A DNA stretch of 64,000 nucleotides from Haladaptatus sp. R4 (lineage in GTDB: Archaea > Halobacteriota > Halobacteria > Halobacteriales > Haladaptataceae). Shown here piece after piece: positions 1 through 64,000 of the stretch. The first letter of the stretch is position 1. Each line of letters begins with the position of its first letter. Under the pieces are notes generated by a model. That model had not been told where the DNA came from. It saw nothing but the letters and a program-made list of their open reading frames with translations, and did not search any database. The position numbers and the translations under genes are program-made. Location: positions 62,001-126,000 of the forward strand of contig NZ_LWHG01000011.1 of the NCBI RefSeq assembly GCF_001625445.1. The letters are read 5' to 3'.

Positions 1-234
1 GTCTCGACGGACATCGTCGGTGTAGCGAACGACATCGAATCTGTTGGTGTCGGGAAAGTCGTCACACGTCACGACCCGAACGCGCTTGCCGAGGGAATTC
101 GGGATGTACTCGACTGGGAAGACGATCCGCTGTCCGATCGTTGTCGGTCGCTGTGTGAAGAGCGGTACTCGGCACGAACGAATGCGGAGCAGGTGTTGAG
201 CGTTTACGCCGACCTCGTCGAAGCGGAGCGCTGA
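1..234 (+). CDS. glycosyltransferase, C-terminal fragment (cut by window edge)
   Basis: Frame 1 is open from the first base and encodes 77 residues ending in TGA at 232. The visible part resembles the C-terminal tail of GT-B (family 4) glycosyltransferases: a motif of the type 'VGVGKVVTRHDPNALAEGI', which usually follows the nucleotide-sugar binding site, then a helix with 'ERYSARTNAEQVLSVYADL' typical of the last helix. The start lies outside the window. It meets the next gene tail to tail with a 31-base overlap. The neighbouring flippase and polytopic membrane protein suggest surface-glycan or N-glycan assembly. Family inferred from the tail only. Confidence 0.6.
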   Translation, partial: VSTDIVGVANDIESVGVGKVVTRHDPNALAEGIRDVLDWEDDPLSDRCRSLCEERYSARTNAEQVLSVYADLVEAER

Positions 235-1985
235 GACTGTGACGGTCGGCAACCGCGGTCGATTCGGAATACCGTGAACTCCGGTTGCCGAACGACCGGG
301 GTGAATAGTGGACTACGGTCGAACTTCAGGTACGCGGAGCGATTTATCGGCTTTCGTTGGTAGTTTTCCACGTAGATTACCTGCGTAGATACTTCTCGAT
401 TAAGGATGAAATAATCAGCGCCGTACGACCGCATCTCCTCGCAAGCCGCCGTCGCGTTCGTTCCGTACCAGACGTCGACGAGGCCCTGTCGGTCGTAATC
501 GTCGGTGTTACGGTAGACGATTTCGTATCTGTCCATGCCGACGAGATACGCGCCTGTTTTCAAGTCCGTAAAGATGGGGTCGCCGCGCTCGACGCCGTTC
601 TGATGCATTCCGTTCACGAGTTTGTCGTAATCGCCACGATACGGAAACGTCCAGACACCGGGGATAACGAGCAAGTTTCCGACGACCATCAGCGCGATGA
701 TGACGTATCCCGTCACGTGGGCGAAGCGAGCGATTCGGTCGCGGGAGGGAGAGATTCGTGCTGGTAGGGAAAAGTGCGGAACGCGGGATCGAAGGGAGTA
801 CCCGGAGTGATCGGCGACGAAACGCGGGATGTAGGGGATGTAAGTCGGAACGCTCCCGGGGAGGGAAAGCGAATCGAGTTCGCCGACGGCGACCAGCAGG
901 CCGGGAATCGAAGCCTCGAAGAAAATCCGCGTCCAGAAAAAACTCACCGAGAGTCCGGCGGGGATGTACACCACGAGGACGCTGTAGAGCCACAGCATGC
1001 GCTCGTCGAGGAGAAACTGGCTACCCTCACGGGAGAGCGCACGGAATGCGCTGACGGCGCTAACGAGCGCCACGGGGACGAGGATTATCATCACGTACGG
1101 CGGCCACGAGAGCAAAAACGGGACCGGACGAACGGTACCGAAGCCGAACCGACTGCCGATGACGCCCAGCGTGTTACTGAAATCGAACCCCGTGAACTCG
1201 CCGCCGGAATGCGAGAGTCGATCGCCGTGAAGCGCGAGGAGGATCAGCGGGCCGACGACGGTTCCGAGGACGACGTCCCGCCGCGACCCGTCGCGTCGCC
1301 AGCGAAGCACGCCGATGACGAAGATGAATGGAAGGAGCAACAGGGAACGAGGGAGGTAGAACATCGATGTGAGCGCGAGAATACCTGCGCTGGTCCAAAA
1401 CCAGCGCCCGCCCTCACGACTCCAGCGAATCGTCGTGTAGAATCCAAGCAGGGTGATGGGAAACGAAAGCCCTCGCGCTTCGGTGATGTAGAGGGGCGAA
1501 TAGTCAGGCATCAGGAAAATAGCCGTCGCGCACAGGGTTCGATAGCGGGTGTCGTCGGTGTACAGCGACGCGAGAAGGTAGCCGACGACGAACTTCACGA
1601 GCGGCGTCAGCAGGAAGAATCGCGTCCAGCGATGGACGAAATCCAGTCCCGTGAGTGCCGTGAGACCGCTCGAAAGATACGCCGCGGCGGGCGTATCGAT
1701 ATCGACGCAGATCTTCCCCCAGTACGGGTCGTAGTTGCCGACCGACGAGACGTATCCGCAGGTCGGTAGGTGGAATCCGTGCGAGAGAAGCCACTCCTCG
1801 ATGTACCACAGCGAGTACGCCCACGGGTCATCGAGCGGCGGGACGAGCATCGCCTTGACGACGACGGCGAGACAGGCGGCGAGCAGGAGACAGAGACCGA
1901 GTCGCTCGCGCCACGAGAGCGGATGAATCCGCTGATCGTACGCATCCCGTGTTCGCCGTCGAAGCGTTGTGAGTATTCGCTTCAT
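204..1985 (-). CDS. polytopic membrane protein, possible GT-C type glycosyltransferase
   Basis: A 593-residue protein. After a basic N-terminus there is a first membrane helix at about residues 28-46, then a roughly 90-residue extracellular-type loop containing 'DDPWAYSLWYIEEWLL', then about ten further hydrophobic helices, a soluble loop near residues 370-420, one more helix, and a C-terminal soluble domain of about 150 residues. Many helices, an acidic motif in the first loop and a C-terminal globular domain recall GT-C glycosyltransferases and related mannosyltransferase-like proteins, but I see no diagnostic motif. The glycosyltransferase tail and flippase beside it support a role in surface polysaccharide or glycoprotein assembly. 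Specific function unknown. Confidence 0.75.
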   Translation of the reverse strand: MKRILTTLRRRTRDAYDQRIHPLSWRERLGLCLLLAACLAVVVKAMLVPPLDDPWAYSLWYIEEWLLSHGFHLPTCGYVSSVGNYDPYWGKICVDIDTPAAAYLSSGLTALTGLDFVHRWTRFFLLTPLVKFVVGYLLASLYTDDTRYRTLCATAIFLMPDYSPLYITEARGLSFPITLLGFYTTIRWSREGGRWFWTSAGILALTSMFYLPRSLLLLPFIFVIGVLRWRRDGSRRDVVLGTVVGPLILLALHGDRLSHSGGEFTGFDFSNTLGVIGSRFGFGTVRPVPFLLSWPPYVMIILVPVALVSAVSAFRALSREGSQFLLDERMLWLYSVLVVYIPAGLSVSFFWTRIFFEASIPGLLVAVGELDSLSLPGSVPTYIPYIPRFVADHSGYSLRSRVPHFSLPARISPSRDRIARFAHVTGYVIIALMVVGNLLVIPGVWTFPYRGDYDKLVNGMHQNGVERGDPIFTDLKTGAYLVGMDRYEIVYRNTDDYDRQGLVDVWYGTNATAACEEMRSYGADYFILNREVSTQVIYVENYQRKPINRSAYLKFDRSPLFTPVVRQPEFTVFRIDRGCRPSQSQRSASTRSA

Positions 1986-2131
1986 CGTCTACCGATATCG
2001 GAGGAGCGTCGTTTCGCCGGGAGCGATTGACGACTGCATGGGTAATGAAACGGCAACTCGTTACGGACCGGTAGGCTGTCGTTGTGTGGTGGTTTCGTCC
2101 GCCGACCGTGACAAAGACACTCATTCTCATA

Positions 2132-3658
2132 TCATCCGCGCTCAAGCAGATCGAACAGCGGCTGCAAGTTGATCGGAATCGTGCTCGTGTACTGTCGCAG
2201 TAAGGTCATGTCCTCCGTTTCGAGTCCACCTACAGCGAAGAACACGATGAGGTGAACGGCGTAAAACCCCATTCCCGCAAGGAGCACCGTTAACAGCGAC
2301 GACCGAATCCACGACCCGAAGGCGACGTACAGCAGGGCGAAAAGGACGGTCGTGGATACCGTGACGCGAACGAGTGCACTCGAAATCGCGTGAAACTCCC
2401 GAACGAGGTACAACCGCACCGCCGAAGCGACGTTAAGCGCGGCATACGTCAGCGCAGTCGCTGCCGCGACACCACCGATACCGAACGACGAAATCAACAG
2501 GAAACCGAGCACGACGTTGGCGACGAGGGTTCCGGTCGTCGTCCAGAAGATAAACCGCGTGTCGCCGATGGCCGTCAGCGCCGCGCGGGTCATTCCGGTC
2601 GCCACCTCGACGAAGAAACCGACGACGACGATGGCCAACACCAGTCCGCCGGACGCGTACGCATCGCCGAAGAGGGCGGTCATTATCGCCTCGGGAAAGC
2701 CGACGACGAACAGGAAGATGGGAAGCGTGAGGACGACGACCCACTTCGCCATCAGCGTGTAAAGACGCGACATCTCCTCGGTGTCCGCGTCCTCGTCGTC
2801 CAGTTGCGAGAAGATGGGCAGGAAGAGCGCCGAGAACGACCAGACGAAGAGGAGCATGATTCGGCCGGTCGTGAATGCCGCGTCGAATACTCCGATTTGA
2901 GCGGGGGAAAGCGAGTATCCGATGATCATGTCGTCAGTCGCCTGAATGAGTTGCCACGCCGCCGTTGCGATGACGAGCGGGACCGAAAACCGGAGCAGTG
3001 GACCCGTGTGTTCGGAGAGACGGGTGAAGGTTCGCTGTGTCGACGAGAGCAAGTCGGTCTCCCGCACGAGAATGAAGATGGAGAGACCGGCGGTAATCGC
3101 GGTCCCGAGCGCCCATCCGGCGGCCGCTCCGACGATACCGTACCCGAGGTAGATGCCAGCGACGGCGAGAACGATGATGGCGCCTCGGAGCACGACGTTC
3201 TGCACGAATGCGATTCGGGACGCGTCCCCGATTCCGCGAAAGCCGCCGAGAGACAGCCAAACGACAGACTGGAACGGAAGCGCGAGGGCAAAGAGGATGA
3301 CGACGGGAACGGCGCTCGGAACGAGAAAGAGACGCGAAACGATACTCGAAAGAAGTGCGAGCGCGACTGCCGCGCCGACCGCCGTAGCGAAAGCGACCTC
3401 CACGGCGGTCAGGAACACACTACCGGAATCTTCGGCGCGGGGAATGTTCCGCGCGACGCCCTCTTCCAACCCGAGACTGGTGAGGAGAACGAGCAGTTCG
3501 AGAAGCGACACGCAAAACGCAAGGATACCGTAGCCGCTGACGCCGAGGAGTCGCGCCAGCACGATACGGGTCAAGAAGGCGATACCCATCCCCAGCACGT
3601 TTCCGACGAGGATGATGAGTCCCCCGCTGAAGAGTCGCCCGTAAAGTCCGCTCTTCAT
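2132..3658 (-). CDS. polysaccharide flippase (Wzx / MOP superfamily)
   Basis: A 508-residue integral membrane protein with about 14 predicted helices. The N-terminus 'RLFSGGLIILVGNVLGMGIAF' followed by 'TRIVLARLLGVSGYGILAF' is the characteristic opening of Polysacc_synt/MVF-type flippases in the MATE-MOP superfamily. Such proteins move lipid-linked oligosaccharides across the cytoplasmic membrane; haloarchaeal AglR is a relative. Its start overlaps the stop of the upstream beta-helix gene by 4 bases (3655-3658), so the two are probably co-transcribed and translationally coupled. Function as a glycan flippase is inferred from family; the substrate is unknown. Confidence 0.88.
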   Translation of the reverse strand: MKSGLYGRLFSGGLIILVGNVLGMGIAFLTRIVLARLLGVSGYGILAFCVSLLELLVLLTSLGLEEGVARNIPRAEDSGSVFLTAVEVAFATAVGAAVALALLSSIVSRLFLVPSAVPVVILFALALPFQSVVWLSLGGFRGIGDASRIAFVQNVVLRGAIIVLAVAGIYLGYGIVGAAAGWALGTAITAGLSIFILVRETDLLSSTQRTFTRLSEHTGPLLRFSVPLVIATAAWQLIQATDDMIIGYSLSPAQIGVFDAAFTTGRIMLLFVWSFSALFLPIFSQLDDEDADTEEMSRLYTLMAKWVVVLTLPIFLFVVGFPEAIMTALFGDAYASGGLVLAIVVVGFFVEVATGMTRAALTAIGDTRFIFWTTTGTLVANVVLGFLLISSFGIGGVAAATALTYAALNVASAVRLYLVREFHAISSALVRVTVSTTVLFALLYVAFGSWIRSSLLTVLLAGMGFYAVHLIVFFAVGGLETEDMTLLRQYTSTIPINLQPLFDLLERG

Positions 3659-5296
3659 TGTTTCTCACAGAATCGTCCGGATGGGTGTTTCTTCCGGACG
3701 CATTCGGTCACGAGGTGATTTCCGCTCGACCGGATTCGACGGACGTTTTCCGCGTTACTCCTGGAGACGGTGTTGACGACGCGGTTGTCGCCCGATTCGA
3801 GGAAGACGAGTCCATACTGATTCCCGGAGAGGACCGTTCTGAACATTCGATTCGGTCCCGAGAACCGGAATTTGACGCCGTTCGTATTGTTCCGGACAAC
3901 GACGTGAACGAGATGGTTTTTCCCGGCTTGATCGAGCAGAACACCGTCGTCGTTCGAGTTCGCAACGTCGTTCACGAGTCGCGTCCGTTCGCTTCGTTCG
4001 AGGACGAATCCGGCCTCCCCGTTGTCGTTCGACGTACTGTTGCGGACTACGTTGTGGCTCGCGCGGAGGAGTCGGAGACCGGACTCACGATTTCTGGTCG
4101 TCGTGGTTCGTGCGAAGATATCGTTTTCCACTTCGATGCCGACGATTCCGTCAGTGTTGTTCGTCGCCGTCGTTCCGACGACGGTGTTGTTCAGCGCGCG
4201 GTTTAAGAGGAGACCGTCGAACTCGTTGCTCTGGACGGTGTTGTCTCGAAGAGAGTTTCCGTTGGCTAACTGGAGGACGATTCCGTCCTCGTTGTTCGAT
4301 ACCATGTTCTCGGTGACCGAGGTGTCGGTAGAACGGTCGATGAGGATTCCCTCGTTGTCGTTGCTCCAAACCCAATCGCCCTCCACCTCGACGACACTTG
4401 ATTCGAGGACGACGATGCCCACATCGTTCATATCGGCGACGGTATCGCCGATGGTCACGTTTCCGACGTTCGACGCAAAGATACCTGAATCACCGTTTCT
4501 TCGGGCTGTGACGTTCCTGATGACCGAATCTTCCGAAAGTCGGATTCGAAGGCCGTCCTCCCCGTTGTTCCCGACCACGTCGTTGGTGAGTCGAACGTCG
4601 TTCGAATAGGTTTGTGCCACTCCGTACTCCTGATTGTCACTAACGGTACTGCTGTCGAGGTGCGTTCCGTCAGAGTACTCCAGTTCGACGCCGATTTCGT
4701 TTTCATTACTTTCGAGGTTAGAAATCGTCGTGTTCGTCGAGTTCTGGACGAACAGCCCGGTCTCGTTGCTACCGGAGACCGTCGTTCCGACGATGCGAGT
4801 CCCCCCGTCCGATTCGAGGTGGATGCCGTCGGTCTCGCTCCCGGAAACGGACACGTTTCGAATTTTCGTTCGAGCCGTCTCCAAGGTTCGAACGCCGATG
4901 TCCGTGTCGGATACTGAAACGCCATCGAGGGTGTTGGCGGTGGTTTGGTACAGTACGATGCCCTCGCCCCAATTCCGGACGCCGAGATCCTCGATACGGA
5001 CGTTCGAGGTGTTGACGAAGACGCCGAACGAGTTCGGAATCGGGTGACGGACCGACGATGTCGTGACCCTCCCCACGTATCGTGACGTGGGTGGCGCGAA
5101 CGTCTAGACAGTGGTCGGCATCGCTCTGTACGTCCGTCGTCAAAACGTACTCGCCGGATTCGTCGATGACGGTGCACGACGAGATAGAGTGTGTACTCGT
5201 CGGTTGATTCGGTGAGGTTGCGGTCACAGCGGTGACTGCCGCCTGCCCGGCGACTACCAAACAGATGAGGAAAACGAGCGTGCCCAGTCGATTCAT
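3655..5296 (-). pseudogene. secreted right-handed beta-helix (NosD-like) protein, frameshifted
   Basis: Two reading frames together form one protein. Frame A starts at ATG 5296 with a Sec signal ('MNRLGTLVFLICLVVAGQAA') and runs to about 5050 ('ATHVTIRGEGHDIVG'). Frame B continues from about 5045 ('PIPNSFGVFVNTSNVRIEDL') to 3655. The span is 1642 bases, so one extra base separates the frames; corrected length is about 546 residues. The body is a regular series of 22-24-residue turns rich in Asn, Ser and Thr (for example 'NTTISNLESNENEIGVELEYS'), as in parallel beta-helix NosD and carbohydrate-binding proteins. Probably exported and acting on surface glycans. True mutation or sequencing error cannot be told apart here. 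Confidence 0.8.
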
Positions 5297-5448
5297 CGTC
5301 CGGTTCACGCTCCGGACGGGAATGAATGACCCCAACGGTTCAGCGATTCAGTCGTGAACTATCGTCGTTTGTGTCGCCCAGCTGAATAGTAGGGACGCGA
5401 TACAGACGTGATATTCATCGTTACTCACCGCTGCTTGTCCACGTCTCG

Positions 5449-7253
5449 TTATTCGTCGTTCTCGAAGAACCGAGGGATGGGCGGTTTGATGTCCGCGTAC
5501 GAACTCGTTTGGTGCTCTGCCCGATCGAAATGAAATCCACCCCCTTCGATGTTGTTCGCCTGCGTGAAATTATTTGATCCGGTGAGTTTGAACGAGTTCG
5601 TCGTGTTTCCGTACACGTCACAGCCGACGATCGTCCAGTGGTTCGAATCGCGGATGGACAGAATCGGCGGCCCGTTACAGCCGTGGATGATGGAACTCGT
5701 GACCGAGACGTGAGAGGAGTTCAAGCCGTACACACCGGCCTGCGTCGGTCCATCGATGATCGCGGAGATTTGGGCGTTTGTCACCGAATCTAGAGTGATT
5801 CCGTACTGTCCCCCCTCCGCATCGATGGTCGAGCGAATGAACGCGTTCGAGAAACCTTGGAGGCGCACGCCCGATTCCCGGAAGTTCCTGGTGAGTGAGA
5901 CGATTTTTAGGTCGTTTCCACCAGCGGTCAAGTTGATGCCGTGATTACCGACGTTCGTTATCTCGGTGTTAATGATGGTCGCTTCCATCGGGATGATAGA
6001 GTTGATGCCATCCTCGACGACGTCGTCGATGATCGAGTTGATGGACAATGATCGGCCGCGACCCTTGGCCCGCGGTGAGTTATTCACGAGTTGGATACCG
6101 TGTCCCTTGCAGGCGATGATTGCCGCGGTTATCAGGATGTCGTCTATCGAGATAGTCGAATCCGCCTCTTCTTCGATGTGTAGCTTGAGACCGTTGGCGT
6201 GAATCGGACTGCTCAAAACGCCACCAGTGACCGATACCCGGCCGACCGAGCGATTTATCGCCCCGACGGCGATGCTGTCGTCGCCGGAGACGATTATCGG
6301 TCCCGTAATCGAAACACGGCTACAGTCGTAAGTGTGAATCCCGTCGAGTCCGCCCGCGTCCGACGGGTTCGCGATCCGATTCGTGTACGTCAGTATCGTC
6401 GGTTGAAGGAACTGCACCGAGTCCACGTCCGTGATTCGGAACATGAAGTTGGTGTTGTAGAGTCCGGTGACGGAGTTGGCCCGAAAGCTGGACCCCCCAG
6501 TGACGCGAACCTCGTCCTGTTTCATGCTGGGAAAATCCTGTTCAGGTCTGTTTCCATTGATGAAACCACCGGAAAGAGTCAAGCTCGCAGAATCAGACAA
6601 CTCGAAGTCCAGCATGTGGTCGTTCGTTCGGGGCGCACGTTTCAGCGTGTGACCTTCGATGCTGATTTCCAGTTTGGATTCGATTCGAGCGGAAATCGCG
6701 CTCGTGAGCGTGATGTCGTCGGTAACGATGACCGTTCCCCCGCTGTGTACCGCGTCCTGTAGTTCGCTCTCGGTCGAAACCGTTCGCGTCCCGCCTAAGG
6801 ACGTCGACTGGATCGTGCCGACCGAGAGTGATTCGAAGGTCGGCGACCGGCCGGACGACTGCAAGGGTCGCCACTTTTCACCATCACCGACGAATTCGTT
6901 TTCCGTATCCGTCGCGAGAAATTTTGCGCCGAGTTTAGGTGCATACGACCCTCGCATCTCTTCGTTGTCGCGTATCTCGACATCGCTGTCGAGCCGTTCG
7001 AAATTTTGATTGAGCGGAACGTGCCAGTCGGTTATCCCGGGTTCCGGCGTGTTGTACCGATGATTATCGGTCACAATTTACCCTGTCCGTATCCGTCTCG
7101 TCCGTATCCGAGTTCTCGCGACCCGATCATCGACCGAGACTCCAATTTCGCGGTATTCAAAAGTAGTCCAGTTGACGATGCCGCGATCAGACGACAAAAC
7201 GTTCTGCGGTCAATAGCTTCCAACTGCGATGTTCGTGCCCTCATATCCCCCAC
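5449..7253 (-). pseudogene. Tat-exported beta-helix (pectate-lyase-like) protein, signal peptide out of frame
   Basis: The body (GTG 7074 to 5449, 541 residues) has an N-terminal 'YNTPEPGITDWHVPLNQNF' module, a 'KFLATDTENEFVGDGEKW' hairpin module and a right-handed beta-helix. A 60-residue frame just upstream (7253-7071) encodes a twin-arginine signal, 'DRRTFCRLIAASSTGLLL', then a Gly/Tyr-rich linker, and ends within 4 bases of the body start. As I recall, related haloarchaeal proteins have the Tat signal fused to this body, so one missing base near 7072-7080 is likely; the joined product would be about 601 residues (1805 bases plus 1). Alternatively the GTG at 7074 is used and the product is cytosolic, which I find less likely. 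Confidence 0.72.
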
Positions 7254-7373
7254 CTAGAGACAGGGTTCGCTATCAACACGGAAAACAGTTGTTTCTATTT
7301 CACTTTCGGTGATGGACGGTATCCGCAGGTAAAAAACCGAATACGGTCGGTTCGGTCACGAAGCGTTCTCCGA

Positions 7374-7397
7374 TTACCCCTTCGTTTCAACTGGAAC
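7374..7397 (-). repeat. ORB-like element, intergenic
   Basis: On the minus strand this reads ccagttgaaacgaaggggt, very close to the ORB copies in oriC. It lies 11 bases beyond the DUF5789 gene stop and 7 kb from the origin. The G-run points away from oriC. Confidence 0.6.
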
Positions 7398-7407
7398 GTT
7401 CGACAGT

Positions 7408-7827
7408 TTACCCCTGATCGACGTTCGATTCCGAACTCGTTTCCCCGTCGTCCAACTCGCGTAGTTCACGTTCCTCGTTGTACTCCGTCATGCCACCGGC
7501 ATCGCCCGATATTTCGTTGTACACAGCCTCTCGTACCTCTTCTGGCGATTCGAAGCGCTCGTCCACGAGTCGGTCGAAGACGCTTCCGAGCGTTTCGGTC
7601 TCGTTCGGTAGGTCGAGCGGTTGGTCGCCGTATTCGGTCGCCAACTCCTCGCTCGTCGTCGGATACTTGTGTTCTCCGAGCATTCGACCCGCGTCGCCCA
7701 GCATGTCTTCGACGCGCTCGACCCGTTCGCGCTGTCGGTCCCGCGCACTGTCCTGTACACGTTCGGCGTCGTGGTCGTCGGGCATACGAAGCGGTACACG
7801 GCGACGTTTGAAATTCATATTGGCCAT
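7408..7827 (-). CDS. DUF5789-type haloarchaeal protein
   Basis: A 139-residue acidic soluble protein without signal peptide. Residues about 48-105 carry the pattern 'LGEHKYPTTSEELATEYGDQ' followed by 'LDLPNETETLGSVFDRL' and 'FESPEEVREAVYNEI', which I recognise from memory as the small haloarchaeal DUF5789 family. The flanks are charged and probably disordered. It sits 20 bases downstream of cgi121 and 4 genes form a minus-strand run with hel308. Function unknown; no catalytic motif is visible. Confidence 0.8.
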   Translation of the reverse strand: MANMNFKRRRVPLRMPDDHDAERVQDSARDRQRERVERVEDMLGDAGRMLGEHKYPTTSEELATEYGDQPLDLPNETETLGSVFDRLVDERFESPEEVREAVYNEISGDAGGMTEYNEERELRELDDGETSSESNVDQG

Positions 7828-7847
7828 CGAAATCGGCCACCGTCAAC

Positions 7848-8336
7848 CTACTTCTCCACTTCGAGCAAAGCAACTCGTTCGCAGACGAGGTCGGCGAGGT
7901 CGGCAGTCGTCGTCGCTACTTCCCGTTCCGAAATATCGAAAAATTCGAACACGGAGTCGCGGGTCGCGGTTCCGAGCGTCTCTACGGGAGTCACCAATTC
8001 GGAGACGGCATCCGCGGCGGGTCGTTCCCGCTCACCATCGACCACGACGACGACGCGTTGTTCACCCTCCGAGATACCCATCGCGAGCGCCTGATTGATC
8101 TGGCGACGGCCCGCCGCGTACAGGAGGATTTCGACCGATCGGTCGTGAGCGACGTTCTCGCCGCGTTCGAACGAGCGGTTCGCGTGGTCCACCGCGGATT
8201 GGAGATGTGCTCTTCCGGCGACGTAGTCTGCGTCGAAGGCCTGAACGGCACAGTCGAACTCGTCGCCAATCGACCCGAGGCGGGCGACGAAGTCGTTTAC
8301 GTCCGTGATCGTCACCCGTCCTTCGACCAGTTTCAT
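7848..8336 (-). CDS. cgi121: KEOPS complex subunit Cgi121
   Basis: A 162-residue protein matching the Cgi121/TPRKB fold: N-terminal '[20 protein letters not shown]', a central '[33 protein letters not shown]' region, and a C-terminal hydrophobic beta-helix unit. The Arg/Gln-rich '[10 protein letters not shown]' segment is the family signature for tRNA 3'-end binding. KEOPS (Kae1-Bud32-Cgi121-Pcc1) makes N6-threonylcarbamoyladenosine at tRNA position 37. It overlaps the hel308 stop by 4 bases, an arrangement that is common in haloarchaea. Cytoplasmic. Confidence 0.9.
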
Positions 8337-10591
8337 TCGAAATCACCGAGACTCTGCTGGCCGCTGTCGTTGGCCGCCCGAGTGCTCGCCACCGCGGTTT
8401 CCGTGTCGGGTTCGACGTCGTCCAGCGATGGGTCCTGTCGTCCGACGTTTTCGAGGATGCTTTCGGCCGTCTTCTTCCGGCCGCGGAGCGCACCGAGGAC
8501 GACCGATTTGTCCGCCTCGCGGAGGTCAGCCCGCGACTCGATACCCGCTTCGTACAGCCGACGGGCGCGTTTTCGACCGACGTTTCGGACGCCAGCGAGG
8601 TCGAGCAGTTCCTCCTCGACACCGTACTCGACGCGTTTTCGCGCCTCCCTGACGGCGGTCGTCGTCGCGGATGGAATCCCCTCGGCATCGTCGCGCTGGA
8701 GTTCTGCGGCCAATCGTTCGGCCGCATTTAGCAACCACTGTGCCGTCTCGACCTTGCCGCGGATGTCGCCGGGGCCGATGGCGTAGCGCTCGGTAATGCG
8801 GTCTTCGTCCAGTTCGCTCGCCCAGTCTTCGAGCAGGCGGGCGGTCTTCAGCGCGGAAAGCCAGTCCTCGAAGGCGTTGTCCTCGAACTCCGAGGGCATG
8901 TGTCCGAGGAACTCGGGTTCGCGCTCGTAGGCGATTTCGGTGTATCGTTCGCGGTCGCCGGAGCGCAGATAGAGTTGATACATGTCCGGCGTACGCGAGA
9001 CGAGGTGGTACAGACCGAGGGCGGTCGGTTCGCCCTCCGCCTCCCGGAGGCCGTCGATGATTTCGGCGGCACTCATCGGGTCGAGATACAGTTGCGAGAC
9101 GCGGTGGCCGAGTCCGGTCGCACGCAGTCGGTCGTCGCGTTGGAGGAAGCCGTTCCGTTCGAGATAGTCCAACACTCGCTGGGTGACGGTTTCGAGTCGG
9201 CCCGTCTCGTCGGTTTGGGTCGCATACAACGTCCGTTCGAGGAAGTCCAGCAGTTCCTCCTCCGTCCCCGCGAACCCGGACGCGACGGTGGCGAGAATAT
9301 GGGTTCGGAGCGCGGGTTCCGCCGCGAGTTTGGAGTGGACCGGTTCCGGGTCGGCCCAGACGTACTGATCGAACAGTTCCTGCAATTCGTCGTGACTCTT
9401 ACTGATGAGCACCGCTTCGCCGTGCGGATCGAGGCCGGGACGTCCCGCGCGTCCGAACATCTGGTGGACTTCGAGCACGTCGAGCGGTTGCATGCCGCCG
9501 ATGTCGCCGTCGTAGCGACGCCAGTCGCGGACGATGACGCGCCTGCTCGGGGTGTTCACCCCCGCCGCGAGCGTCGGCGTCGCGCTGATGACCTTGATGA
9601 GTTTGTCGCGGAACGCGTCTTCCACGAGCGACCGGTGCTCGCTGGCGAGTCCCGCGTGGTGGAACGCCGCTCCGCTCTCGATGGCAGTGGCGAGGTCGTC
9701 GCTCGTCTCCGTGTCGCTCACGTCACGGATTTGATCGGCGATGTCGAGGAGTCCGCGACGCTCCTCGTCGGTCAGATGGGTCTTGGTCACGTCCGCGAGC
9801 CGTTTCGCCGACGCCTCCGCGTTCCGACGGGAGTTGACGAACACGAGCGACGATCCGCCGTCTTCGAGCGTGTCGCGGACGAGTGCGGCGGTTTCCTTCT
9901 CGTTTCCGCGCGCCAGTTCCTGTTGTGTCCCGTCGTCGAAGTGGAGCGCCTGCCCGTAGAGGACGCCCTTTCGAAGGTCTATCGGACGCCACGTCGAGTC
10001 CACGAGGGTTGCGTCGAGCCATTCGGCCATCTCCTCGGCGTTACCGACGGTCGCCGACAGCGCGACGGTCTGGAGGTTCGGGTTGACGCGTCGAAGTTTG
10101 GCGAGCGTGACTTCGAGCGTCGGACCGCGGTGAGCGTCGTTGACGAGGTGGACTTCGTCGGCGACGACGCAGGAGAGGTCGTCCACCCACTTCGCGCCGT
10201 TCCGAACGAGCGAGTCCACCTTCTCGCTCGTGGCGACGATGATGTCCTTCGAGGCGAGCCAATCGCCGTCGCTGTCGTAGTTGCCGGTGGAGACGCCGAC
10301 GGAGATGCCGTACTGTTCGAACTCCTCGAACTCCTCCTTCTTCTCGCTGGCGAGTGCGCGGAGGGGAACGATGTAGAGGGCTTTGCCGCCGCGGGCGACG
10401 CTCGAAAGCATGGCGAGTTCAGCGATGAACGTCTTGCCGCTCGCCGTCGGAATGCTGGCGACGATGCTCTCGCCGTCGGTAATTCCCGCCTCGACGGCCT
10501 CCCCCTGTGGTGGGTAGAGTTCCTCGATTCCTTGCGCCTGAAAATGTTCGGGAACGCCGTCCGGCAAGCCCGTCAAATCGGCGACGTTCAC
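8333..10591 (-). CDS. hel308: ATP-dependent DNA helicase Hel308
   Basis: A 752-residue superfamily 2 helicase. Walker A 'SIPTASGKT' ends at residue 54, Walker B/motif II is 'VADEVH', motif III 'ALSATVGN', motif VI '[10 protein letters not shown]'. The C-terminal third holds the ratchet domain and a helix-hairpin-helix ('[20 protein letters not shown]'), as in archaeal Hel308. These enzymes unwind forked DNA 3'-5' and help restart stalled forks. The end '[11 protein letters not shown]' contains a QxxLxxF-type PCNA-interacting motif (PIP box). First gene of a hel308-cgi121-DUF5789 run; upstream it diverges from the phosphorylase gene. Confidence 0.94.
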
Positions 10592-10714
10592 GCACGCTCA
10601 CCCTGCGTGCGCGGTGCGAGTCCGGTCATTACCATCGTTTGGCGCGTCTTACCGTTTAAACTGTCGGGTGCGTACGGTGCGAAGGTATTTTTCAATTCGC
10701 TATACAGTTGAGAT

Positions 10715-11467
10715 ATGAAAATCCCGAATTACGGCGACAAGTACGATGCTCCGGCGCTGTTCTCGCCGGAGGATGCGGTTGACGCTCATGGCGGAGCGTT
10801 GCCCGACATGCCGAAAGCGGTCATCCTCGGATTCGAGGACGAGTTGCGTTCGGCGGCGGAGAACCGGGCGACGGAGAGCGTGAATTACGTTCGGAGTCAG
10901 GAACTGCAACTGCTGGACGAAAACGTGGGATTCATCGGGGGGTTCGGTATCGGCCCGACGGTGACGGGAATCGTCGCCGAAAACGCGATTGCGGCGGGAG
11001 CCGAAGTCGTTTGCATTCTCTGTGGCTGTGCCGGATTGCAGACGGACATCCCACTGACGGACGCGATTTTGCCGACGCGCGCGATCCGCGACGAGGGAAT
11101 CTCGTATCATTACTTGCCGGGCGATGAGCAGGTAGAATCGACGCCGGAGCTGACCGATCATCTCGATTCCGCGCTTGCCGCGGCCGGAATCGAGACACAC
11201 CGCGGACCGACGTGGTCGATGGGTGCGATGTACCGCGAGACGATTCCCGAAATCGAACACTACGCGAACGAGGGTGTTCTGTCGCTCGGCATGGCGGAGG
11301 CTTCCCTGCTCGCGGTTGCGGCGTATCGGGGCGTCGATGCGGGTGTCGTCCACCAAATCGGAGACTATCTCACGGCCGACGAATGGGTGCCGAATTCCGA
11401 CGAACAGTCCACCCTTCCATCGATGCTCGATCCAACGATTGAAGCGCTTCGAAGGTACGTTTCGTGA
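10715..11467 (+). CDS. nucleoside phosphorylase (PNP/UDP family)
   Basis: A 250-residue protein with the PNP_UDP_1 fold. 'GIGPTVTGIVAENAIAAGAEVV' is the phosphate-loop and first Rossmann-type region; 'WSMGAMYRETIPEIEHYANEG' and 'LSLGMAEASLLAVAAYRG' match the nucleoside-binding and active-site strands. The classical Met-Glu of the ribose-binding site appears as 'GMAEAS'. It would cleave a purine or pyrimidine nucleoside with phosphate during salvage; the substrate cannot be read from sequence. It diverges from hel308 and is followed after 67 bases by the ferredoxin gene. Confidence 0.82.
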   Translation: MKIPNYGDKYDAPALFSPEDAVDAHGGALPDMPKAVILGFEDELRSAAENRATESVNYVRSQELQLLDENVGFIGGFGIGPTVTGIVAENAIAAGAEVVCILCGCAGLQTDIPLTDAILPTRAIRDEGISYHYLPGDEQVESTPELTDHLDSALAAAGIETHRGPTWSMGAMYRETIPEIEHYANEGVLSLGMAEASLLAVAAYRGVDAGVVHQIGDYLTADEWVPNSDEQSTLPSMLDPTIEALRRYVS

Positions 11468-11534
11468 GGGGTATTTCACCGTTCTCGAAAGCCGCTCCGT
11501 CATCCCTTTGAGGGCACACATCGGAGGAGTACGT

Positions 11535-11777
11535 ATGAAGATCGAATACGACCGGAACACCTGTACGGGAATGTTCCAATGTACCGCGGAATGGGATCAG
11601 TTCGTGGAAAACCGCGAGGAAGGCAAAGCCGATTTGCTCGACAGCGAAGAAGAGGAGGAAGGAATCTTCGTCCGCGACGTTCCCGAGGGGGCGGAGTTCG
11701 ACGCCGAGATGGCCGCCCGTGTCTGTCCCGTGGACGCCATCAAGGTGTACGACGACGACGGTGAACAGATCGTCTGA
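11535..11777 (+). CDS. small ferredoxin, three-cysteine (3Fe-4S type) cluster
   Basis: An 80-residue acidic ferredoxin. Cluster ligands are Cys10 and Cys16 in 'CTGMFQC' (C-x2-M-x2-C, so the usual middle Cys is Met) and the Cys of 'ARVCPVDAIKV' near the C-terminus. Three ligands with a non-Cys middle residue fit 3Fe-4S ferredoxins such as those serving cytochrome P450s. A stretch of eight or so Asp/Glu lies between the motifs. ATG 11535 is preceded by GGAGG at 11523-11527. Electron partner unknown; the phosphorylase upstream gives no clear hint. Confidence 0.85.
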   Translation: MKIEYDRNTCTGMFQCTAEWDQFVENREEGKADLLDSEEEEEGIFVRDVPEGAEFDAEMAARVCPVDAIKVYDDDGEQIV

Positions 11778-11829
11778 TACCGACGGACGGTCACTAGTTA
11801 GTTAGAAAATAAAACGATCGAAGGGGAGT

Positions 11830-11853
11830 GTTTCGAGTGGAAACGAGGGGAGT
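11830..11853 (+). repeat. ORB-like element downstream of orc
   Basis: Plus strand reads gagtggaaacgagggga, matching the ORB core with one change in the G-run. It lies between the ends of the ferredoxin and orc genes. This copy points towards the origin, unlike most others. Confidence 0.5.
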
Positions 11854-11914
11854 ACGGCGAGATATTCGTGCAGTCGAAATTTTTGTACCGCGAGATTTGA
11901 CGGCGGTAGCGGGG

Positions 11915-13411
11915 TTAGCTATCGAACCGTGCCTGTTGCATGAACGGTTGGATGTCGTCGATGTTGCCGAGTCGTGAATCGGACTGGAGGACGGCCTCCG
12001 TTTCGTCGATCGGGACCGAGAGGCTGATTTCCTTCGTCCGCCCGTACCGACCCTTCGAAACGACGACGGCGTTGACGATACCGAGCATGTCGAGTTCGCT
12101 GATGAGGTCGGTGACGCGGCGCTGGGTGAGGATGTCGGCGTCGATCTCTTCGCAGAGGTGTTTGTAGACGTTGTACACCTCGCCCGTGTTGATGTTGTGG
12201 ACGCCGTTTTTCTCCAGCGAGATGGTCGAGAAGAGGACGAGTTTCGACTGAGTGGGAAGGGTTCTGACGACTTCGACCACACGGTCGAGTTCGATCTTGT
12301 CCTGTGCCTTCCGGACGTGCCCTTCCTCCACGCGCTCGGCCTGATCACGCTCGGCGAGTTCGCCCGCCGTTCGGAGCAAGTCGAGCGCGCGGCGAGCGTC
12401 ACCGTGTTCCTGTGCGGCGAACGCAGCACACAGCGGAATCACGTCGTCCGAGAGGGCGTCCTCCTTGAACGCCACTTCCGCGCGGTGCTGGAGGATGTCC
12501 CGGAGTTGGTTCGCGTCGTACGGCGGGAAGACGATTTCTTCTTCGCCAAGGCTGGATTTGACGCGGGGGTCGAGGAAGTCGGTGAATTTCAGGTCGTTGC
12601 TGATACCCATGATCGACACCCGCGAGTTGTCGAGTTCCGAGTTCATCCGCGAAAGGTTGTAGAGGGTATCGTCGCCGGATTTCTCGACCAGTTTATCGAT
12701 TTCGTCCAGCATGATGACGACGACGCGTTCCTGATAGTCGACGGCCTCGAAGAAGGTGTTGTACACGCGGTCGGTCGGCCACCCGGTCATCGGGACGGGT
12801 TCGATTTCCTCTGCGTCGGCTTCGAGTTCCTCGATTCGATCCTCGATTTCCGTCAGCGACGAGAAGTCGATGTTTTCGAGTTGTTGGGACTCGGCAGCGA
12901 CGCCATCGCGGATATCCTGTAGCTCTTCGATTCGGCCCTCGATTTCGGCGAGGTTGTTCTCGATGAACTTGTTGGCGAGTTGTGCGAGGACGCGATATTG
13001 CGTGTCGGTTATCTCGCAGTTGATGTACTCGACCTCACAGGGAACCTCGTATTTCTGTGACGTGCGTTCCAGTTCCTGACTGACGAATTTGGCACTCGCT
13101 GTCTTTCCGGTACCGGTCTTTCCGTAGATCAGGATGTTCGATGGTGTCTCACCGCGGAGTGCGGCGACGAGGATGGTCGCCATGCGGTTGATCTGCTCTT
13201 TTCGGTGCGGTAGTTCGTGTGGCGTGTAGGAAGGCCGAAGCACTTCCTTGTTCTCGAAAATCGGCTCGCCACTGAGCAGGTCGTCGAACAGGCCGTGGTT
13301 TCCGTCTTCGTCCGAGTCGTCCAAGACGACATCGTCCAAATCGATACCCTCGAAACCACGACTCGTGTGGCCGTCTCGTTCGTTCGGCGAGTCTGTATTC
13401 TCGTCTGACAT
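11915..13411 (-). CDS. orc1/cdc6: Orc1/Cdc6 origin-binding initiator
   Basis: A 498-residue AAA+ initiator. Walker A is 'GKTGTGKT' at residues 97-104, Walker B 'VVIMLDEIDKL', sensor 1 'GISNDL', sensor 2 'HGDARRALDLLR', then a C-terminal winged helix that binds ORB DNA. An acidic, coiled-coil-like insert of about 50 residues (around 165-215) is seen in haloarchaeal Orc7-type initiators. I chose ATG 13411 ('MSDENTDSP') because the extra 69 upstream residues are low-quality and overlap ORB DNA. An ORB element begins 13 bases upstream of this start, which suggests autoregulation. It faces away from oriC and oapA, the usual haloarchaeal arrangement. Confidence 0.95.
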   Translation of the reverse strand: MSDENTDSPNERDGHTSRGFEGIDLDDVVLDDSDEDGNHGLFDDLLSGEPIFENKEVLRPSYTPHELPHRKEQINRMATILVAALRGETPSNILIYGKTGTGKTASAKFVSQELERTSQKYEVPCEVEYINCEITDTQYRVLAQLANKFIENNLAEIEGRIEELQDIRDGVAAESQQLENIDFSSLTEIEDRIEELEADAEEIEPVPMTGWPTDRVYNTFFEAVDYQERVVVIMLDEIDKLVEKSGDDTLYNLSRMNSELDNSRVSIMGISNDLKFTDFLDPRVKSSLGEEEIVFPPYDANQLRDILQHRAEVAFKEDALSDDVIPLCAAFAAQEHGDARRALDLLRTAGELAERDQAERVEEGHVRKAQDKIELDRVVEVVRTLPTQSKLVLFSTISLEKNGVHNINTGEVYNVYKHLCEEIDADILTQRRVTDLISELDMLGIVNAVVVSKGRYGRTKEISLSVPIDETEAVLQSDSRLGNIDDIQPFMQQARFDS

Positions 13412-13423
13412 ACGTCGGCTGTG

Positions 13424-13447
13424 TACCCCTTTGTTTCCACTGGAATT
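13424..13447 (-). repeat. ORB element next to orc start
   Basis: Minus strand reads ccagtggaaacaaaggggta. It starts 13 bases upstream of the orc start codon, so bound initiator would probably block its own promoter. Confidence 0.85.
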
Positions 13448-14125
13448 GCACGCCGTGCGGAGAGAGACGGGAGGAAGCGGGGAATAGCGTCCCGATTTAC
13501 TTCCCGGAGAAGCAACAGCGCGTCCAGTTGATGCAGATGAAAAAGAGGTACAGCACAGTACTAAAATCTTTCTCATCGATCGAATGATGAACGAAAAAGG
13601 GTTTTTTGCACGTTTCACGCTGAAACGGCATCGTTTCGGCTCGAATTACCGGGACCAGAGAAAGAAGAATTGATAGCTTGATGAGAATAGTTGGGAGGAT
13701 AGATCGGAAGGTTAGATCGAAAAGATAGATCGGAAACCAAGATTGAAGAAGTAAACGGAGTGGAAGAAGTGAAGTTGGGACAAATGTGGTTGGAGAGAAG
13801 GGAGTAGAGAGGAGGAGAGTGGAAGGTATGGGCGTGGGGTGGGAGATGATTGAGGTTGAGGGATGGTTTGAGGTTGAAAAAGAGGGTGGGTGCTGAAAGA
13901 GGGAGGATGCTGAACGGCGGAACGGGGTCGGCGGGTCGGTTGGAAGGTACAAGGAAAGATAGCGATACCGAGCGGACAATTCGAGACTCCCTTTCGGAAT
14001 CAGTGTTCGTACCCGTACGTTTCGACTGGAGAGGGAAGGAAAATTGGAGGAATGGGATCGATATCGGAGATAGTCGTGGAGAACAGTATCGAATTCAAAC
14101 GGTGATGGATCGCGATCCAAACCGC

Positions 14126-14148
14126 AACCCCTTTGTTTCGGGTGGAAC
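14126..14148 (-). repeat. ORB element in oriC
   Basis: Minus strand reads ttccacccgaaacaaagggg followed by tt. Left-hand member of the ORB group flanking the AT-rich core. Confidence 0.85.
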
Positions 14149-14276
14149 GCGGAGAGGGATCGAGTGGCAAGGGGAGAAAGTGTCAATAAGCCGAATTTAC
14201 CTGGTAGGGTCGGATGGATCGGAAGAGGGTGAAACACAGCCCATGACCAATGATAACACGTGGCTTTGCACCCCCC

Positions 14277-14299
14277 CACCCCTCTGTTTCGGGTGGAAC
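14277..14299 (-). repeat. ORB element, left of unwinding core
   Basis: Minus strand reads ttccacccgaaacagagggg. A C-run directly continues it on the outer side and a G-rich string (14308-14325) lies on the inner side. It opposes the 14457 copy. Confidence 0.85.
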
Positions 14300-14329
14300 G
14301 TGGTCGAAGGTGGGTGGGGGGAGGGGCTA

Positions 14330-14410
14330 GTCTAGAACGGGAACCTTTATTACAACGTCTAGCTAACAATATCCGCAAACTAGATACTTTACTTTTCTAG
14401 AGGAGGGTAT
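14330..14410. other. AT-rich candidate DNA unwinding element
   Basis: About 80 bases containing 'tttattacaacgtctagc' and 'tagatactttacttttctag', clearly richer in A/T than the flanks and centred between two inverted ORBs. Duplex opening here is inferred from position only. Confidence 0.65.
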
Positions 14411-14456
14411 TCTTTGTAAGTTACCGGCTTCTGACACCCCACCACCCGGCTTTTCC

Positions 14457-14485
14457 CGTTTCCACCTGAAACGAAGGGGTGGGGG
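14457..14485 (+). repeat. ORB element, right of unwinding core
   Basis: Plus strand reads ttccacctgaaacgaagggg, followed by tggggg. Oriented opposite to the 14277 copy. Confidence 0.88.
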
Positions 14486-14755
14486 TGTCCGACATCCCAT
14501 TAAACAACCGTCATTTTGGCACTCTCTTCGGTACACTGTTTCACCGAGATGCCAATCGGGACCAGCCGTTCTCTCGTCCTTTCCGTCCTCGTGGCCATTG
14601 CCAGACCTCGTCCAACGGTACCATGGCACACTATACTGCAATCAGTCGAATGCCCACGCCCGAGTCTTTTGCCGACCTGAAGAAAGGTTTACTACTAGAG
14701 GTTCACCATCAATCGACTTCGTCCGGACCACGTACATCACTCCCACAAATATCGC

Positions 14756-14780
14756 AACCCCTCTATTTCCAGTGGAAACC
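14756..14780 (-). repeat. ORB element, right side of oriC
   Basis: Minus strand reads ttccactggaaatagagggg. It is right of the core but has its G-run towards the core, an exception to the general polarity. Confidence 0.8.
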
Positions 14781-15182
14781 ACATCCCGTAGACGAGTTTC
14801 CGATGTCAGAGGTTTCGTGATAGCAATACGATGTGCCGTTCATTTCCCACGCGCGGGAATCACTATATTTAGAATATCATTTGATCCCAATTGAGAGAAA
14901 ACTGTTCGATCGGAATAGTTTTTGTCTGGACAGAAAATCAACCATTCCGGCAGTTCGCGTCCGTCGATTCTATCGTTTTTTGTTCGCAATCCTCTTCCCG
15001 TCGTGCCCTTTTCACACCATTTCTTTCCCACTTCCGTGGGTGAATTGTGTCAAGAGTTGTCTGACATAGGTTTAAGTGAATGGCGTAAAGTTCTACGCGC
15101 AACAGCCCCGTACGTCCGGCTCAATCTCGACAACGGTTTGTCTAGAGCGACTATCCGACACTGGGGTCTGGGAGCAAAAAGG

Positions 15183-15824
15183 ATGGGATTGTTTACTGGT
15201 CTCAGGCAAAGTATTGCACGTGTGACCGACAAGCTCTTCTCGTCAGAAGAGCCAAAACGGATCGGTATCTATGGACCGCCAAACGCTGGAAAAACGACGC
15301 TCGCCAACCGCATCGCCCGCGATTGGACTGGCGACGCCGTCGGTCCGGAAAGCCACGTTCCACACGAAACACGGCGCGCACGACGGAAGGAAAACGTCGA
15401 AATCGAACGCGACGGTCGGAAAGTCACCATCGACATCGTAGACACGCCGGGTGTCACGACCAAAGTCGATTACGAGGAGTTCCTCGACCACGATATGGAC
15501 AAAGAAGACGCCGTCCGTCGTTCCCGCGAGGCGACCGAAGGCGTCGCGGAAGCGATGCATTGGCTCCGCGAGGATGTCGACGGCGTCATCTACGTTCTCG
15601 ATAGCTCGACTGACCCGTTCACGCAGGTGAACACGATGCTTATCGGTATCATCGAAAGTCAGGATCTGCCGGTGCTTATCCTCGCGAACAAAACCGACCT
15701 CGACGATTCGAGCGTCCAGCGGATTCGCAACGCGTATCCGCAACACGAGACGATTCCACTCTCCGCACTGGAGGGTGATAACATGGATGAAGTGTACACG
15801 AAGATCGCGGAGTACTTCGGGTGA
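15183..15824 (+). CDS. oapA: origin-associated Era-like GTPase OapA
   Basis: A 213-residue small GTPase. G1/Walker A is 'YGPPNAGKTT', G3 'DTPG', G4 'NKTD'. It corresponds to the GTP-binding protein beside the main origin of haloarchaea, called OapA in Haloferax volcanii. ATG 15183 gives the family N-terminus 'MGLFTGLRQSI'; the 87 residues that could be read upstream run through origin DNA and are rejected. It overlaps oapB by 4 bases (GTGA), so oapA, oapB and oapC form one operon reading away from oriC. Its molecular role is not established; the fixed position suggests a link with replication. Confidence 0.9.
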   Translation: MGLFTGLRQSIARVTDKLFSSEEPKRIGIYGPPNAGKTTLANRIARDWTGDAVGPESHVPHETRRARRKENVEIERDGRKVTIDIVDTPGVTTKVDYEEFLDHDMDKEDAVRRSREATEGVAEAMHWLREDVDGVIYVLDSSTDPFTQVNTMLIGIIESQDLPVLILANKTDLDDSSVQRIRNAYPQHETIPLSALEGDNMDEVYTKIAEYFG

Positions 15825-16216
15825 TCTCAATGCCAGAAGTGAAAAATTCAGACGACGGCGTCCAAGTCGACCTCATCGGTGGTGAGCGGATGGCCGGGAA
15901 AACCAGTATGGAGAAGATCCGGATGATACTGGACGGTGTCCGTGATGGAAATATCGTTATCCTAGAGGAGGGGCTCTCCCCCGACGAGGAGAGCAAGCTC
16001 ATCGAGGTGACGATGACCGAGATCAGCCCCGACGAGTTCAGTGGTATCGAAATCGAGACCTACCCTCGCTCGAAGACATCCGACGGTGGCTTACTCGGTC
16101 GGTTGATGGGTCGTGAGTCGACCGATTCGAAACTCACGGTTATCGGCCCCGCAAACCAGATCGAGACGCTTCACAAGGACGAGAATCTCATCAGCGCGCT
16201 CATCTCCCACAAATAA
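15821..16216 (+). CDS. oapB: origin-associated protein OapB (DUF2073)
   Basis: A 131-residue protein matching the DUF2073 family that always follows the origin GTPase in haloarchaea. Typical features are 'DGVQVDLIGGERMAGKTSMEKIRMIL', 'GNIVILEEGLSPDEESKLIEVTM' and the end 'NQIETLHKDENLISALI'. GTG 15821 gives a 4-base overlap with oapA; ATG 15830 is an alternative start. Its stop overlaps the oapC start (TAATG), so the three genes are translationally coupled. Function unknown. Confidence 0.88.
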   Translation: MISMPEVKNSDDGVQVDLIGGERMAGKTSMEKIRMILDGVRDGNIVILEEGLSPDEESKLIEVTMTEISPDEFSGIEIETYPRSKTSDGGLLGRLMGRESTDSKLTVIGPANQIETLHKDENLISALISHK

Positions 16217-17094
16217 TGCCCCACAAGTGCACGAACTGTGGACGGACGTTCGCTGACGGGTCCAAAGAGATGTTGTCCGGTTGTCCCGATTGTGGTGGTA
16301 ACAAGTTCCAGTTTCAACCGTCGAGATCCACCTCGCCTCCAGGCGAAACGAAGGCCTCCACGACGGGTTCGAACCCGAAGGCTGCGGCGGCTACCACCGA
16401 CAATTCGACGGTAACCGACGACTCGACCGCCGACACTCGATCCGAGACGGGCGCGGTCAGCCGCGCGACGAGTACCGTCAAAGGATGGGTCGGTTCGCGT
16501 AACCGCTCTGAACCTTCGGATTCAAGCGCTAACGAGCGACAACAGGGGCAACCCGAACGCGAGCAGAAACCCTCTCAGCCGAGTGCGTCCGCACGTTCGA
16601 CGCCACCTCAAAAATCGCCGACCGATTCTCCGTCCGATTCGTCAACGGATTCTCCGTCCGATTTGCCATCCGATTCCCCGACCGATCCAACCGTCGATTC
16701 GTCAACGGATTCCCCGACCGATTCGCCAGTCGATCCGCCAACGGACTCTCCGGCCGATTCACCAGTCGATCCAACCGTCGATTCGAGCGAGGATCGGGCA
16801 CAGGCGAGTGCCCGTTCCGAAATCGTTCCGGAAGACGAACTCCCGGAGCGTCCAGGTTCTGACGGAACGGGGACGGTCATCAAACCGCCCGAGGACGACG
16901 ACCAACCGAGTCTCGATGAGCTCCGGGAGGAGCTCAACAGTCAATTCGAGAGCATCAAGGTGGTCGAACCGGGCCAGTACGAACTCAACCTGATGGAACT
17001 CTACGAACGCGACGAGTACATTATCGCCATGCGGGAGAACGGTCGCTACGTCATTCAGGTTCCCGACTCGTGGACCGGCCCGGTCGATAGCTGA
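16216..17094 (+). CDS. oapC: origin-associated zinc-ribbon protein OapC
   Basis: A 292-residue protein with three parts. Residues 4-25 hold a zinc ribbon (C-x2-C and C-x2-C in 'CTNCGRTF' and 'CPDCGG'). Residues about 100-205 are a disordered Ser/Asp/Pro/Thr linker made of imperfect 'DSPTDSP' repeats. The last 60 residues ('LDELREELNSQFESIKVVEPGQYELNLMELYERDEYIIAMRENGRYVIQVPDSW') form the conserved OapC domain. Last gene of the oap operon. The repeat linker is DNA-level repetitive (16621-16790) and likely varies in length between strains. Confidence 0.88.
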   Translation: MPHKCTNCGRTFADGSKEMLSGCPDCGGNKFQFQPSRSTSPPGETKASTTGSNPKAAAATTDNSTVTDDSTADTRSETGAVSRATSTVKGWVGSRNRSEPSDSSANERQQGQPEREQKPSQPSASARSTPPQKSPTDSPSDSSTDSPSDLPSDSPTDPTVDSSTDSPTDSPVDPPTDSPADSPVDPTVDSSEDRAQASARSEIVPEDELPERPGSDGTGTVIKPPEDDDQPSLDELREELNSQFESIKVVEPGQYELNLMELYERDEYIIAMRENGRYVIQVPDSWTGPVDS

Positions 17095-17159
17095 TTCTAT
17101 TTAACGGCGTGCAATAGCAGGGATGGCGCCTTTGGACGGGCGTGATGGACACTGCTTGT

Positions 17160-17606
17160 ATGAATCCATCCAAGCAACTCGCTCGGAGTCTCCTCTCGGA
17201 GTCGAAAGCGTACGGATACACGTTGACCGTTTGGGGCGGCGGCGCGATACTGATGAATCAGTACGGCTCACCGCGAATTCCGGAAATCTTCTGCTACGTC
17301 GCCGGTGCGCTGATCGCGTTCGGTATCTTGGCGAGCGTGACGTTCGAGAACCTGTTTTCCGACCCGAACTCGGATCACGACGAACAACTAATCGTCGCCT
17401 CGATGGTCCACGTCGTCGCGACGTTCGGCAACTTGCTGTTGGCCTACGGCATTTTGGCGGCACTCAATCCGGGATTCCCGTCCGACTGGGGCTTTTTCAT
17501 CCTCGGATTTTGGGGGACGCTCTGTTACAACCTGCTGCTTCTCCTCGAATCCGGGTTCGCCCGTCTCGTTACCTCGACGGTTGCGAACACCGAAGTCGGC
17601 ACGTAA
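17160..17606 (+). CDS. small membrane protein, four predicted helices
   Basis: A 148-residue protein with four hydrophobic segments: 'YGYTLTVWGGGAILMNQYG' then 'IFCYVAGALIAFGILASVTF', 'IVASMVHVVATFGNLLLAYGIL' and 'WGFFILGFWGTLCYNLLLLLES'. ATG 17160 gives the N-terminus 'MNPSKQLARSLL'; GTG 17142 and ATG 17145 in the same frame are alternatives. It follows oapC after 65 bases in the same direction. I recognise no family. A T-run at 17627 may end the oap transcript here. Confidence 0.7.
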   Translation: MNPSKQLARSLLSESKAYGYTLTVWGGGAILMNQYGSPRIPEIFCYVAGALIAFGILASVTFENLFSDPNSDHDEQLIVASMVHVVATFGNLLLAYGILAALNPGFPSDWGFFILGFWGTLCYNLLLLLESGFARLVTSTVANTEVGT

Positions 17607-17626
17607 GGCGTACCAAACCAGCGAAC

Positions 17627-17632
17627 TTTTTT
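17627..17632 (+). terminator. T-run, possible transcription terminator
   Basis: Six T residues about 20 bases after the stop of the membrane-protein gene, the usual archaeal termination signal, just before the repeat-rich gap. Confidence 0.35.
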
Positions 17633-17639
17633 CAAAGCA

Positions 17640-17720
17640 ACTACCACACTATTTCCCAACTACCACACCTTCCCCTCAATCATCACACCATCCCCTCAAT
17701 CACCACATCAACCTTCCCGC
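17640..17720. repeat. degenerate tandem repeat, G-poor
   Basis: Four imperfect copies of a roughly 20-base unit, 'caactaccacac', 'caactaccacacc', 'caatcatcacacc', 'caatcaccacatc', each followed by a short 't/cccc' run. The plus strand is almost free of G. The complement resembles the purine-rich 13840 region of oriC ('gatgattgagg'). Confidence 0.6.
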
Positions 17721-17830
17721 TCCACTCGAAACGATGGGCCGTTCGATTCGTTCTCACACCCCACTCGTTCGCCGCATGTTCGTTTCTCGTGAACCCGACA
17801 CAGAGACGGAAATCGACGCGATTGACGACG

Positions 17831-17854
17831 ATCTGGAGTGGAAATGAAGGGGTA
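17831..17854 (+). repeat. ORB-like element
   Basis: Plus strand reads ggagtggaaatgaaggggta. Intergenic, G-run pointing away from oriC. Confidence 0.6.
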
Positions 17855-17880
17855 CCGCGCCGAGTAGCCAGATTTTAAGC

Positions 17881-17902
17881 GTTCGAGTGGAAACAAACGG
17901 GT
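17881..17902 (+). repeat. ORB-like element abutting a start codon
   Basis: Plus strand reads cgagtggaaacaaacgggt, ending one base before ATG 17903. An initiator bound here would sit over the transcription start of the downstream gene pair. Confidence 0.55.
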
Positions 17903-17989
17903 ATGAACACTCCGACAAAAATCGTCCTCGGTACCGTCCTTTTGGCGATACTACTCTCGATCGTGCTCGTCGCACAATACGCGGCGTGA
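17903..17989 (+). CDS. 28-residue single-span membrane peptide
   Basis: ATG 17903 to TGA 17989 encodes 28 residues, 'MNTPTKIVLGTVLLAILLSI' and then 'VLVAQYAA', a single membrane helix with a positively charged Lys at position 6. Its TGA shares the A with the ATG of the next gene (TGATG), a classic translational-coupling overlap, which supports it as a real gene despite its size. Function unknown. Confidence 0.55.
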   Translation: MNTPTKIVLGTVLLAILLSIVLVAQYAA

Positions 17990-18765
17990 TGTTTCGCGAA
18001 CGTCCCATTCCCCAAGACGTGACGGCGGTGCGGGAGGAGTATGCACCGAACGCGCTCGTCTTGGATTGCGAACGCGATTTCGAGACGCTCCCGATTCCGG
18101 CGCGGGACGACCTCGCGCTCCTGACGGACGAACTGCGCCCGTTTTCGGCACCGGACGAGTGGCTACCCGACGACGCTCCCGAGCTATTGCGCCGCTTCGC
18201 CGGAAACGACCTCGTGGTCAGCATGCCCGGCGACGGAAGCGTGGCGTGGACCCACCAGACCGACCCACACGTCGTCTTCGTGAAAGCTCGGGTGCAAGGG
18301 TCACCCGAGGAGTTCATCGATTTCCTGCTCGCGGAGGCGCTGGTCGAAGTCGGTCTCGACATGCCCGAGCATTTCCTCGAATTCTTCGAGGAAGAGTACG
18401 CCGAATTCGCCGACGCGGTTCCGCTCGACGCGGCGAGCACGTACCAACTCGCCGTCGCTCTCTGTGATGCGTACGTCGGTTTGCACACGCGGGAGGTGTT
18501 CTCCGATTGGGACGACTCCCACCCCCGTTTGTTCGAGGCGTGGCAGGACGCGGGCCAGCGAATCGAACCGCGACTGGAAGGCATTACCCGCGAGGTGGCG
18601 ATGGGACGAACTGATTTTTCGGACGCCGCCGAGTTCGCGTGTAGCGCCGTCAAACACGGTATCGAACCACCCGCTCCGTTCGCCGTCTTCGACACGCAGG
18701 CCTTTCGCGAACACGGTGCGTCCTTCGCCGTGAAATGGGCCGAGAAAACGTTCGATTCGGAGTAA
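17989..18765 (+). CDS. conserved haloarchaeal protein of unknown function (DUF7089-like)
   Basis: A 258-residue acidic soluble protein starting 'MFRERPIPQDVTAVREEYAP'. No signal peptide or membrane segment. Mostly helical, with a conserved-looking stretch 'EYAEFADAVPLDAASTYQLAVALCDAYVGLHTREVFSDW'. I associate it from memory with a haloarchaeal DUF (possibly DUF7089), not checked. Start chosen because it overlaps the 28-residue peptide gene by TGATG; an upstream extension to 17887 has poor sequence. Transcribed towards the amt gene (convergent). Confidence 0.7.
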   Translation: MFRERPIPQDVTAVREEYAPNALVLDCERDFETLPIPARDDLALLTDELRPFSAPDEWLPDDAPELLRRFAGNDLVVSMPGDGSVAWTHQTDPHVVFVKARVQGSPEEFIDFLLAEALVEVGLDMPEHFLEFFEEEYAEFADAVPLDAASTYQLAVALCDAYVGLHTREVFSDWDDSHPRLFEAWQDAGQRIEPRLEGITREVAMGRTDFSDAAEFACSAVKHGIEPPAPFAVFDTQAFREHGASFAVKWAEKTFDSE

Positions 18766-18898
18766 CGAATTCGACCGATTTCGCTCCGTGGTTTCGGTTC
18801 GAGGGATTTTATCCCGTATCCCATTCGAAAAATCCCAACTCGCGTCCTCCCGTTTCATCGCTATCTTCTATCTTTCTCCCGTTTCGTCGCTATCCTCT

Positions 18899-20578
18899 CT
18901 ACACGGCATCCTGTCCCTGTTTCCCCGTCCGAACTTGATATGCGTCCTCTACGGGGAGGATGAATACCTTCCCGTCTCCGGGTTCGCCGGTGGTTGCGGC
19001 GTCACGAATCGCCTCGGCAACCTCTTCGGCGGGGATATCGGCGACGACGCACTCCACCTTCACCTTTTGGTGTAAGTCAACGACGTACTCCTCGCCGCGC
19101 CACTGACCGAGTTTGGCGGGTTGGTTCCCCCGCCCGCTGACGTTCGTGACGGTGAGGCTCGGGGCACCGACTTCGGCGAGTCCCCGTTTCACGTCTCCCA
19201 ACTTGTCGGGGCGAACGATGGCCGTAACGAGCTTTATCTTTCCGCCGTTCGGTCGTCCACCATCCGTGCGGAGGCTTTCGGGAACGACACCGTGCGTGCC
19301 CTCGTGACCGAACTCGGGATAGGTCTCGACACCGTGTTCGCTCGCGTCCAACCCTTCCTTCTCGTGGTGCGGAGTGACACGCGCCTGACCGAGCTTTCGT
19401 GCACCGCCGAAGACCACTACGGTCGCTCCGACGATCCAAAGACCGATCACCGCAATGCCGGTCGCTTGCACCGCGAGTCCCGAGAGCACCGTTCCGAGGC
19501 TGAAACTCTGCCAGGTCCCGACTGCGACGAACGGATACACCAACGTCCCGAGGATACCGGCCGATCCGTGGACCGGGAACACCGCACAGACGTCGTCGAT
19601 CTGGAGCCGTTTTTCGACGAACTCGAACACGAACGGGAGTTGCGCACCCGCCAGCAGGCCGACGATAATCGCGCCCGGCCACACGATGTCGTCGGCAATC
19701 GCCGTGATACCGACGAGTCCGGCGAGCAAGCCGTTCGCGACGTAGAGCGTATCCACCTTTCCGGTCCGTATCAGGGATACCGCTCCCGCGCCGAGCGTCC
19801 CCGCTCCCATCCCGAGCGTCGTGACGAGCGCGACCCGTCCGACCGTTTCGAACGCGGCCAGCGAAATCGTCCCGTTTTCCACCGAAAACACCGTCGCGGC
19901 GGTGCCGACGTTGAACCCGTACCATCCGAAGGCGAGGATGAGCGTTCCGAGGGCCGCGAACGTCACCGAGTGACCCGGAATGACGTTCGCGGTTCCGTCC
20001 TCCTCGAACCGACCGAGGCGCGGACCGATGATCCACGCGGCGGTCAATCCGGCGAGGCCACCCATCCCGTGAACGATCATCCCTCCCGCGAAGTCGTGAA
20101 ACCCGAGCGACGAGAGGAAGCCACCCGCCCACGTGAATCCGACGACGACGGGATAGAAGACCCCCGCGAGAAGGATGGTGTAGCCCACGTACGTGCGGAG
20201 CTTACACCGACCCGCGACTGCACCGCTGACGATCGTCGCGGCGGTCATAGCGAAGACCGCACCGAACAGCCAGTCGACCCACGTATTGACGTCGGTCGGC
20301 GCGAGGATGGCGGCGAACTCACCGACGACCGACCACGCTCCGGTCGCCCCGGTCAGATGACCGACGATACTCGAAAGTGCCGCCCCCAAGAGAAAGAAGG
20401 TCATCACGCCGACGCTCCACGTCAGGAGGTTTTTCGTCAACTGGTTGGCGACGTTTTTCGAGCGAACCTGACCGGCTTCCAGCATGGCGAAGCCAGCGTG
20501 CATGAAGAAGATGAGGAAGGTCGCGATGAGCACCCAGAGGAGGTTGATTCCCTGTGCGATTACTTCGAGGTCACTCAT
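18899..20578 (-). CDS. amt: ammonium transporter fused to a PII (GlnK) regulatory domain
   Basis: A 559-residue fusion. Residues 1 to about 405 are an 11-helix Amt channel with '[10 protein letters not shown]', the first pore His in '[10 protein letters not shown]' and the second in '[11 protein letters not shown]'. After a roughly 40-residue linker, residues 447-559 form a PII domain: '[14 protein letters not shown]', a T-loop ending '[16 protein letters not shown]' with its tip Tyr, and a B-loop '[10 protein letters not shown]'. It would import ammonium and be gated by its own PII domain in response to ATP/ADP and 2-oxoglutarate. Haloarchaea usually encode GlnK as a separate gene; here none is visible nearby. 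A 31-codon frame overlaps its start. Confidence 0.93.
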
Positions 20579-20666
20579 CCGTACCCTCTGTCGGGATGAT
20601 GACGAGATCGTCTGGAAGACTGTCCAGGAATACCGAATATTCTTGCCTGTCTGTGTTCTGTGTCAT
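20571..20666 (-). CDS. 31-residue leader-like ORF coupled to amt
   Basis: ATG 20666 to a TGA that overlaps the amt start (GATGAGTGA) encodes 31 residues beginning '[20 protein letters not shown]' and ending 'EGTDE'. Acidic composition and the stop-start overlap are what a coupled haloarchaeal gene would show. It could be a small protein, a leader peptide, or chance. Confidence 0.35.
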
Positions 20667-20956
20667 GGTACAACAGAGCAGGAGTATTCCATATAACGTT
20701 GGTTGTCAAAATATTCGAATTATATCCGCCTCAATTGGACAAACGTCGCTCTTATTATCGCATACAATCGATTTAAGGTTGTAAGACGGTCGGAAATTGG
20801 GTACTCGTTGTTCCACTTCTGGACAAACGTTTCACGACGATTCAATATTTGCCAGCCGTTTCCGTTCGCTTCGACTCCCTTGATGCGCGTGAGATTTGGG
20901 GTTATTCGCTCGAAAACGTACTCTATCGCGGCTTCAGGGGTTTCGGGAGTCGTCGT
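20667..20956. other. gene-free gap between amt promoter and hemB end
   Basis: AT-richer spacer. The likely amt promoter lies near 20693-20710 (minus strand 'cgttatatgg'). Two short 'gaatat/atattc' palindromes occur at 20634-20645 and 20709-20720. I see no RNA gene and no convincing ORF. Confidence 0.4.
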
Positions 20957-21946
20957 CTACGCGAGTTCGTCGGCGATGTCTTCCGCGAAGTACGTCAGAA
21001 TCAGGTCCGCACCCGCGCGTTTGATCGAAAGCAGGGATTCCAACGCCGTCTCCTGAAGGTTGAGCCACCCCTTCTCGCTCGCGGCGTGCAGCATCGCGTA
21101 CTCTCCGGAGACGTTGTATGCGGCGACCGGATGGTCGTACTCCGCTCGAATGTCCCGCACGATGTCGAGGTACGGCAGTGCGGGTTTGACCATCAGGATG
21201 TCCGCACCCTGTTCGACGTCGAGTTCGACTTCGCGCATGGCCTCGCGTGCGTTGGCCGGGTCCATCTGGTAGTGCCGTCGGTTCCCGAACGCGGGAGCAC
21301 CGTCCGCAGCGTCACGGAACGGCCCGTAAAACGCCGACTCGTATTTGGCGGCGTAGCTCATGATGGGGACGTCCGAAAAGCCCGCCTCGTCCAACCCAGT
21401 TCGAATCGCGCCGACCATTCCGTCCGTCATGCTACTGGGGGCGACCATCTCCGCGCCCGCCTCCGCGTGCGAGACGGCGACCTTTTGCAGTAGGTCGAGC
21501 GTTTCGTCGTTTTTCACCGTGAGTCGCGGGTCGTCGGCGGCGTGGTCCTCCACGATTCCACAGTGGCCGTGGTCGGTGTACTCACAGAGACAGACGTCGG
21601 TGATGACCGTCGCGTCCGTCTCGTCCGTGATCCGGCGCGTCGCTTCCTGCACGACGCCGTCCTCGGCCCACGCGCGACTCCCTCGCTCGTCTTTCGACTC
21701 CGGGATGCCGAACAGCATCACCGAACGGACACCGGTCTCCAGCACCTCCCGTACTCGTGCGACGCTTTCGTCGATCGGCACGCGCTCGTGTCCGGGCATC
21801 GACTCGATCTCGACTCGCTCGTCCGTCGTCGCATCGACGAACACGGGTGCGATGAGGTCGCTCGCGTCGAGGGTCGTTTCGCTGACCAACTCGCGGATTC
21901 CGTCACGACGAAGCCGACGTGGACGGTCGGTGAGGTCCATATCCAT
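20957..21946 (-). CDS. hemB: delta-aminolevulinic acid dehydratase (porphobilinogen synthase)
   Basis: A 329-residue protein matching HemB. 'DVCLCEYTDHGHCG' carries the three Cys of the catalytic zinc site. 'MSYAAKYES' and 'LMVKPALPYLD' carry the two active-site Lys, the second forming the Schiff base. 'YNVSGEYAM' is a further family motif. It joins two 5-aminolevulinate molecules into porphobilinogen in tetrapyrrole synthesis. Normal length; start ATG 21946, with a second in-frame ATG two codons later. Cytoplasmic. Confidence 0.95.
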   Translation of the reverse strand: MDMDLTDRPRRLRRDGIRELVSETTLDASDLIAPVFVDATTDERVEIESMPGHERVPIDESVARVREVLETGVRSVMLFGIPESKDERGSRAWAEDGVVQEATRRITDETDATVITDVCLCEYTDHGHCGIVEDHAADDPRLTVKNDETLDLLQKVAVSHAEAGAEMVAPSSMTDGMVGAIRTGLDEAGFSDVPIMSYAAKYESAFYGPFRDAADGAPAFGNRRHYQMDPANAREAMREVELDVEQGADILMVKPALPYLDIVRDIRAEYDHPVAAYNVSGEYAMLHAASEKGWLNLQETALESLLSIKRAGADLILTYFAEDIADELA

Positions 21947-22027
21947 GCTACCGGCGGAATCCCCAAAACCGCGTCGCTCCGGGACGGGTCACAACGCATT
22001 TAGCCCATCCCGTCAATATGCGGTTTG

Positions 22028-22747
22028 ATGCATATCGCCTCGCTCGTCGCGGTCGAGACGACCTACCCGTCCCTCCTCATGCTTTCCGTCTTCGGTTTGG
22101 CACTGATGTCGTTCACCACGGATCGTCGGTCGGTTCGAACGTTCGTCGCCGATTATGGCGTTTTCCTGCTCGCCGGTGGATTTGCGCTCACGGCAGTTGC
22201 CGGAGTCCTTCTCTTCCTGTTCGGCGACAAATCGCTCGCGAAACAGTGGCTCCACCAGTACGGTCTGTTCGCCCTGTTCTTTATCTTCATCCTGGAAGGG
22301 GCGATGATGCTGTACTTCGCGCCGAGCGAGAGTCTCGTTCCCATCGGTGTCACGCTCCTGCCGGCCTCGTCACACGACTACACGACCATCGTGACCATCC
22401 TTCTAGTTGCCGTCGTCGGCGCAACCATCGGCCAGTACGTGCTCTTCTCGCTCGCCAAGCGCGGCGGCCGGGAGTATCTGCTCGAAAAACCGTGGTTCCG
22501 TGTCAGCGAATCCTCGCTCAACAGGTTCGACGGTTGGTTTCAACGATGGGGCCGCGTCGTCGTTCCCGTCAGCAACGCGCTTCTGTTCACCCGTGGGATG
22601 CTCACGGTCCCTGCCGGATTCGCGGAGATGGACGACTGGGAGTTTATCGTCCTCTCGGCGCTCGGAACGCTCATCTTCGAATCGTGGCTCGCCGCCCTCG
22701 CGCTCTACATCACCAAAACCGACCTCCCCAGCTTTCTCCACTTCTGA
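22028..22747 (+). CDS. DedA / VTT-domain membrane protein
   Basis: A 239-residue polytopic protein. The VTT (SNARE-associated, DedA) pattern is visible as 'YFAPSESLVPIGVTLLPASSHDY', then a helix, 'GQYVLFSLAKRGGREYLLEKPWFRVSESSLNRFDGWFQRWGRVVVPVSNALLFTRGMLTVPAGFAEMDDWEF', and a final helix. The 'E-x(8)-P' and 'R-x3-P' features match flippase-like DedA proteins. ATG 22028 is preferred over the TTG at 22025. It diverges from hemB. Probable role: lipid carrier or phospholipid scrambling; not proven. Confidence 0.85.
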   Translation: MHIASLVAVETTYPSLLMLSVFGLALMSFTTDRRSVRTFVADYGVFLLAGGFALTAVAGVLLFLFGDKSLAKQWLHQYGLFALFFIFILEGAMMLYFAPSESLVPIGVTLLPASSHDYTTIVTILLVAVVGATIGQYVLFSLAKRGGREYLLEKPWFRVSESSLNRFDGWFQRWGRVVVPVSNALLFTRGMLTVPAGFAEMDDWEFIVLSALGTLIFESWLAALALYITKTDLPSFLHF

Positions 22748-23080
22748 CATAGCAGTCAACTCGTTGCTATTTTCTGTCCACAGACCCGACAATTGTCACT
22801 CGCGCTGAAACACACCGAGTGAACCGAGGCTGATTAGATATCGTCCCCGTCGTACCATGGCGATAGACCTAACAGTACTGAAAGCGTATCTTTATCTGCG
22901 CCCGCGTACCGTTTGTCGCGTGCCATGCTACGAGCGCCGCGTGGGCGCACTTTCTCGGAAATAGTTCCCGTCGAGCATCGCTTCTTTCCATACGGTTCCG
23001 TCTTCGTTACCGACGAACGTCTCCCCCATTGTGGTATTTCGAAGCGAAAGTATATTCGTCCCGGATTTCGAGAGAGGGAT
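22748..23080. other. gap upstream of S9 peptidase gene
   Basis: 333 bases. The right end holds the peptidase promoter. A minus-strand frame of 30 codons (22926-22834, 'MARDKRYAGADKDTLSVLLG' onward) is a weak small-gene candidate with no overlap support. Nothing else stands out. Confidence 0.35.
23048..23057 (+). promoter_or_regulatory. TATA box of S9 peptidase gene
   Basis: 'aagtatattc' lies about 28 bases upstream of ATG 23081, which implies an almost leaderless mRNA and supports that start over the upstream GTG/ATG codons. Confidence 0.5.
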
Positions 23081-25145
23081 ATGGAAACGATACGTGCCAC
23101 CGAGTATCACGACCTCGTTAGCGTGGATGATCCACAAGTTTCACCTGACGGCGAGCGAGTCGCGTTCGTCCGTTCCGTTCCGAAGGATGACGAGGAGTAC
23201 GAGGCGACGGTGTACGTCGTTCCGCTCGGGGGCGACGAACCGACGCAGTTCACCATCAGCGAGGGCGTAGACAGCACCCCCCGTTGGAGTCCGAGCGGTG
23301 ACCGACTCGCGTTCGTCAGCACGCGCGGTGCGGACGACGACCGACCGCAACTGTGGGTGATGCCCACGGAGGGCGGCGAGGCCCGACAGGTGACGGACGT
23401 GGTGGGTGGCGTCTCGCAATTGGCGTGGTCGCCCGGCGGAACGAAAATCGCGTTCGTCCAGTCGAGCACCGAAGACGACCGTGAGGAGGGGCGGGACATC
23501 TCGCTCGATGGCGAGGAGTACGAACCGGAAACGCCCGACCCACGCGTCATCGACCGGAAAATCTACCGTGCAGCGGAGAGCTACTTCGACGGCAAGCGGA
23601 GTCACGTCTACCTCGCGGACTTGGACGACGATTCCGTCGCACGGGTCACGGATGGTGACTTCGACCACGTGGGACCGGAGTGGGGCGACGAGACGACGCT
23701 GTACTTCGGTGCGCGGCGCGAGGGCGACCCGGACGACAACATCATCGTCGATATCGTCGCCTACGACACCGACGCCGAGGAGGAGGAGGAGGAGGAGGAG
23801 ACGCTCTTCCAAACCAGCGCGTGGGGCGCATCACTGACCGCGACGGCAGACGGTCGAATCGCCTACGCCTTCTCGCCCGAGGATAACGCGACGCTTCGAC
23901 AGACCGAACTCAAGGTGTTCGACCGGAACTCCGGCGAGACGGTCACGCTCACCGAATCGTTGGACAGAACGCTCGCGATTGAACCACAGTGGAACCCGGA
24001 CGAGGAACTGGTCTACTTCGGCACTCCGGATCAGGGAGATCAGGTCATCTGGCGCGTCTCGGGAGACGGAAGCGACGACCCACAGCGAGTCGTCGGCGAC
24101 GGGCATATCACCGACTTTTCGATCGGTTCCGACGCCCTCGCGTACACGAAATCCGAATGGGACCACCCCGGTGACCTGTTCGTCTCGACACCGGGCGGGG
24201 CGGAAACCCATCGTCTCACACGCGCGAACGCCGACTACCTGAACGACCGCGCGGTCAGCCAACCGGAGGAACTCAGTTTCGAATCCGACGAGGGCACCGA
24301 GATTCAAGGCTGGCTTCTCACGCCGCCGGACTTCGACGCCGACGAGCAGTACCCCTTGGTCGTCGAGATTCACGGCGGCCCGCACGCGATGTGGTCCACC
24401 AGCGGAACGATGTGGCACGAATTCCAGGCGCTCGCCGCCGCGGGCTACGTCGTCTTCTGGTCGAACCCGCGCGGTTCGACGGGCTATGGCGAGGACCACA
24501 TGGCCGCCATCGAGCGCGACTGGGGCGACACGACGATGACCGACGTGATGGCCGGGGCTCGACCTCGTCGCGGAACGCGACTACGTCGACGAACACGAGA
24601 TGTTCGTCACCGGCGGCAGTTTCGGCGGCTACATGACCTCGTGGATCGTCGGGCACACCGACCGGTTCAAGGGTGCCGTGAGCCAGCGCGGCGTGTACGA
24701 ACTCAGCAGTTTCTACGGTTCGACTGACGCCTTCAAGCTCATCGAGTGGGACTTCGGGACGACGCCGTGGGAGGAACCGGAGTTCCTCTGGGAACGCTCC
24801 CCGGCCGCATACGTCGAGAACGTGACGACGCCGACCCTGCTCATCCACAGCGACAACGACTTCCGCGTCCCGGTGAACAACGCCGAGATGCTGTATCTCC
24901 TGCTCAAGAAAAACGACGTGGAGACGCGCCTCGTGCGCTACCCGCGCGAAGGCCACGAACTCTCACGCAGCGGCGAACCGGGCCACATCGTGGACCGTCT
25001 GGAGCGGATCGTGCGCTGGTTCGACGGCTACTCCGAGTACAGCGACGCGCCGAAGGCGCTGGAACGCGGCGACGACGGCCTATCCGCCGCCGAGGAAGAC
25101 GAGGACGAGAACGGAGAAACCGGGTCGGATACCGAGGACGAATAA
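23081..25145 (+). pseudogene. S9 family prolyl oligopeptidase-like peptidase, frameshifted
   Basis: Frame 1 (23081 to about 24555) encodes the beta-propeller ('WSPSGDRLAFVS', 'WSPGGTKIAFVQ') and the start of the hydrolase domain ('VVEIHGGPHAMW', 'SNPRGSTGYGEDH'). Frame 2 (about 24555-25145) continues with the nucleophile 'GGSFGGY', the Asp 'HSDNDFRVP' and the His 'REGHELSRSG'. The frames meet at a GGGG run (24554-24557); removing one G restores 'MAGLDLVAERDYVDEHEMFVTGG'. The span is 2065 bases, one more than a multiple of three; repaired length 687 residues. Either a real one-base insertion or a homopolymer sequencing error. No signal peptide, so cytoplasmic. Confidence 0.88.
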
Positions 25146-25220
25146 CGACAACCGTTGCCGTACTGTGGTGCGTTTCGTCCGGGGATATAAACGCTCGAAA
25201 TCGAACGCTTGCTGTCGATT

Positions 25221-25244
25221 TTTCACTGGAAACGAAGGGGTTCC
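25221..25244 (+). repeat. ORB-like element, strong match
   Basis: Plus strand reads cactggaaacgaaggggttc, one of the best matches outside oriC and 11 kb from it. G-run points away from oriC. It is 17 bases before the 18-base repeats. Confidence 0.65.
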
Positions 25245-25260
25245 AGCTACCGCCGATTGT

Positions 25261-25332
25261 CCCGATAACCAGCGATATCCCGATAACCAGCGATATCCCG
25301 ATAACCAGCGATATCCCGATAACCAGCGATAT
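25261..25332. repeat. four perfect 18-bp direct repeats
   Basis: The unit cccgataaccagcgatat occurs four times without spacer or mismatch. Each contains 'gata...gatat', and junctions form 'gatatc'. Iteron-like; function unknown. Confidence 0.85.
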
Positions 25333-25424
25333 TGCCATCTTCTTTCGACTATTGACCGCTCCCTATCGGTTCCGTGGTCGGCTTCGTCAGGAAATACAGC
25401 GGTTGTTTTCGACCGCAGTCGTCC

Positions 25425-25450
25425 GGTTTCGACACGAAAAGAAGGGGTTA
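25425..25450 (+). repeat. weak ORB-like element at a gene end
   Basis: Plus strand reads tttcgacacgaaaagaaggg, then gtta. The final tta is the stop of the minus-strand zinc-ribbon gene. Confidence 0.4.
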
Positions 25451-25663
25451 GTCCACGATGATTTCGGAATCCTTCGGCTCGGCATCGGAACCCGGTTTCA
25501 TCTCGTTTTCGTAGCGGTCTATCCAATCCGCGAAACATTCGGGACAGAGGCGCTGGCTGTCGATCTGTGAGCGGTCGACTGTCAATCGAATCGTTCAAGC
25601 CAGCGCGTCCTGCAACGGTTCTCGACAGTCATCACACGGCTCGGGGTCGCTCTCGTCGCTCAT
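25448..25663 (-). pseudogene. four-Cys zinc-ribbon protein with an in-frame TGA
   Basis: From ATG 25663 the frame encodes 'MSDESDPEPCDDCREPLQDA' then LA, a TGA at 25597-25595, and continues in the same frame with 'TIRLTVDRSQIDSQRLCPEC' followed by 'FADWIDRYENEM' to TAA at 25448. Two CxxC pairs (CDDC, CPEC) would bind one zinc. Reading through gives a 71-codon protein with continuous sense before and after the TGA, so a single substitution (CGA to TGA fits best) or a base-call error is likely. Downstream of the signal peptidase gene in the same direction. Function unknown. Confidence 0.65.
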
Positions 25664-25716
25664 GAACGCTCAATGTTGCCCAGAGTATATAAAAATCGGC
25701 GGGAATCGGGCGGAAA

Positions 25717-26508
25717 TCAGACGGCTGCCGCGGACTGCGATGCGTTCGTCGCCTGCTGGGGGTGCTGACTCGACATGGCTGGCGAGTAGCTGGTTCCGTC
25801 GTGCTGAGAGGCAGTCGGGTTCGGAACGGCCGCTTGGGAGAAGATCAAGCGAATCTGTCCCAGCCACGGAATCTTCAACTCGGCCGTGCCACGGATCCAG
25901 TTCGGTTCTACCGGGTCGCTGATGTTGTACACTTGGTCGTACGCGCCGTTGTTGTCCCCTTTCGTGATGAACCCGGCGTGCGGTGCGGGACAGTAGCGCA
26001 GTTGCTCGCAGTTTTCCGCACCGCCGATGTAGTTCTTGTTGGCCTTATCGTACCAGTTCTCGTTCTTGTTCACCCAGAAGCGAGCGCGGTGAATGACCGG
26101 CGTCCGATCGCTCTCTCCGAATCTCTTATAGATTATGACGTCCCCGTAATCGTTGAACTTCTTGTAGCCCGTCTGCTGGCCCTCCTGATAGGTGACGACG
26201 CCCGTATCGCCGTGTGCCGCACTCGGCGCGAAACGGTGTTGGTCCATGATGAAGATCAGGTCGCCTCGATACATCTGCGGCTGCATACTGCCGCTCTCGA
26301 CGGCGACCATCGGCGGCCACACGCCGCTGACAGCGAACAGTATGAGACCGATAGCGACGACGACGGCGGCACTCTCCAACATCTCACGCAGAAAAACGAC
26401 GGTCCCGTTGTCCGTTTCACGGAACCAGCGAACCCACGCCATCGGTCCTGATTCGTCCGGACCGAACTCCCGCATACCGTCCGACGACGACTCGTCTGGG
26501 GGACTCAT
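25717..26508 (-). CDS. sec11: signal peptidase I (archaeal Sec11-like, S26)
   Basis: A 263-residue membrane protease. One N-terminal helix (about residues 47-66) is followed by box B 'VESGSMQPQMYRGDLIF' with the catalytic Ser, 'VIHRARF' with the catalytic His that replaces bacterial Lys, and 'FITKGDNNGAYDQ' with the conserved Asp residues. A second hydrophobic stretch lies near residue 220. The C-terminal 35 residues are Gln/Ser/Ala-rich and look disordered. It removes Sec signal peptides at the outer face of the membrane. It diverges from dp1. Confidence 0.92.
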   Translation of the reverse strand: MSPPDESSSDGMREFGPDESGPMAWVRWFRETDNGTVVFLREMLESAAVVVAIGLILFAVSGVWPPMVAVESGSMQPQMYRGDLIFIMDQHRFAPSAAHGDTGVVTYQEGQQTGYKKFNDYGDVIIYKRFGESDRTPVIHRARFWVNKNENWYDKANKNYIGGAENCEQLRYCPAPHAGFITKGDNNGAYDQVYNISDPVEPNWIRGTAELKIPWLGQIRLIFSQAAVPNPTASQHDGTSYSPAMSSQHPQQATNASQSAAAV

Positions 26509-26591
26509 TACGGCATGCTATTCTTTCACTGATTGTCAACCTTCTGGGTTGGTTCGCTACTCTTTTCCCCCGTCCGCGTCTCTGCAGATAT

Positions 26592-28103
26592 GTGCCATTG
26601 GAAACCCCGGCTCGCATCGTTCAGGAACTCACGAGCCGCGGGTACAACGCCGATTTGGAGGCGGTCACGCTTCTCGCGTCCGCTCCCGACCCCGGAGCGG
26701 CAGTCGAACGTGCAGTCGAATCCGCCCCCGAGGACGCCCTGAAACTCTCCGTCGGACACGTCCGGAGCGTTCTCGATGCCCCCTCGTCAACAGATACCAA
26801 CCCCTCCGCTTCAGGTGGAGCTTCGTCCATCGAATCGATAGCAAACGGGACGGATTCTCCAGTCGAAACGAAGGGGTCCATGTCACGAACTCTCACCGAG
26901 CAGTCGGTGGACATCGTCAACGACATGACGGGCGCGAGTACGGGAACCGGCGAATACGACGACTTCGTCACGGTGTTCCGCGACCGCTTTCAACGCCTCT
27001 CGGGAAAGCTTCGTGGCCGGGTGAACGCCCGCCCGACGAACGCCGTCGCCAGCATGCCCGGCGGCAGCGACGCCGCCATCGTCGGCATGATAAGCGACAT
27101 TCGCTCGACGGCGAGCGGTCACTGGTTGGTCGAACTCGAAGACACGAACGGAACGTTCCCGTGTCTCATCATGAAGGACAAGGAGTTCGCGGGCGTCGTG
27201 GACGAACTCCTCTTGGACGAGACCATCGCCGTCGAAGGAACCCTCTCGGGTGACGCAGGTATCCTGTTCGTGGATTCGCTCCACTTCCCGGACGTCCCCC
27301 GAACGTATCGGCCATCGACCGCCGACCGCCACGTCCAAGCGGCGCTCATCAGCGACGTCCACGTCGGCAGCCAGGAGTTTATGGCCGATGCGTGGCATCG
27401 GTTCACGAGTTGGCTCCACACAGAGGAGGCCGAACACGTCGAATACCTGCTCATCTGCGGCGACATGGTCGAAGGCGTCGGTATCTATCCGAATCAGGAC
27501 GAGGAACTCGACATCATCGACATCTTCGAACAGTACGAACAGTTCTCGGAGTATCTGAAAGAAGTCCCGGGCGACCTCGAAATCATCATGATTCCCGGCA
27601 ACCACGACGCGGTTCGCCTCGCCGAACCACAACCGGGATTCGACGACGAACTCCGCTCCATCATGGACGTCCACGACGCGCGTATCACGAGCAATCCATC
27701 GACGGTCACCGTCGATGGCGTCTCGGTGCTGATGTACCACGGCGTCTCGCTGGACGAGGTCATCGCCGAGATGCCCGCCGAGAAGGCGAGTTACGAGGAA
27801 CCGCACAAGGCGATGTACCAACTCCTGAAAAAGCGTCACGTCGCGCCGCAGTACGGTGGACACACGCGTGTCGCACCCGAGGACAAGGATTATCTCGTCA
27901 TGGACGAGGTCCCCGACATCTTCCACACCGGCCACGTCCACAAACTCGGCTTCGGCAAGTACCACAACGTGCTCGCCATGAACTCCGGATGCTGGCAGTC
28001 CCAAACCGATTTCCAGAAGAGCGTGAACATCAACCCCGACTCGGGATACGCACCCATCGTGGATTTGGACACGCTCGACGTCACCGTTCGGAAGTTCGCG
28101 TGA
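26592..28103 (+). CDS. dp1: DNA polymerase D small subunit DP1 (3'-5' exonuclease)
   Basis: A 503-residue protein. The first 60 residues form a helical domain; about 61-100 are a low-complexity linker; an OB fold follows ('DAAIVGMISDIRSTASGHWLVELEDTNGTFPCLIM'); then the Mre11-like phosphoesterase domain with 'ISDVHVGS', 'CGDMVEG', 'IPGNHD', 'YHG' and 'TGHVHKLG', all metal ligands present. DP1 is the proofreading subunit of PolD, the main replicative polymerase of euryarchaea. GTG 26592 is the start. Two ORB-like motifs in opposite orientation fall inside the linker-coding part. Confidence 0.95.
   Translation: MPLETPARIVQELTSRGYNADLEAVTLLASAPDPGAAVERAVESAPEDALKLSVGHVRSVLDAPSSTDTNPSASGGASSIESIANGTDSPVETKGSMSRTLTEQSVDIVNDMTGASTGTGEYDDFVTVFRDRFQRLSGKLRGRVNARPTNAVASMPGGSDAAIVGMISDIRSTASGHWLVELEDTNGTFPCLIMKDKEFAGVVDELLLDETIAVEGTLSGDAGILFVDSLHFPDVPRTYRPSTADRHVQAALISDVHVGSQEFMADAWHRFTSWLHTEEAEHVEYLLICGDMVEGVGIYPNQDEELDIIDIFEQYEQFSEYLKEVPGDLEIIMIPGNHDAVRLAEPQPGFDDELRSIMDVHDARITSNPSTVTVDGVSVLMYHGVSLDEVIAEMPAEKASYEEPHKAMYQLLKKRHVAPQYGGHTRVAPEDKDYLVMDEVPDIFHTGHVHKLGFGKYHNVLAMNSGCWQSQTDFQKSVNINPDSGYAPIVDLDTLDVTVRKFA
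26799..26820 (-). repeat. weak ORB-like element inside dp1
   Basis: Minus strand reads ctccacctgaagcggagggg. It encodes part of the variable linker. G-run points to the origin, an exception. Confidence 0.4.
26857..26879 (+). repeat. ORB-like element inside dp1
   Basis: Plus strand reads ccagtcgaaacgaaggggtc, a good ORB match that is translated as 'PVETKGS' in the DP1 linker. Confidence 0.55.
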
Positions 28104-28120
28104 TCCGTTCGTCCTTCGAT

Positions 28121-28141
28121 TTCCAATCGAAATGGAGGGGG
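28121..28141 (+). repeat. weak ORB-like element after dp1
   Basis: Plus strand reads ttccaatcgaaatggagggg, 17 bases after the dp1 stop. Confidence 0.35.
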
Positions 28142-28377
28142 TGGTGTCCATTCTCACACGCATCGATACACTTCGACGGACGTTCGAGCGGTGGTCGAAC
28201 GACCGCTGAATGACCGTGGTATCGGCGAGACGATAGTCCCTCGTTCTGCCCGACCCGTCGATGCCAAACCCGTCTCTTGCCGCTTCTACCCGGGACGAAC
28301 AGATGTCGGATGAATTTGGGTGAGACTTGCGAAAATGTTCTTTTGTTCATCTTCGGAAATAGTAATCGTCGCTAATC

Positions 28378-29685
28378 ATGACTGCACCAGATTCGGATGA
28401 GGTAAGCGGGACGGGCGATTCGAGCGCGACATCACGTCGGCGATTCTTGGCGGGTGCCGCCGTGGCGGGTTCGGCGGTTGCACTCAGTAGTACCGCAATC
28501 GCGATGGAATCGTCGGCGGCGGTCACGTTCGACGATCAAACGACGGGAGGAACGTCGGTGACGGTCAAATCGGCGACGCTCCCCGAGGGCGGATTCGTCG
28601 CCATTCACGACGACCGCCTGCTCGACGGGAAAGCGCTGGAGAGCGTTATCGGCGTCTCCGATACACTCGACGCCGGGACGCACACCGACATCGAAGTCGA
28701 CCTGTTCGACGTGGACGGCGCCGACTTCGACGAGAAGATGCTCGAAGATGACGGGACGCTCATCGCCATGCCGCACGTCGATTCGAACGACAACGGCGAG
28801 TACGAGTTCGTCTCGTCCGGCGGGAAAACCGACGGCCCGTACACGAAGGACGACAAGGCCGTTATCGACGACGCGACGGTCACCGTCGATGACAACCCGA
28901 TGGCGTCGGTCACCTTCGACGACCAGACCTCCGACGGCACGATGGTCACTGTCGATTCAGCGATGCTCTCGGACGGCGGGTTCATCGCCATCCACGACAG
29001 TAGCCTGCTCGATGGTAAAGTCCTCGACAGCGTCATCGGCGTTTCGAGCTACCTCGAATCCGGGTCGCACGAGGACGTGTCCGTCTCCCTGTTCAACGTT
29101 CCCGGCAGCGACTCGGACATGTCGATGCTCGAAGAGGACGGGACGCTCATCGCCATGCCACATCTCGATACGGACGGCAACGAGGAGTACGACTTCGTGG
29201 AGAGCGAGGGCAAGGCGGACGGTCCGTACACGAAGGACGGCAAGGCCGTCCTCGACGACGCGAAGGTCACCGTCGAGATGGACACGAAGCCGACCGCGGA
29301 CGTCTGCTTCCGCGACCAGAAGTCCAACGGCAAGCGCGTCTGGGTGAACGAGGCGACCCTCTCGGACGGCGGATTCGTCACCATTCACGACAGCAGTCTC
29401 CTCGACGGCAAAGTCCTCGATAGCGTCATCGGCGTCTCCGATACACTCGACGCGGGCATGCACGAGGACATCGAAATCTCGCTGTACGAAGGGGTTCCGG
29501 GCGGCGACTACGACATGGATATGCTTGAGGGCGACACTACTCTCATCGCCATGCCGCACCTCGATTCGAACGACAACGGTACCTACGACTTCATCACCTC
29601 GGAAGGGGAGATGGACGGTCCGTACACGATGGGCGGCAAGGCCGTCCTCGACGACGCGGACATTACGGTCTCTGACGGCTGCTAA
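28378..29685 (+). CDS. Tat-exported protein with three DUF7282 domains
   Basis: A 435-residue protein with a twin-arginine signal ('TSRRRFLAGAAVAGSAVAL', about residues 18-40). The rest is three tandem copies of a roughly 125-residue domain, each starting 'A(S/V/D)V-FDDQT', containing 'GGFVAIHDSSLLDGKVLDSVIGVS', 'LIAMPHLDSNDNG' and ending 'DGPYT-GKAVLDDA-VTV'. I recognise this as haloarchaeal DUF7282, common in cell-surface proteins. Very acidic. No lipobox or PGF-CTERM, so probably released or loosely bound. Function unknown; internal similarity suggests recent duplication. Confidence 0.85.
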   Translation: MTAPDSDEVSGTGDSSATSRRRFLAGAAVAGSAVALSSTAIAMESSAAVTFDDQTTGGTSVTVKSATLPEGGFVAIHDDRLLDGKALESVIGVSDTLDAGTHTDIEVDLFDVDGADFDEKMLEDDGTLIAMPHVDSNDNGEYEFVSSGGKTDGPYTKDDKAVIDDATVTVDDNPMASVTFDDQTSDGTMVTVDSAMLSDGGFIAIHDSSLLDGKVLDSVIGVSSYLESGSHEDVSVSLFNVPGSDSDMSMLEEDGTLIAMPHLDTDGNEEYDFVESEGKADGPYTKDGKAVLDDAKVTVEMDTKPTADVCFRDQKSNGKRVWVNEATLSDGGFVTIHDSSLLDGKVLDSVIGVSDTLDAGMHEDIEISLYEGVPGGDYDMDMLEGDTTLIAMPHLDSNDNGTYDFITSEGEMDGPYTMGGKAVLDDADITVSDGC

Positions 29686-29731
29686 CCGCTGTTCACGAGC
29701 ACTGACGTAGTAACCGGAAAAACAATCTCGC

Positions 29732-29737
29732 TTTTTT
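29732..29737 (+). terminator. T-run, possible transcription terminator
   Basis: Six T residues about 45 bases after the DUF7282 gene stop and 43 bases before the end of lpdA, in a convergent gap. Confidence 0.35.
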
Positions 29738-29779
29738 GACGGTCGTTCGGACGATGCCGACGATTCGTCTCGACTCCGC

Positions 29780-31204
29780 TTATCGATTCAGCGTGTGAAT
29801 CGCGTGGCCGAGCGCGTTCTCGGCACACTCCATCACGGCTTCCGAGAGCGTCGGGTGGGTGTGAATCGTCGCGGCGAGGTCTTCGAGCGTCGCGCCCATC
29901 TCGATGGCCATCCCGAATTCGGCGATGAGTTCGGAGGCCTCCGGTCCGACGATTTGTGCGCCGAGGACGAACCCGCTCGGTTCGTCGGCGATGATGCGGA
30001 CGAAGCCGTCGGAGTGGCCCGTCGTGAGCGCACGGCCGCTGGCTTGGAACGGGAACCGACCGACGACGGGTTCGAAGCCCTGCTCTTCGGCTTCCTCCTC
30101 CGTCAGACCCACGGTGCCGATTTCGGGGTCGGTGAAGACGGCGGCGGGCATGGCCTGATAGTCGAGCGCCGAGGGTTCACCGGCGATGACTTCGGCGGCG
30201 ACCTGTCCTTCCTTGCTCGCTTTGTGGGCGAGCATCGGTTCGCCTGCCACGTCACCGATGGCGTAGATGTTGTCCTTCTCGGTTCGTGCGCGGTCGTCCG
30301 TCTCGATGAACCCCATCTCGTTCGTCTCGATGCCCGCGCTTTCGAGGTCGAGCGTGTCCGTCACGGGTCGGCGGCCGACCGCCACGAGGACTTTCTCGGC
30401 ACCGAACTCCGAGACTTCGCCGTCCTCGTCCTCGGTCCTGACCGTGATACCGTCGCCCGACTCCTCCCACTCCTTTGCGGCCTGTCCGAAGTGGAAGTCG
30501 ATTCCGAGTTCGTCGGCCTTCTTCTTCACGGGTCGTGCGAGGTCGTCCTCGTACGCCGGAAGCACCGAGTCGAGCATTTCGACCACGGTGACGTCCGAGC
30601 CGAGTTTGGCGAGGACGCCCGCCAGTTCCATGCCGATGTAGCCCGCGCCGACGATGACGATGCTCTCCGGAACGTCGTCCATCGCCAGCGCCATCCGCGA
30701 GTCGAGGACGTGTTCGCCGTCGAACTCGAAGCCGGGAATCTCGATCGGGCGACTGCCGGTCGAGATGATCGCGTGCTCGAACTCGACCGTCTCCGAACCC
30801 TGTCCTTCGCCCTCGTGGACGACGCGAACCGATCCGTCGTCCGCGAACTCGGCGCGCCCTTCCATCAGCGTGACGCCGTTCGCCTTACAGAGCTTCTCGA
30901 CGCCGCCGGTCAACTGGGAAACGACGCCGTCCTTCCACTCGACCATCTCGCCGTAGTTCACGTCGAGTTTCGTGTATATGCCCATGTCCTCGGCGTGACT
31001 GGCGTCGTAGGCCAAGTCGGACGCCGTGATCATGGCCTTCGACGGGATACACCCGTAGTTCAGGCAGACGCCGCCGTAGGCGTCCTTCTCCACGAGCGTT
31101 ACGTCGAGTCCGAGTTGTCCCGCGCGGATCGCGGCAACGTAACCGCCCGGTCCCGCGCCGATCACCAGCACCTCTGTTCCAGTCGAGATATCTCCGACGA
31201 CCAT
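29780..31204 (-). CDS. lpdA: dihydrolipoyl dehydrogenase (E3)
   Basis: A 474-residue flavoprotein. FAD site 'VIGAGPGGYVAAIRAGQLG', redox-active disulfide 'GGVCLNYGCIPSK', NAD site 'VIVGAGYIGMELAGVLAKLG', second FAD site 'YAIGDVAGEPMLAHKA', and the catalytic His-Glu pair in 'HTHPTLSEAV'. It reoxidises dihydrolipoamide of E2. ATG 31204 ('MVVGDISTGTEVLVIG') is preferred; 26 upstream residues are unlike the family. It lies downstream of the E1-E2 genes on the same strand, separated by a small gene on the other strand, so it probably has its own promoter. Confidence 0.94.
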   Translation of the reverse strand: MVVGDISTGTEVLVIGAGPGGYVAAIRAGQLGLDVTLVEKDAYGGVCLNYGCIPSKAMITASDLAYDASHAEDMGIYTKLDVNYGEMVEWKDGVVSQLTGGVEKLCKANGVTLMEGRAEFADDGSVRVVHEGEGQGSETVEFEHAIISTGSRPIEIPGFEFDGEHVLDSRMALAMDDVPESIVIVGAGYIGMELAGVLAKLGSDVTVVEMLDSVLPAYEDDLARPVKKKADELGIDFHFGQAAKEWEESGDGITVRTEDEDGEVSEFGAEKVLVAVGRRPVTDTLDLESAGIETNEMGFIETDDRARTEKDNIYAIGDVAGEPMLAHKASKEGQVAAEVIAGEPSALDYQAMPAAVFTDPEIGTVGLTEEEAEEQGFEPVVGRFPFQASGRALTTGHSDGFVRIIADEPSGFVLGAQIVGPEASELIAEFGMAIEMGATLEDLAATIHTHPTLSEAVMECAENALGHAIHTLNR

Positions 31205-31344
31205 TATCGGACTAGAGTAGGTACCGGGTAAAAAATCAGGTGGATTAGCTCCGAGCAGTAGACGAACGTGAGCAATCACCACGATTCCACGTCGGGTTCG
31301 ACAATCCGGGTAAAAATTATACTCCGCTTATAACAACTGGTACT

Positions 31345-31701
31345 ATGAACCGGCTTTCCCGCTACGCTATCGGTCTCGTCGTCGGAGCGGCCGTGACCGG
31401 CGGTATCGCGCTCCTCCAACCACGGACGCCCGAATCGTCGATTCTGCTCGCCGGAATCGCAGTCGTGTACACCGTCGGAACGGCGACGGCAATCCCGTAC
31501 TGGTCGGCGCTTCGAACGAACGACGGTCCGAACTGGACTCAAGGTGCGTTTACCGGCGCATCGACCTTCGGTTGTCTCATGCTTCTGGACGGTGTCGAAC
31601 CGACACCGAATCTCGCCGTGGCGGCCCTCGGCTTGGGACTTTCGTGGTTCGGATTCGTCGCCGGAGTCGTGTTCGAAAGCGGTCGTGAAACGTCCGTGTA
31701 G
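31345..31701 (+). CDS. small membrane protein, four predicted helices
   Basis: A 118-residue protein with hydrophobic segments at about residues 7-24 ('AIGLVVGAAVTGGIALL'), 33-53, 70-83 and 88-110. A TATA-like 'aaaaattat' lies about 28 bases before ATG 31345, implying a leaderless mRNA. It is placed on the opposite strand between the E2 gene and lpdA. No family recognised. Confidence 0.65.
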   Translation: MNRLSRYAIGLVVGAAVTGGIALLQPRTPESSILLAGIAVVYTVGTATAIPYWSALRTNDGPNWTQGAFTGASTFGCLMLLDGVEPTPNLAVAALGLGLSWFGFVAGVVFESGRETSV

Positions 31702-31715
31702 CTATCTGTAACTGC

Positions 31716-31721
31716 AAAAAA
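31716..31721 (-). terminator. T-run (minus strand), possible terminator of the pdh operon
   Basis: Six A on the plus strand, read as six T about 24 bases after the E2 stop. Confidence 0.35.
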
Positions 31722-31744
31722 CGTTCCAGCAGCGCCCGTTTTGA

Positions 31745-33307
31745 CTACTCCAGCAGGAGCAGTCGCGGGTTGTGCAGGTATTCGAGCAGTTGGTTGGCGA
31801 ACGACGCGACGACCGCGCCGTCGATGATGCGGTGGTCGATGGACATCGAAATCGGGAGCGTGTAGCGCGCTTCGACCCTGTCGGCGCTCGCGGTTTCACC
31901 GCTCGCACTTTCCGAGGCGCTTTGCGCCTCGCCTTCCACGACGACCGGCCGCTTCTTGAGTTCACCGAGACCGAGGATACCGACCTCGGGGTGGTTGATG
32001 ATCGGCGTCGCGTACTCGCCGCCGATGGCACCGAAGTTCGTGATGGTGAACGTGCCGCCCTGCATCTCCTCGCGCGAGATGGTGCGGTCGCGTGCCTTCT
32101 CGATGAGTTCGTTCATCTCCGAGGAGATCTGGAGCATGTCCTTCTTGTCCACGTCCTTGAGGACGGGAACCATCAGGCCGTCGTCCGTCGCAACGGCGAT
32201 GCCGATGTTGTAGTAGTTCTTGACGACGATTTCGTCGTTCTCCTCGTCCAGTGCGCCGTTGAGGTACGGGTAGTCCTTCAGCGCGGCCACGATGGCCTTC
32301 AGGATGAACGGCATGTAGGTCAGCTTGATGCCGCGCTCCTCGGCGACATCCTTGAGTTCGGCGCGCGTCTCGACCAGTTCCGTCACGTCGATGGAATCGT
32401 GGTGCGTGACGTGGGGCGCGGTGAACTTCGACTTCTGCATCTGCTTGCCGATGGTGCGCCGAATCCCGCGGTACGGAATGCGCTCCTCGCGCGGCCCGGT
32501 TTCGCCCGTCGCGACTGCGGCGGCGTCCGCGGCCTGTGCCTGCTGCTGTGCCTCGGCGTACTCCTGTACCGCTTCGGACGTGACGAACGCCTGTCCGTCG
32601 CGTTCCTCGGTGGACGGGACGGCGTTGATGTCGATGCCCTGCTCGTCCGCGAGGCGGCGCGTCGCCGGTGCGGCCAGCGTGCGCTCGCGGTCTGCCGATT
32701 CGACCTGTGCCGGAGGAGTCGCGGTGGTCGTGGTAGTTGCGGCGCTGCCACCGGTCGTTCCGGTCTCGGTCGTCGTTTCGGATTCGACAGATTCCGTTTT
32801 TTCCTCGGTTTCCGATTCCGTCTCGTCCTCGGCGGCCGCTCGAACGTCGTGTTCGCTCACACGACCGCTCGGGCCGGTTCCTTCGACCGACGCGATATCG
32901 ACGCCGAGTTCGCGTGCGAGCCGTCGGGCACTCGGTGCCGCGAAGACGCGACCGTCCGGCGTTTCCGTCTCTTCGGTCTCCGGGACTTCGGACTCTTCGG
33001 CAGACTCCGTCGTCTCCTCGGATTCCGCGCTTTCGGTCTCGCTCGGAGCTTCCTCCTCCTCCTCTTCGCCCTCCACGTTGAACGTGAGGAGCACGTTGCC
33101 GACCGGAACGACTTCGCCTTCCTCGGCGAGTAGCTCGTTGACGGTTCCGTCGACGGGCGAGGGAATCTCGACGATGGCCTTGTCCGTCTCGACCTCCGCG
33201 ACCACTTGGTCCTCGGTAACGGGGTCGCCTTCCTCGACCTGCCAGCTGACGAGTTCGCCCTCCGCAACGCCTTCGCCCACGTCGGGCAGTTTGAATTCGT
33301 GTACCAT
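31745..33307 (-). CDS. pdhC: 2-oxoacid dehydrogenase E2, dihydrolipoamide acyltransferase
   Basis: A 520-residue E2. N-terminal lipoyl domain with the lipoyl-Lys in 'VETDKAIVEIPSP' (about residue 43). An acidic Glu/Ser linker follows, then an E1/E3-binding domain 'SARRLARELGVDIASVEGTGPSGRVSEHDV' and a second such peripheral-subunit-like unit ('ATRRLADEQGIDINAV'), then the catalytic domain ending 'SIDHRIIDGAVVASFANQLLEYL' with the catalytic His. The 'GEAQSASESASGE' loop near residue 455 is encoded by a palindromic repeat. Fourth gene of lipA-pdhA-pdhB-pdhC. Substrate (pyruvate or branched-chain oxoacids) cannot be decided. Confidence 0.93.
   Translation of the reverse strand: MVHEFKLPDVGEGVAEGELVSWQVEEGDPVTEDQVVAEVETDKAIVEIPSPVDGTVNELLAEEGEVVPVGNVLLTFNVEGEEEEEEAPSETESAESEETTESAEESEVPETEETETPDGRVFAAPSARRLARELGVDIASVEGTGPSGRVSEHDVRAAAEDETESETEEKTESVESETTTETGTTGGSAATTTTTATPPAQVESADRERTLAAPATRRLADEQGIDINAVPSTEERDGQAFVTSEAVQEYAEAQQQAQAADAAAVATGETGPREERIPYRGIRRTIGKQMQKSKFTAPHVTHHDSIDVTELVETRAELKDVAEERGIKLTYMPFILKAIVAALKDYPYLNGALDEENDEIVVKNYYNIGIAVATDDGLMVPVLKDVDKKDMLQISSEMNELIEKARDRTISREEMQGGTFTITNFGAIGGEYATPIINHPEVGILGLGELKKRPVVVEGEAQSASESASGETASADRVEARYTLPISMSIDHRIIDGAVVASFANQLLEYLHNPRLLLLE
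31888..31931 (+). repeat. palindromic interspersed repeat, copy inside pdhC
   Basis: Plus strand carries 'cgcggtttcaccgctc', then a perfect hairpin GAGGCGC-TTT-GCGCCTC at 31914-31930. It resembles the copies at 35.8 and 56.9 kb and is read in frame as part of E2. Confidence 0.65.
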
Positions 33308-33308
33308 G

Positions 33309-34304
33309 TCAGAAGTTCACCGTGTCGCGGATGCCTTCCTTGATGCGCGTCGGCTCGGGCAGGTAGTAGTCTTCGAGGCTGTACAGCGGGAACGGCGTGT
33401 CGAAGCCGGTGATGCGCTCGACGGGAGCCTCCTGGTAGAGCAGAGCCTCCTCCTGAATCGTCGCCGCGATTTCCCCGGCGAGGCCGCCCGTCTTGGGTGC
33501 CTCGTGGACGACCGCCGCGCGGCCGGTCTTCTTGAACGACTCGACGATGGTGTCCGTGTCGAGCGGCGAAACGGTTCGAAGGTCGACGACTTCCACGTCG
33601 ATTTCGTCCTCCAACTCCTCCGCGGCTTCCATCGTCGGGCGGGTCATCGCACCCCACGTGAACACGGAGATGTCGGTCCCTTCGCGGCGCACTGCGGCCT
33701 CACCCAGCGGAACCTCGTAGGACTCCGTCGGGACTTCGTCGCGGAACGCGCGGTAGATGAGCTTCGGTTCGAGGAAGATGACCGGGTCCGGGTCACGGAT
33801 GGCCGAGGTGAGCAGCCCCTTCGTGTCGTACGGCGTGCTCGGCATGACGACTTTGAGACCGGGCTGGTGGCTGTAGAACGCCTCCATCGACTCGGAGTGG
33901 TGTTCCGGCGCTCGGATACCGCCACCGTAGGGCGCACGAACGACCATCGGGCAGGTGAATCGGCCGCGCGAACGCGTCCGAAGACGGGCCGCGTGCGAGA
34001 CGATCTGATCGAATGCCGGGTACATGAACCCGGAGAACTGCAGTTCCGGGACGGGTTTCAGGCCGTAAGCGGCCATTCCGATGGCGGTTCCGACGATGCC
34101 GGACTCCGCGAGCGGCGTGTCGATGACGCGGTCGTCGCCGAACTCATCGTAGAGTCCCTCGGTGGCGCGGAACACGCCGCCGTTCTTCCCGACGTCCTCA
34201 CCCATCACGACGACGTCCTCGTCCTGCTTCATTTCAGTGTACAGCCCGTCGCGGACTGCCTGCACGAGCGTGAGATTTTCCGATTCGGTAGTTGCCTGAC
34301 TCAT
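33309..34304 (-). CDS. pdhB: 2-oxoacid dehydrogenase E1 beta subunit
   Basis: A 331-residue protein of the transketolase-like E1 beta family: 'VMGEDVGKNGGVFRATEGL', 'RVIDTPLAESGIVGTAIGMA', 'VVRAPYGGGIRAPEHHSES', 'DLRTVSPLDTDTIVESFKKTGRAAVVHEAPK'. It pairs with E1 alpha to form the thiamine diphosphate site that decarboxylates a 2-oxoacid and loads E2. One base separates it from pdhC and three from pdhA, so the genes are co-translated in one operon. Confidence 0.94.
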   Translation of the reverse strand: MSQATTESENLTLVQAVRDGLYTEMKQDEDVVVMGEDVGKNGGVFRATEGLYDEFGDDRVIDTPLAESGIVGTAIGMAAYGLKPVPELQFSGFMYPAFDQIVSHAARLRTRSRGRFTCPMVVRAPYGGGIRAPEHHSESMEAFYSHQPGLKVVMPSTPYDTKGLLTSAIRDPDPVIFLEPKLIYRAFRDEVPTESYEVPLGEAAVRREGTDISVFTWGAMTRPTMEAAEELEDEIDVEVVDLRTVSPLDTDTIVESFKKTGRAAVVHEAPKTGGLAGEIAATIQEEALLYQEAPVERITGFDTPFPLYSLEDYYLPEPTRIKEGIRDTVNF

Positions 34305-34307
34305 AAT

Positions 34308-35429
34308 TTACTCCTCCAGAAGCGTTTCGTCTCCGTACTGCTCTCGGAGATGCTCGAACGATTCCATCTGTTCGCGAAGCCGCCGTGGCATCTCCGCGTA
34401 GACGTTGTTGAAGATCTCCACGGCGTCCGGGCGTTCGACTGCCTCGGCCGCGTCGATCGCGTCGGCAACGTCCTGTTTGACGCCCTCGTCGATTTCCTCG
34501 ACGTCCGACTCGTCCAATCGACCCGTGTTCAGGAGGAACTTCTCCATCCGCGGGATCGGGTCCTTCTTCTTCCACTCCGCGACTTTGTCGTCGTCACGGT
34601 AGACGGTCGGGTCGTCGGCGGTCGTGTGGGCTCCGAAACGATACTGAACCGCTTCGATGAGCGTCGGTCGCCGCTCGCCTTCGTCGGGGTTCTTGGCCTT
34701 CTCGACGGCTTCCTTCGTCACCTTGTAGACGGCGAGGGGGTCCATCCCATCGACCTGGACGCCTTCGAAGCCGTAGGCCTGTGCCTTCTGGGCGATGGTC
34801 GCGCTCGCGGTCTGGCGCTCGCGCGGCACTGAAATCGCCCACTGGTTGTTGTTACAGAAGAAAACCGATGGGGTGTCGAAGACACCCGCAAAGTTCAGCC
34901 CTTCGTGGAAGTCTCCCTCGCTCGTCGCGCCGTCACCGAAGTAACAGAGGAAGGCTTTGTCTTCACCTTTGAGTTTCGAGGCCCACGCCGCGCCGGTCGC
35001 GTGCGGAATTTGCGTGGCAATCGGCACCGCGACGGTGAAGATGTTGGCGTCGTCCGGGATGTGGTTGCCCGCTTCGTGGCCCATCCAGTAGAGCATGGTC
35101 TGTTTGAGCGAGAGACCACGGACGAGTGCCGCACCGTGTTCACGGTAACTCGGGAACATCCAGTCGTCGTCGGAGAGCGCGGAAACGCTCGCGATTTGTG
35201 CGCCTTCCTGCCCCGAGAGCGGCGGGTACGTCCCCATCCGGCCCTGTCGGTTGAGGCTCACCGCTCGTTCGTCGAAGTGACGGGCGAGGCGCATCTGGCG
35301 GTACATTTCCACCAGTTCCTCGTCGGAGAGGTCCGGCACCTCCATCCCGTCCAGCACCGTGCCGTCTTCATCCAGTATCTGTACTCGGTCCTGGGGGTCT
35401 TGGTGTACGATGCTCACGATCGAACCCAT
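34308..35429 (-). CDS. pdhA: 2-oxoacid dehydrogenase E1 alpha subunit
   Basis: A 373-residue thiamine diphosphate enzyme. 'CYFGDGATSEGDFHEGLNFAGVFDTPSVFFCNNNQWAIS' is the GDG-x(24-30)-NN cofactor motif. 'SYREHGAALVRG' and 'HTTADDPTVYRDDDKVAEW' are E1 alpha substrate and phosphorylation-loop regions. ATG 35429 is used; a GTG five codons on is possible. First of the three structural genes after lipA. As I recall, haloarchaea oxidise pyruvate mainly through ferredoxin oxidoreductase, so the true substrate of this complex is open. Confidence 0.93.
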   Translation of the reverse strand: MGSIVSIVHQDPQDRVQILDEDGTVLDGMEVPDLSDEELVEMYRQMRLARHFDERAVSLNRQGRMGTYPPLSGQEGAQIASVSALSDDDWMFPSYREHGAALVRGLSLKQTMLYWMGHEAGNHIPDDANIFTVAVPIATQIPHATGAAWASKLKGEDKAFLCYFGDGATSEGDFHEGLNFAGVFDTPSVFFCNNNQWAISVPRERQTASATIAQKAQAYGFEGVQVDGMDPLAVYKVTKEAVEKAKNPDEGERRPTLIEAVQYRFGAHTTADDPTVYRDDDKVAEWKKKDPIPRMEKFLLNTGRLDESDVEEIDEGVKQDVADAIDAAEAVERPDAVEIFNNVYAEMPRRLREQMESFEHLREQYGDETLLEE

Positions 35430-35840
35430 CCTGACATATGCGAAAAAACTCTCGCACGCATTATAGGGTTTTCGTAATTAACTTCCCATAGGAATTCCTT
35501 CACACACTATTTCTGAAGATTTGTCTTCCGATGTGTAGTAAAATCTCCCATTTTCCCATTTCTATCCGAATTAAACTAGAATGCTGGACGTTTATGGTAC
35601 CGGCCAAATTTACCAGCTGTACGGATATGTCCGTCGATGTGCTGTTTTGTACCTCATCTCCCACCTCATCCACCACCATTCGTAGCGAATCTCAGCAGCG
35701 AATCCCAGGGTACCTCTTTGCGGGTCTTTTTCCCCGCTCGTCATACCGAGAGGCCCTTCCGGGTCTCCCTCCCCGCTTCGTTTCCCCCGCTCGTTATACC
35801 GAGGCTCTTCGAGCCTCGTGGTTCGCGGTTACACCGCTCA
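35430..35840. other. 411-base gap between lipA and pdhA with promoter and repeats
   Basis: The right half holds two palindromic repeat copies (a third overlaps lipA). The left end should hold the pdhA promoter: on the minus strand 'ccctataatg' lies about 35 bases before the pdhA start. The middle (35500-35700) is AT-richer with no convincing gene. Confidence 0.5.
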
Positions 35841-35864
35841 CTATACGGAGGCCCTCCGGGCCTC
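35735..35864 (+). repeat. cluster of three palindromic interspersed repeats
   Basis: Three copies in tandem, each 'ccgctc-(g/a)(t/c)-atac(c/g)' followed by a hairpin: 35750-35767 (GAGGCCC-TTCC-GGGTCTC with one weak pair), 35801-35817 (GAGGCTC-TTC-GAGCCTC, perfect), 35848-35864 (GAGGCCC-TCC-GGGCCTC, perfect). Stems differ in bases yet keep pairing, which implies selection for structure or copy-and-correct spread. The third copy encodes the lipA C-terminus. Confidence 0.75.
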
Positions 35865-36779
35865 CCTCCTCGCTTGTTCCACACTCTTCCCGTCCCGGAG
35901 AATCGCATCGACGAACAGTTCGCCCGCCTTGTACGACGACCGAACCATCGGGCCGCTCGCACAGTAGAGGAATTCCAGTTCCTCCTCGGCGACCTCCTGC
36001 CAGGTTCTGTATTTCGCCGGATGTACGTACTCCTCGACGTCGAGGTGCATCCGTGATGGCTGGAGATACTGACCGAGCGTGACGATGTCGACGTCCGTCT
36101 CTCGCAGGTCCGAAAGCGCCTGATACACCTCGTGGTCGTACTCGCCGAGTCCCAACATCAGGCTCGTCTTCGTGTAGATATCCGACTCGCGCGTGACCTG
36201 TTCGAGCACGCCGAGACTCTGTTCGTACCCCGCTCGCGGGTCGCGGACGTGTCCTTGCAGGCGCTCTACGGTTTCGACGTTGTGCGCGATCACGTCGGGG
36301 TCCGCGTCGATTATCTTCCGAACGAGTTCCTCCTCGCCCTGGAAGTCCGGGATCAGCACTTCGACGAGGATTCCGGGATGGCGTTTCTTGATCTCTCGGA
36401 TCGTCTGTGCGAAGTGTTCGGCACCTTGTCCTTCGAGGTCGTCGCGGTCGACGGACGTGAGTACCACGTAATCGAGACCGATTTCCGCGATGGCGCTCGC
36501 CACGTTCGCCGGTTCGTTCGGGTCGAGCGGTTCTCCGCCCCCGGTGTCGACGTCGCAGAAGCCACAACTGCGGGTGCACTTGTGACCCATCAGCATGAAG
36601 GTGGCCGTCCCGCCACCCTCGCTACCTCTTCCGCTCCAGCACTCCCCGAGGTTCGGGCAGTTCGCCTCCTCACAAACCGTGTGCAGATCGTGCTCCCGGA
36701 GCGTTTGTTTGATTCCCGTGAACTCCTGTCCCGACGGAGGTCGCATCTTCAACCAGTCGGGTTTGCGCCGCCCACTCAT
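35841..36779 (-). CDS. lipA: lipoyl synthase
   Basis: A 312-residue radical SAM enzyme. Auxiliary cluster 'CEEANCPNLGECW' (C-x4-C-x5-C), radical SAM cluster 'CTRSCGFCDV' (C-x3-C-x2-C), 'SVDRDDLEGQGAEHFAQTI' and the C-terminal 'GPMVRSSYKAGEL' with the Arg-Ser-Ser motif. It inserts two sulfurs into octanoyl-E2 and so serves the E2 encoded downstream. ATG 36779 is chosen over TTG 36785. The last residues, 'ARREARRASV', come from a palindromic repeat and are probably not part of the ancestral protein. Confidence 0.94.
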   Translation of the reverse strand: MSGRRKPDWLKMRPPSGQEFTGIKQTLREHDLHTVCEEANCPNLGECWSGRGSEGGGTATFMLMGHKCTRSCGFCDVDTGGGEPLDPNEPANVASAIAEIGLDYVVLTSVDRDDLEGQGAEHFAQTIREIKKRHPGILVEVLIPDFQGEEELVRKIIDADPDVIAHNVETVERLQGHVRDPRAGYEQSLGVLEQVTRESDIYTKTSLMLGLGEYDHEVYQALSDLRETDVDIVTLGQYLQPSRMHLDVEEYVHPAKYRTWQEVAEEELEFLYCASGPMVRSSYKAGELFVDAILRDGKSVEQARREARRASV

Positions 36780-36956
36780 TACCAACGGGTTGGGTCCCCC
36801 ACGACAAAAGGATAGGGTATCGTCCGGGGACCGTACGTATTTGGCTATCGTGTCCGTCTATCCTCCGTTTCCGGGATGGAAACGTTCGAATACCCGTGCA
36901 CACCCGTGTGACAAGTAGCAAATAACAATGTCTTTGCTCTTCCTAGTTATTCCGCT

Positions 36957-37283
36957 ATGGCTACGAATCGCGACACACAGTCCAGCGGCGGCATGCGGAC
37001 GAACGGGTTGGATTGGTTCAGTATGCTCCTCGTCATCATCGGTGCGCTCAATTGGGGAATCCTCGGAATCACCGGTTTGACGGGCGCACGAATCAACGTC
37101 GTCCGTTGGGTGATGGGGCTATTGTTCTTACCCAACGTCGCTCAAATCGTTGCTGACCTCATCTACGTCGTCGTCGGTCTCGCGGGACTGTACTTCATCT
37201 ACACCAGTTATAAAATCGGTCGTGCGAACAGACGGGCACGACAGCAGACAGCACAGCAGACGGAGCCACAACAAACCGAGTAA
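36957..37283 (+). CDS. DUF378-type membrane protein
   Basis: A 108-residue protein with two or three helices. 'MLLVIIGALNWGILGITGL' and 'IADLIYVVVGLAGLYFIYTSYKIG' (near residues 65-85) match the DUF378 pattern (ALNWGLxGL ... LIYxLVGLAGLY). The C-terminus is a Gln/Arg/Thr tail. Function unknown; found in many bacteria and archaea. Confidence 0.82.
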   Translation: MATNRDTQSSGGMRTNGLDWFSMLLVIIGALNWGILGITGLTGARINVVRWVMGLLFLPNVAQIVADLIYVVVGLAGLYFIYTSYKIGRANRRARQQTAQQTEPQQTE

Positions 37284-37377
37284 CGATTTCAGCTCTCCCC
37301 GTTCTTCTTTTATATCCTTCTGCTGCAATATCTATAAATACTATCAAGATTTTATAACTCATATAACGGGATAAACC

Positions 37378-38784
37378 ATGCTAAATGTTTCACGGGAGGA
37401 AATTACCGAGGGATCTCTGGTACGGGCCCTCCTCTTGCTCTCTGCACCGCTCATCGTGCAGAGCCTCGTCCAGGTCGTTCAACAGATCGCCGACATTTTT
37501 TGGCTTGGTCGGCTCGGAGAAAACTCGGTTGCCGCCGTCGGAATAAATTTCCCCTTAACGTCGTTCCTATTTTCGGTTTTCATGATCTCGTTCGTCGGAA
37601 CACAGGTTCTCGTCTCCCAGCATGTCGGAGCGGACGAACAATCACTCGCCAGAAGGGCAGCGTTTCACGGCATATCACTCGGATTGGCCTTTGGTATCGC
37701 GCTTACCGCTTTCGTATTCGTATTCGGTAGCAGTTTCATCGATCTGTTCGGTGCCGAACCCGACGTCGCGTCGCAAGCCTTCACGTATCTTTTCGTCTTC
37801 TCGTTCGGTTTTTCGTTCATCGGGATGAGCGACTCCATCGAGGCGGGGTTTATCGGGTGGGGTGACTCACGCGCAGCGCTTTATATCAACGCCACGGCGG
37901 TCGTCGTCAACGTGATTCTCGACCCGATTCTGATCTTCGGTACCGGTATCCCGAACTTCCACGGATGGAACATCGCTGGCGCTGCGTTGGCTTCGGCCAT
38001 CGGATACGGCTGTTCGTTCCTCTTGGGACTCGGCATGATGATTCGTGGCCGGAACGGGTACACGCTCACACGGAAATCGATGGTCGTTCGAGTGGAAAAG
38101 TACCGGGAGTTGTTGGATATTGGTATCCCCATGTTCGGTCAGCAGGCCGCTGGACAGGCCGTTCGCGTTCTCATTATCGGTGTCGTCACAGCCGTCGGTG
38201 GTCCGGCGTCCGTCTCCGCATACACCATCGGTGCAACCATTTCCAGCATCGCGTTCATCCCGGCTGGTAGCTTCAAACGAGCCGCTCAGAGCATCATCGG
38301 ACAAAACATCGGTGCCGAGAATCCGATGCGCGCGAACAGGACGACGTGGGTCGGCGTCGTCGTCTCCGTGGTCGGCCTTTCGATAATCGGCGTGATTCAG
38401 TGGTTTATACCCGGTCTTCTGACGAACTTGTTCGTCCCCGATATTTCCCCGGCTGCGTACCAGCTCACGGTCGATTACCTTCGAATCCTCGTCTTCGGCT
38501 ACTGGGCAATCGGCGCGATGAACGTCTTCAGTGCCGGGTTCAACGGTATCCGCGAGACCAAAACGACGATGATCGCCGATATGATCAAATACTGGGTGAT
38601 TCGCCTCCCGATCGCTGTTATCGGTGTTTTCTGGCTTCACTACGACGTACATGCCGTCTTCTGGGCCGTCACCATCTCGAACTGCGTCGCTGCGGTTGGC
38701 TTCGGCGCGTACTACTACTACCGAACGACCGACGGTATGACCCAGCGCGCAGTGCGGGACATCAGTGGTTCCGTGGACGATTGA
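37378..38784 (+). CDS. MATE family efflux transporter
   Basis: A 468-residue protein with 12 predicted membrane helices in two similar halves. The N-terminus 'LLLLSAPLIVQSLVQVVQQIADIFWLGRLGENSVAAVGI' and the repeat 'YRELLDIGIPMFGQQAAGQAVRVLIIGVV' are MATE signatures. Such carriers export cationic compounds in exchange for sodium or protons. It follows the DUF378 gene by 94 bases in the same direction; substrate unknown. Upstream bases 37320-37375 are AT-rich with a likely promoter. Confidence 0.9.
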   Translation: MLNVSREEITEGSLVRALLLLSAPLIVQSLVQVVQQIADIFWLGRLGENSVAAVGINFPLTSFLFSVFMISFVGTQVLVSQHVGADEQSLARRAAFHGISLGLAFGIALTAFVFVFGSSFIDLFGAEPDVASQAFTYLFVFSFGFSFIGMSDSIEAGFIGWGDSRAALYINATAVVVNVILDPILIFGTGIPNFHGWNIAGAALASAIGYGCSFLLGLGMMIRGRNGYTLTRKSMVVRVEKYRELLDIGIPMFGQQAAGQAVRVLIIGVVTAVGGPASVSAYTIGATISSIAFIPAGSFKRAAQSIIGQNIGAENPMRANRTTWVGVVVSVVGLSIIGVIQWFIPGLLTNLFVPDISPAAYQLTVDYLRILVFGYWAIGAMNVFSAGFNGIRETKTTMIADMIKYWVIRLPIAVIGVFWLHYDVHAVFWAVTISNCVAAVGFGAYYYYRTTDGMTQRAVRDISGSVDD

Positions 38785-39022
38785 GACGCTCGTTTCACGC
38801 CGTTTCGACCGGGTTATTATTGTGTCGTCATATCGTCATCGCTCGCCGGTTGAAAGGGGAAAGAATGGGAGCGCGGAGCGTGTAACCGCGTCCGAAAAGA
38901 ACCACCCAGACTACTTAAAGACACGGTGGGCAGGGTGAAAGTGAAATCAGTAGCAAGCAGGGAGGAGATTCCGTTGTCTGACGATTGGCAGACGCTGACG
39001 TCTGACGGTCGTCGTACATAAA

Positions 39023-39400
39023 TCAAATGGTCGTTCGCACGTGTACATTTTCCTCCTCTATGAACCGCCGAACTCGGCTTTCAAACGTATCATTCCCCGG
39101 CCACGAAATCGTCTCTTCGACGTTTAGCTTCACCGGGTCACCCACGTACACGTTGATTCCGTCCTGAACCTGGACCCGACAGTAGAGACCGTGCGACACT
39201 CCTTCGTAGTTATCCAAGGCGTGGATGTCGCTCGTCTCTAGCAACCGCCCCTCCGTCTCGCCACCCGGCACGAGCGTCGGATAGCGCCCTTCGACGCGAT
39301 GTAACCCGACGAGCGTGGCCTCTTCGACGAATTCGAACTGCTCGACTACGACCCCGACACGCTCGGGGTCGGTCAACGTCCCATAGACGAATACCCTCAT
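39023..39400 (-). CDS. gamma-glutamylcyclotransferase-like protein
   Basis: A 125-residue protein of the AIG2/GGCT fold. 'MRVFVYGTLTDPERV' is the substrate-binding YGTL loop, 'PTLVPGGETEGRLLETSDIHALDNYEGVSHGLYCRVQV' contains the family 'LDxYEG' motif with the catalytic Glu. Probably acts on a gamma-glutamyl compound (haloarchaea use gamma-glutamylcysteine), but the substrate is not shown. Start ATG 39400 fits the family better than GTG/ATG codons upstream. Confidence 0.87.
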   Translation of the reverse strand: MRVFVYGTLTDPERVGVVVEQFEFVEEATLVGLHRVEGRYPTLVPGGETEGRLLETSDIHALDNYEGVSHGLYCRVQVQDGINVYVGDPVKLNVEETISWPGNDTFESRVRRFIEEENVHVRTTI

Positions 39401-39521
39401 GAGGTGGTCCACGGAGAATCGTGAGTTAGTCCTGCTGGCTAGCTTCGCCGTTCACGATGGTTACTGTCGAGATCGGAAAAAGGGAAAGTGGTAGGGTGAT
39501 TGAGAACAATAGTCATCCCAT

Positions 39522-40193
39522 ATGACCGACTCGAATTTCGATACGACCGGTATCGATGGCCCGCACGCGGGGCAACCCGTCGTCACCTCGGGTGCGCCGC
39601 TTCCCGATGCAACGGCGGCGATGGTGCTGGTCCACGGTCGGGGTGCAACCGCTCGAAGTATTCTCGAACTCGCGAACGAGTTCGAGTACGACGAAGTTGC
39701 GTTCATCGCGCCACAAGCGGCACACAACACGTGGTATCCGCAGTCGTTTCTCGCACCGCTCGAATCGAACCAACCGCATCTCTCGTCCGCGCTGGAACTC
39801 CTCGGAACGCTCGTTTCCGACGTCAAATCCGCCGGGATACCGTCGGAGCGGACGTTCTTACTCGGGTTCTCACAGGGCGCTTGTTTGACGAGCGAGTTCG
39901 TCGCGCGGAACGCACGCGAGTACGGTGGCGTCGCGGCGTTCAGCGGTGGTCTCATCGGACCGGATGGCACACCACGCGAGTACGAAGGCTCGCTCGATGG
40001 CACTCTCGTCTACCTCGGCTGTGGCGACAGCGATCCGCACATCCCCGTAGAGCGTGTGCACGAAACCGAAGAGGTACTGACGGGATTGGACGGTTCCGTT
40101 ACCGAGCGCATCTTCGATGGGATGGGACACGGCGTCGTCCAGGAAGAAGTCGCCCACGTCGACCGAATGCTCAACAGCCTTCTCAACGACTGA
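39522..40193 (+). CDS. alpha/beta hydrolase, phospholipase/carboxylesterase type
   Basis: A 223-residue hydrolase. 'VLVHGRGATARS' is the oxyanion-hole strand, 'LLGFSQGACLT' the nucleophile elbow with Ser, 'GCGDSDPHIPVERV' the Asp, 'FDGMGHGV' the His, so the triad is complete. Closest to the Abhydrolase_2 (carboxylesterase/phospholipase) group. No signal peptide. It is monocistronic as far as I can see. Confidence 0.88.
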   Translation: MTDSNFDTTGIDGPHAGQPVVTSGAPLPDATAAMVLVHGRGATARSILELANEFEYDEVAFIAPQAAHNTWYPQSFLAPLESNQPHLSSALELLGTLVSDVKSAGIPSERTFLLGFSQGACLTSEFVARNAREYGGVAAFSGGLIGPDGTPREYEGSLDGTLVYLGCGDSDPHIPVERVHETEEVLTGLDGSVTERIFDGMGHGVVQEEVAHVDRMLNSLLND

Positions 40194-40341
40194 CCGTCTC
40201 CTCGATACCGTTCATTCCGTATCGATTACGACCACCGTGGTTACTGGTCGAAGTTATCCATCCCGAAAAGGTACCCGCAAATCGGTAACCGGCGCGATAT
40301 CTGCGCGATGTCTGCGCGTCGTCAGCGATCGTCGATCCGTC

Positions 40342-41481
40342 TTATCGCTCGTCGATGGGGACGAATTCGAGGTCCTTGTCGCCGGTGTACTTCGCACGCG
40401 GGCGGATGAGGCGGTTGTCGTCGTACTGTTCCAGCACGTGTGCGATCCAGCCACCGACGCGCGAGAGCGCGAAGATGGGCGTGTAGATGTCGATGGGGAT
40501 TCCCATCTGGTAGTACGTCGATGCCGAGTAGAAGTCCACGTTCGGCGCGAGGCCCTTCTCCTCTTTCATGTAGTCCTCGATGGCGACGGACATCTCGTAC
40601 CATTTCGTGTCGCCTGCGGCCTCGCCGAGTTCCTCGCTCTGCTCGCTGAGGATTTTCGCGCGGGGGTCCTTCACGTTGTAGACGCGGTGGCCGAAGCCAG
40701 CGACGCGTCGTCCCTCGTCGAGGGCGTTGTCGATCCACTCGGTGGCGTCCCGGTCGCTGTCGTCGACCTCCTTCAGCATCCGCATGACGTTGGCGTTCGC
40801 GCCGCCGTGAAGCGAACCGGAGAGCGTTCCGATTGCGCTCGTCACGGCGCTGTGTAGGTCCGCGAGCGTGCTCGCCGTGACCATCGCCGAGAACGTCGAG
40901 GCGTTCAGGCCGTGGTCCGCGTGGAGCACGAGCGCTTGGTCGAACACGTCCGCGAGCACGTCGTCCGGCTCCTCGTCGTTGAGCATGTAGAGGAAGTTCG
41001 CCGCGTGCCCGAGGTCGGTCCGAGGTTCGACCGGTTCGTCCCCGTTTCGGATGCGCGTGAACGCCGCGAGGATGGTCGGGACTTTTGCGGTGATGCGACG
41101 ACCCTTCCGGAGGTTCGCCTCGCGGTCTGCCGGGTCGCTTTCGGCATCGTCGGGGTCGTACGTCGCCAGCATCGAGACGGCGGTACGGAGCGCTCCCATC
41201 GGTTCCGAGTCCGATTCGGCGAGTTCGCGGACGGTCTCCATGACCCCATCGTCCACTTCGCGCGCCTCGGACATCTCGTCGCTGAACGCGTCGAGTTCGT
41301 CACGAGTCGGCAGTTCACCGTGCCAAAGGAGATACAAGACTTCCTCGTAACTCGCGCCACGAGCGAGGTCTTCTATCGTGTAGCCGCGGTAGATGAGCTT
41401 TCCTTCGTCACCATTGATGTGACTCAGTGCTGACTCCGCAACGACAACGCCCTCCAAGCCTTTTTTAACCTCGTCTGCCAT
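40342..41481 (-). CDS. citZ: citrate synthase
   Basis: A 379-residue enzyme. 'GSLHGGANANVMRML' carries the first catalytic His, 'VAGFGHRVYNVKDPRAKIL' the second His, and 'NVDFYSASTYYQMGIP' the catalytic Asp. N-terminal 'KKGLEGVVVAESALSHINGDEGKLIYRGYTIEDLA' is typical of archaeal and Gram-positive citrate synthases. It condenses acetyl-CoA with oxaloacetate. It could equally act as 2-methylcitrate synthase; the family does not separate them. Monocistronic. Confidence 0.94.
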   Translation of the reverse strand: MADEVKKGLEGVVVAESALSHINGDEGKLIYRGYTIEDLARGASYEEVLYLLWHGELPTRDELDAFSDEMSEAREVDDGVMETVRELAESDSEPMGALRTAVSMLATYDPDDAESDPADREANLRKGRRITAKVPTILAAFTRIRNGDEPVEPRTDLGHAANFLYMLNDEEPDDVLADVFDQALVLHADHGLNASTFSAMVTASTLADLHSAVTSAIGTLSGSLHGGANANVMRMLKEVDDSDRDATEWIDNALDEGRRVAGFGHRVYNVKDPRAKILSEQSEELGEAAGDTKWYEMSVAIEDYMKEEKGLAPNVDFYSASTYYQMGIPIDIYTPIFALSRVGGWIAHVLEQYDDNRLIRPRAKYTGDKDLEFVPIDER

Positions 41482-41652
41482 GTCATGATGATTCTCGGGG
41501 TAGGCGCAAAAGGATTATCTTTCGTGGTCGTTCCACCGAGACCGCCACGAGAGCTGTCACGGCGGTTCGTGAACGGATTTGTCTGGAGTGTTATGGATGT
41601 GACATTCGTGGCCGTTCGATTCGTCAGCGGTCGTTCAGTTCTTCATTGAACG

Positions 41653-42114
41653 TCACTCCGTTCTATCCGCACTGTTGGCGTACCCCGGCGGCGGTGGTAA
41701 CTCGACCACGTTCGTTTCCTTGCGGTCGTGTGGAATTCTCGCTTCCAGTTCCGTTTTCAGCGCCGAATTTCCGCCAACGATGTCGCTCACGCCCACCATC
41801 ACGGTTCCTGGAAGTTCCGGTGGCTCGAAGTGCTCCCGGCAGGCCGCACCGATTTCCCTCTCCGCCTCGGGGAGCAGGTCCTCGCGGACGTACCATCGTA
41901 TCATCGTGGTGTCACCGAGTCGCCCATCGCAGTGCTCGCGGAGGAACCGGTCGAAAAACGATAGCACCCTCTCGGCTTGCTCTTTCGGCGTGTCGCCCGG
42001 TCCGATGACACCGTCCATCTGCACGTAGTCGTAGTCTTCGTGTCGCGTTTTCACCGCGGTTACGGTGACGGCATCGTCTCCCCTTCCCTTTCGTCTGAAC
42101 ACCGTCTTTTCCAT
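41653..42114 (-). CDS. haloarchaeal protein, possibly RidA/YjgF-like
   Basis: A 153-residue protein. The order 'GPGDTPKEQAERVLSFFDRFL', 'DTTMIRWYVREDLLPEAEREIGAACREHF', 'PGTVMVGVSDI' and 'LKTELEARIP' parallels the Rid superfamily (helix, strand, helix, 'R-T-x-V-x-V', 'V-E-I-E-A'). The key Arg of active RidA (usually in 'PARxxV') is not clearly present, so deaminase activity is doubtful. Assignment is tentative. Confidence 0.6.
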   Translation of the reverse strand: MEKTVFRRKGRGDDAVTVTAVKTRHEDYDYVQMDGVIGPGDTPKEQAERVLSFFDRFLREHCDGRLGDTTMIRWYVREDLLPEAEREIGAACREHFEPPELPGTVMVGVSDIVGGNSALKTELEARIPHDRKETNVVELPPPPGYANSADRTE

Positions 42115-42209
42115 GACGATGGTTACGAGCTAAAAAGTATAATATTTTGTCACCAATCGGTGCTATCCGCGTTTCGACGACGTGCGGTCGTTTCGGAGAC
42201 GGTTCCGTT

Positions 42210-42359
42210 TCAAAACACGAGACGCAGCACGCCGATGACGACACCGGCGGCGACGAGACCCGCTCCCCAGAGCATCGAACCGCCGGGGGCGGCACCGATG
42301 AGAAACGAGACGATACCCGAGATGATGAGCGAGACGCTCGCGTGGCTTCGTAGTGACAT
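42210..42359 (-). CDS. 49-residue membrane protein
   Basis: ATG 42359 to TGA 42210 encodes 49 residues with two helices: 'ASVSLIISGIVSFLIGAAPG' and 'SMLWGAGLVAAGVVIGVLRL'. Gly-Ala-rich, as in small haloarchaeal membrane proteins. It has its own gap on both sides. No family recognised. Confidence 0.6.
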   Translation of the reverse strand: MSLRSHASVSLIISGIVSFLIGAAPGGSMLWGAGLVAAGVVIGVLRLVF

Positions 42360-42475
42360 GGGATTTCATTGGTGGCTCACTTAAAAAATCGGCTGGCACA
42401 ATACGAAAGCAATTCAAGTAGGGCCGTCTTTCCTCGTCGGATTCTTCGGACGAAGCGACCCCTCTACCGAGTCGT

Positions 42476-43009
42476 TCACTCGTCCGAATCGCTTCCGGCG
42501 AGCAGGTCGCTCGCCGAGAGGAGCGCTTCCATCTCGACGTCCGCGTCGGCCAGATTCTCGCGGCCGCCTTCCTCCCGGTCAACGACGACGAGGATTTTGT
42601 TCACTTCCGCACCGGCGTCGCGCAGGGCCTCCACGGCGTCGACCGCGCTCTGTCCCGTCGTGACGATGTCTTCGAGAACGACGACTTCCTCGCCCTCGTC
42701 CAGTCGGCCTTCGACGAGGTTGGCCGTCCCGTACTCCTTCTGTTTCTTTCGAGCGATGACGTAGGGAGTGTCCGTCTCGACGCTCGTCACGGCCACGAGC
42801 GGGACCGCACCGAGGGCCACACCCGCCAATTTCGTCCCGTCGAGGCGCTCCGCGAAGGCTTCCGCGATGAGCGAGAGACAGTGTGGGTCGGTCTCGAAGA
42901 GGTATTTGTCCACGTAGTAGTCGCTCGTCCCGCCGTGGGAGAGTTCGAATTCGCCGTACTGGACGGCGTCCGCCGCACGCAAGGCCTCGATGAGTTCCTG
43001 ATTCGCCAT
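42476..43009 (-). CDS. pyrE: orotate phosphoribosyltransferase
   Basis: A 177-residue PRTase. '[25 protein letters not shown]' is the PRPP-binding motif, '[11 protein letters not shown]' the orotate-binding region, '[15 protein letters not shown]' the flexible loop with the catalytic Lys. It makes OMP from orotate in pyrimidine synthesis. Standard length for haloarchaea. Start ATG 43009. Confidence 0.95.
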
Positions 43010-43078
43010 GTGCGAGTCGGGGCGGCGAGGCGGGTTAAAAGTAGTACTTTTCCGGCGCTCTCACGGTCGGTTCGTCCC

Positions 43079-43144
43079 TACCGGTGTTCGTTCTTGAGTC
43101 ACCACGGTTCGTTCTTGAGTCACCACGGTTCGTTCTTGAGTCCG
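43079..43144 (-). repeat. 21-bp tandem repeat at the end of carS
   Basis: The unit gttcgttcttgagtcaccacg is present almost three times (third copy diverges after 14 bases). On the minus strand it encodes 'LKNEPW' plus a stop, so the carS tail and stop codon are duplicated downstream. Confidence 0.8.
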
Positions 43145-43683
43145 AGCGCGTACGCGATGCCGTTCGTCACGAGGTGGAGGAGCGGCGTCAACACGAACAC
43201 GACGACGAGGACAGGGAGGTCGAACGTGTCGAGCGTCCACGTCGGCGCGGCGAGTAGGGTGAGCAGGAGCGACATCACGACGAAGTCGAGTTGGTCGATG
43301 CCCGGGAACGCCGCGCCGCGTTCCCGCCCCATCCGTCGCTTCAGGAACGACGCGGTCATGTCGCCGAGCATTGCACCCGCGGGCAAGGCGATAACGGCGG
43401 CGAGAGGAAATTTGAGGGGAAGCGTTACGCCCAGTGTGCTCGCGACGGGAGAATGAATCGCGTTGAGAATCAGCGCGAGTATCGCCCCGGCGACAATTCC
43501 CGCGGCCGTTCCGCGCCACGTCTTTCCGTCGCCGAGCAGTCGCTTGCCGTTCCACGTCCGTCCGCCGTCGATAGGCGCACCGCCGCCAGCGAGCACCGCG
43601 AAGTTGTTCGGTACGTAGGCGGGCAACATCGCCCATACCGCGACGACGATAGTTTCGAACACGTCCACGCCGGAACCAGTCAT
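43120..43683 (-). CDS. carS: CDP-archaeol synthase
   Basis: A 187-residue membrane protein with five predicted helices. 'LPAYVPNNFAVLAGGG' and 'GKRLLGDGKTWRGTAAGI' are CarS/DUF46 signatures, the second being the CTP-binding cytoplasmic motif. It activates digeranylgeranylglyceryl phosphate with CTP to CDP-archaeol during membrane lipid synthesis. Its C-terminus 'LGLKNEPW' lies in a tandem 21-base repeat. Confidence 0.93.
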   Translation of the reverse strand: MTGSGVDVFETIVVAVWAMLPAYVPNNFAVLAGGGAPIDGGRTWNGKRLLGDGKTWRGTAAGIVAGAILALILNAIHSPVASTLGVTLPLKFPLAAVIALPAGAMLGDMTASFLKRRMGRERGAAFPGIDQLDFVVMSLLLTLLAAPTWTLDTFDLPVLVVVFVLTPLLHLVTNGIAYALGLKNEPW

Positions 43684-43809
43684 ATCGGGATAGATACTCT
43701 CCGGGTCTTAAGTCTCCATGGTCTGGAGCGGAATCGTTGGCGGTGGATTCCGGTAGTTGCCGTGAGTACAATATACAATGATAAGGTACGGGGGCTCAAA
43801 GTACAAGCC

Positions 43810-44639
43810 ATGATACCACCGATTGCCAGTCGGTTCGTGGCTGGTGAAACGCAGCGGAGGCGCTGGAATACACGCGGGATCTGAATCAGCGGAACGTTAG
43901 CGTTATCCTGAACCTCCTCGGCGAGCACTACCACGAACGGGGTCCGGCGGACGAGGACGCCGAGGTGTATCTTCAACTGCTCGAAGACATCGAGCGCTCG
44001 GACCTCTCGGCTTGCGTTTCGGTCAAACCGTCACAGGTCGGCTTGGACGTCGGTACGAACGTCTACCACGAGAACATGGAGCGAATCGCGGACGCGGCCG
44101 ACGACACGTTCGTCTGGATAGACATGGAAGACCACACGACGACCGACGCGACCCTCGACATCTTCGAAGACCTCACCCGCGAACACGACGGTGGCATCGG
44201 CGTCTGTGTGCAGGCGAACCTCAAACGAACAGAAAAGGACCTCGAACGCCTCGCCGACCTCCCCGGCAAAGTCCGACTGGTAAAAGGTGCCTACGACGAA
44301 CCGCCAGAACTCGCGTACAAGCAAAAAGAGCGCGTCAACGCCGCCTACCGCGAATATCTGGAGTTCATGTTCGAGGAATTCGACGACGGAATCGCCGTCG
44401 GAAGCCACGACCCCGCGATGATAGAGTACGCGAAGGAACTCCACGAGGAACACGGTACGGACTTCGAAATCCAGATGCTGATGGGTGTGCGCGACGACGC
44501 ACAGTACGAACTCGCACAGGAGTACGAGGTCTGGCAGTACGTTCCGTACGGTGGCAAATGGATGTCGTATTTCTATCGCCGCGTGATGGAACGTAAGGAG
44601 AACCTGCTGTTCGCGGCGCGTGCTGTCCTCGGCAGATAG
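43810..44639 (+). pseudogene. proline dehydrogenase, frameshifted near the N-terminus
   Basis: From ATG 43810 the first frame reads 'MIPPIASRFVAGET' and ends at TGA 43882; the next frame resumes with 'AEALEYTRDLNQRNVSVILN' and runs to 44639. A single base is missing near 43850 (830 bases in total; adding one gives 276 residues). The rest has the proline dehydrogenase barrel: 'VSVKPSQVGLD', 'FVWIDMEDHTTTDATLDIF', 'QANLKRTEKDLE', 'VRLVKGAYDEP', 'VGSHDPAMI' and 'FYRRVMERKENLLF', with FAD- and proline-binding residues present. It would oxidise proline to pyrroline-5-carboxylate. Mutation or sequencing error. Confidence 0.85.
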
Positions 44640-44690
44640 TCAAAAACGTTGCAACTAGTTTATATTCCTGCAACCAAACGCTACACCCAA

Positions 44691-45344
44691 ATGTCTTCGT
44701 GGAAACGTGACGCCGCCAGCGGTCTCATCGTTTTGGCCCCCCTGTTGGTCTCTGCGTACATCATCGCGTGGCTGTTCATGAAAATCGCCGGGTTGCCGTT
44801 CCTAGTGGGTCTTAGCAGCTTCGAGTACTTCGGTGGTGCCATCACTATTCCCGGCGTTCTCGTCCGCGTCGGCATCGTCCTCGCCGTGTTCACCGCGCTC
44901 GTCTTCAGCATCGGCTATCTCATGCGGACGACGCTGGGAAGCGTGATGGAAAACACCATCGACGGCATCATGAATCGTGTCCCCGGCCTCCGCATCATCT
45001 ACAACGCATCGAAGATGGCCGCCGAAACCGCTCTTTCCGACACCAACCAACTCCAGAAACCCGTCAAAATCGAGACGTGGAACGGTCTCCGCATGACGGC
45101 GTTCAAAACCGGGAAACAAGCCGAAGACGGCCGCGAACTCCTCTTCTTGCCGACTGCCCCGAACATCACGACCGGATTCGTCATCGAAGTCGAACAGTCC
45201 GAGATCACCGAGACGGACGAAACCGACGAGGACGCCCTCACCCGAATCCTCAGCGCCGGATTCGGCGAAAACAGCAACGAGGGGATTCCGATAAACGTCA
45301 CCGACGAAGCGAGTGACAGACAAGAAACCCCGCCGTCGCCCTGA
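44691..45344 (+). CDS. DUF502 family membrane protein
   Basis: A 217-residue protein. Two N-terminal helices ('GLIVLAPLLVSAYIIAWLF' and 'VRVGIVLAVFTALVFSIGYLM') precede the DUF502 core: 'NRVPGLRIIYNASKMAAETAL', 'RMTAFKTGKQAEDGRELLFLPTAPNITTGFVIEV'. The C-terminal 45 residues are acidic and disordered. ATG 44691 ('MSSWKRDAASG') is chosen; the 14 residues before it are unlike the family. Function unknown. Confidence 0.87.
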   Translation: MSSWKRDAASGLIVLAPLLVSAYIIAWLFMKIAGLPFLVGLSSFEYFGGAITIPGVLVRVGIVLAVFTALVFSIGYLMRTTLGSVMENTIDGIMNRVPGLRIIYNASKMAAETALSDTNQLQKPVKIETWNGLRMTAFKTGKQAEDGRELLFLPTAPNITTGFVIEVEQSEITETDETDEDALTRILSAGFGENSNEGIPINVTDEASDRQETPPSP

Positions 45345-45436
45345 GTTCCACGACACCGTTCTCCCTTCGTCTCGAAACGTGACACTGTCGAGTAAAATCT
45401 GCCATCCTTTTGGGGATCGAACGAGTGTCGTTTCGT

Positions 45437-45829
45437 ATGGAATGTCCCGAGTGTGATGGCGAGCGACGACCCTTCGCCGTCCCGTCCGACCTCCGTGAGA
45501 ACGTTCCGTTCCGATCGGATACGGTCCTCCTCTGTACGCGTTGTCTCGCCTTCGAACCGACCGACGACGAAACGGAACTGGCGAACTACGCCACGATCAG
45601 CGACGAACTCCCGGACGACCCGAACACGGCCGCAGCGATGGCTCTCGCAACCGCTTTCCTCTCCTCGCTCGCGCTCCATCGTCAGCATATCGACGCGCTG
45701 TTCGACTACGTGGAGGCGAACGGGGTCGATCCGCTGCTCGTCCTCGACCGACTCGCTGACGACCCGGAACTACAACCGAACTTCGACATCGAATCGCGTC
45801 GCCAACAACTGCTCCAACTGCGGGACTGA
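45437..45829 (+). CDS. DUF6276-type small zinc protein
   Basis: A 130-residue acidic protein with an N-terminal zinc ribbon, 'MECPECDGER' and 'LLCTRCLAFEP' (two CxxC pairs), followed by a helical domain ending 'RRQQLLQLRD'. From memory this is haloarchaeal DUF6276. ATG 45437 puts the first Cys at residue 3; nine upstream residues are rejected. Followed by the HIT gene after 48 bases, same strand. Confidence 0.78.
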   Translation: MECPECDGERRPFAVPSDLRENVPFRSDTVLLCTRCLAFEPTDDETELANYATISDELPDDPNTAAAMALATAFLSSLALHRQHIDALFDYVEANGVDPLLVLDRLADDPELQPNFDIESRRQQLLQLRD

Positions 45830-45877
45830 TCCCTTCAAGCCTCAACTTTCATCATCCCAACCCACAATTATGGAGAT

Positions 45878-46303
45878 ATGCCGAACGATTGCATCTTCTG
45901 TCAGATCGTCGCCGGAGACATCCCGAGTAAAACCGTGTACGAGGACGACTCCGTCCTCGCGTTCCTCGACGTGAACCCGCTCGCGCCGGGCCACACGCTC
46001 GTCATCACGAAGGACCACTACGAGACGTTGAGCGACCTCCCCGAGGATACCGCAACGGACCTCTTTTCGGCGCTCCACGAACTCACGCCCGCCGTCGAGA
46101 CCGCAGTGGACGCCGATGCGAGTAACGTCGCGTTCAACAACGGGGAAGCGTCGGGACAGGAAGTTCCGCACATCCACGGACACATCATTCCGCGGTTCGA
46201 GGACGACGGCGGTAAGCCGATCCACGCAGTCGCGGGGGACCGCCCGGACCTCTCCGACGATGAACTGGACGAGATCGCCGCCGACATCAGCGGCAGTCAA
46301 TAA
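45878..46303 (+). CDS. HIT family nucleotide hydrolase
   Basis: A 141-residue protein. 'CIFCQIVAGDIPSKTVYEDDSVLAFLDVNPLAPGHTLVI' is the HIT N-terminus with a CxxC zinc pair, and 'PHIHGHIIPRF' is the histidine triad with the catalytic middle His. Such enzymes cleave nucleoside phosphoramidates or dinucleoside polyphosphates. Full length. Confidence 0.92.
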   Translation: MPNDCIFCQIVAGDIPSKTVYEDDSVLAFLDVNPLAPGHTLVITKDHYETLSDLPEDTATDLFSALHELTPAVETAVDADASNVAFNNGEASGQEVPHIHGHIIPRFEDDGGKPIHAVAGDRPDLSDDELDEIAADISGSQ

Positions 46304-46310
46304 CTGTATC

Positions 46311-46320
46311 TTTTTATACC
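46311..46320 (+). promoter_or_regulatory. TATA box of the MinD-like gene
   Basis: 'tttttatacc' lies about 30 bases before GTG 46348, so the mRNA is probably leaderless. Confidence 0.5.
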
Positions 46321-46347
46321 ATTACGGATACATTTCGATTCGAACAC

Positions 46348-47124
46348 GTGAAACGAACTGCCGCATTCGTCGGTGCGACCGGTGGAGCCGGGACCACACG
46401 CCTCTGTCTCGAAACGGCCGCCATCCTCTCTCACGTCGGACACGACGTGGTGATTCTAGATGCCGCCTTCGGCACGCAAGGGTTGTCCCGCCACGTTCCC
46501 CATCGTATCGACACCGACATCACTGCACTGCTGATAGACGACCACGGAACGGACGAGGAGTTCTCCGACGCGCTCATCGATCATCCGGTCGAAACCACGG
46601 GCCAACTCTCACTGTGTCCGGCGTATGCACCCTTCGAACGCATCGCTCGCGCCAAAACCGTAGACGCCGCTCAAGCGTTGGAAACACTCGTCGAACGGGC
46701 CAGCGACGACTTCGACCACGTCATCATCGATACCCCACCCGTCGCCGCGAATCAAGCTGTTGCGGCCGTCAACGCGGCTGACACCGTCGCCGTCGTCGCT
46801 CCGGCGTCCCGACGCGGAGCGGACGCCGTTCAGGGAGTTCGCGGCCGTCTCGCCGACCTCGGAACGGACGCGGACACAGTTCTCGCCAATCGCGCCGAAT
46901 CCCCGGACGAGGACCATCTGGGGGATGTTCCGACGATTCCGACGAGCGACGCGACCGCAGTCGAATCGATTCCAGCGAGCGCGCCCGAACTCGACACCTC
47001 GTTTTCACCTGCAATCGTCGCCGCCACTGAAGTCGTGTTCGACACGTCGCTCGATGTCGAATTTCCGGAGGAGGGATTGCTCGACATCGACCCGGATGAC
47101 TACCTTCCGGAGTCACTCCGGTAA
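46348..47124 (+). CDS. MinD/ParA-like protein lacking the P-loop lysine
   Basis: A 258-residue protein with the deviant-Walker fold: N-terminal strand, 'GHDVVILDAAFGTQGLSRH' (switch I), 'FDHVIIDTPPVAANQAVAAVNAAD' (Walker B/switch II). The P-loop at residues 10-17 reads 'ATGGAGTTRL' where MinD has KGGxGKTT: both the signature Lys and the P-loop Lys are Thr. ATP binding may be weak or lost. A second, intact MinD gene lies 1.6 kb further. GTG start. Role unknown. Confidence 0.78.
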   Translation: MKRTAAFVGATGGAGTTRLCLETAAILSHVGHDVVILDAAFGTQGLSRHVPHRIDTDITALLIDDHGTDEEFSDALIDHPVETTGQLSLCPAYAPFERIARAKTVDAAQALETLVERASDDFDHVIIDTPPVAANQAVAAVNAADTVAVVAPASRRGADAVQGVRGRLADLGTDADTVLANRAESPDEDHLGDVPTIPTSDATAVESIPASAPELDTSFSPAIVAATEVVFDTSLDVEFPEEGLLDIDPDDYLPESLR

Positions 47125-47157
47125 TAATTTCATCGTCGACGGATCGCCAGCGGATTC

Positions 47158-47673
47158 TCACAGCAAGTCGCCGACGTCGCTCATCGTCTCGGCTAACACG
47201 TCCCTCTTTTCCACACTGGCGTGTCCGTCGAACGCCAACGCGCCTTCGACCGTTTCCGCCGCTCCGTCCAACGGCTCGTGCGTTTCGATGAACGTCGCCA
47301 GTGCGAACTCGGTTTCGCTCGCCCCCGAGAGCGTGAACGCTTCCGACCGGGAGAGGTTCGCTGAAAGCCAATCCCGAACGAGTTCGTGACCCATCGACGA
47401 GAGTGGGGAGACCCCGTTCACGCCGAGCAGGTGAAGCGTCTTCGCCGCCGTCATGGGGGCGACGCCAGCACGACGAGCGCTTTCACCGACAGATGCTCCT
47501 GCAGCGTGTGCTTCCACGATGCATACCGCCATTTCCGTCTCGCACGGCAACGCATCACTGAACGCCGCCAGCCGATCGTGGAGGTCCCGCTCCGTGTCAT
47601 CCACGGTTGCGATGCCGTGATTCTTCTGCTTGGCTGTGACCTCCAGCCCGGCGGCGATATCCGACAGCGCCAT
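47158..47673 (-). CDS. haloarchaeal protein with helix-turn-helix-like segment (DUF7858-like)
   Basis: A 171-residue protein starting 'MALSDIAAGLEVTAKQKNHG'. 'ALPCETEMAVCIVEAHAAGASVGESARRAGVAPMTAAKTLHLLGV' looks like a helix-turn-helix of the resolvase/sigma kind. From memory it belongs to a haloarchaeal DUF (DUF7858 or near), unchecked. ATG 47673 preferred over 47715. It diverges from tfb and is convergent with the MinD-like gene. Confidence 0.68.
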   Translation of the reverse strand: MALSDIAAGLEVTAKQKNHGIATVDDTERDLHDRLAAFSDALPCETEMAVCIVEAHAAGASVGESARRAGVAPMTAAKTLHLLGVNGVSPLSSMGHELVRDWLSANLSRSEAFTLSGASETEFALATFIETHEPLDGAAETVEGALAFDGHASVEKRDVLAETMSDVGDLL

Positions 47674-47805
47674 GTGTACTCCTCGTCCCTTCCTTGACTT
47701 TAATGTTTGTGACAAGTATCAAATTTGGTAATTGTGTCCCGCAACGTACCGGTAACCGGTACGTTCCTCCCGTCCAAATCGGGTTCGTTTCCCGAATTCG
47801 ACGTT

Positions 47806-47815
47806 CGTTTAAATA
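47806..47815 (+). promoter_or_regulatory. TATA box of tfb
   Basis: 'cgtttaaata' (TTTAAATA at 47808-47815) is about 28 bases before ATG 47842. It points to a leaderless transcript and supports that start. Confidence 0.6.
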
Positions 47816-47841
47816 CCATCTCGGACGAAGTTTCACTTGTG

Positions 47842-48720
47842 ATGAGTACGACACAACACCTCACTGAAGCGTGTCCCGAATGTCATAGCCGAGTCCGCAC
47901 GCGCGGTTCGGAAACCGTCTGCACCGAATGCGGCCTCGTCGTCGCCGAGGACAACCTCGACCGGGGTCCGGAGTGGCGGTCGTTCGACGATGACGACACC
48001 GACCGTAAGCGCACTGGCGCGCCGCTCACGCGCTCCCGCCACGACCGGGGACTGACGACCGAGATCGGGTACAAAAACAGCAGCGTCCGGCTGACGGGCC
48101 GCAAACGACGCCGCGTGATGCGCATGCGTCGTCAGCACAACCGCGCCAGAATCTCCTCCAAGGCCGAGCGAAATCGCGTCTACGGCTTCACCGAAATCCG
48201 TCGGCTCGTCGGTGCGCTCCAACTGTCCGTGAACATCCGTGACCGTGCTTGCGTGCTGTTCGAATCCGCACAAGGCGAAGACCTTCTTCGTGGGCGCTCG
48301 ATAGAGGGCTTCGCCTCTGCGGCGGTGTACGCGACGTGCCGAACGTCGGCCGTCTCCCGTACGCTGGACGAAATCGTCGAGCGTGCCCGCGCCGACCGCT
48401 CGGAACTGACCGCGGCCTACGACGCACTGAACCGAGAACTCGGTCTTCCCGTCGGTCCGATCGATCCGCGCGAGTACCTGCCGCGATTCGCCAGTCGACT
48501 CAACCTCTCGATGGTGAGCGAACGACGCGCCGAAACGCTCGTCACGAAGGCGGAACGGGAGAACCTCATTAGCGGTCGCAATCCCAGCGGCGTGGCCGCC
48601 GCGTGTCTCTACGCAGCGGCTCGCGACTGTGACGAACGTGTCACCCAACGTGCCGCCGCAGAAGTCGCCGACGTAACGCCCGTCACGCTTCGCTCGACGT
48701 ATCACGACCTCCGGGAGTAA
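47842..48720 (+). CDS. tfb: transcription initiation factor IIB
   Basis: A 292-residue TFB. Zinc ribbon 'CPECHSRVRTRGSETVCTECG', B-reader/linker 'DRGPEWRSFDDDDTDRKRTGAPLTRSRHDRGLTTEIG', then two cyclin-like repeats ('LQLSVNIRDRACVLFESAQGEDLLRGRSIEGFASAAVYATCR' and 'LNLSMVSERRAETLVTKAERENLISGRNPSGVAAACLYAAAR'). It recruits RNA polymerase to TBP-bound promoters. Haloarchaea carry several TFBs; this one is on the short side. Its end overlaps the minus-strand minD gene by 19 bases. Confidence 0.94.
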   Translation: MSTTQHLTEACPECHSRVRTRGSETVCTECGLVVAEDNLDRGPEWRSFDDDDTDRKRTGAPLTRSRHDRGLTTEIGYKNSSVRLTGRKRRRVMRMRRQHNRARISSKAERNRVYGFTEIRRLVGALQLSVNIRDRACVLFESAQGEDLLRGRSIEGFASAAVYATCRTSAVSRTLDEIVERARADRSELTAAYDALNRELGLPVGPIDPREYLPRFASRLNLSMVSERRAETLVTKAERENLISGRNPSGVAAACLYAAARDCDERVTQRAAAEVADVTPVTLRSTYHDLRE

Positions 48721-49364
48721 ATCGCCCGTCCGAGTTCCGCGAACCGTTCTCTTGTATCGCTTTCCGGCGCAGCGGTTGCTACGGGGCGTCCGTGCCGCTG
48801 TGCGTCCGCAATCACACTCGATTCCGGCAGCGTCGTCACTGGCGCGCCGAGCGTCCGTTCGACGATTTCGGTCGGTGGATCGTCCCGCACTCGATTCAGT
48901 ACGACGCCACACAGTCCCGCACCGAGTTCCCGCGCGAGCACCTTCGTTCGAACCGCGTCCGCCAACGCGAACCGTCGCGGAACCGTCACGAGGACACAGC
49001 TATCCGCCGCAACCAACGGAAGTCCCGCGTCGGCCGACATCCCTGCCGGACAGTCGATTATCACGTGGTCGTATTCGTCGGCGACCTGCTCTACCGCGCC
49101 GACGACCCCCGTCACGTCACATGCACGTGCTCCCGCCAACGTACGGCCACACGGGAGCATCGACACACCACCGACGGTCGAAACCGCCTCCAGTGGTTCC
49201 GCACGTCCGGCGAGTACATCGTGTAAATCCGGGCCGTGGCACGTCGGCAAGTCCGCCATTGCGAGGTCGGCATCGACCACAACACCGCCGAGTTCCGCTC
49301 CGAGATTCAACGAGACGGTCGATTTTCCGACGCCACCCTTGCCTCCCGTTACTGCCAAGATCAT
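48702..49364 (-). CDS. minD: MinD/ParA family ATPase
   Basis: A 220-residue deviant-Walker ATPase with intact 'GGKGGVGKSTVSLNLG' (P-loop), 'VVVDADLAMADLP', 'YDHVIIDCPAGMS'. No clear C-terminal amphipathic membrane helix. It overlaps the upstream DUF7857-like gene by 4 bases and is the last of a five-gene minus-strand run starting at 51871. It may act with those partners in positioning or division, but this is inference. Confidence 0.88.
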   Translation of the reverse strand: MILAVTGGKGGVGKSTVSLNLGAELGGVVVDADLAMADLPTCHGPDLHDVLAGRAEPLEAVSTVGGVSMLPCGRTLAGARACDVTGVVGAVEQVADEYDHVIIDCPAGMSADAGLPLVAADSCVLVTVPRRFALADAVRTKVLARELGAGLCGVVLNRVRDDPPTEIVERTLGAPVTTLPESSVIADAQRHGRPVATAAPESDTRERFAELGRAIYSRRS

Positions 49365-50038
49365 ATCTTCCTCCCGACGGTGTGCGTCTCCCGTGCTGCT
49401 GCAATCCGTTCCCGTACCGTATCGACCCGTTTTGCAACCGAATCGAGCGTTCGTCCATCGGCTTCGAGTTTCCGTCTCAACTCCTGCTCACGAGTCCGAT
49501 CGTTCACATCCTTCGCCCCCATTTTTCCCTCGTTGGCTTCGTATCGCTCCGTTCGCGTCTCGATACCCGACAGCCACGCCTCGACCTCGTCGGGGAGTTT
49601 CGTCGGGTGTGGCATCGGTACCACGTCCGCAGGCGGTCGAGCATCACCCAGTGCTCGGACGACACCCGTCGCTGTCGGTTCGATTTCTAGTTCCTCATCG
49701 ATCATTCCTCGCTCCGTGTCGCTCGCCGACGGTTCCGTCCTCGGCGCTCGTTCGGTCCACACGATTTCCGCAGGCGGTGACTCTTGATTTGGGCCGGTCG
49801 CTACCGCGTAGCCAAGGGCGCGCCGTTCGTCCGCCGCGACGACACCTTCGAACCCGCCTTCGTCCCACCCCGCTTCCGGAACGCCGTTCCGTCGCGGCGG
49901 TCGTATCTCACCATCGAGCCGGTTCCCGATACGAATTCTCACGGGAACCGTCGTCGTGTTTTCGACCACCAGTTCGACCAGCGTGACGGTTTCGACCCTC
50001 CCGTTCTCCTCGTTTACCGTCCAGTGAAGCGTCACCAT
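49361..50038 (-). CDS. haloarchaeal protein of unknown function (DUF7857-like)
   Basis: A 225-residue protein beginning 'MVTLHWTVNEENGRVETVTL'. The first 90 residues look like a beta-sandwich ('VTLVELVVENTTTVPVRIRIGNRL', 'RRALGYAVAT'); the middle is acidic and disordered; the end is helical and coiled-coil-like ('EQELRRKLEADGRTLDSVAKRVDTV'). From memory a haloarchaeal DUF (about DUF7857), unchecked. Between minD (4-base overlap) and the DUF7856-like gene (26-base gap), so it belongs to that operon. Confidence 0.7.
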   Translation of the reverse strand: MVTLHWTVNEENGRVETVTLVELVVENTTTVPVRIRIGNRLDGEIRPPRRNGVPEAGWDEGGFEGVVAADERRALGYAVATGPNQESPPAEIVWTERAPRTEPSASDTERGMIDEELEIEPTATGVVRALGDARPPADVVPMPHPTKLPDEVEAWLSGIETRTERYEANEGKMGAKDVNDRTREQELRRKLEADGRTLDSVAKRVDTVRERIAAARETHTVGRKI

Positions 50039-50064
50039 GCCCCGGGTTGGTCCCGTCTTCGTTC

Positions 50065-50895
50065 TTAAACCTGTAGTACGGGTGCATCGAGACACTCAGC
50101 GGCGCGTTTTGACGTGTCGAAGCGGTTACACGCCAGTACGATCGGTGCTCGAACTCGCGCCACGCGAGCGATTGCAAGCGCGGCAGTCACTGGATCTCCT
50201 TCGAACGTTCCCGGATCGGTCGTCCGCCCTCGTCCCGGAACTGCTTTGATCGCTGAATCGAACCGCTCGTGAGTCCGTCGAACCAAGTGACGACGGGCAC
50301 TCCGTTCGAGGTTCTCCTTCCGGTCGTGGAGACGCAATCGTTGTTCCCGAGCATTCCTCGCGGCTTGTTGGCGTTTTCGGGCCGCTTCGAGGGTCTGCTC
50401 GGCGGCAATACGTTTCGTCTCCAGTTCGGCTAACTCCCGCGTCATCCTCTGGAGGTCGGATTCAGCGTCGTTGGAATCTCCCTCGACCTCCCGAAGGGCC
50501 TGTACGCGTCCACGAAGCGCCGCGACCTGTTCTCGCAACCTGGTTTCCGATCCGCTCGCGTCCGCGACCCGTCTCCGTTCCGCGCGGAGCGAGACATCGC
50601 CGATATCGAGCGAGCACATTCGTGCTTCGATGTGTGCTATCTCTTCGTCCTGCGGTGCGTTCATACCGATCGAACGGGCGGCGGCGGCCAATGCTGGTCG
50701 AGGACGGATCGACATCCCTGACTCGATACAACCGATGTACCGGTGTATCGGACCCGGGTCTCCACAGACAATACTGATTTCCCCCGTTTCGGTGCCCGAC
50801 CGAACTGCCGCTACGATTTCCTCCGTCGCTACTGACTTTCCCGAGAGGTCGACTGCCCTTCCCCGAAACGTGCCGTTCTCCGTTTCGACGTTCAT
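50065..50895 (-). CDS. coiled-coil haloarchaeal protein (DUF7856-like)
   Basis: A 276-residue protein. Residues 1-90 form an alpha/beta part ('GEISIVCGDPGPIHRYIGCIESGMSIRPRPALAAAARSIG'). Residues about 115-200 form a long Arg/Glu-rich coiled coil. The last 55 residues ('GDPVTAALAIARVARVRAPIVLACNRF') return to alpha/beta. 'CGDPGP' and 'ACNRF' recall nucleotide-handling loops but are not diagnostic. It overlaps the next gene by 4 bases. Unknown function; DUF number from memory. Confidence 0.7.
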   Translation of the reverse strand: MNVETENGTFRGRAVDLSGKSVATEEIVAAVRSGTETGEISIVCGDPGPIHRYIGCIESGMSIRPRPALAAAARSIGMNAPQDEEIAHIEARMCSLDIGDVSLRAERRRVADASGSETRLREQVAALRGRVQALREVEGDSNDAESDLQRMTRELAELETKRIAAEQTLEAARKRQQAARNAREQRLRLHDRKENLERSARRHLVRRTHERFDSAIKAVPGRGRTTDPGTFEGDPVTAALAIARVARVRAPIVLACNRFDTSKRAAECLDAPVLQV

Positions 50896-51239
50896 AATTC
50901 CGCGTTTCGCATCGCATCCGGCGACGGATGCTCGGTTCCCATGGAGAACTTCTCGTACGGCGTACTCGATTTGTCGCGCTTTTCGTACGCGCTGGCTGCC
51001 GAACGGATTGTTTCCGGCACATCACGAAACTCGTTCAGCGGTTCGGTGCGTTCCAGTTGTACATCGGCCCCGTGCTTCTCGTACAACCGAAGCGCGAGGA
51101 ATGCACCCAACTCCGTCGATTCCAGGAGCGCTGCCCGCCCAAACCGCCTGACAACGCACGTTTCATGCGTCGTACAGACGTTCCGGAGCGTCTGCCGAGC
51201 GGCACGGGAGTACGTAATTATCAGCAACACACCATTCAT
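50892..51239 (-). CDS. small haloarchaeal protein (DUF7855-like)
   Basis: A 115-residue protein, 'MNGVLLIITYSRAARQTLRN' followed by 'TTHETCVVRRFGRAALLESTELGAFLALRLYEKHG'. Alpha/beta, no membrane segment. ATG 51239 chosen because the upstream extension to 51515 runs antisense through the end of the neighbour. Coupled by a 4-base overlap to the coiled-coil gene and 26 bases after the DUF7504-like gene. Confidence 0.7.
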   Translation of the reverse strand: MNGVLLIITYSRAARQTLRNVCTTHETCVVRRFGRAALLESTELGAFLALRLYEKHGADVQLERTEPLNEFRDVPETIRSAASAYEKRDKSSTPYEKFSMGTEHPSPDAMRNAEL

Positions 51240-51265
51240 TGGTGGATGATATGTTTTAAAATTAA

Positions 51266-51871
51266 CTACCGCGTTCTCACGTTCCACTCGTTGCCATCGA
51301 ATTCGGCAACGGCGTCGAACAGTGTTTTCAGCGTATTGACGGTTTGTGAGTCGTGGGCGTCCGGGTCGAGATGGAAGTGTGCGGTCACGTCCGCGGTAGT
51401 GAATCGACCGGTGAGGACGTGTAGAAACTTGTAGACGGTTTGAACGTCGGAGTACTGGAGCAGTGCCGTCAACGAGTGAAAACAGGCTACGGTCTTGTTG
51501 CCGTCTCCGTGCCATTGTTGGAGCACTTCGCTGATTTTGATACCAAGCCCGGTCAAATCACCGGGATTCGAGAGCGTGTCGATGACTGCGTCGGTCGGCG
51601 TTTCTCCCATCGATGCCGACGTTGCAACCGATCGTACCGTCTCCCCGACACTGAGGAATCGGAGGTTCGCGGGACGACCACCCGCATGAGCGAGCCAATC
51701 CTGTAGACATGCATCCGGTGAGCGTGTAAAAGTAACCCAGAGGACGTCTTCCTGTTCCGGTGGTGTCTTCGTGAGCATGTCGATACATGCTTCGTCGGTT
51801 TCCGAACGCATGGAGGGAGCGAGAACGAGAATACTGGCTTCGTCATCGAGCGCTGCCGAAACCCTACTCAT
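51266..51871 (-). CDS. DUF7504-like RecA-fold protein without P-loop
   Basis: A 201-residue protein: 'ASILVLAPSMRSETDEACIDML', 'EDVLWVTFTRSPDACLQDWL', 'LGIKISEVLQQWHGDGNKTVACFHSLTALLQYSDVQTVYKFLHVLTGRF', 'HFHLDPDAHDSQTVNTLKTLFDAVAEF'. The strand-helix order resembles RecA/KaiC-fold ATPases with a Walker B-like 'VACFHSLTALLQ', but there is no GKT loop. From memory DUF7504. ATG 51871 chosen. First gene of the operon running to minD; promoter expected in 51872-52085. Confidence 0.72.
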   Translation of the reverse strand: MSRVSAALDDEASILVLAPSMRSETDEACIDMLTKTPPEQEDVLWVTFTRSPDACLQDWLAHAGGRPANLRFLSVGETVRSVATSASMGETPTDAVIDTLSNPGDLTGLGIKISEVLQQWHGDGNKTVACFHSLTALLQYSDVQTVYKFLHVLTGRFTTADVTAHFHLDPDAHDSQTVNTLKTLFDAVAEFDGNEWNVRTR

Positions 51872-52085
51872 CTCGGGTTGTCCTCGACGACGTTGTGCGT
51901 GCTCGCTACGTTGTCCATCCCGTACCATCGCTCGTGTATCATAGAGCCACCTGCATTATTATGGATTTAATAAACTTCTCGACACCTGTCGACCATGTCT
52001 CATCTGATACACCCTCGCACACGCGCAGTTGTTACTGTTCTACTATATCCAGAGCATGTTTATCTAGTTTTCTATCTCTGCTATA

Positions 52086-52373
52086 TTATCGTTTATTGAT
52101 ACCCTTGATATCGAATTCTACCGTCTCGTCGTCGAGCAGTTCGGCTACCCGCTCGGTTGCTTCCGTTTTCGATTCCGCGACGACGGTGATTCCCGTTGCC
52201 CGTTCGTCGCCACACGCTCGATACACGGACAGATCACGTTCCGCTTCGAATTCGGTAGCGTACGTTTGCAAGACCGTCAGTACTCGTCGCTGTGTCTCAC
52301 GTAACTCGTCCTCTCCGGATTCGAAATCCGAAAGTGCATTCTCTATATTTCTGAGTGCGGAGATTCGATCCAT
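52086..52373 (-). CDS. small haloarchaeal protein (DUF7854-like) after mcm
   Basis: A 95-residue acidic protein, 'MDRISALRNIENALSDFESG' onward, helical then with a beta hairpin ('VYRACGDERATGITVVAESKTEATERVAELL'). One base separates its ATG from the mcm stop, so it is co-transcribed with mcm. The DUF number is from memory. Function unknown; tight linkage suggests a role near the replicative helicase. Confidence 0.72.
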   Translation of the reverse strand: MDRISALRNIENALSDFESGEDELRETQRRVLTVLQTYATEFEAERDLSVYRACGDERATGITVVAESKTEATERVAELLDDETVEFDIKGINKR

Positions 52374-52374
52374 C

Positions 52375-55300
52375 TTACGTCGTTCGAAGATGATTCGTCG
52401 ATGGCTCGTAGACCTCCCCTTTCTGTTTCAGCTTGTCGATCTCGTGTTCCGCCTTCGACGGGTCCATGTTGATCTCTTCCGCCCGATCGAGGACGACATC
52501 GACCGGTGCGCCATCGTCGTACTCCTCCTCGATACTCGCAATGAGCTGTTTGATGTTCTTGATTCGATCCCGTTGCGTTTTCGAGGTTCCCGTTTCCACC
52601 ACGTCGGCGTCGAACTGCCCGGTTTCGGGGTCCACGCCGATATCTTGCATACAGGACCGAGCGATTTCGATGACGCGATCGGCGTCCTCCTGTTCGACCG
52701 TATCCGAAAGTCGAACGCGTGCGCTCGCCTCGGCGAGGCGGACGAGTGCCTCCAGTTTTCGGGCCGTGACCGGAATCGGCGCGTCCTCGTCCACCCCTTT
52801 CGACCGTAAATCCACGTAGAAGTCTTGAATCGCCTGCTGGGCCTCCGTACTCATCGTCGGATAGACGTTCGATTTCGAATAGGCGATGTACTTCCGCAGG
52901 AGTTCGGCGTCGATGGCCGGAGCCACCTCCTCGGTCTGGCTGTTGACCTGCTCTTCCGTGATGTTCGGCGCGTTGATTTCGGTTCGCTGTGTGTTCAACT
53001 CGCCCGCGAAGTTGGTCTGAAGGATGTGTTCCGCGAGTTGTGAGTCGTGATCCGGGTCCGGTTTGTCCGTCACCGTAAAAATCAGGTCGAACCGTGAGAT
53101 GAGCGCCGGTTCGAGGTTGATCTGTTCGGCGATGGATTCGTACTGGTCGAACCGCCCGTACTTCGGGTTCGCTGCGCCCAGAAGCGAACAACGGGATTTT
53201 AACGTCGCGTTGATCCCGGCTTTGCTCACGCTGATCTTCTGCTGTTCCAGTCCCTCGTGCATCGCGGAACGTCCTCCGGACGCATCTTGTCCAACTCGTC
53301 CACCGCCGCGATACCCTTGTCCGCGAGGACGAGCGCACCGGCTTCGAGCGTCCACTGCTGGCCGTCCCCGAAGTCGTCGCGGACCGCCGCCGCCGTCAGC
53401 CCTGCCGAGGACGAACCCTTCCCGGAGGTGTAGACGGAACGCGGCGCAATATGTTGTATATATGACAACATCTGGGAGTTATGTGAGACGATGTTGTTCG
53501 TGAGATAGTTGTGCGTCCCTTCGATTTCGAGGTCGTACACCCACTCGTACTCAGGTGTGAGTTCTTCGACGGATTCGATTTTGTCCCACGAGATATCGCT
53601 CTCGGCTAGCCGACGTAGCGCATTCACATCCCCCGTGACTTCCAGTGCTTCGTCGATTCGATCGAGAACGACTTCCTTCGCATCAGCAACGTGCCCGCCA
53701 TCCGGAGCGACCGCGTTTCGTTCATAGTAACTGATGGCCGTCTGCGTAACAGACATCTCGTCGGACAATTCCTTCTGCGAGATATCTAACTCGTCACGGA
53801 CGGCGCTGATTTCGTCCCAGTTCCCATTTTCGATCCGCCTTCTGACATCTGCAAGCCAATCGCACCTGGTTTCGAACGCCGTAACTACTTTTTCGAGACT
53901 GGTTCGACTGGGATTTCTATCGCCCCGTTCGTAGTGTTGATACGTCGTCCGCGGCACACCACAGTCAAACTGCGATAGTGCGAGTGACTCCCGTACTGTT
54001 TGAAGTTCGTCAGACGTAACTGGAATTACATCGCGGTTCGTATTACCGATCGTCCCGTCAAACTCCATTGCTGTGAGCGGTTTTCTATCGGTAACGAATC
54101 CGATGTTCTCGACGTACGTTTCGAACTGTTTTCCACCGATCCGAAGCCGATAGCTCCCGTTTTTGCGTTCTTGGAGCGATGTCTCGATTCCCTCCGCGAG
54201 TAACAGACTTCGAACGTTTTCCAGTAGTATCTCGCTTGTCGATGCGACTGTAATTTCCCTCTGTGTCACCGAAACGTGGCACTCCGAATCGATGTACGCT
54301 TTCAGGAACGCCTGTTTGACTTCCGAACTTGCTCGCATGAGCGCGTCCGGAACTCGTTGGTTCGAGGATGACTCTAGAATCGATGGTTCGAAGCTCCGGA
54401 GGAAACTCACGAACTCGCCGGAGGAACACATCACCTCTTTCGCCGACTTTCCGTCGTGTGACTCTCGGATCGTGTAATTCAGCTTTAGCCGGTCGAGTGC
54501 ATCGCACGCATCCTCTAGTATCTCGGCGTCGTTGTTCGTGATCGACACGAATCCAGTGTTGTTCTCTCGAAGCTCGACGTACCCTTCTGCGATGATATAG
54601 CCGATCAGCCGTGCGAGAGATGGAGTCCATTTCTCCGGAGGATCGAGCCGAATTGCGTTATGCGATTTGGACCGGCGGTACTCGACATCGAGTTCATCGT
54701 TGGATTCGGTTGGTATCTTTCTCGGAGTTGCGATGAAATCTCCATCTTTCAATTGCTCCGCCCGCTCCGCTATGAACTCCCCATTGGATTGTACGAACAA
54801 CGGATGTGAAGGAGTTATTTCGAGTTCCGTTCCGCTTTCGGTGCGAACTCGGTACATCGTTTCCGGCGCTTCTCGTTTCCACACCTTCGTTGCGTGCTGT
54901 TCCCCAACCGTCCCATCGTCTTGCATCGATGGCACCGTGATATCAACCTCATCGTAAACGCCGTCGTCTATCGGTTTCGGGTCACTCAGATTCTCTTCTA
55001 CGAGTTCTCGAATCCGGACTTCACGACCGTCTGCAAGCGTGACGTTCGTGTCCCCTTTAACACATTTACCCGTACCAGGGTCACCGATTAAAAGCATGTG
55101 CAGGTCGCCGCGAATTCGCGACCCGTCGGGGAGGTGCTTGGTCACACCGGAGAACAACTGGAGGATCATCGCCAACTTCTCCTGCTCGTAGCCGTAGATG
55201 GCCGGGGCGATGGATTCGACCATCTGCTCGTAGATGTCACCCTCGTTCGAGAGTTCGATGATTTCCTGTTTGTCCTCGTCGGTGATGTCCATGTCCTCGA

Positions 55301-56057
55301 ACTCCTCGTCCTCGATTTCGACCGAGACACCGTCCATGTAGACGTCGAAGACGGCGGACTTCTCCTGGCCGTTCCCTTGCTGTTCGAGGTGGAGTATTCC
55401 CGTCACGATGACGTGGTCTCCGGGGGAAACCTGTCCCGTGATGTCGTCCTCGATGTGGATGTCGATGCTCTGTGGAGTTTCACCGCCGCGAAGCCCTTCC
55501 GGACTCTCTTGGACGCGAATCTTCTGCGAGTCGATGAACTCGGACTGGTCGAAGTTGATGCGAAACGGTCCTTGCCGTTCACAGCCCTGACATTCGTGCG
55601 GTTCTTGAAAGTCTCCACCCGCCTGCGGGATGTGCGTTAGCGTTCCACAGCGTTGACATTCGAACGCTGCTTCCTGAATCTTCGGTCGCACGCCGGTCGC
55701 CTTGCGGACGATTCCTTGTACGCTCACCATCGTGTTGACGTGCCGGGCACGGATCGCGCGGATATCCGTGTGTTCCGGCAGTCCACGAAGGCGGACGTGC
55801 GCTTGCCCGAGACTCACGTCTACGGGAAGGTCGTACAGACGGAGCGCTTCCTCGGCGTACTCCTGTAACTGCTGTGGTTGGGCGAGATAGTCGTCGGCGA
55901 TGTCCGCATCGTATCGGTAGAGGTCATCCCAATCGACGTGCAACGAACGCTTTTCGTTGGGATACTGCTGGGCCAGATCCCCGATCTGGTCGCTGTAGTA
56001 TCGCCGATAGAACTGCTCGAACCGATCTATCAGTTCCGTATTTTCCGCGCGAGCCAT
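52375..56057 (-). CDS. mcm: replicative helicase MCM, with intein and an apparent frameshift
   Basis: First frame (56057-53226): N-terminal MCM domain with zinc site 'CQRCGTL...CQGCE', then Walker A 'GDPGTGK' at residues 325-331, interrupted by an intein, then 'SQMLSYIQHIAPRSVYTSGKGSSSAGL' and Walker B 'AVDELDKMRPED'. Second frame (from about 53270) resumes with 'RSAMHEGLEQQKISVSKAG' and the Arg finger 'SRFDLIF', ending with the winged helix at 52375. One base is missing near 53270 (the family reads ED-RSAMHE). Corrected total is 1227 residues, 698 after splicing. Loss of the gene should be lethal, so a sequencing error is the simplest explanation. Confidence 0.92.
53478..55064 (-). mobile_element. 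529-residue intein in MCM Walker A, with LAGLIDADG endonuclease and HTH modules
   Basis: Begins at Cys332 ('CVKGDTNVTLADGREV', block A) and ends 'NNIVSHN' before extein Ser, so splicing residues are present; block B is 'ITPSHPLF', block F 'YDLEIEGTHNYLTNN'. The endonuclease has 'LIGYIIAEGYVE' and 'FLKAYIDSECHV' as its two LAGLIDADG helices, each with an acidic residue. Between it and block F lie two XRE-like helix-turn-helix units ('TTYQHYERGDRNPS', 'VTQTAISYYERNAVAPDG'). The reading frame is intact. Insertion after the Walker A Lys matches a known MCM intein site. Confidence 0.92.
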
Positions 56058-56105
56058 TCATGGGTCTTTGGTGCTCGATCGGGTAAGAAGTTTCGCAAAT
56101 TACCG

Positions 56106-56468
56106 TCAAGCGTGAGCCACCGGTACCGACTCGAAATCCCGGACTAGTTCCGGAATCGATCCGGGGAGATACACCACGTTTTCGGTCCCGAGTCGAACAC
56201 GAACGACCTCTCCATCCGCCTCCATCCCGCACAGCAGTCGACTCACGCTCGACCGCGACCACCCCGTTTCGGTGATGATCTCCTGCTGGCGCATTTCGCC
56301 GTCCCGCGCCGCCAGCAACTCCGTGACGTGCACCTCCGGTGTCCGACCCGTTTCGAACGCGAACTCCTCCATCGTCCACCGTCCCTCTCGTTCTTCCTGT
56401 TCCGACTCCTCCCTCCGTTCACTCATTTCCCTCTCGTCGCTCGACAGCCTTCGCTTCAACCACTGCAT
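56106..56468 (-). CDS. winged-helix transcriptional regulator
   Basis: A 120-residue protein beginning 'MQWLKRRLSSDEREM' with a charged, helical N-terminus followed by a winged helix: 'ELLAARDGEMRQQEIITETGWSRSSVSRLLCGMEADGEVVRVRLGTENVVYLPG'. The recognition helix is 'SRSSVSRLL'. Resembles haloarchaeal MarR/TrmB-like small regulators. Lies upstream of mcm in the same direction (48-base gap), so it may read into mcm. Target unknown. ATG 56468 is chosen; a longer start at 56510 is possible. Confidence 0.78.
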   Translation of the reverse strand: MQWLKRRLSSDEREMSERREESEQEEREGRWTMEEFAFETGRTPEVHVTELLAARDGEMRQQEIITETGWSRSSVSRLLCGMEADGEVVRVRLGTENVVYLPGSIPELVRDFESVPVAHA

Positions 56469-56659
56469 GATTATTTCTCCGATTCCCTGTTTTGAACCAA
56501 GATTTCCCATCTCAGGACACTGTTACGTATTACCAAAGCATAAGTTATGTGGTGATTTTATAAACACCCGCCCGGGGATTATATCTCGCATACCTACCGC
56601 CGAAGAACACTCGATTTGCATAAACAACTTGCATATGCAACCACACGTGGCACCTCCCC

Positions 56660-56893
56660 ATGAACGCAACCCCCACAGGCATGTTTGGACCACTCGGACC
56701 ACTCACTGTCGGCAAGAAGGCCGCCAAGTTCGGCTATCGGCGCTTCGGTAAGAAAGGTGCCGTCGTGTTCGGTATCGGTGCCGTCGGCGGCTATCTCGTC
56801 CTCAGAAAGAAGGTCAAATCGATGCTGAAAGGAGAAGTGACTGATTCCAGTTCATCCGGCGAACAGACTGGAAAGAGCGAAGGGACAGCATAA
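56660..56893 (+). CDS. small basic membrane-associated protein
   Basis: A 77-residue protein. Residues 1-33 are Gly/Lys/Arg-rich ('GKKAAKFGYRRFGKKG'), a short hydrophobic span follows ('AVVFGIGAVGGYLVL'), then 'RKKVKSMLKGE' and a Ser/Gly-rich tail. Unusually basic for a haloarchaeal protein. No family recognised. It diverges from the regulator gene. Confidence 0.6.
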   Translation: MNATPTGMFGPLGPLTVGKKAAKFGYRRFGKKGAVVFGIGAVGGYLVLRKKVKSMLKGEVTDSSSSGEQTGKSEGTA

Positions 56894-56914
56894 GCTTCAA
56901 CTCTTTTTCTTGCA

Positions 56915-56957
56915 TCCCTCGCGGCGTTGCCGTTCGCATCGAGGCGCTTTGCGCCTC
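56915..56957 (+). repeat. palindromic interspersed repeat, copy upstream of tRNA-Pro end
   Basis: Plus strand 'tcgcggcgttgccgttcgca' then tc and a perfect hairpin GAGGCGC-TTT-GCGCCTC at 56941-56957, the same stem as the pdhC copy. It lies 31 bases beyond the tRNA 3' end. Confidence 0.65.
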
Positions 56958-56987
56958 GCAGTCGCTCACGGTATAGTCGTCCAAGAA

Positions 56988-57060
56988 TGGGATCGCCCGG
57001 ATTTGAACCGGGGTTATCGGCACCCAAGGCCGAAAGGATACCAAGCTACCCCACGATCCC
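56988..57060 (-). tRNA. tRNA-Pro (anticodon TGG)
   Basis: Read on the minus strand: acceptor stem GGGATCG paired with CGATCCC, D arm 'GGGTAGCTTGGTATCC', anticodon stem TCGGC/GCCGA with loop CTTGGGT (anticodon TGG, reads CCA/CCN), T arm 'CCGGTTCAAATCCGG', discriminator A. 73 nucleotides, no intron, CCA not encoded. Confidence 0.95.
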
Positions 57061-57111
57061 GTACCTTTCAGTAGCGCACTCCCCCTGTAAAACGTTTCGT
57101 TTGGCCTTCGA

Positions 57112-59166
57112 TTATTCGTCCTCGCCGAACAGTTCGAGGTCGGCGACGATTTCGAACGGTTCCTTGTCCTTTCGGATACCGTCGAGGATTTTGAACGCCT
57201 CGTCGGGCGCGAGGAAGTGACTCGTGATGACCCGTCCGAGGTGGGTCGGCGAGAAGCCGTGGATGAACTCGTATTCGAGCAGTTTGCCGAGCGCGTGCTT
57301 CGTCGGCACGTCGCCGATCATTCGGTCGTTCAGACGCTTCGCGGCCTTCCCGCCGACCGTGATGTTCGCCAGCGTCTCCTCGATCGCGGAGCTCTCGTCG
57401 TAGAGCGTGTGTACGTCCTCCATCTCGCCCTTGAGGAGTTTGAACGCCACCTCGTCCTCGGACATCTCCATGCTGTTGTGATAGCTTCCGTCGGGTTCCA
57501 CGAGGACGTAGACTTTCCCGCGGTCGTGGTAATCGGGCCGCCCCGCACGGCCGAGCATCTGGTGGAACTCCTGGACGGTGAGCCACTCGATTCCCATCGC
57601 CAGCGAGTCGAAGATGACCTGCGAGGCCGGGAAGTCGACCCCGGCGGCGAGTGCGGCCGTCGTAACGACCGCCGCGAGGTCCTGCTCCGCAAACATGCGC
57701 TCGACCTTCTTCCGCCGTCCGTAATCCAGTCCGGCGTGGTACGGCGCGGAGTTGTACTCCAACTTTCTGGAAATCTCGTGACAGCGCCGCCGCGAGTTGG
57801 TGAAGATGATGGTCTGGCCGCGATACCCCTGTGAGGATTCGCGGTCGAACTCGCGTTTGACGAGTTTGTTCTCCGTGACCGGTTTCTCCTGCCCGCTGGC
57901 GAACGTGACGTGGCGCTCCAGCGCGACCGGGCGCTCCTCGAACTCGACCAAGTTCGCTCGCAACCCCTGGGCCAAATCCTTTGGATTCCCCACGGTTGCG
58001 GAGAGATACACCCACTGTGCGCCGCCGTAGTCGTCGTGCTGTTCGGCTCGTTCCTCGCAGTAGTATTTCAGCCGCGAGATGAGGCCGTCGAGACGGTGAC
58101 CGCGCTCCTGTTCCTGCAAGGTGTGGACTTCGTCGATGACGACGGTTCCGATGTCGCCCAGGTTCCGTCCGGTGCGGAGCGCATGGTCGATTCCTTCGTA
58201 GGTTCCGACGATGATGTCCGCGTTCGGATCGAAGTGGTTGCCGTCGTCACGCACCCGACTCGCACCGACGCGGATGGTGACGTTGGCGAGGTCGCCGTAC
58301 TCCTCCTTGAAGTCCTCGTGCTTCTGGTTCGCCAGCGCGACGAGGGGCACGAGAAAGAGCATTTTGCCGTTCCCGTTCAGCATGCGGTCCAATCCCGTCA
58401 TCTCGCCGACGAGCGTCTTTCCGGTCGCCGTCGCGCTGACGACGAGTTGGTCGTCGCCGTCGAGGAGGCCGTTTTGCACGGCCAGGCTCTGGACGGGGAG
58501 CAGGGTATCGAACCGCGATTCGAGCAGGTTCTGGATGCCGGGGTGGAGGCTGAGCGAATCGGTCCGCTCCAGTTCGATGTCCTCGACGTTCGCGCTTATC
58601 TCGTCGAACTTCGTCAGGTCCGGGTCGAGTCGTCCTTTGAGCAGGTTCGTAATCCGTTTCAGGTCCTGTACTTCCAGCAGGAGGTCTTCGAGTCGGTCCT
58701 GTGCGGCACCGGTCAGGTTCCCCCTGAACGAGAGTTCCCGCTCCAGTTCGCGGGTCGCACAGTCGGGACAGATGTACTCGTCGCCCGTATCGATGGCCGT
58801 CTCGCCGTTGATCGGCGAATAGCGTCCTTTGTTGGCACACAACCGACACGTCCGCACCGCCTTCGCGTCCAGTTGGTAGCCGTCGAGCATTTCCTTCAGT
58901 TCGTTCCGGGCTTCGGACGAGGTCTGTTGTGAGATTCGGATTCGGTTCGCGTTTCGCGCGAGTTCGACGAACTCGTCGGGACTGCGCGGCTTTTCGCTCG
59001 ATCCGTCCTTCAACAGAAACCGGGCGGGCCGTGGCCCCGCATCCGTCTCCTTCAGTTCGAGGATGGCGCGGAACTGTCGCTCACCGTCCCGCCGGGCGAC
59101 CACCTGATAGCCCCTATCCGTCTCGTGACAGAAGAGCGTCTCCACCTGCTGGGCCTGCTTCGACAC
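57112..59166 (-). CDS. DEAD/DEAH-box helicase with zinc finger (DUF5814-type)
   Basis: A 684-residue superfamily 2 helicase. N-terminal 110 residues are family-specific, then a zinc site 'CRLCANKG...CPDC' (about 116-148), then Walker A 'SATATGKT', motif II 'VIDEVH', motif III 'LSATVGN', motif VI 'QMLGRAGRPD' and a C-terminal helical domain. Related to Hel308/Ski2 but with its own N-terminus; I recall such haloarchaeal proteins as DUF5814. Role in DNA or RNA repair is inferred. Monocistronic, upstream of tRNA-Pro on the same strand. Confidence 0.86.
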   Translation of the reverse strand: MSKQAQQVETLFCHETDRGYQVVARRDGERQFRAILELKETDAGPRPARFLLKDGSSEKPRSPDEFVELARNANRIRISQQTSSEARNELKEMLDGYQLDAKAVRTCRLCANKGRYSPINGETAIDTGDEYICPDCATRELERELSFRGNLTGAAQDRLEDLLLEVQDLKRITNLLKGRLDPDLTKFDEISANVEDIELERTDSLSLHPGIQNLLESRFDTLLPVQSLAVQNGLLDGDDQLVVSATATGKTLVGEMTGLDRMLNGNGKMLFLVPLVALANQKHEDFKEEYGDLANVTIRVGASRVRDDGNHFDPNADIIVGTYEGIDHALRTGRNLGDIGTVVIDEVHTLQEQERGHRLDGLISRLKYYCEERAEQHDDYGGAQWVYLSATVGNPKDLAQGLRANLVEFEERPVALERHVTFASGQEKPVTENKLVKREFDRESSQGYRGQTIIFTNSRRRCHEISRKLEYNSAPYHAGLDYGRRKKVERMFAEQDLAAVVTTAALAAGVDFPASQVIFDSLAMGIEWLTVQEFHQMLGRAGRPDYHDRGKVYVLVEPDGSYHNSMEMSEDEVAFKLLKGEMEDVHTLYDESSAIEETLANITVGGKAAKRLNDRMIGDVPTKHALGKLLEYEFIHGFSPTHLGRVITSHFLAPDEAFKILDGIRKDKEPFEIVADLELFGEDE

Positions 59167-59406
59167 GAGACATGCTACACACCGGAGCTATTTCAGCGAT
59201 TCGAACGACACGGCGACACACGGTCGAAAAATCGGCGTGATAGACCGTGGCATCACTCGAAGAAACGTGACCCTACCGATCTTCAACCGGGCAATAACAG
59301 CACTGTAACGCCGTTATTCTCGCAATACCGTTTTACAACCGGCTCATAACAAAGCCGGTCCGACCGGTAGCCGTGGACAGAGCGCAGTAGCGCTACAAGG
59401 TAGCAT

Positions 59407-59583
59407 ATGAAAGGCACGCAAGAAGAAGAACTCCCACGGCGTTTCGACGAGGACGTTATCCTCGAAATCGAAGACGGTTCCGACAGAAAGCGACCGCTCG
59501 TTCGAATGACCGATACACGACGGGACGCCGCGTGGGTATCGGCGTCCATCGACGCCGTTATCTCGCTCTCCGAATATCGTTAG
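59407..59583 (+). CDS. 58-residue acidic haloarchaeal protein
   Basis: ATG 59407 to TAG 59583 encodes 58 residues: 'MKGTQEEELPRRFDEDVILE' then 'IEDGSDRKRPLVRMTDTRRDAAWVSASIDAVISLSEYR' in shorter pieces. Mixed charge, probably one helix at the end. Its stop overlaps the cupin stop by 4 bases (convergent). I have seen such short proteins in haloarchaeal genomes but cannot name the family. Confidence 0.6.
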   Translation: MKGTQEEELPRRFDEDVILEIEDGSDRKRPLVRMTDTRRDAAWVSASIDAVISLSEYR

Positions 59584-59942
59584 ACGAGCTGAATTTCATC
59601 GTCCCCGTTCGGCACCGCACAGATGAACGCACCGGGTTCGTCGCTCTCGTTTCGATACCAGTGAACTACTCCCGCCGGAATCAACAGTGAATCCCCAGCG
59701 CTGACTTCGTACTCCTCGTCACCGATGCCGACGACGTACTCGCCTTCCAGCACGAACTGTTCGTGTTCGACTTCGTTCGTGTGTTCGGGCACTGTCGCGC
59801 CCGCTTCGAGCGTGAACCGCCGGATGGCGAAGTTCGGCGCGTCCTGTTCCTCGCCGATGAGCACTCCTTTCGCCATGCCGTCGGCGGCCCCGACGGGTTC
59901 GTAGTCGATGTCGTCCGCGTTTCGCACGATAGGTTCGGACAT
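59580..59942 (-). CDS. cupin-domain protein
   Basis: A 120-residue single-domain cupin. Motif 1 is 'TVPEHTNEVEHEQFVLEGE' (His-Glu pattern with metal-binding His/Glu), motif 2 'VSAGDSLLIPAGVVHWYRNES' with the conserved Pro-Gly and His. Such proteins bind a metal and may be enzymes or sensors; no more can be said. It begins 24 bases after the stop of the TnpB-like gene on the same strand, so the two may be co-transcribed. Confidence 0.86.
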   Translation of the reverse strand: MSEPIVRNADDIDYEPVGAADGMAKGVLIGEEQDAPNFAIRRFTLEAGATVPEHTNEVEHEQFVLEGEYVVGIGDEEYEVSAGDSLLIPAGVVHWYRNESDEPGAFICAVPNGDDEIQLV

Positions 59943-59966
59943 ACTCGCCCGTTCGAAGGCGATGGG

Positions 59967-61178
59967 CTAAGGTTTTTGCACCGCTTCCAGTTCCTCGTTC
60001 GGCACGAACTCGCCGTCGGGCGTCACTCGACCGGATGCCAGCGCACAGTATTTCGCGCCGACGCCCCGCGAGGAGAGCGGCCCGCGTCGGATGCAACGGA
60101 AGCCGACGTTCTTCGCCGCGTTGTAATCGTCGTTGGCTTCGTTGCCGCATTTCAGACACTCGAACCGGTTGTTCTCCACGTCCCGATTCTGGGGGTGTGT
60201 GAATCCGCACGACGTACAACGCTGACTCGTGTATTCGGGATTCACCTGTACGACCGTGATGTCCCGCTCGGCCGCTCGATACGCGACGAACTCGAACAGC
60301 CGTTCGAACGTCCGGCGATGGAACCGGGTCGCCTTCTCCAGCGTCTCCTGTGTCCCTTCGAGTTCGCCGAACGCGATGACCGAACAACCGTGTTCCTCGG
60401 CTTCAGAGACGATACCGCCCGCGACCTCGTGGAGTTCGTTCCGGGCGAAGTTCCCCATGCGTTCGCTGGACCGTCTGAGCGTTCGTCGTGCGCTTCGGGT
60501 GTCCGTCTCGCGTAGATCGGCACGGAGGTCGGCGAACTCGGCGTGTCGGTGGGCGAGTTCTCCGCCCGAGAAAAAGTGCGCCGTGCTCGTCACGGCGAGG
60601 TTTTCGACGCCGAGGGAGACGCCGAGGACGGTCGAGTCCTCGGTCGGTAGTTCGACTTCGGGACGCGGGCGTCGGAAGCCGAGATGCAAATCGAAGTTCC
60701 CGTCGCGGTAGTGAAGCGTGCTCTTCGCCGGTTCCCATCGATCGTCGTTCAGATACTGCGACTGGTAGCTTCCCTCCGGCATCACGAGGCGACAGCGAAC
60801 GCGGTCGCCGGTCGTGGTCAGACTGATGTTCCCGTCGTCGAACAGCGTCAGCGTCCGACTGTCGTAGACGACGGTCGGGCTGGTGAACTCCGGCTTCTCC
60901 GCGTCGTCACTGCGTTCGAGCGCGCGCTTGATGGCTTCGGCGGCGCGGTGGGTGGCGAGGACGGCGTGCTGGCTTCCCAACTCGGTACGCTCACGCAACG
61001 GTTCGTACGCCAGTTGCTGGACTTCGTTCCGCGTGTGACAGACACCCCATGCGACGTTGACCGCGATCTGGCACCCGCGTTTCCACTCGCGCACCATCGA
61101 CAGCAGTCGCTCGTGGTCGTCTGCCTCGACCGCGAGGCGCGTTACCGCCGTTCGCCTGAAATACTCGGGACCGCTCAC
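59967..61178 (-). CDS. nuclease-dead TnpB-family protein (IS1341/OrfB-like)
   Basis: A 403-residue TnpB homologue. The zinc ribbon is intact (Cys321, Cys324, Cys341, Cys344 in 'CTSCGFTH' and 'CLKCG') and so is 'PEYTSQR'. The RuvC nuclease is not: motif I reads 'VLGVSLGVENLAV' with Ser188 where TnpB has Asp; motif II reads 'VIAFGELEG' with Gly271 where the Glu of 'FEDL' should be; motif III 'DDYNAAKNVG' keeps Asp351. Two of three catalytic acids are gone. There is no TnpA, and the cupin gene begins 24 bases downstream, leaving no room for a right transposon end. Either a domesticated RNA-guided binder (TldR-like) or a decaying transposon gene; the open frame favours the first. Confidence 0.88.
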   Translation of the reverse strand: MSGPEYFRRTAVTRLAVEADDHERLLSMVREWKRGCQIAVNVAWGVCHTRNEVQQLAYEPLRERTELGSQHAVLATHRAAEAIKRALERSDDAEKPEFTSPTVVYDSRTLTLFDDGNISLTTTGDRVRCRLVMPEGSYQSQYLNDDRWEPAKSTLHYRDGNFDLHLGFRRPRPEVELPTEDSTVLGVSLGVENLAVTSTAHFFSGGELAHRHAEFADLRADLRETDTRSARRTLRRSSERMGNFARNELHEVAGGIVSEAEEHGCSVIAFGELEGTQETLEKATRFHRRTFERLFEFVAYRAAERDITVVQVNPEYTSQRCTSCGFTHPQNRDVENNRFECLKCGNEANDDYNAAKNVGFRCIRRGPLSSRGVGAKYCALASGRVTPDGEFVPNEELEAVQKP

Positions 61179-61273
61179 GCTATTTTCTCCCCAGAGCGCC
61201 CCCTTGAATACTTCGGGACGTCTCTCCCCGCTCCGAGACGAAGTTTAAGGCGTCTCAGATGCAATATTCCCCC

Positions 61274-62440
61274 ATGAGAAGTTTCAAAATCGGGAGCGCG
61301 TTCGGCATTCCGATACAACTCGACCTCACTTTCCTGCTCATCCTCCCCATATTCGCGTGGCTCATCGGAACGCAGGTTTCGTACTGGGTCACCATCCTGA
61401 ACGACCTCTGGGGCCTCGGATTAACCGCCAGTCCGCTCTCGTCGGGAATGATGCCGTGGTATCTCGGTATCGCCGCCGCGATCGGTCTGTTCGCGGGCGT
61501 CATCCTCCACGAACTCGGCCACTCCGTCGTTTCGATGCACTACGGCTATCCCATCGACTCCATCACGCTGTGGATCTTCGGCGGCATCGCGCGACTCACC
61601 GACCAACCGGAGGAGTGGTCCGAGGAGTTCTTCATCGCCATCGCCGGTCCGGTCGTCAGTATCATCCTCGGCGTTCTCTCGTTTGTCGCTCTCTTCGTCG
61701 TTCCGTCGGGCTTCGATGCCGTTCGGTTCGTCCTCGGCTACCTCGCGCTGATGAACATCGTCCTCGCCGCCTTCAACCTGCTTCCCGGCTTTCCGATGGA
61801 CGGCGGACGCGTCCTGCGCGCGCTTCTCGCGCGAACGCGCCCGTTCGCTCAAGCGACGCAAATCGCGGCCGAGGTCGGCAAACTGTTCGCCATCCTGTTG
61901 GGCATATTTGGCCTGTTCGGCGGGAACATCATCCTCATCGGTATCGCCTTCTTCATCTACATCGGCGCGACCAGCGAGGCTCAGCAGTCGGTGCTCTCGG
62001 CGACGTTCCGCAACGTTCGGGTTCGTGACGTGATGACGACCGCGGACGACCTACACACGGTTTCGCCGGACACGTCCATCGCCGAACTCCTCGAAACCAT
62101 GTTCCGCCAGCGCCACACCGGCTACCCGGTCATCGAGAACGGCGAACTCGTCGGCATGATAACGCTGGACGACGCCCGGAGCGTGCAGCAAGTCGAGCGC
62201 GACGCCTACACGGTTCGGGACGTGATGTCCACGGAAGTGAAGACGATTCCCGCCGACAGCGACGCGATGGACGCGTTCGAAACGATCCAGCAGAACAACA
62301 TCGGTCGGCTTCCCGTCATCGGTACCGACGGCGACGTGGCCGGAATCATCTCTCGCACTGACCTGATGACCGCGTTCAACATCATCAACAAGAGCGGGCG
62401 TTCGGAGGACGAGTTCGCCCTCCGCGAACAGCCATCGTAG
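61274..62440 (+). CDS. site-2 protease (M50) with CBS domains
   Basis: A 388-residue membrane metalloprotease. About six helices include 'GVILHELGHSVV' (HExxH zinc site) and 'NLLPGFPMDGGRVL' (the third zinc ligand Asp). Two CBS domains follow ('VRDVMTTADDLHTVSPDTSIAELLETM' and 'VRDVMSTEVKTIPADSDAMDAFETIQ'), which probably sense adenine nucleotides. It cleaves membrane-embedded substrates. ATG 61274 gives the family start 'MRSFKIGSAFGIPI'; ATG 61259 is an alternative. Confidence 0.9.
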   Translation: MRSFKIGSAFGIPIQLDLTFLLILPIFAWLIGTQVSYWVTILNDLWGLGLTASPLSSGMMPWYLGIAAAIGLFAGVILHELGHSVVSMHYGYPIDSITLWIFGGIARLTDQPEEWSEEFFIAIAGPVVSIILGVLSFVALFVVPSGFDAVRFVLGYLALMNIVLAAFNLLPGFPMDGGRVLRALLARTRPFAQATQIAAEVGKLFAILLGIFGLFGGNIILIGIAFFIYIGATSEAQQSVLSATFRNVRVRDVMTTADDLHTVSPDTSIAELLETMFRQRHTGYPVIENGELVGMITLDDARSVQQVERDAYTVRDVMSTEVKTIPADSDAMDAFETIQQNNIGRLPVIGTDGDVAGIISRTDLMTAFNIINKSGRSEDEFALREQPS

Positions 62441-62507
62441 GCTTCGAACCTCTCGATAAACACTGTTTGCCGTCGCGTTTATCCCCGCTCCTCGCCGAGT
62501 AGTAGGT

Positions 62508-63188
62508 ATGTGTGGACGCCTCTCACTCTTCGCGCCGCAGGACGAACTCAAAGACCGGTTCGACGCCACGCCGGTCCGGGAAATCCGTCCGCGGTACAAC
62601 GTCGCGCCGGGGCAGGCACACCCCGTCGTCCGTAACGACGCGCCCGAGGAAATCAGCTTCCCGACCTGGGGATTGGTGCCCCAGTGGGCCGACGAGTTCG
62701 GCGGCGGACACATCAACGCCCGCGCCGAGACGCTTTCGGACAAACCGAGCTTCCGCGACGCCTACCGCGAACGTCGGTGTCTCGTGCTCGCCGACGGCTT
62801 TTACGACTGGAAGAAGACGCCGACGGGAAAGCAACCGTATCGAATGACCAGAACGGACGGGAAGCCGTTCGCGATGGCCGGGTTGTGGGAGCCATGGCAG
62901 AATGGGGAACACAAAACTTCGTTCACCGTCGTCACCACGGAACCCAACGACGTCGTCGGCGAAATCCACCACCGCATGCCTGTCATCCTCGCACCCGAGG
63001 AAGAGACGACGTGGCTCGACGGCGACGAGGACGAACTACGTTCCGTGCTAAATCCCTTCCCGGCCCGGAGAATGCGCTCCTATCCGGTCTCCACGAAAGT
63101 CAACAACCCGGCCAACGACTCGCCGGACGTCGTGGAGGAAGTCGTCGCCGACGAGGACGCACAGACGGGTCTCGGGGATTTCGCGTAA
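62508..63188 (+). CDS. SOS-response associated protein (YedK/HMCES)
   Basis: A 226-residue SRAP-domain protein. It starts 'MCGRLSLF', so Cys2 is free for the thiazolidine crosslink to abasic sites after Met removal. 'NARAET' carries the conserved Asn and Glu, 'GFYDWKK' and 'EIHHRMPVIL' the active-site His. It shields abasic sites in single-stranded DNA. The C-terminus is acidic and disordered and ends 'TGLGDFA', short of a full PIP box. Same direction as the S2P gene with a 67-base gap. Confidence 0.93.
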   Translation: MCGRLSLFAPQDELKDRFDATPVREIRPRYNVAPGQAHPVVRNDAPEEISFPTWGLVPQWADEFGGGHINARAETLSDKPSFRDAYRERRCLVLADGFYDWKKTPTGKQPYRMTRTDGKPFAMAGLWEPWQNGEHKTSFTVVTTEPNDVVGEIHHRMPVILAPEEETTWLDGDEDELRSVLNPFPARRMRSYPVSTKVNNPANDSPDVVEEVVADEDAQTGLGDFA

Positions 63189-63219
63189 CCGAGCCGAAAA
63201 AATCGCGTATCGCCCCGCC

Positions 63220-63954
63220 TCAGCTCTTTTTGCGAACCGTCGAGTGGCGCTTTCTGCTTCCCATGTCCGACCGGGAGGACGGCATCGTGGAGTACATGTC
63301 CGTCGCACCTCCTCGACCGGGGCCACCGTCGTCCTCTTCATCCTCCGCCCCGTCCTCATCGTCATCCACCTCGTCGGCGTCGTCCTCCGCCTCCTCATCC
63401 CCTTTGAGCCTGCCGAACAGGGAACTGAACTCCTCGACGGCGTCCTCGGTCGAGAGGAATTCGCTTTCGTCGCTCTCTTCCCCGTCGTCAGCCGTGCCGT
63501 CCGCGTTTTCTGTCTCGTCCGAACTCCCCAGCGAGAATACCGACGACAGCAGGTCGCTCACGCTCCTGTTGCCGTCGTCCTCCGTTTCGTCCTCCCCGAT
63601 GCGTTCGAGGCGTTCGAGTCGCCCCTCGGCGTCGAGGTTCGACCATTCGTCCGAGAGGTCGGCCATCTCCAACAGGTGTCGAAGCGAGAGCACCGCGTCG
63701 GCGTCGGCGTCCTGCATCAGCATCGGGAGGTCCGCTGGCGTCACGTCTTCCGAGTCGTTCTCGAATCCGGACGCCGTGAGCAGTTCGCCGAGCGATGCAT
63801 CGGACACCGCTTCGGCGACGGCATCGGCGCGCTCGCGAACGGATTCTCCCGCTTCATCCGACAACTCGTCACCGTCGGTGGCGTCGAGCGTCGACCGAAT
63901 CTCCTCCATCCCGTCTTCGAGGCGTCGTTCGAGGTCTGGGTCGTCGTTTGTCAT
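63220..63954 (-). CDS. acidic haloarchaeal protein of unknown function
   Basis: A 244-residue protein, extremely rich in Asp/Glu. Residues about 40-125 look folded and helical ('VREAVSDASLGELLTASGF'-type, 'LPMLMQDADADAVLSLRHLLEMADLSDEWSNLDAEGRLERLERIG'). Residues 130-225 are disordered acid-rich. The C-terminus is basic ('SRSDMGSRKRHSTVRKKS'). No family recognised. Its promoter lies near the window edge. Confidence 0.7.
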   Translation of the reverse strand: MTNDDPDLERRLEDGMEEIRSTLDATDGDELSDEAGESVRERADAVAEAVSDASLGELLTASGFENDSEDVTPADLPMLMQDADADAVLSLRHLLEMADLSDEWSNLDAEGRLERLERIGEDETEDDGNRSVSDLLSSVFSLGSSDETENADGTADDGEESDESEFLSTEDAVEEFSSLFGRLKGDEEAEDDADEVDDDEDGAEDEEDDGGPGRGGATDMYSTMPSSRSDMGSRKRHSTVRKKS

Positions 63955-64000
63955 CGTTTCAGTGGGCGTTCGTGGGGTATCTTCGGCCGCAGTGCGTTCT

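What the first reader, a model, noticed from the sequence alone, without database searches (positions are those of the whole stretch)
48702..52373. mcm-linked operon of haloarchaeal unknowns ending in MinD
A DUF7504-like RecA-fold protein without P-loop, a small alpha/beta protein, a coiled-coil protein, a beta-sandwich-plus-coil protein and MinD are coupled by 4-base overlaps or 26-base gaps, directly downstream of mcm and its own small partner. Such tight, apparently lineage-wide clustering suggests one uncharacterised complex, perhaps connecting the helicase or chromosome to MinD positioning.
Basis: inference. Interest (0 to 1): 0.6.

Follow-up and report, generated by a model that had tools for sequence, protein, structure and literature searches.

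The report
MinD1 operon with its obligate partner
Salt-loving archaea carry, between the replicative helicase gene and a transcription-factor gene, a loss-prone block of unstudied genes whose constant core is a positioning-type ATPase (MinD1) coupled to one partner protein (DUF7857), which makes that partner the natural place to start finding out what MinD1 does.

Summary
The genes are real and spaced as described. Pfam names them DUF7854, DUF7504, DUF7855, DUF7856, DUF7857 and MinD (MinD1, HVO_0225, in Haloferax volcanii). The reading "one lineage-wide mcm-linked complex" is only partly right. In 194 Halobacteria genomes the block splits into modules: mcm–DUF7854, DUF7855–DUF7856, and DUF7857–MinD1; DUF7504 is optional. 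DUF7857 and MinD1 are practically inseparable: 143 of 149 DUF7857 domains have MinD1 directly downstream, with an exact 4-base overlap in 61 of 64 loci read. They are lost together, moved away from mcm together and transferred together. DUF7856 persists without MinD1 in 8 genomes, and MinD1 without DUF7855 in 30. In 12 of 20 mcm loci examined without the block, tfb lies within 200 bases of mcm. AlphaFold gives DUF7857 an Ig-like sandwich plus helical hairpin and DUF7855 a ferredoxin-like fold; neither has a clear relative. DUF7855 and DUF7856 are unusually basic. Best model: MinD1 is a ParA/MinD-type switch, DUF7857 its dedicated adaptor, DUF7855–DUF7856 a nucleic-acid-associated module reached through DUF7857. 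Pairing is well supported; the rest is inference. Nothing ties it to mcm function, and the published quadruple minD deletion shows no growth or division defect.

The parts
52375..56057 (-). mcm replicative helicase with an in-frame intein-like insert; frame broken by one base near 53270
   Evidence: ORFs 53226-56057 and 52375-53355; sequence; single mcm C-terminal match in this genome
52086..52373 (-). DUF7854, 95 aa, acidic, 1 base after the mcm stop
   Evidence: Pfam 5e-35; start within 0-6 bases of the mcm stop in most loci
51266..51871 (-). DUF7504, KaiC/RecA-like family without Walker A; optional member
   Evidence: Pfam 9e-41; 18 of 81 loci; no Walker A in 18 of 18
50892..51239 (-). DUF7855, 115 aa, ferredoxin-like fold, near-neutral pI
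   Evidence: Pfam 3e-56; AlphaFold pLDDT 96; pI
50065..50895 (-). DUF7856, 276 aa, alpha/beta-like ends around a basic coiled coil; starts in a 4-base overlap
   Evidence: Pfam 1e-88; composition; ends read by eye, not modelled
49361..50038 (-). DUF7857, Ig-like sandwich (2-97), disordered linker, helical hairpin (150-221); MinD1 partner
   Evidence: Pfam 9e-38; AlphaFold pLDDT 88
48702..49364 (-). MinD1, ParA/MinD-family ATPase, starts in a 4-base overlap with DUF7857
   Evidence: TIGR01969 2e-39, below its cut-off; tree; Walker motif
47725..48720 (+). transcription factor B (TFB), convergent, frequent right-hand border of the block
   Evidence: Pfam TFIIB; found near mcm in 14 of 20 loci without the block

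Best explanation
The heart of the cluster is a two-gene module, DUF7857-MinD1. MinD1 is a ParA/MinD-type ATPase switch and DUF7857 its dedicated adaptor or regulator (obligate pairing shown; physical contact inferred). DUF7855-DUF7856 is a second, separable module whose near-neutral to basic composition and (for DUF7855) ferredoxin-like fold suggest it acts on nucleic acid or a nucleoprotein (inferred). DUF7857 is proposed to bridge the two: its Ig-like part serves MinD1, its acidic helical hairpin pairs with the basic coiled coil of DUF7856 (inferred). The product would be ATP-driven placement or loading of a DNA-associated cargo (inferred). The mcm-DUF7854 unit is a neighbour, not a proven part.
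For: Pairing: 143 of 149 DUF7857 domains have MinD1 directly downstream on the same strand, 143 of 145 MinD1 matches have DUF7857 directly upstream; of 194 genomes 141 have both, 5 DUF7857 only, 1 MinD1 only, 47 neither, and the one 'MinD1 only' genome has a diverged DUF7857 in place (L067). Exact 4-base overlap in 61 of 64 loci read, against 25 of 47 for DUF7855/DUF7856 and 2 of 41 for DUF7856/DUF7857. In nine genera some species lack the whole set while others have the pair. The pair is lost as a unit in G018, G054 and G183. One clade of 22 pairs (MinD1 support 100/99) includes second copies in three genomes (G161, G058, G141) that also keep the operon copy; the DUF7857 tree groups the two of these it held (L101, L102) the same way. 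Walker A intact in 61 of 64 MinD1. DUF7855 and DUF7856 share one phylogenetic profile: 119 genomes both, 4 DUF7855 only. Composition: DUF7855 median pI 6.4, DUF7856 5.7 with coil 8.5, near TFB 8.0, while DUF7857 hairpin 4.6, MinD1 5.0, MCM 4.6. Hairpin-bearing (long) DUF7857 goes with DUF7856: 101 of 104 against 12 of 39 for the short form (Fisher 1e-16). In one genus (g20) DUF7857 keeps its hairpin beside DUF7856 although MinD1 is gone, and G036 has DUF7856 and DUF7857 in one open frame.
Against: No physical interaction was tested. The hairpin/DUF7856 association is phylogenetically confounded (most short forms are one clade), and 5 of 69 loci have a short DUF7857 next to DUF7856. The most conserved loop of DUF7857 (WPPRR...GW) is kept in g20, which has no MinD1, so it cannot be a MinD1-only surface. 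Conserved adjacency can mislead: MinD2 and HVO_0596 are a conserved pair with an AlphaFold 3 interface, but deletion of hvo_0596 had no discernible phenotype and the authors see no indication of direct interaction (PMC11588486, passages). Deleting all four minD genes in H. volcanii gave no division or growth role and no motility effect beyond minD2/minD4 (PMC11588486 and PMC11621097, passages). Near-neutral pI is weak evidence for nucleic-acid binding.
Confidence: 0.5

Rival explanations
1. Independent modules sharing a locus. DUF7857-MinD1, DUF7855-DUF7856 and mcm-DUF7854 are separate functions that share a promoter or regulation only.
For: Each module occurs without the others; G142 carries mcm-DUF7854, DUF7855-DUF7856 and DUF7857-MinD1 at three places.
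Against: 104 of 194 genomes keep DUF7856-DUF7857-MinD1 contiguous and DUF7855/MinD1 presence is associated (Fisher 3e-13, not corrected for phylogeny).
Confidence: 0.3
2. One reading: one complex attached to the replicative helicase or chromosome, coupling MCM to MinD positioning.
For: DUF7854 starts within a few bases of the mcm stop in most loci; the block lies between mcm and tfb in most carriers read.
Against: mcm is in 194 of 194 genomes but the block is missing from many; 19 of the 22 stand-alone-clade pairs show no mcm in the stretch read; DUF7856 occurs without MinD1.
Confidence: 0.08
3. Regulatory rather than spatial: MinD1 acts as a FleN-like anti-activator or sensor, DUF7857 as its target adaptor, possibly through the neighbouring TFB.
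For: FleN is among the closest solved structures to MinD1 after archaeal MinDs; tfb is a frequent right neighbour.
Against: tfb stays near mcm when the pair moves or is lost; no regulator domain found in DUF7857.
Confidence: 0.12
4. Motility role as for MinD2 and MinD4.
For: Family precedent (PMC11588486, PMC11621097, passages).
Against: 23 of 37 genomes without the archaellum family PF04659 keep MinD1, against 119 of 157 with it (p = 0.10); quadruple minD deletion equals minD2/minD4 deletion for swimming.
Confidence: 0.05

Closest known systems
Archaeal MinD (A. fulgidus MinD-1, PDB 1hyq; 1g3q and 1ion)
   Same: ParA/MinD fold with deviant Walker A; best solved match to the MinD1 profile, 4e-42
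   Different: MinD1 forms its own clade, scores 135 bits against the TIGR01969 cut-off 201.75, has a constant GPDLHDVLAGR...CGRSLAGARA signature and an obligate upstream partner
H. volcanii MinD2-HVO_0596
   Same: Haloarchaeal minD with a conserved adjacent gene, likely in the same operon (PMC11588486, passages)
   Different: There the partner is downstream of minD2 and its deletion is silent; DUF7857 is upstream. I did not compare the two partner families
Bacterial MinD-MinE (recalled)
   Same: A MinD-family ATPase with a companion gene beside it
   Different: DUF7857 has no match to a MinE family in Pfam; its model is an Ig-like sandwich plus hairpin
ParA-ParB, PomXYZ and McdAB positioning systems (recalled)
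   Same: ATPase plus dedicated adaptor plus coiled-coil and DNA-associated parts
   Different: No ParB-type match in Pfam for any of the proteins; kinship with PomX, PomY and McdB not tested
KaiC-like DUF7125/DUF7504/DUF7090/DUF835 families
   Same: DUF7504 in the operon; a MinD-DUF7125 fusion lies next to the stand-alone pair in many loci
   Different: The operon DUF7504 lacks a P-loop

Membership tests
ParA/MinD ATPase superfamily | deviant Walker A KGGxGK[ST] | tested here: met
   61 of 64 MinD1; Pfam ParA, AAA_31 and CbiA over cut-off
Archaeal cell-division MinD (TIGR01969) | score over the curated cut-off 201.75 bits | tested here: not met
   135.2 bits; the best MinD-like of this genome scores 201.1
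MinCDE system | MinE-type partner beside minD | tested here: not met
   The adjacent conserved gene is DUF7857, with no MinE match in Pfam
MinCDE system | C-terminal membrane-targeting amphipathic helix on MinD | tested here: inconclusive
   C-terminal tails vary between loci, read by eye only
ParABS partition | ParB-type partner and parS sites | tested here: inconclusive
   No ParB match among operon proteins; parS sites not searched
DUF7504 | Pfam gathering score | tested here: met
   140.8 bits against 27
KaiC/RecA ATPase | Walker A P-loop in DUF7504 | tested here: not met
   0 of 18
H. volcanii MinD1 (HVO_0225) | orthology by synteny with mcm HVO_0220 | tested here: inconclusive
   The H. 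volcanii control genome matches DUF7854-DUF7857; HVO_0220 is mcm and HVO_0225 minD1 in papers; its locus was not read

The most novel reading that the evidence does not exclude
DUF7855-DUF7856-DUF7857-MinD1 is a haloarchaeal nucleoid- or nucleoprotein-based positioning system: MinD1 is the ATPase, DUF7857 an Ig-fold adaptor unlike MinE or ParB, and DUF7855-DUF7856 the DNA-associated cargo module; an archaeal counterpart of ParABS/PomXYZ that evolved separate partners and is dispensable and horizontally transferable.
Probability: 0.22. Interest if true: 0.75.

Novelty: new variant of a known kind. Interest (0 to 1): 0.5.

Why it matters
For H. volcanii MinD1 no function has been described and no clear MinE-like partner is known for the MinD paralogues (PMC11621097, passages). 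DUF7857 is a concrete, genetically accessible candidate: one gene, directly upstream and overlapping, lost and moved together with minD1. It also suggests why minD1 deletions may have looked silent: the right assay may need conditions or cargo tied to DUF7855-DUF7856.

Tried and rejected
The idea that the conserved WPPRR...GW loop of DUF7857 is the MinD1-binding site: the loop is kept in genus g20, where MinD1 is gone, so not supported. Motility link: MinD1 presence is not significantly associated with the archaellum family. Defence system: PADLOC gives only coiled-coil noise for DUF7856. Plasmid-borne module: no match for a short-form DUF7857 or for MinD1 in the plasmid collection. DUF7857 beyond Halobacteria: 59 of 392 phylum-wide genomes match, 58 of them of the window's own order; the one other is a coil-only hit (7e-4), and one of the 58 (G067) is also coil-only. 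Solved relatives of DUF7855, DUF7856 or DUF7857 by sequence: none convincing. Fold comparison: Foldseek best E 0.02 and 0.009; VIA-align best Z 7.3 for DUF7855 (UreE, NikR, PII-like and Cas2-like ferredoxin folds, near-tied) and 8.2 for DUF7857 (assorted Ig-like sandwiches), not above the usual background. TATA-like words in the DUF7854-to-next-gene gap: 12 of 42 loci, uninformative. In one search loose clustering joined shadow ORFs, and joined DUF7856 with DUF7857 (coiled coils); those clusters were used only to look at neighbours.
Full report
WHAT IS THERE. On the minus strand the window reads mcm, DUF7854, DUF7504, DUF7855, DUF7856, DUF7857, MinD, then a convergent tfb. The spacing is exactly as reported: 26-base gaps before DUF7855 and DUF7857, 4-base overlaps at DUF7855/DUF7856 and DUF7857/MinD. 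DUF7854 begins one base after the mcm stop; DUF7504 follows after 157-214 bases depending on its start. In H. volcanii minD1 is HVO_0225 (PMC11588486 and PMC11621097, passages) and mcm is HVO_0220 (PMC10643990, passage; search listing); H. volcanii was the only one of 14 control genomes to match DUF7854, DUF7855, DUF7856 and DUF7857. I did not read its locus. A search for six DUF names (7504, 7854, 7855, 7856, 7857, 7125) found no paper. A search for HVO_0220 to HVO_0225 listed 8 papers, with hits only for HVO_0220 and HVO_0225.

HOW WIDELY. In 194 class-wide genomes DUF7855 is in 123, DUF7856 in 119, DUF7854 in 119 (one by a weak match), DUF7857 in 146, MinD1 orthologues in 142 and mcm in 194. 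The MinD1 list is the 145 best-scoring places; weaker ones there are other MinD paralogues. DUF7856-DUF7857-MinD1 are contiguous in 104 genomes. Thirty-eight genomes have none of DUF7854-7857 and MinD1. DUF7504 sits in only 18 of the 81 loci scanned (that sample was chosen for diversity and for odd cases, not at random). In a phylum-wide sample of 392 genomes DUF7857 matched 59: 58 in the window's own order and one coil-only hit elsewhere.

THE PAIR. DUF7857 and MinD1 stay together: 143 of 149 DUF7857 domains have MinD1 directly downstream and 143 of 145 MinD1 matches have DUF7857 directly upstream. The two MinD1 exceptions are a pair on two different contigs (G147) and a diverged DUF7857 found with a local profile (G129, L067). 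The six DUF7857 exceptions are G147, four genomes of one genus (g20) without MinD1, and a remnant (G192). The exact 4-base overlap is present in 61 of 64 loci, and 142 of 143 domain distances are multiples of three, as that overlap requires. In nine genera some species lack everything while others keep the pair. In G018, G054 and G183 both genes are gone and DUF7856 abuts tfb; in g20 MinD1 alone is gone, and in G049 and G099 DUF7857 abuts tfb. I found no case of MinD1 kept with DUF7857 lost.

MOVES. MinD1 is one clade apart from the other MinD-like proteins of this genome (100/99). Within it 22 pairs form a clade (100/99); three of these (G137, G087, G057) still sit right after mcm and form the sister group of the other 19, which have left it. 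Second copies in G161, G058 and G141, which also keep the operon copy, nest in that clade for MinD1. The DUF7857 tree (94 columns, poorly resolved) shows the same split, and the two second copies it held (G141, G161) fall on the same side. The simplest reading is transfer of the pair as a unit. Of 20 mcm loci chosen from genomes without a pair at mcm, none has any block gene in the stretch; 14 have tfb in the stretch, 12 of them within 200 bases. In G142 the three modules lie at three places; in G136, G013, G065 and G097 the pair is separate from DUF7855-DUF7856.

MODULES AND BRIDGE. DUF7855 and DUF7856 have nearly one profile (119 both, 4 DUF7855 only). DUF7856 occurs without MinD1 in 8 genomes and MinD1 without DUF7855 in 30. 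Long DUF7857, with the helical hairpin, lies in DUF7856-bearing genomes in 101 of 104 cases, short DUF7857 in 12 of 39. In g20 the hairpin remains beside DUF7856 without MinD1, and in G036 DUF7856 and DUF7857 share one frame. Against this, most short forms are one clade, and 5 of 69 DUF7857 loci have a short form next to DUF7856.

STRUCTURE AND COMPOSITION. DUF7857 models as a six-strand Ig-like sandwich (2-97), a low-confidence linker and a helical hairpin (150-221); DUF7855 as beta-alpha-beta-beta-alpha-beta plus C-terminal helices. Fold searches give no specific relative. DUF7855 and DUF7856 are less acidic than MCM, DUF7854, DUF7504, DUF7857 or MinD1, and the DUF7856 coil is basic, in the range of TFB. 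In a haloarchaeon, where proteins are mostly acidic (recalled), that hints at nucleic-acid work, but it is only a hint.

MECHANISM. The most likely reading is a ParA/MinD switch with a dedicated adaptor; this rests on the pairing evidence and the intact ATPase motif (61 of 64). That DUF7857 connects to DUF7856, and that DUF7855-DUF7856 touches nucleic acid, are inferences. A causal tie to MCM is not supported. The published quadruple minD deletion has no growth or division role (PMC11588486, passage), and its swimming equals that of the minD2/minD4 double deletion (PMC11621097, passage), so any role is conditional or subtle. The MinD2-HVO_0596 pair, conserved and with a predicted interface but silent on deletion of the partner, is a warning.

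VERDICT. The useful result is a candidate partner for MinD1.

Noticed in passing
window 53226-53355: The mcm reading frame is broken by one base near 53270 in this assembly; only one mcm C-terminal match exists in the genome, so either a sequencing error or a real lesion in an otherwise universal gene.
   Followed up: partly
window 46348-47124: A second ParA/MinD-like gene near the operon has a P-loop without lysine (GATGGAGTTR); in 22 of 29 relatives beside the operon the motif was found and lacks lysine. A conserved MinD-like pseudo-ATPase?
   Followed up: partly
L090 4585-5988, L099 1696-3000, L096 1585-3144: Next to the stand-alone DUF7857-MinD1 pair lies a MinD domain fused to a KaiC-like DUF7125 domain; 12 such MinD domains form one clade, sister to a MinD-like gene beside pyrB in the window's genome.
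   Followed up: partly
L120 4094-12418: In G086 a gene for a 2406-residue surface-type protein sits inside the block, flanked by a fragment of the DUF7855 start and an intact DUF7855, as if inserted with a duplication.
   Followed up: no
L075 4206-5579: DUF7856 and DUF7857 are read in one open frame in G036 but are separate genes in other species of its genus; a natural fusion or a frame error.
   Followed up: no
window 47158-47715: DUF7858, a further family with a consecutive Pfam number, lies beyond tfb on the minus strand; a match was found in 35 of 81 loci.
   Followed up: no
L032 1489-2792: Another MinD-like gene of this genome overlaps a downstream 177-aa ORF by four bases, an arrangement like MinD2-HVO_0596.
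   Followed up: no

What the first reader, a model, noticed from the sequence alone, without database searches (positions are those of the whole stretch)
59967..61178. TnpB homologue with two of three RuvC catalytic acids replaced, coupled to a cupin gene
RuvC-I has Ser188 for Asp and RuvC-II has Gly271 for Glu, while the frame, the zinc ribbon and motif III are intact. No TnpA and no space for a transposon right end: the cupin ATG is 24 bases downstream. Nuclease-dead TnpB proteins (TldRs) in bacteria have become RNA-guided repressors of nearby genes. In TnpB loci the guide RNA overlaps the gene end, so a guide here would run through the cupin start. This could be a haloarchaeal RNA-guided regulator.
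Basis: partly seen in the sequence, partly recalled or inferred. Interest (0 to 1): 0.75.

Follow-up and report, generated by a model that had tools for sequence, protein, structure and literature searches.

The report
Dead TnpB kept as archaeal gene
A jumping-gene DNA cutter in salt-loving archaea has lost its cutting site and its guide RNA, yet every well-sampled species of one archaeal family keeps it as an ordinary, selected gene, so it has probably taken on a new job, most likely binding DNA to control genes.

Summary
It is not decay. One intact orthologue sits at one locus in 27 of 28 genomes of its family (Haladaptatus, Halomicrococcus, Halorussus; the exception is 62% complete), with dN/dS about 0.14. 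The catalytic acids went stepwise: RuvC-II Glu to Gly in 27/27, RuvC-I Asp to Ser/Ala in 9/9 Haladaptatus, RuvC-III Asp to His in four of these.

The RNA-guided reading is not supported in its usual form. Active relatives (about 50% identical) have a clear omega-RNA over the gene's 3' end. In the dead clade the terminal hairpin, the GTTGAY motif, the pseudoknot partner and the synonymous-site constraint are gone, and a covariance model that finds omega-RNAs of TnpBs only 36-42% identical to this protein finds none at Haladaptatus loci.

The cupin link is old gene order. Outside the family the S2P protease and cupin genes are a compact divergent pair; TnpB landed between them.

Best reading: a domesticated, nuclease-dead TnpB that lost its cis guide RNA and works as a DNA-binding protein, perhaps on its own invariant promoter. 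The mechanism is inferred.

The parts
59967..61178 (-). nuclease-dead TnpB-family protein, 403 aa, GTG start
   Evidence: 27 intact orthologues; dN/dS 0.14
60615..60617 (-). codon of Ser188, in place of the RuvC-I catalytic Asp
   Evidence: S/A in 9/9 Haladaptatus, D in Halomicrococcus and Halorussus
60366..60368 (-). codon of Gly271, in place of the RuvC-II catalytic Glu
   Evidence: G in 27/27; the neighbouring acid is not conserved (GKL, GER, GDL also occur)
60126..60128 (-). codon of Asp351, RuvC-III acid, retained here (His in four other Haladaptatus)
60147..60218 (-). zinc ribbon C321, C324, C341, C344, intact in all 27
   Evidence: RuvC-III/zinc region dN/dS 0.036 in Haladaptatus
61203..61213 (-). 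invariant promoter element AAGTATTCAAG, 24 bases before the GTG start (position of an archaeal TATA box for a leaderless transcript)
   Evidence: present in 27/27 promoters, 1-3 copies per genome; TTCAA is also the core of the left-end target TTCAAC of active relatives
59943..60100 (-). stretch where an omega-RNA and guide would lie by homology; no recognisable omega-RNA remains
59580..59942 (-). cupin-domain protein, 120 aa, ancestral neighbour
   Evidence: Cupin_2 1.6e-19
61259..62440 (+). site-2-protease-like M50 membrane protein with CBS domains, divergent ancestral neighbour
   Evidence: synteny

Best explanation
An IS200/IS605-type tnpB landed between the divergent S2P and cupin genes in the ancestor of the Haladaptatus-Halomicrococcus-Halorussus family, lost its transposon ends and omega-RNA, and was kept as a host gene. 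Shown: single-locus vertical inheritance, purifying selection, stepwise loss of the catalytic acids, loss of the cis omega-RNA signature, and retention of the REC and WED domains, zinc ribbon and overall fold. Inferred: the protein works without a cognate cis guide RNA, as a DNA-binding protein through the REC/WED face that reads the target-adjacent motif (TAM) in TnpB, and acts as a transcription regulator. Its own invariant promoter, whose TTCAA core matches the target motif of active relatives, is the most likely first site, possibly with the head-to-head S2P gene.
For: Orthologue in 27/28 family genomes, and in 0 of the other 265 order genomes at comparable scores (one 53% hit, at the level of active TnpBs). 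Dead clade is one side of a 100-supported branch and follows taxonomy. dN/dS 0.14 in both genera groups, tail 0.06-0.13. RuvC-II Glu lost in all, RuvC-I next, RuvC-III next. omega-RNA model R1 scores 96-198 bits at active loci it was not built from, at most 20.8 at dead Halorussus loci, and makes no match at the gene's 3' end at E 0.01 in Haladaptatus. GTTGAY motif 0/27 against 21/21. Synonymous O/E over the 3' end: active 1.23 (0 of 315 other windows as high), Haladaptatus 1.04 (83 of 323), Halorussus 0.87 (323 of 323). RuvC domain net charge fell from -1 to -8/-11 while REC stayed at about -1; 52 of 58 REC positions conserved in active relatives are kept. Promoter 11-mer identical in 27/27. 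Model pLDDT 80, best PDB matches Cas12f and ISDra2 TnpB.
Against: No expression, binding or phenotype data. The promoter element sits where a TATA box belongs, so its constancy may need no protein. A guide RNA changed beyond recognition, or supplied in trans by an unrelated locus, cannot be excluded. Residues that contact the TAM could not be mapped one to one. Model pTM is only 0.56.
Confidence: 0.5

Rival explanations
1. An RNA-guided repressor of TldR type: the protein still binds a guide RNA, either a strongly diverged cis RNA over the 3' end and spacer or one made elsewhere, and blocks transcription of a target gene.
For: Same starting point as TldRs: dead RuvC, intact REC/WED/zinc ribbon, strong selection, loss of the transposon. 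Homologous stem 1 pairs slightly above codon-shuffled level in the dead clade (0.67-0.70 against 0.55-0.60).
Against: All tested omega-RNA hallmarks are gone. Synonymous sites at the 3' end are not constrained, and are faster than average in Halorussus. The stop-cupin spacer is not conserved. No cognate omega-RNA stands out elsewhere in the own genome (best 20.6 bits), and five family genomes have none at E 0.01.
Confidence: 0.17
2. A domesticated protein with a role other than transcription control, for example RNA binding, genome maintenance, a partner of the S2P protease or cupin, or a competitor of active TnpBs.
For: Selection and retention of a zinc ribbon and OB-like WED domain fit several nucleic-acid roles; the dead clade's tail became a protein-level feature (dN/dS 0.06-0.13 against 0.27 in active).
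Against: No positive evidence for any one of these; several carriers hold no other copy of this subfamily at E 1e-60, so interference with active copies is not a general role.
Confidence: 0.25
3. Decaying transposon remnant without function.
For: Catalytic acids and transposon ends are lost.
Against: 27/27 orthologues have intact frames, dN/dS 0.14 equals that of active relatives, the zinc ribbon is invariant, and both promoter and locus are conserved across three genera.
Confidence: 0.02
4. Still a nuclease, with a rearranged active site using the neighbouring Glu272.
For: Altered RuvC-II sites are said to occur in some TnpBs (own recollection of the literature, not read here); most orthologues read FGEL with an acid next door; Halorussus and Halomicrococcus keep both Asp residues.
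Against: The neighbouring position is Lys in L076, and the motif reads GER or GDL in others; Haladaptatus also lost RuvC-I, and four species all three original acids.
Confidence: 0.03

Closest known systems
TldR (TnpB-like nuclease-dead repressors; fliC- and csrA-associated, PMC13418256)
   Same: TnpB fold with inactivated RuvC, freed from the transposon, kept as a host or prophage gene; REC, WED and zinc ribbon retained.
   Different: TldRs are described as keeping guide-RNA and DNA binding with an adjacent gRNA; here the cis omega-RNA signature is lost. The neighbour gene association is ancestral. It is chromosomal, family-wide and archaeal.
Active haloarchaeal IS200/IS605 TnpBs with omega-RNA/sotRNA (PMC12558985; loci L017-L038)
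   Same: About 50% identity over the full length, same start region, same domain order.
   Different: Those have D/E/D active sites, a TTCAAC-flanked left end, and an omega-RNA with pseudoknot, right-end hairpin and GTTGAY end; none of these is at the dead loci.
ISDra2 TnpB (8h1j, PMC10097598)
   Same: Same fold and zinc ribbon; Foldseek E 5.7e-16.
   Different: ISDra2 has D191/E278/D361 and a 247-nt omega-RNA; here two acids are gone and no such RNA is found.

Membership tests
TnpB protein family | TNB zinc ribbon and RuvC/OrfB sequence homology | tested here: met
   Pfam TNB 5e-20 (OrfB_IS605 below its cut-off), NCBIfam guided_TnpB above cut-off; fold
TnpB RNA-guided nuclease | D/E/D RuvC catalytic triad | tested here: not met
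   S188 and G271
TnpB RNA-guided nuclease | omega-RNA over the 3' end of the gene | tested here: not met
IS200/IS605 (IS1341-type) element | recognisable left and right ends around tnpB | tested here: not met
   right-end hairpin and GTTGAY absent; left-end block GCGGTAGCGCGGAGTCC of active copies not seen in the short upstream gaps
TldR | RuvC-inactivated TnpB homologue | tested here: met
TldR | cognate guide RNA encoded with the gene | tested here: not met
   (by homology to the nearest active omega-RNAs)
TldR | new stable association with a non-transposon gene | tested here: inconclusive
   synteny is stable, but the neighbours were adjacent before the insertion
TldR | RNA-guided DNA binding and repression | not testable with these tools
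   needs RIP-seq, ChIP-seq and expression data

The most novel reading that the evidence does not exclude
A TnpB that evolved into a guide-RNA-independent, sequence-reading DNA-binding regulator: the target-motif face of an RNA-guided nuclease turned into a stand-alone transcription factor that controls its own promoter, fixed in a whole archaeal family.
Probability: 0.28. Interest if true: 0.85.

Novelty: new variant of a known kind. Interest (0 to 1): 0.62.

Why it matters
Exapted TnpBs known so far (Cas12, TldR) keep the guide RNA. A family-wide archaeal TnpB that lost nuclease, transposon and cis guide RNA but is still under strong selection would show another route out of the RNA-guided world. 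It leaves ordered intermediates (one, two and three acids lost) in living species, so the question of what a TnpB is worth without guide and cut becomes directly testable.

Tried and rejected
Rfam at gathering thresholds found no omega-RNA even at the active positive-control loci, so it says nothing here. A regulon of the AAGTATTCAAG box was sought: the second copy in the own genome (L085) was looked at and extra copies in the family are few and scattered. The idea that the box is the old cupin promoter was tested: 12 empty S2P-cupin intergenic regions lack it. Genomes with about 1-1.2 kb between S2P and cupin were checked for a second TnpB; the four looked at hold unrelated ORFs. The cupin-helicase gap was aligned for a guide-like RNA; it holds a small convergent ORF and a shared promoter-like block, nothing omega-RNA-like. 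Mapping ISDra2 TAM contacts residue by residue failed because the profile alignment to ISDra2 begins at RuvC. The original TldR paper and the 2023 TnpB classification paper are not held, so earlier mention of this clade there cannot be excluded.

Full report
Observation. The ORF at 59967-61178(-) is a complete 403-aa TnpB-family protein. Alignment with active relatives and with solved Cas12f/TnpB chains places Ser188 at the RuvC-I Asp and Gly271 at the RuvC-II Glu; the zinc-ribbon cysteines and Asp351 of motif III are present. The stop and the cupin ATG are 24 bases apart.

It is not decay. One orthologue, always an intact frame, is in 27 of 28 genomes of the GTDB family (Haladaptatus, Halomicrococcus, Halorussus); the missing one is 62% complete. 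In 293 genomes drawn from the order, nothing outside the family scores alike except one 53% hit at the level of active TnpBs. The tree puts the 27 on one side of a branch with support 100, and inside it they follow the genera. Median pairwise dN/dS is 0.144 (Haladaptatus group) and 0.148 (Halorussus), the same as in active relatives, 0.138.

Stepwise inactivation. Gly at RuvC-II is invariant (27/27), so Glu was lost on the stem. Ser or Ala at RuvC-I is in all nine Haladaptatus; Halomicrococcus and Halorussus keep Asp. Four Haladaptatus (L056-L059), a subclade, also have His for the RuvC-III Asp. The acid next to Gly271 is not conserved (Lys in L076), so a shifted catalytic Glu does not rescue the site.

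Guide RNA. Active relatives share a sharp right end ending in GTTGAY, after which sequences diverge. Their last 200 nt form two stems in the coding region, a right-end hairpin with compensatory changes, and a loop GTCARC able to pair with GTTGAY (the pairing of loop and end motif is my reading, and matches the pseudoknot between second hairpin loop and TEM described for Halobacterium omega-RNAs, PMC12558985). The covariance model R1 scores 96-198 bits at active loci it was not built from and finds omega-RNAs at many TnpBs in family genomes that are only 36-42% identical to the query protein (compare coordinates). At dead Halorussus loci it reaches at most 20.8 bits. At Haladaptatus loci no match at the gene's 3' end reaches E 0.01; only sub-threshold fragments appear. 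GTTGAY is absent near all 27 dead stops against 21/21 active. Pairing of the homologous stems is 0.98 in active copies (0.72 and 0.65 when codons are shuffled) and 0.65-0.72 in dead ones (0.55-0.74 shuffled). Synonymous constraint over the 3' end is far above the rest of the gene in active copies (O/E 1.23, no other window as high), ordinary in Haladaptatus (1.04) and the lowest in the gene in Halorussus (0.87). The own genome has no convincing omega-RNA of this type elsewhere (best 20.6 bits), and five family genomes have none at E 0.01. So the cis guide RNA of the ancestor is gone; an unrecognisable or unrelated RNA remains possible.

What selection keeps. In the dead clade the RuvC domain is the least constrained part (dN/dS 0.18-0.22 against 0.10 in active) and turned acidic (net -8 to -11 against -1). 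REC keeps its charge and 52 of 58 positions conserved in active copies. The zinc-ribbon/RuvC-III stretch has dN/dS 0.036 in Haladaptatus. The tail, disordered and poorly conserved in ISDra2 (PMC10097598) and RNA-constrained in active copies, is now held at the protein level, dN/dS 0.06-0.13. The AlphaFold model (pLDDT 79.8, pTM 0.56) matches Cas12f and ISDra2 TnpB over its length.

Locus history. Outside the family, S2P and cupin are divergent neighbours with at most 174 bp between them in 25 of 54 genomes that hold both; in 12 more they are divergent with 1.0-3.6 kb between. The four of these looked at hold unrelated genes. In the family the dead TnpB sits between the two; Halomicrococcus has the cupin but not the S2P gene alongside. 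In Haladaptatus the cupin follows closely; in Halorussus the distance runs from tens of bases to more than 1 kb, and the cupin lies outside the fetched stretch in three. So the cupin coupling is inherited order, with no fixed operon.

Promoter. AAGTATTCAAG, 24 bases before the GTG, is identical in all 27 species although the rest of the intergenic sequence is not. It sits where an archaeal TATA box would be. TTCAA is also the core of TTCAAC at the left end of active copies, and the empty sites lack it. It may be a fossil of the insertion site, a TATA box, a binding site of the protein, or all three. This is a lead, not a result.

Mechanism. Shown: domestication, nuclease loss, cis omega-RNA loss. 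Inferred: guide-free DNA binding through REC/WED and a regulatory role. I put 0.5 on that reading, 0.25 on another nucleic-acid or partner role, and 0.17 on an RNA-guided repressor.

Prior knowledge. The held literature describes TldRs as keeping guide-RNA and DNA binding (PMC13418256) and haloarchaeal omega-RNAs at active tnpB genes (PMC12558985). I found no description of this clade, but two key papers are not held.

Noticed in passing
window 53226-56057 (-) and 52375-53355 (-): The MCM helicase gene holds an intein with LAGLIDADG and two HTH_3 domains, and its frame breaks shortly after the intein by what looks like one missing base; the rest of MCM continues in another frame. Possibly an assembly indel in an essential gene.
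   Followed up: partly
window 59390-59590 (+) and about 59300-59400: A small convergent ORF (about 58 aa) between cupin and helicase is conserved across Haladaptatus and Halorussus, with a conserved promoter-like block holding TTTGTTAT, CCGGTTG and GAATAACG repeats between it and the helicase.
   Followed up: no
L163, L167, L162, L166 (between S2P and cupin): In other haloarchaeal families the S2P-cupin gap has also taken up unrelated genes of about 1 kb, one kind resembling a universal-stress-type protein, so this gap seems a repeated landing site.
   Followed up: partly
[quoted passage not shown] they lie at promoter distance from the cupin start and may be the cupin's own promoter.
   Followed up: no
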